Source: Candidatus Zixiibacteriota bacterium (GTDB taxonomy: Bacteria; Zixibacteria; MSB-5A5; SM23-73-2). From it: a DNA stretch of 10,736 nt. The DNA lies in assembly GCA_030615745.1 (NCBI GenBank), contig JAUWYR010000057.1, positions 1 through 10,736 of the forward strand. Direction: 5' to 3'. A program made the position numbers and the translations under genes. Position 1 is the stretch's first letter, and the number at the start of each line of letters is the position of its first letter. The notes beneath the pieces are model-generated. The model was not told where the DNA came from and did not search any database. It was given only the letters and a program-made list of their open reading frames with translations. Below are positions 1 through 10,736 of the stretch, piece after piece.

Positions 1-1
1 G

Positions 2-271
2 GAAGCAGGTATTGATGATTTCTGTGTTTCTATTTTTGATTGTATCGATTTTGTGTGCGGCGATGTTAACGGGGATGGAAGTATCGACTTATCAGATGTC
101 ATCTACTTAGCAAACTATTTGTTTAAAGGCGGAGATCCACCACCCTACCCAATTTATCGAGCTAATGCCAATGGGGATACACTAATAAATCTGGGTGATG
201 TTATATACCTGGCGAATTATAAATTAAAAGGTGGTTCTGCTCCGCATGATTGTGGAAACTATGAACAGTAG
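2..271 (+). CDS. C-terminal end of a secreted protein with a dockerin type I-like domain (5' partial)
   Basis: The frame is open from base 2 and ends at TAG 269-271, leaving 89 codons; the true start lies outside the window. From about residue 19 there are two F-hand-like calcium-binding repeats. The first runs CGDVNGDGSIDLSDVIYLAN with Asp/Asn at the expected ligand positions. The second has NANGDTLINLGDVIYLAN, with Asn replacing Asp at positions 1 and 9 of the loop. Each repeat is followed by an aromatic/Lys-Gly-Gly segment. Dockerin-like ends of this kind close many large secreted proteins (peptidases, adhesins) in FCB candidate phyla, where they need not belong to a cellulosome. The catalytic part is not visible, so the function of the whole protein is unknown. 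Its last two codons (CAG TAG) already form the first unit of the 7-bp repeat array that follows. Confidence 0.85.
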   Translation, partial: EAGIDDFCVSIFDCIDFVCGDVNGDGSIDLSDVIYLANYLFKGGDPPPYPIYRANANGDTLINLGDVIYLANYKLKGGSAPHDCGNYEQ

Positions 272-508
272 ACAGTAGACAGAAAACAGTAAACAGTAAA
301 CGGTAAACAGTAAACGGAATTGAGAAAGAGATTTGAGAAAGAGAAAAAAGTTTAGTAGGCAGTAGATAGTAAACAGTAAACGGTAAACAATAAACAGTAA
401 ACGGAGTTGAGAAAGAGACTTGAGATTTGAGAAAGAGAAAAAAAGTTCAGTAGGCAGTAGATAGTAAACAGTAAACAGAGAACGGTAAACAGTAAACGGA
501 AGACAGTA
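266..508. repeat. Heptanucleotide tandem array in three blocks with a higher-order period
   Basis: Degenerate 7-mers of consensus C(A/G)GTA(A/G)A run head to tail in three blocks, roughly 266-321, 360-408 and 455-508. Variants include CAGAAAA, TAGTAAA and CAATAAA. The blocks are separated by similar purine-rich spacers containing TTGAGAAAGAG and a GAAAGAGAAAAAA run. The higher-order period is therefore about 87-95 bp, the difference coming from an extra 7-8 bp in the second spacer. A second array of the same 7-mer lies at about 7413-7480. There are no conserved direct repeats with unique spacers, so this is not CRISPR. It resembles in style the short tandem heptamers of cyanobacterial intergenic DNA; function unknown. 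Confidence 0.9.
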
Positions 509-519
509 CGCTTAAGGTT

Positions 520-593
520 CTGTCGGGTGGTAACCCCTGACAGCACTGGGAAAAAAATTAATCCGTGCTGGTCGGATCCCCTGACCCGACCAG
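520..593. repeat. Three adjoining hairpins, start of a GC-rich hairpin cluster
   Basis: Three inverted repeats follow one another and share bases at their ends. At 520-543, CTGTC/GACAG flanks GGG/CCC with a 2-nt bulge. At 541-570, CAGCAC/GTGCTG surrounds an A-rich loop. At 568-593, CTGGTCGG/CCGACCAG has a 10-nt loop. Because neighbouring stems share bases, they cannot all form fully at once. The stretch from about 520 to 750 is roughly 54% GC by hand count, clearly above the surrounding DNA. I recognise no known RNA family here. Confidence 0.6.
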
Positions 594-598
594 GTATT

Positions 599-622
599 CC
601 GCCAGGTCTGGGGACCTGGCGG
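599..622. repeat. Perfect 10-bp-stem hairpin
   Basis: CCGCCAGGTC pairs exactly with GACCTGGCGG across a 4-nt TGGG loop. The 3' foot is TCAC rather than the CTAC or ACTCC seen at most other hairpins here, so it is at best a variant member of that family. No T-tract follows, so it does not look like an intrinsic terminator. Confidence 0.7.
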
Positions 623-647
623 TCACAATGTAATGTTCTCCAATTTC

Positions 648-695
648 GCAGAGGGATAAACCCTCTGCTACGCGTAGAGGAGCCTTTATGGTTCC
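648..695. repeat. Two hairpins with facing CTAC/GTAG feet
   Basis: The first hairpin (648-668) has GCAGAGGG/CCCTCTGC around an ATAAA loop and is followed by CTAC (668-671). Two bases later GTAG (674-677) begins the second, whose stem GGAGCC/GGTTCC (679-695, one G-T pair) encloses TTTAT. The two feet themselves form the palindrome CTACGCGTAG. This is the opposite arrangement from the doublets at 6098-6153 and 7622-7669, where the feet point outwards. Confidence 0.6.
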
Positions 696-721
696 GATGC
701 CTTAGAATGGGCGGAGGGATT

Positions 722-748
722 GTAGACCCACCTTGAGGCAAGGTGGGT
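722..748. repeat. GTAG-footed perfect hairpin
   Basis: GTAG at 722-725 directly precedes ACCCACCTTG, which pairs perfectly with CAAGGTGGGT (739-748) across a 3-nt AGG loop. The tight loop and ten uninterrupted pairs make chance unlikely. It belongs to the foot-plus-variable-stem family seen elsewhere in the window. Confidence 0.65.
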
Positions 749-818
749 TACTTCTGGTCAACGTACCCACATGGTCTCCAGACCTTACGGGGTGAGTCTT
801 TTTGCCCTCTAAAACCAA

Positions 819-841
819 GTAAAGCTGAAGCTTTACACTCC
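819..841. repeat. ACTCC-footed hairpin upstream of the permease gene
   Basis: GTAAAGC and GCTTTAC (819-836) pair around TGAA and are followed by ACTCC (837-841). Read on the minus strand this is GGAGT plus a stem. The same foot with different stems occurs at 6009-6031 and, twice, in 7622-7669. It lies about 50 bp before the permease start codon and could affect its leader; no poly-T follows. Confidence 0.6.
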
Positions 842-890
842 AGAAGGCTAAAACTCCAATTTTCAAGGGGATAATAGAGTATATATTTCA

Positions 891-1997
891 ATGTTAGATT
901 TTCTTATTCTTTATTTAAAAGACTTATTTGATCTCACAAAAGACGCCTCTTTTTATCTTCTTTTAGGCTTTTTCTTGGCAGGAATAATCCACGAGTTTAT
1001 CTCAACTAAAAGTTTAGCTTATCATTTGGGAGGAAAAAGTGTAAAGTCCATCTTAAAAGCCTCCCTAATAGGAACACCCTTACCATTATGCTCCTGCGGT
1101 GTTATTCCCACCGCAGTAGCGTTGAGAAAAGAGGGCGCCTCAAAGGAATCAACAGTTTCCTTTTTAATCGCCACACCTGAGACCGGAGTTGATTCTATCT
1201 CTTTATCCTATGCTCTTTTGGATCCCCTGATGACCGTGTTCCGACCTATATCAGCAGTTGTGACTTCAATCTCAGCAGGTTTAGCCCAGATGCTTTTCGG
1301 TGACAGAAAAAATCAAAAGGCAGAAGTTTTATCTGATAAAGAAAGGTGTTGCAAAGATGAGTGCGAGGTTTCCAAAAAGAGTGAAAACCGAAAAAGTTTC
1401 ACCCAAAAATTAAAAGGTTCTTTTAGGTATGGATTCTTCATCTTTTTCGAGGATCTTGTCTGGTATATTGTTTTAGGATTTTTGATTGCTTCTTTGATCT
1501 CTGTTTTGGTTCCTCAAAGTTTTTTCATCGATAATTTAAAAGGCCAAGGACTTATTCCTATGTTGGCTATGATTTTGGTAGGGGTTCCCCTTTATATCTG
1601 TTCCACCTCGGCCACTCCCATAGCCAGCGCCCTGATTTTGAAAGGGGTCTCACCCGGAGCAGCTCTGGTTTTGCTTTTAGTGGGACCAGCAACCAATGTA
1701 GCAACCATCATAGCAGTGAGAAAATTTCTGGGGAAAAGGAGTTTGCTTTTATATATCGGTTCAATCGTGGTTTTGAGTTTACTTTTAGGATTTTTATTAA
1801 ACTGGCTCTATTTTCTTTTGCATCTCAGCCCAACTGCAGAATTAGGTCAGGGAGCAGAATTAGTTCCAAAAACTCTTAAAGTGATCTCAACTTTTATTTT
1901 TCTTTTGATGGTTTTACTGACAGGTGCCAAAAGGCTTTTTTTAGCAAGGCAACCGAAAACTTTAGCTTCACAAACGTCAAAGAAAATCAAGACGTAA
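891..1997 (+). CDS. DUF318/ArsP-type permease, SO_0444-like heavy-metal efflux transporter
   Basis: The 368-residue product is a polytopic membrane protein of the permease family PF03773. The signature GTPLPLCSCGVIP is at residues 61-73, followed by the SKESTVSFLIATPETGVDSI segment. The second half repeats the pattern with GVPLYICSTSATPIASA (about 231-247) and GPATN at 265-269, as expected for a two-lobed permease. Members related to SO_0444 are annotated as Cu/Zn efflux, others as arsenical permeases; the substrate here is not determined by sequence. The loop joining the halves carries a Cys cluster, RCCKDEC (residues 152-158), which could bind metal. The ATG at 891 is used because the preceding in-frame codons offer no better start; AAGGGG lies about 20 bp upstream, too far for a normal ribosome site. 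It probably forms an operon with the thioredoxin-like gene 46 bp downstream. Confidence 0.85.
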   Translation: MLDFLILYLKDLFDLTKDASFYLLLGFFLAGIIHEFISTKSLAYHLGGKSVKSILKASLIGTPLPLCSCGVIPTAVALRKEGASKESTVSFLIATPETGVDSISLSYALLDPLMTVFRPISAVVTSISAGLAQMLFGDRKNQKAEVLSDKERCCKDECEVSKKSENRKSFTQKLKGSFRYGFFIFFEDLVWYIVLGFLIASLISVLVPQSFFIDNLKGQGLIPMLAMILVGVPLYICSTSATPIASALILKGVSPGAALVLLLVGPATNVATIIAVRKFLGKRSLLLYIGSIVVLSLLLGFLLNWLYFLLHLSPTAELGQGAELVPKTLKVISTFIFLLMVLLTGAKRLFLARQPKTLASQTSKKIKT

Positions 1998-2043
1998 AAA
2001 TTTGAACTGGCTATTTTGTTGCAAACTCTATCAGACCTTAGAG

Positions 2044-2586
2044 ATGAAAAAATTTATTCGGACTAAAAGTTTTTTATTTTTTCTTTTGCCAATTATTTTA
2101 ATTTTCTTCTCTTTTCATCTTTTATGGGGCGGTGAATCAAAGGAAAAAGAAAAAAACACAGATTTGATCTGGTACCGCTATGATTTGGGATTGAAAAAGG
2201 CGGAAAAGGGGAAAAAACATCTTTTGCTCTATTTCTACACCAAGTATTGTGGATACTGCAGAAAAATGGAGAAAAACACTTTTTCTGACCGGAGGGTTAA
2301 AGAGATTCTCAATGATAATTACGTAAGCGTTAGAGTGGATGCAGGATCAAGAAACAAAGTTAAGTTCGATGGTTCCCAGATCACCGAAAGAGAACTGGCA
2401 CTTAAATATCGGGTGAGGGGATATCCGAGCAATTGGTTTTTAAAACCTGATGGTGAAAAAATTGCTCCAGTTATTGGATATATTGACCCGAAAAAATTCC
2501 TTTATATCTTAGAATATGTTAAAGATGATACTTACGAGAAGATGAGCTTCTCAGAGTATATGAAGCGTAAAAAAAGAGAAGAATAA
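2044..2586 (+). CDS. Exported thioredoxin-fold protein with CGYC active site
   Basis: The 180-residue product starts with a Lys-rich signal sequence and a long hydrophobic segment (about residues 9-28), so it is exported or membrane-anchored. The redox motif YCGYC places Cys69 and Cys72 in the CxxC; the cis-Pro typical of the fold is in RGYPS (Pro128). It resembles the thioredoxin_7/SoxW-type periplasmic thioredoxins, used as thiol reductants or oxidants outside the cytoplasm. I chose ATG 2044 over TTG 2002 because it places the signal peptide at the N-terminus; the upstream TTG would add 14 residues before it. The ribosome site is weak (TAGAG just before the ATG). Following the metal permease so closely, it may keep thiols or metal-binding Cys residues reduced, but that is inference. 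Confidence 0.8.
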   Translation: MKKFIRTKSFLFFLLPIILIFFSFHLLWGGESKEKEKNTDLIWYRYDLGLKKAEKGKKHLLLYFYTKYCGYCRKMEKNTFSDRRVKEILNDNYVSVRVDAGSRNKVKFDGSQITERELALKYRVRGYPSNWFLKPDGEKIAPVIGYIDPKKFLYILEYVKDDTYEKMSFSEYMKRKKREE

Positions 2587-2587
2587 A

Positions 2588-2611
2588 AGCAAAAACCAAG
2601 TTGCTTCTTTT
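2588..2611 (+). terminator. Weak candidate terminator
   Basis: AGCAA and TTGCT (2588-2605) can pair around an 8-nt loop and are followed by TCTTTTC. The stem is only 5 bp and AT-rich. The left arm and loop resemble the hairpins at 6009 and 7647 (AAGCAAAAAC...AAGTT), so it may instead be a decayed copy of those. It sits between two transcription units, just upstream of the promoter at 2632. Confidence 0.3.
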
Positions 2612-2631
2612 CATCCATCTGAACCTTTTTG

Positions 2632-2660
2632 TTGACACGGGCTAATTTATTTTATATTTT
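2632..2660 (+). promoter_or_regulatory. Promoter giving a nearly leaderless transcript for the 2669 operon
   Basis: A consensus -35 TTGACA lies at 2632-2637. Possible -10 hexamers are TATATT (2653-2658, 15-bp spacer) or TATTTT (2655-2660, 17-bp spacer). Transcription would begin at about 2665-2668, right against the ATG at 2669, leaving no room for a ribosome-binding site. Confidence 0.55.
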
Positions 2661-2668
2661 ACTTTAAA

Positions 2669-3619
2669 ATGAAGACAAAAATTTTTGTTTTTTTTCTCCT
2701 TTTTTTAATCATTCCTTCCCTTTCCTGGGGAGCAAAATACTCAGGCGAGTTCCTGTATCTGGGAGTAGGGGGTAAAGCTTTAGGGATGGGGGGTGCTTTT
2801 GTCTCGATCGCAGATGATGCCTCTGCCGGATACTGGAATCCTGCTGGTCTTTCTCAGCTTGACCAAAAAGAGCTTGTCTTTATGCATTCGGAAACCTTCG
2901 GCTCACTTTTAAATCACGATTTTTTGGGTTATGTTCTCCCATTGCATAAATCAACTTTGGCTTTTAGTTTGATTTGTCTCGGAGGTGGGGGTATAAAAAT
3001 AACTGAGCTTCAAAATCCAGGTGAGCCTATAAGTGCGAGTAATCGCCCCTACGTAAAAGAAGAGAAATCTCATGGAGATTATGTCTTTATCTTCTCCTAT
3101 TCCTTAGGAAAAAGCAAAAAATTCTTTTTAGGAGCAAATTTTAAACTTATATACAGGAACATAGCAGTTAACTCTGCTTATGGAGCTGGCTTGGATATAG
3201 GAGCTTTGGTAAATTTAGCTCACAATATCACCTTGGGCGTAAATCTTATGGATTTTACCACTACCCTTTTAGCTTATGATACCGGGACAAAAGAGAGCAT
3301 ATACCCTACTTTTAAATTAGGGTTAAGCACCAAAAGAAAATTCGAAAACTTCTTTTTGACTTTAGCTTTGGATAGTGATATAAGAAAGGAGAAAAGAAGG
3401 CATTCTACCCAGTATTGGATTGGTGATTTTTCCTTAGATACTCATTATGGATTAGATTTGTCTTATCTTGAAAAGTTTATGTTAAGAGGTGGATTTGACC
3501 AGGGCAATTTGACCTTAGGTTTTGGCTTTAAAGTTAAAAGATTTACAGTTGATATGGCTTTTTTAGACCACGATGAACTTGATAACACTTATCGCATCTC
3601 CTTGAAACTTAAGTTTTAG
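2669..3619 (+). CDS. PorV/PorQ-family outer-membrane beta-barrel protein
   Basis: The 316-residue protein has a signal peptide (residues 1-21, cleavage probably near SWGA). The family signature follows: GVGGKALGMGGAFVSIADDA at residues 32-51, then YWNPAGL. The rest alternates hydrophobic and polar residues as in beta strands and ends in an aromatic residue (LKLKF), typical of outer-membrane barrels recognised by BAM. In Bacteroidota PorV and PorQ are parts of the type IX secretion system; in other FCB phyla large paralogous sets exist whose role is less clear. Its presence fits the secreted dockerin protein and the FlgD/type-IX-like remnant in this window. It lies 2 bp before the foldase gene, so both are surely co-transcribed. 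It has no visible Shine-Dalgarno. Confidence 0.85.
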   Translation: MKTKIFVFFLLFLIIPSLSWGAKYSGEFLYLGVGGKALGMGGAFVSIADDASAGYWNPAGLSQLDQKELVFMHSETFGSLLNHDFLGYVLPLHKSTLAFSLICLGGGGIKITELQNPGEPISASNRPYVKEEKSHGDYVFIFSYSLGKSKKFFLGANFKLIYRNIAVNSAYGAGLDIGALVNLAHNITLGVNLMDFTTTLLAYDTGTKESIYPTFKLGLSTKRKFENFFLTLALDSDIRKEKRRHSTQYWIGDFSLDTHYGLDLSYLEKFMLRGGFDQGNLTLGFGFKVKRFTVDMAFLDHDELDNTYRISLKLKF

Positions 3620-3621
3620 CT

Positions 3622-5310
3622 ATGAAAGGGTTGAAACTTTTTTCCCTTTGTCTTTTTATCCTTTTTTTAAGCTGTTCTTTCCAAAAATTCCTTCACTCAG
3701 AAAAAGAGATAATAGCCAGAATTGATGGAAAAATTATCACATTAGCTCAATTTGAATCCAAACTAAAAGAAATGGGTTATTATTCAACAACTCCTGGTGA
3801 AGATTTTAAAAAGAAAAAAGAGGCATTGGAAAGTCTTTTAACAGATATTCTGGTCGAGGAAAAAGCAAAATCCCTAAATTTATCCCGGGATAAAGAGTTT
3901 CTAAGATTAAAACAAAAGCATATGGATAATTTTCTTTTAGAGCTTTTGTACAAAAAACATATAGATGAAAAAACCTTTGTCTTTTCTTATGAGATAGATT
4001 CTTTTTATCAGGAACATAAAGATGAATATTGGGAGACTCCTGAGTTTGCCAGAACCTACCATATCTTAGTTAGAGTTGGAGTCGATTCTTCTGATACTAA
4101 CTTTTTGGAAAAAGATAGAAAAGCAAAAGAAAAAATTCTTGAGATTCGCAAAAAAATAGAGGGAGGAGAGAATTTTTTTGAGTTAGCAAAAGAATACTCT
4201 GATGATAAGACCACAAAAAACAAGGGAGGTTATCTTGGAAAGTTAAGAAGGGGGATTATAATTCCGGAGTTTGAGAAGGTGGTCTTCTCTTTGAATCCTG
4301 GTGAAGTCTCAGAGCCTGTCAGAACCCGGGATGGATACCATTTGATCAGGGTGACAGAGATTAAAAGAGGGAAAAGGCGTCCTTTGGATCAGGAGGTTTC
4401 TAAAACTATAGAAATTTATCTAAAAAAGGAAAAGGAGGAAAAGAAGGCAACAGATTATGTGGAAAACTTAAAAAACCAAGCAAATTTGATATTTAATGAA
4501 GAGGTCTTATCGCAGAATGACTCTTTTGTGACTGGAAACCCATGGGTGATGATAATAAACGATAAAGATACAGTATGGTTTGAAGAATATTATGACTTCG
4601 CTTCTGCCTGGAAAATCACAAAGGAATTAGATTCTTTTCAACTCGAGAATAAAAAAGAGTTTTTAAAAGAGAATTTTTTGTTTTTTCCTGTTTTAAAACA
4701 GGATGCTATTGCCAAAGGATACCATACCTCAGAGGAATATTACAAAGAGGAAAAGTCTTTTGGGCTAAGTCAGGCGAAAATTAGAATTTTGGGAGAGGTC
4801 AACATAGATGATTATAATCCCACTGAAAAAGAGATATGGGATTATTATCTTTTAAATCAAGATAGGTTTGGAGGTGATACAACCATCTGGGTTCAGCATA
4901 TTGTTTTCACTGACTCGACCCAGGCAGAAAAAGTATATGAAAAGATTCTAGGTGGAGCTGACTTCGCTGAAATAGCAAAAAAATACTTAGCTGAAGACAA
5001 GAATTTGGTTTTTGATCTCGGATATATCAATTCCCAGAAGATGCCGGAGGAGTTTTTCAAAACTGCACTTAAAATAGACACGGGTAAGATTAGCCATCCG
5101 GTAAAGACTGAGTTTGGTTATCATCTGATTAAAGTTTTGGATAAAAAGATAAATTACCCTAAAAAAATATACATAGGAGAGATAAAAAACCAGTTAAAGC
5201 AGAAAGAATATAAAAGAAGAAAAGCTTTCTGGGAGAAAAAATTACAAGAAGGGGAAAAGATCTGGATTAACAAAAGGCTTTTAAGAAGCTACAGGTTAAA
5301 AAAGAGTTAA
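3622..5310 (+). CDS. SurA/PrsA-like lipoprotein peptidyl-prolyl isomerase with two parvulin domains
   Basis: The 562-residue product begins with a lipoprotein-like signal ending FLSC (Cys18), although Phe at -3 is not the usual lipobox residue. A SurA_N-like helical region follows (about 28-130). Parvulin domain 1 spans about 140-248, with HILV, the FFELAKEYSDD segment, GGYLG and DGYHLIRV. Parvulin domain 2 spans about 420-508, with QHIVF, DFAEIAKKY, DLGYI and FGYHLIKV. A linker domain separates them and the tail is Lys-rich. SurA and PrsA help outer-membrane or secreted proteins fold. At 562 residues it is longer than E. coli SurA (about 430) because of the linker and tail. Placement directly behind a barrel gene supports a role as periplasmic chaperone for barrels. 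The first domain keeps the parvulin motifs better than the second, so only one may be catalytic. Confidence 0.85.
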   Translation: MKGLKLFSLCLFILFLSCSFQKFLHSEKEIIARIDGKIITLAQFESKLKEMGYYSTTPGEDFKKKKEALESLLTDILVEEKAKSLNLSRDKEFLRLKQKHMDNFLLELLYKKHIDEKTFVFSYEIDSFYQEHKDEYWETPEFARTYHILVRVGVDSSDTNFLEKDRKAKEKILEIRKKIEGGENFFELAKEYSDDKTTKNKGGYLGKLRRGIIIPEFEKVVFSLNPGEVSEPVRTRDGYHLIRVTEIKRGKRRPLDQEVSKTIEIYLKKEKEEKKATDYVENLKNQANLIFNEEVLSQNDSFVTGNPWVMIINDKDTVWFEEYYDFASAWKITKELDSFQLENKKEFLKENFLFFPVLKQDAIAKGYHTSEEYYKEEKSFGLSQAKIRILGEVNIDDYNPTEKEIWDYYLLNQDRFGGDTTIWVQHIVFTDSTQAEKVYEKILGGADFAEIAKKYLAEDKNLVFDLGYINSQKMPEEFFKTALKIDTGKISHPVKTEFGYHLIKVLDKKINYPKKIYIGEIKNQLKQKEYKRRKAFWEKKLQEGEKIWINKRLLRSYRLKKS

Positions 5311-5311
5311 C

Positions 5312-5325
5312 AAGGGGATAGATTG
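5312..5325 (+). promoter_or_regulatory. Ribosome-binding site deciding a TTG start
   Basis: AAGGGG at 5312-5317 lies 5 bp before TTG 5323. It is the only well-spaced purine-rich ribosome site I see in the window, and it supports the TTG start. The first in-frame ATG (codon 50) would remove the conserved N-terminal segment. Confidence 0.6.
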
Positions 5326-5910
5326 GACATATCCATCAAAAATGAACTGAAAAGGAAAGCTATTCATTTGGGCGCAGCTGTTATTCCTCTATCCTATTAT
5401 TTTCTTTTTTCCAAACATACTGCTTTGTGCATTTATATACCTATCGCCTTAGTGTCGATTTTTATTGATATGATAAGGCTTTTGAAGTGGCCTCGTTTAT
5501 CAAGGGTGATCAGATGGTTTTTGCGTCCTATCCTGAGACGCCACGAGAGATTTGACTTTACTGGCTCAAGCTATATTTTATCTGCCTTCGTTTTATCAGT
5601 GATTTTTTTTGACAAAAAAATAGCAGTGGCGGTCCTATGTTTTGCTATTATAGGGGATGTGGCAGCTGCTTTAGTTGGCAGGTTCTTTGGGAGTGTGCAG
5701 GTGAATGGTAAAAAGACCTTGGAGGGGAGCTTAGCATTCTTCCTTATGTGCCTTTTAATTGTCATCGTCATCCCCTCCATCCCATTTTGGATAGGGGTTT
5801 TGGGCGCCTTGGTTGCAACATTAGTTGAGGCGGTGAGCTTTCCTTTAAACGATAATCTAACCGTTCCTTTGATCTCAGGAATGGCGATGAAGATTTTGTT
5901 TCTGCTGTAA
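5323..5910 (+). CDS. Diacylglycerol/polyprenol kinase family membrane protein (Dgk1/Sec59-like)
   Basis: The 195-residue protein has several hydrophobic segments and the motifs of the CTP-dependent kinase branch of the CTP-transferase superfamily. It opens with ELKRKAIHLG. The key stretches are FTGSSYI (79-85), GDVAAALVGRFFG (111-123), NGKKTLEGSLAFF (128-140) and EAVSFPLNDNLTVPLISG (169-186). Family members phosphorylate dolichol, diacylglycerol or phytol with CTP; in bacteria the usual substrate is unsettled, with undecaprenol a reasonable guess. The gene starts at TTG 5323, 12 bp after the foldase stop, and is probably the last gene of that operon. Association with envelope genes suggests lipid-carrier recycling, by inference. 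Confidence 0.8.
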   Translation: MDISIKNELKRKAIHLGAAVIPLSYYFLFSKHTALCIYIPIALVSIFIDMIRLLKWPRLSRVIRWFLRPILRRHERFDFTGSSYILSAFVLSVIFFDKKIAVAVLCFAIIGDVAAALVGRFFGSVQVNGKKTLEGSLAFFLMCLLIVIVIPSIPFWIGVLGALVATLVEAVSFPLNDNLTVPLISGMAMKILFLL

Positions 5911-5955
5911 ATTTTCATAATTTTTTGTTGTCTTTTAGTTTTATTGATAATTTGC

Positions 5956-5994
5956 TTTAAGGGGATGTTATCATTCCCGTTTAAATTCTTTTAG
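5956..5994. repeat. Module A, copy 1: GGGATG/CATYCC hairpin with conserved flank
   Basis: GGGATG and CATTCC(C) pair around TTAT, with outer TTTAA/TTAAA pairing as well. The right flank GTTTAAATT then CTTTTAG is shared with the copy at 7486-7521, where the loop and stem are the same apart from single-base changes. Two near-identical copies 1.5 kb apart mark this as a dispersed repeat. Confidence 0.7.
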
Positions 5995-6008
5995 TATTTA
6001 GATTAGAA

Positions 6009-6031
6009 GCAAAAACAAGTTTTTGCACTCC
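6009..6031. repeat. Module B, copy 1: ACTCC-footed hairpin
   Basis: GCAAAAAC/GTTTTTGC (6009-6026) pairs perfectly around AA and is followed by ACTCC and then TTTT. The identical hairpin and foot recur at 7647-7669. With its T-run it could end transcription of the 2669-5910 operon on the plus strand, although ACTCC separates stem and T-tract. Confidence 0.75.
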
Positions 6032-6037
6032 TTTTCT

Positions 6038-6086
6038 CGTGAGGCATAAAGCCCGACGCTACTTTACTCTTGTCACGGTTTATGCC
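6038..6086. repeat. CTAC-footed interrupted hairpin within a larger inverted repeat
   Basis: CGT/ACG and GGC/GCC pair around ATAAA (6038-6058), leaving a 2x2 internal loop, and CTAC follows at 6059-6062. The ATAAA loop is the same as in the hairpin at 648. A competing longer pairing joins GGCATAAA (6043-6050) with TTTATGCC (6079-6086). Confidence 0.5.
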
Positions 6087-6097
6087 GAAAAAAGGGT

Positions 6098-6153
6098 GTA
6101 GGTCGATTTTCTAAAATCGACTCTTTTCTGTCGAAATTGGAATTTCGACCTAC
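6098..6153. repeat. REPIN-like inverted doublet with GTAG and CTAC outer feet
   Basis: GTAG (6098-6101) precedes stem GTCGATTTT/AAAATCGAC (6102-6121, loop CT). After 8 bp, stem GTCGAAATT/AATTTCGAC (6130-6149, loop GG) is followed by CTAC (6150-6153). On the minus strand the second is again GTAG plus stem, so the two units are in inverted orientation with feet outwards. They share GTCGA at the base of the stem but differ in the inner arm while staying perfectly paired. Module C (the right unit) recurs at 7532-7555. Confidence 0.75.
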
Positions 6154-6177
6154 AACATTGGAATTTTGACTTACAAC
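6136..6177. repeat. 21-bp tandem duplication of half a hairpin
   Basis: Bases 6136-6156 and 6157-6177 are adjacent copies differing at two positions, both C in the first and T in the second. The copied segment is the right arm of the CTAC-footed hairpin with its foot (TTAC in the second copy). The duplicate lacks the left arm and cannot fold by itself. Confidence 0.7.
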
Positions 6178-6210
6178 TACTTTAAATACCGCTGTCTTGG
6201 ATAATTCCTC

Positions 6211-6238
6211 TTGACTTCTCTTTTGCGGTTTCTAAATT
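6211..6238 (+). promoter_or_regulatory. Candidate promoter for the threonine aldolase gene
   Basis: TTGACT (6211-6216) and TAAATT (6233-6238) are separated by 16 bp. Transcription would start near 6245, giving a leader of about 90 nt before ATG 6335. In the leader GTGAAAA (6249-6255) can pair with TTTTCAC (6278-6284), and a CCTCCTCC stretch lies between or at the edge of these arms. Confidence 0.4.
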
Positions 6239-6334
6239 GATTAAAAAAGTGAAAAACGGATGAACAAAACCTCCTCCTTTTCACATATCATATGCGTAGC
6301 AGAATCTTTATAGCTCAGAAAAATTGAATAAATT

Positions 6335-7390
6335 ATGAGGAATTATCCAGAACGTTCTTCGGTAATCGACTTAAGAAGCGATACCGTTACCAAACCCTCT
6401 TTAGCAATGAGGGAGGCTATTTTTAAGGCTGAGGTTGGGGATGATGTTTTCGGGGACGACCCTACTGTTGTTAAATTGGAGATGATTATCGCAGATTTGT
6501 TAGGCAAAGAATATGCCCTTTTTGTTCCGAGCGGGACCATGGCTAATCAGATCGCCTTGCGGAGTTTGACTCAGCCCGGGGATGAGGTCATCTTAGAGAA
6601 AGACTCTCATATTTTTAACTATGAAGCAGGCTCTGCCTCTGCTCTGTCCGGTTTACAGCTTCTACCTATCAAAGGCAAAAGAGGCGTTATCACCAAAGAA
6701 CAGATCGAAGCTGAGATAAGACCAGAGGACATCCATCATCCCAGATCAAAGATTATCTCTTTAGAGAATACCCATAATCGAGCAGGAGGGACTATCTTTC
6801 CCTTAGATGAAATTAAAAGAATTTTCAAATTAGCAAAAGAGAATAATCTCAAGCTATATTTAGATGGTGCCAGGTTGTGGAATGCAGTTATTGCAACAGG
6901 TATACCTTTACATAAATGGGCAAAAAATTTTCATTCAGTATCAGTATGTCTTTCCAAAGGATTAGGAGCTCCGATCGGCTCGGTTTTAGCAGGAGATGAG
7001 GAGTTTATTAAAAAAGCAAGAAGGATAAGAAAAATGTATGGTGGAGGGATGAGGCAGGTTGGGATTATCGCTTCAGCAGGAATATATGCGGTTGAGAATA
7101 ATTTCAACCGATTGATCGAGGATCACAGAAATGCAAAACTTTTAGCTGAGAGGTTATCCGAGCTAAAAGGTATCAAAATCGATCTGGAAAGCGTCCATAC
7201 AAATATCGTAGTTTTAGACATTTCCGAATCTGGTAAGGATGTTCCTTCAGTTATAAAAGAATTAAAAGAAAAAGGGGTTTTGGTTGTTCCTTTTGGAAAA
7301 ACGAAGATAAGGGTAGTTTGTCATTTAGATGTTACAAGAGATGATATTCTAAGGGCGTTGGAGAAGTTCAAGGAGGTTTTTGAAAGTTAA
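6335..7390 (+). CDS. ltaE: Low-specificity L-threonine aldolase (PLP-dependent)
   Basis: The 351-residue product cleaves L-threonine and L-allo-threonine to glycine and acetaldehyde and belongs to the beta-eliminating lyase, fold-type I PLP family. It starts with the family hallmark DLRSDTVTKP (residues 12-21). EVGDDVFGDDPT (33-44) follows, then FVPSGTMANQIA, His92 in the EKDSHIF region that stacks on the cofactor, and LYLDGAR with Asp177 and Arg180. The Schiff-base lysine is Lys208 in SVCLSKGLGAPIGS. Length is normal for the family. ATG 6335 is the only sensible start, adding about ten residues before the usual beginning; no Shine-Dalgarno is visible. The gene stands alone, with repeat-rich DNA on both sides carrying the same modules, and likely has its own promoter at about 6211. 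Confidence 0.93.
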   Translation: MRNYPERSSVIDLRSDTVTKPSLAMREAIFKAEVGDDVFGDDPTVVKLEMIIADLLGKEYALFVPSGTMANQIALRSLTQPGDEVILEKDSHIFNYEAGSASALSGLQLLPIKGKRGVITKEQIEAEIRPEDIHHPRSKIISLENTHNRAGGTIFPLDEIKRIFKLAKENNLKLYLDGARLWNAVIATGIPLHKWAKNFHSVSVCLSKGLGAPIGSVLAGDEEFIKKARRIRKMYGGGMRQVGIIASAGIYAVENNFNRLIEDHRNAKLLAERLSELKGIKIDLESVHTNIVVLDISESGKDVPSVIKELKEKGVLVVPFGKTKIRVVCHLDVTRDDILRALEKFKEVFES

Positions 7391-7412
7391 ATTCCTAACA
7401 GATTAAACAGAT

Positions 7413-7480
7413 TAGTAGACAGTATTCAGTAGACAGTAGACAGAAAACAGAAAACGGTAGACAGTAAACGGTAAACGGTT
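7413..7480. repeat. Second heptanucleotide array
   Basis: From 7427 the units run CAGTAGA, CAGTAGA, CAGAAAA, CAGAAAA, CGGTAGA, CAGTAAA, CGGTAAA, CGGTT without a gap, preceded by imperfect units from about 7413. They are the same degenerate 7-mer as at 266-508. As there, the array lies close behind a stop codon, about 20 bp after the threonine aldolase gene. Confidence 0.85.
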
Positions 7481-7485
7481 GCTCT

Positions 7486-7521
7486 AAAGGGATGTTATCA
7501 TCCCCGTTTAAATTTTTTTAG
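7486..7521. repeat. Module A, copy 2
   Basis: GGGATG/CATCCC pair around TTAT (7489-7504) and are followed by CCGTTTAAATT and TTTTTAG, matching 5959-5994 with few changes. The change from T in copy 1 to C in copy 2 replaces a G-T pair by G-C, so pairing is preserved. Confidence 0.7.
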
Positions 7522-7531
7522 GGTATAGTTT

Positions 7532-7555
7532 GTCGAAATTGGAATTTCGACCTAC
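7532..7555. repeat. Module C, copy 2: CTAC-footed hairpin
   Basis: GTCGAAATT/AATTTCGAC around GG, followed by CTAC at 7552-7555. It is identical to 6130-6153, including the preceding T. An eight-base T-run follows, which could make it a terminator on the plus strand. Confidence 0.75.
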
Positions 7556-7575
7556 TTTTTTTTATCACTCTGCAA

Positions 7576-7615
7576 GGGAGCCCACCCTGGCCGGGCAGGC
7601 AAGGGGCTCCCCTAC
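7576..7615. repeat. Long GC-rich hairpin with CTAC foot
   Basis: GGGAGCCC (7576-7583) pairs with GGGCTCCC (7604-7611), and CTAC follows at 7612-7615. The 20-base loop is GC-rich and contains further self-complementary bases. It is the GC-rich counterpart of the AT-rich hairpins nearby, with the same foot. Confidence 0.65.
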
Positions 7616-7621
7616 ATTTCT

Positions 7622-7669
7622 GGAGTGCAATCCATATGGATTGCGAGCAAAAACAAGTTTTTGCACTCC
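7622..7669. repeat. REPIN-like inverted doublet with GGAGT and ACTCC outer feet
   Basis: GGAGT (7622-7626) precedes the perfect palindrome GCAATCCAT/ATGGATTGC (7627-7644). Two bases later GCAAAAAC/GTTTTTGC (7647-7664) is followed by ACTCC (7665-7669). The outer feet are exact inverted copies, while the two stems are unrelated apart from GCAA at their base. The right unit is module B, also found at 6009-6031. Confidence 0.75.
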
Positions 7670-7743
7670 TTTTTAACTATAATCTTGTTTCTCTGCACAA
7701 AGAAAGTATTGGGTATAGCGTATTATAAAGTGCAATATATTTC

Positions 7744-7770
7744 TTGACAAATCTTTGCAATAAATTATTT
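7744..7770 (+). promoter_or_regulatory. Promoter of the tRNA-Gln gene
   Basis: A perfect -35 TTGACA occurs at 7744-7749. The -10 is uncertain in the AT-rich DNA that follows; TTATTT at 7765-7770 has a 15-bp spacer. The tRNA begins at 7784. Confidence 0.5.
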
Positions 7771-7779
7771 TTTCATAGA

Positions 7780-9291
7780 TTACTGGGGGATCGTCCAGTG
7801 GTAGGACACATGGCTCTGGACCATGGAACCGGGGTTCGAATCCCTGTCCCCCAGCCAATCTTCCGTTTTGACCCCTTTGGCTAAGATGTCAAAGGGTTTT
7901 CTGTATGTGGCACAAAGAGTTCCATTAGTGAGGGTGCAGTTCGAAAGTATATAATCCAAAAGTTTCCTCTTTTCAAAGGCATTTTGGCTAAGATAAAGGG
8001 GATAAGCACGATGTGCCAGTTCTAAGATTTTTACTCCCTGGTCAAAGTAGTTTACATTGGCGTTCTCGTGTTTTTCAATTTTCTCCCTTATTGCCTGTTG
8101 TTCGTCTCTCCATTCTTCAGATTTCTCTCTCCAGAAGTCCTCAGTTATCTTGCCATCTAATTTGTCCAAATAGACTTGGTCGAGTCGATTTTGAATTCTT
8201 ACATACTGAGCATTTAGGTTCTTTATCATCTGGTCATGGTATTCCTTCTCGTCCTTATGACTCAATCTTAAAGCTTCCTTTATCAATTCCAGATGTGTTT
8301 TGTCTATGCAAATATTTTTGACAGTTTCGCCCAACTTCTCTTCCAATTCTTCTTCCCTAATCCAGGAATTGCCACATTTGCCTTTAAAGCCGGTGCAGTG
8401 ATAGTAGATATATTTTCCTTTTTTGATTTCTGCAGTTATAGTGCATCCGCATTTTCCGCAGGTCAAAAGCCCTCCAAAAGCAAAGGTTCTATTGGAATAT
8501 TTAGGTTTGTTTTGCCTTTTGAAGACCTCTTGCACTGTGTCAAACAATTCCTTGCTTATGATAGGTGGGTGATTGCCTTTATAAATTTTTCCGTCCCATT
8601 TGAAGTATCCGGTATAAAAGGTGTTTTTTAATATCCTTTCTGCGTTGCTTCTGCTGATGTATTTTTCAGACTTTCTATATTTTAAACCTTCTTCTATGCA
8701 CTTTTGTCTGATAGCGGAGATGGAATAATTCCCGGACGCATACCATTGGAACATCAGTTTAATAAAAGGTGCTCTTTTGGGGTCAATTTCGATGGTGTGA
8801 GTTTCCTTGTTATTGATATATCCCAAAGGTGCTTTGTTGGGATACCCACCTTGCTCTACCTTTTCAGTAAGTCCTTTTTTAACCTCATCAGACAGATTAT
8901 CAATATAATTTTTCGCCATCAGCACTTTTATTCCGTGTATAAACTTCTGATGTGACTTAGAATCCTTGCTTAAAACTTCACCTTCTTTGACCAGATGTAT
9001 CTCTAAATCAAGCTCATCTATTGTTATATAATCTTTGAAATTTCTGTAAAGTCTATCTGTTTTTTCAACAAGGATGGTGTTAACCTCAGGATTTTTCTGA
9101 AGGAATTTTATCATCTCCCCAAAGTTTGCTCTTCCGGCTTTTTTGGCTGTTTCAACGTCGATGAATTCTTTAACTATTTTGAGATTGTTTTTATAGGCGT
9201 AGTCTTTGAGGAGTCTTAGCTGAGCAGGTATAGAATATCCTTCTTTTTCCTGCTCTTTGCTGGATACTCTTGCGTAAACAATCGCTTTCAT
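7780..9291 (-). CDS. Large serine recombinase / site-specific integrase
   Basis: The 503-residue product has a resolvase-type catalytic domain at the N-terminus (residues 1-about 140). YARVSS gives nucleophile Ser10, with Arg8 beside it, and EKTDRLYRN gives Arg80 and Arg83. A recombinase DNA-binding domain follows (about 145-265, with PLGYINN and the ILKNTFYTGYF region). Next is a zinc ribbon (Cys278, Cys281, Cys299, Cys306) and a coiled coil (about 340-410), which in this family controls the direction of recombination. Such enzymes integrate and excise phages, ICEs and genomic islands. Residues 479-503 are encoded by the antisense of the entire tRNA-Gln gene, with TAA two bases beyond it. 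The native C-terminus in the excised element is therefore probably different. ATG 9291 is preceded by a weak site, TTAGAGAA. A 62-bp gap separates it from the nuclease gene. Confidence 0.92.
   Translation of the reverse strand: MKAIVYARVSSKEQEKEGYSIPAQLRLLKDYAYKNNLKIVKEFIDVETAKKAGRANFGEMIKFLQKNPEVNTILVEKTDRLYRNFKDYITIDELDLEIHLVKEGEVLSKDSKSHQKFIHGIKVLMAKNYIDNLSDEVKKGLTEKVEQGGYPNKAPLGYINNKETHTIEIDPKRAPFIKLMFQWYASGNYSISAIRQKCIEEGLKYRKSEKYISRSNAERILKNTFYTGYFKWDGKIYKGNHPPIISKELFDTVQEVFKRQNKPKYSNRTFAFGGLLTCGKCGCTITAEIKKGKYIYYHCTGFKGKCGNSWIREEELEEKLGETVKNICIDKTHLELIKEALRLSHKDEKEYHDQMIKNLNAQYVRIQNRLDQVYLDKLDGKITEDFWREKSEEWRDEQQAIREKIEKHENANVNYFDQGVKILELAHRAYPLYLSQNAFEKRKLLDYILSNCTLTNGTLCATYRKPFDILAKGVKTEDWLGDRDSNPGSMVQSHVSYHWTIPQ
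7784..7857 (+). tRNA. tRNA-Gln, anticodon CUG, CCA end encoded
   Basis: The 74-nt sequence folds as a standard cloverleaf. The acceptor TGGGGGA pairs with TCCCCCA. The D arm is GTCC-AGTGGTA-GGAC. The anticodon arm is CATGG-CTCTGGA-CCATG, with CTG at positions 34-36. The variable region is 4 nt. The T arm is CGGGG-TTCGAAT-CCCTG with one G-T pair. G is the discriminator and CCA is encoded. It therefore reads CAG codons. The gene is complete and apparently functional although a serine recombinase gene runs antisense through all of it. Confidence 0.95.
7784..7857. other. Probable attachment site at the tRNA-Gln gene
   Basis: The recombinase gene abuts and reads into the 3' end of the tRNA, the usual site where integrating elements recombine and restore the tRNA. 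I find no second copy of the tRNA 3' end to the right in this window, so the other end of the element is either outside or has only a very short core repeat. The exact crossover base cannot be read. Confidence 0.4.
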
Positions 9292-9353
9292 GTAATTTCT
9301 CTAACTTTGCCTCACTCTATTAAGCTATCTTTTCAGTTCCTGACCGATTTATG

Positions 9354-10178
9354 TCATAGAATAAACAGCTTGCTTTCTGCCTGAGCAAGAATTGTATCTC
9401 TTAGTCCTCGGCATAATGGCACAAGTGCATCAAAACCTAAACCGAGGTTATTCTTAAATAAGCTCTCTGAAAGTATCAAATATTTCCACTCCTGAGGCTG
9501 GCGAAATTCGCCTGGTGGTGGAACTGTTGACGCCTGCTCACACCAAGCAACTGCCGCTCTAACCTTGACTGTAACATTGGGGCTATTTAAGTCTCTATCT
9601 GCCTTGGTTTCCACAAGATAATCCCTGTCAGCTGTTTTTACGATAAAGTCTACCTCATAGTTTCTCAGGATACCTGTTTCATCCCTATATGTGATTTTCA
9701 ACTTGTGCCGTCTATCCAGTTTAGAGTAAGAGAGAACTTCTGCTGACGGATTTAATGTATTTATCATAAAATCTCGTTCAAATCCTCCCCCTTTGACTTG
9801 ATAACCGAGTCTTGGATATATACTCTTATCCGTCTCTATCGATTTACTCTCCCTTACCATAATCCTCGGAACATCTGATAGTTTACCCCAAATCCCCTTT
9901 ACCTCATATTTGTATCCCTCTATCAGTTTCACTATCGCCTGATGGATGGTTTGAACGATATGATCAAAGACAACTGTATAATTCAAAACACAGTAGTTTT
10001 CCTGTTTGGTAAAGTCGATAGATTCCCCAAAGCAATATTCGGACACATAATCATCAATCAATTCTGCAATCTTTGCCTGTTGTGCTGTAAGAATAGAAGT
10101 TCTTCCCCTTATTGCTACTGCTCTGGATGCCTGTCTTAAGAAATGCGAATAATCAAAATCCTCATTATCCAGTTTCAT
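9354..10178 (-). CDS. Orphan C-terminal nuclease module of a type III restriction (Res) protein
   Basis: The 274 residues resemble the C-terminal part of type III Res subunits and related DEAD/DEAH restriction helicases. The region includes ILTAQQAKIAELIDDY (29-44), GFERDF (132-137), YRDETGILRNYEVDFIV and VETKADRD. The PD-(D/E)XK site is visible as Asp177 followed by Glu190-Thr-Lys192. Full-length Res proteins are roughly 900-1000 residues with an N-terminal helicase, which is absent here. There is no Mod methylase in the window. Either this is a truncated remnant carried by the element, or a free-standing nuclease with its own start. ATG 10178 overlaps the preceding small ORF by 14 bp, which suggests translational coupling and favours expression. 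The reading frame itself is intact to TGA. Family assignment is from recall of the motif order, not a search. Confidence 0.7.
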   Translation of the reverse strand: MKLDNEDFDYSHFLRQASRAVAIRGRTSILTAQQAKIAELIDDYVSEYCFGESIDFTKQENYCVLNYTVVFDHIVQTIHQAIVKLIEGYKYEVKGIWGKLSDVPRIMVRESKSIETDKSIYPRLGYQVKGGGFERDFMINTLNPSAEVLSYSKLDRRHKLKITYRDETGILRNYEVDFIVKTADRDYLVETKADRDLNSPNVTVKVRAAVAWCEQASTVPPPGEFRQPQEWKYLILSESLFKNNLGLGFDALVPLCRGLRDTILAQAESKLFIL

Positions 10179-10341
10179 TTTTAAAACCTTTGACAGATTT
10201 TTTATCTACAAAATTCTTGCATTTTCGGGCCATCATTTTCGTGGGCATACCTTTGAATCTGATGCACCACAAACCTTCTGGTGTTTTGACAGAGCAGATA
10301 CAGCGGAAACATTTTAGACTATTTTTGTTTAGCTTTGTCAT
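10165..10341 (-). CDS. Small Cys-rich protein overlapping the nuclease gene
   Basis: This ORF encodes 58 residues from ATG 10341 to TAA 10165-10167. It contains CFRCIC (Cys11, 14, 16), then GLWCIRF (Cys26) and KCKNF (Cys41), followed by a Lys-rich tail. The spacing suggests a small zinc-binding protein. Evidence for a real gene is the coherent, Cys- and Lys-rich composition and the 14-bp overlap with the nuclease start. Against it are the short length and the lack of a clear ribosome site. An upstream stop occurs 13 codons before the ATG. TTGTCG and CATAAA, 17 bp apart in the DNA just upstream, could serve as a promoter. I do not recognise the family, and a functional link with the nuclease is inference. 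Confidence 0.5.
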   Translation of the reverse strand: MTKLNKNSLKCFRCICSVKTPEGLWCIRFKGMPTKMMARKCKNFVDKKSVKGFKNETG

Positions 10342-10400
10342 TGAAGATAATTTGGGAGAGCTTTTTAAGAAGTTAATTTATGAAGCATGCTATTTATGCC

Positions 10401-10418
10401 GACAATTCAGAAATTGTC
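10401..10418. repeat. Perfect hairpin upstream of the leftward operon
   Basis: GACAATT and AATTGTC pair perfectly around CAGA. It sits about 60 bp upstream of the small Cys-rich ORF start, close to its putative -35, so it could be an operator. It lacks a GTAG or GGAG foot and is not counted with the REP-like hairpins. Confidence 0.5.
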
Positions 10419-10503
10419 TTTGATGAAAAACTTGACTTTACGTTAGTATTATTTCTCTATCTGCGTCTGCTTAGAAAGAGGCTAAAGCTTCTTTGTAGAT
10501 GAG

Positions 10504-10571
10504 TGTGCAAAAGTTGTCCTCGCGGAATCCAATTAAAAAGCTCCGTCTTCATAGACTAGGACTTTTACACA
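10504..10571. repeat. Imperfect inverted repeat in the gene-free stretch at the right
   Basis: The arm at 10504-10520 (TGTGCAAAAGTTGTCCT) matches the reverse complement of 10558-10571 (AGGACTTTTACACA), except for one substitution and a 2-base insertion. The arms enclose 37 bp. The 248-bp gene-free stretch from 10342 to 10589 holds only this and the hairpin at 10401. The arms could be terminal repeats of a small mobile remnant, or mark the right end of the recombinase element. Confidence 0.45.
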
Positions 10572-10589
10572 TTGACACGCTAAGCTGCT

Positions 10590-10736
10590 TTAGTTGATGA
10601 TCACTATCTTCTTAACCTTATTGAACTTATTAACTTTTATTCAGAGAAGGTAAATTCGGCTAGCTAGATCATTCCCTCTTTTATCTTTGCTGTTCCAATA
10701 GACTTCTTTATTTTCGGCTGTTTGTGTTTCATCGGG
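10590..10736 (-). pseudogene. Degraded C-terminal FlgD/type-IX-like domain of a secreted protein (5' partial)
   Basis: Reading leftwards from the window edge, 31 codons give a stretch containing VYWNSKDKRGNDLASRIYLL, then TGA at 10641-10643. In the same frame 16 more codons read IKVNKFNKVKKIVIIN before TAA at 10590-10592. FlgD-like and type-IX-associated C-terminal domains typically read W-x-G-K-D-x-x-G-N-x-x-A-S-G-I-Y-x-Y-R-L, followed by a Lys-rich, hydrophobic ending. The match continues across the TGA, so a nonsense mutation (for example CGA to TGA at the usual Arg) has probably broken the gene. The usual Gly after A-S is Arg here (GGA to CGA would do it), a further sign of decay. The rest of the gene lies outside the window. 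Confidence 0.65.

Follow-up and report, generated by a model that had tools for sequence, protein, structure and literature searches.

The window analysed here, a stretch of 10,736 nucleotides from the draft genome (98.6% complete) of Candidatus Zixiibacteriota bacterium (GCA_030615745.1; source genome, G000), carries a dozen dispersed hairpins with a GTAG or GGAGT foot and strongly differing stems, and the question it raises is what kind of element these hairpins are and how such different stems have come to stay paired. An earlier note on this DNA had proposed a REP-like system served by a RAYT (TnpA_REP, a single-strand transposase of the Y1 HUH type), with either a structure-only stem requirement or a rewriting of stems by fold-back copying. 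All twelve hairpins are present with the position, foot and strand that the note had given them (Table 1); its further claim that they pair exactly holds for nine of the twelve, and fails for 674-695, 6038-6062 and 7576-7615. A 25-base footless hairpin, GGATGTTATCATYCCCGTTTAAATT, stands before two of the REP clusters (5963-5987 and 7490-7514) and has only three copies in the genome, and longer GC-rich hairpins without a REP foot lie at 519-626 (CTGTCGGG... and CCGCCAGGTC-TGGG-GACCTGGCGG), with similar ones near L103 1400-1500. The congener used for comparison throughout is Zixibacteria bacterium SM23_73_2 (G001).

Table 1. Footed hairpins of the window, with stem pairing and counterparts in other genomes.
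Position	Strand	Feature	Stem pairing	Counterparts
648..671	-	GTAG REP, stem CAGAGGG, loop TTTAT	perfect	family as at relatives' RAYT L041
674..695	+	decayed GTAG REP, family of the 648..671 unit	imperfect (G-T pair)	cf. L023, GTAG CGGAGCC tttac
722..748	+	GTAG hairpin, 10-bp stem, ACCCACCTTG	perfect	
819..841	-	GGAGT REP, stem GTAAAGC, loop TTCA	perfect	G001 orthologue with stem GTTAAGC
6009..6031	-	GGAGT REP, stem GCAAAAA, loop CTTG	perfect	G001 orthologous site without the unit
6038..6062	-	decayed GTAG REP, CGTCGGG/TTTAT family	imperfect (mismatches)	family of relatives' RAYT L053
6098..6121	+	class C GTAG REP, stem GTCGATTT, loop TCTA; left half of feet-outward heterodimer	perfect	
6130..6153	-	class C GTAG REP, stem GTCGAAAT, loop TCCA; right half of heterodimer with 6098..6121	perfect	
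6154..6178	-	decayed tandem copy of the 6130..6153 unit, 21-bp repeat		
7532..7555	-	class C GTAG REP, stem GTCGAAAT	perfect	identical unit at G001 orthologous site
7576..7615	-	GTAG hairpin	imperfect (long, interrupted stem)	mostly conserved in G001
7622..7644	+	GGAGT REP, stem GCAATCC, loop ATAT; heterodimer half	perfect	G001 orthologous site without the unit
7647..7669	-	GGAGT REP, stem GCAAAAA, loop CTTG	perfect	decayed foot in G001

Several other features share the window with the hairpins. A 7-bp unit (AGTAAAC / CAGTAGA) is repeated in degenerate tandem arrays at 264-508 and 7414-7479, the former including a higher-order 95-bp repeat at 266-501, and the congener has a similar array at the orthologous position (L066, about 13150-13215). 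At the left edge, positions 2-271 encode the C-terminal dockerin type I domain of an ORF truncated by the end of the window. A large serine recombinase ORF (7780-9291, minus strand) ends within a tRNA-Gln gene (7784-7857) and may mark an element integrated at tRNA-Gln; synteny with the congener ends just before this ORF, and the adjoining ORF (9354-10178) is weakly similar to the C-terminal part of BPTD_3080-type restriction endonucleases.

Foot statistics were obtained from 327.6 kb of the source genome, taken as stretches, in which 464 perfect hairpins (arms of at least 7 bp, loop 3-10) were listed. A reversed-sequence control with 6-bp arms proved too permissive (59 hits vs 92), and therefore a 7-bp minimum arm and permuted feet were used instead. 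GTAG ranked first of the 256 foot tetramers (52 observed vs 5.1 expected, z 20.7), far above chance, and GAGT, GGAG and GTTG were likewise clearly enriched. Under the 7-bp minimum, GTAG preceded 48 hairpins of the sample compared to 9 for GATG, a commoner tetramer, and GGAGT, also strongly enriched, preceded 24 compared to 1-3 for permuted feet. The pattern recurs elsewhere in the genome, as the earlier note's reading required: genome-wide searches with two family patterns, class C and GGAGT, with the mid-stem left free, returned 36 and 77 matches, respectively, and the reversed patterns 0 and 1. Although ORFs of at least 150 aa make up 79% of the sample, 69 of 79 sampled units lie outside them; the units are dispersed, multi-copy and mostly extragenic, like REPs. 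T precedes GGAGT in 60 of 65 units, and a clear CT cleavage dinucleotide was not seen in the unit flanks.

The stems had been taken as unrelated, which is only partly correct. When the hairpins are listed jointly, at least eight families can be distinguished, the members of each having the same foot, stem base and type of loop: GTCGNNNT with loop TYCA, GTCAGGAGC with loop CCYGY, GTCAAG with 10-nt loops, GGGAGNCC with loop CTTGT, CNGAGNN and CGTCGGG both with loop TTTAT, GCAC with loop TTTA, CGCA with loop TTCA, the GGAGT-footed family with loop TTYA or CTTG, and a GTTG-footed set. Within one family, the stems differ by whole base pairs. All 36 genome-wide class C matches are perfectly paired and comprise five stem variants (shuffled arms gave a mean of 8.7 perfect), and 67 of the 77 GGAGT matches are perfectly paired, with 13 variants mostly one base pair apart (shuffled arms, mean 10.4). 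The GTAG families carry the GT[AG]G foot at a palindrome by which REPs are recognised, whereas the GGAG and GTTG families lack it in its strict form and are therefore classed as a REP-like variant rather than as strict REPs. The premise of a fixed stem sequence in classical REP families was also too strict, because alternative complementary stem residues define sub-families in most GTAG families (PMC3733652).

A search with profile NF047646 (cut-off 80 bits) supports the proposed link to RAYTs. Three RAYT genes are present in the source genome (L001, L002 and L003, 102-145 bits), with the HUH motif and the tyrosine motif Y---NP, and footed hairpins stand on both sides of each, one family per RAYT (GTAG-GTCAGGAGC, GTTG-TGCTG and GTAG-GTCAAG). 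RAYTs were also found in 28 of 30 relatives, and several families of the window lie beside them: class C at L027 of G001, CGTCGGGC at L053, CCGAGGG at L041, and GGAGT hairpins at L069, L047 and L075. REPs flank the gene on both sides at L001, L002, L003, L027, L028, L033, L034, L049, L053, L069 and L075. For most window families, the flanked RAYT thus sits in a relative and not in the source genome; near the site of the class C RAYT of G001, the source genome has class C hairpins and no RAYT. L003 and L027, which are sister RAYTs, have REPs that are related without being the same. With three RAYTs for at least eight families of hairpins in a draft that is 98.6% complete, most cognate pairs rest on the relatives. 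Several families, all those with a GGAG(T) foot among them, thus appear to be orphaned, with no RAYT of their own in the genome. There are many families, with stem base and loop specific to each, and the RAYTs lie beside particular families, which speaks against one system with a structure-only stem requirement. The L002 locus (1370-2090, G000 contig C25) shows a third foot type of the source genome, its GTTG-footed hairpins on both sides of the RAYT having the stems TGCTGGATT and TGCTGCATT.

GGAG hairpins were found beside nine RAYT loci, in eight genomes belonging to five families; at one locus the RAYT gene is broken, and at two the hairpins were seen on a single side. Seven of the proteins could be aligned, and these form one clade (support 100/100; none of 500 label shuffles as low) in the final tree, which has more members, the L077 foot read by eye and L076 kept apart, whereas an earlier tree, with L077 unlabelled and L076 labelled GGAGT, required three label changes. 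L076, which has an NHYH motif and a single GGAGT hairpin on one side only, falls elsewhere in the tree than the GGAG clade and is assigned to no group here. Proteins of the clade have an N-H-[YF]-H motif, and Y, W, H or F replaces the Gln of the WQ motif of GTAG RAYTs. This Gln (Q95 in E. coli) is among the residues reported to contact the GTAG foot. W94, Q95 and R104 are conserved in GTAG-associated subclasses, but a subclass that combines W[YH] with GT[AG]G feet is also described (PMC6006769), and a link between the WQ residue and the foot is hence hypothetical. Compared by description only, the GGAG clade resembles TnpA_Y1 subclass 2.8 (PMC6006769) in its NHYH, W[YH] and YIHYNP motifs; that subclass is described from Cyanobacteria, with GT[AG]G feet and a proline-rich N-terminus. 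The motifs fit in part and the foot differs.

The earlier note had mentioned GGAG-footed REP families; none were found in the open-access REP literature searched, which describes the feet GT[AG]G, CGTC and CnGA, but the GGAG foot is real here. A close RAYT of the GGAG clade was not found in the source genome, where the best matches are GTAG RAYTs, and its GGAGT units therefore look orphaned. Judged from sequence, the tie between the GGAG(T) foot and a RAYT branch of its own is the new part of this work, with no earlier description found in the REP literature searched. We lean slightly towards the view that a Zixibacteria RAYT lineage switched its guide from GTAG to GGAG, with loss of the WQ Gln, and founded a large undescribed superfamily of GGAG-tagged REPs.

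As in REPINs, many of the units are arranged head to head: the sample contains 15 feet-outward inverted dimers with gaps of 1-35 bp, and all 15 join members of the same family and never identical stems. In the coordinates of the genome-wide matches, 11 of 11 class C dimers join GTCGATTT to another stem and 9 of 9 GGAGT dimers have a ..CC tip on one partner and ..GC or ..GT on the other; counting the source genome and G001, unlike stems occur in about 31 of 31 distinct dimers. Random re-pairing gave P 0.003 for the alpha/beta pairing of class C and P 0.01 for the GGAGT tips, while simple non-identity of the GGAGT stems alone was not significant (P 0.10). Near the RAYTs of the relatives, 17 of 25 dimers are unlike and 8 are identical-stem homodimers, which means that heterodimers are not obligatory for the system. 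DNA folding left the feet 57% unpaired in native dimers vs 4% in virtual homodimers, a contrast that is partly built in because identical palindromes necessarily cross-pair, and cross-pairing is still sizeable in several native dimers. A bias towards heterodimers has already been reported for other REPs, with its cause unsettled, and has been linked, as a proposal, to SbcCD avoidance (PMC3733652). The GGAGT dimer of G001 at L069 (1268-1395 and 1970-2085) is a longer unit, with extra internal hairpins between its footed ends (GGTCAAGC... and GTAAACCC-TTCG-GGGTTTAC).

With high confidence, we interpret the hairpins as several coexisting REP families, each moved, now or formerly, by its own RAYT, whose activity is predicted. 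A hairpin would fold while the DNA is single-stranded, the RAYT would read the foot as a guide together with the folded stem and loop, and its cutting and joining of DNA would allow dimers to spread. The stem sequence would be nearly free provided that pairing holds, so that variants could accumulate, and the unlike partners of a dimer would avoid pairing with each other, leaving the feet single-stranded. Group-3 RAYTs recognise the folded REP strand-specifically, with the foot guiding the cleavage site, and need a paired stem and particular loop bases, whereas the stem sequence matters little and mismatches hurt (PMC8266576). The fixed foot, few loop types and free but paired mid-stems found here fit this biochemistry, and the same action may be expected by analogy.

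Stems could instead be actively rewritten in place, by quasi-palindrome correction or fold-back copying, with nothing but the foot and the ability to fold being kept. After repeat masking, orthologous sites of G000 and G001 yielded nine matched hairpins, a small set from which pairs with the stem broken in one genome would escape. Rewriting would account for the one at window position 819, where both arms show a matched change (GTAAAGC vs GTTAAGC), and for those stem variants that are G-C to C-G swaps, which require two transversions. But the stems of the other eight are identical, several with a changed loop, despite flanks that are only about 72-82% identical; the variants are not random stems but recur as a few subfamilies, and a G-C/C-G swap is what distinguishes two dimer partner types. 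Whole units, moreover, are present or absent: G001 lacks both the 6009-6153 cluster and the 7622-7644 unit at the orthologous sites, a difference between the two sequences that fits mobile elements. Taken together, identical stems and presence or absence of whole units point to stable inheritance with gain and loss of units, and we consider rewriting very improbable.

An identity as ordinary intrinsic terminators, or as RNA elements of another kind, with an incidental foot might be suggested by the mostly intergenic location of the hairpins and by the T or A runs near some of them. This is extremely unlikely given that the feet are single-sided, strand-specific and fixed in sequence, that the dimers are inverted and RAYT genes lie between matching copies, and that the only Rfam match in the window is the tRNA. 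A different possibility is that one relaxed RAYT, reading only foot and fold, serves all families of the source genome, for which there are just three RAYTs; group-3 RAYTs do tolerate stem changes (PMC8266576). However, particular families flank particular RAYTs, the sisters L003 and L027 have distinct REPs, the GGAG foot tracks a single RAYT clade, and the missing RAYTs occur in relatives, such as at the G001 site beside which the source genome has class C hairpins without a RAYT, all of which makes a shared RAYT improbable.

The system of several REP families with RAYTs of their own has clear likenesses among known ones. Like the GTAG REPs of group-3 RAYTs in Stenotrophomonas and Marinomonas (PMC8266576, PMC3686654), it has GTAG abutting a short perfect stem with a small loop, inverted doublets, a RAYT between REPs and a loose constraint on stem sequence; unlike them, many families occur in one Zixibacteria genome, and GGAG and GTTG feet are present as well. 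With the GTAG superfamily of Di Nocera et al. 2013 (PMC3733652) it shares tagged palindromes, complementary stem sub-families, head-head heterodimers and intergenic location, but GGAG falls outside the degenerate feet of that superfamily (GYAG, GYRG, GTRG, GTMG and GTGG). Doublets of unlike REPs are also known from the BIMEs of E. coli (Y and Z REPs), where, unlike here, the stems are bulged and there is one RAYT. No REP paper on the phylum Zixibacteria was found in the literature searched.

Overall, a known kind of element, REPs with their RAYTs, accounts for the hairpins and is now extended to Zixibacteria. The orthologous comparison, though small, speaks directly for REP stems being inherited and constrained in place; on this evidence, subfamilies rather than continual rewriting are the main source of their variety. 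The GGAG foot and its own RAYT clade make a natural pair for asking by what means a RAYT recognises its guide, and whether protein residues have changed along with it.
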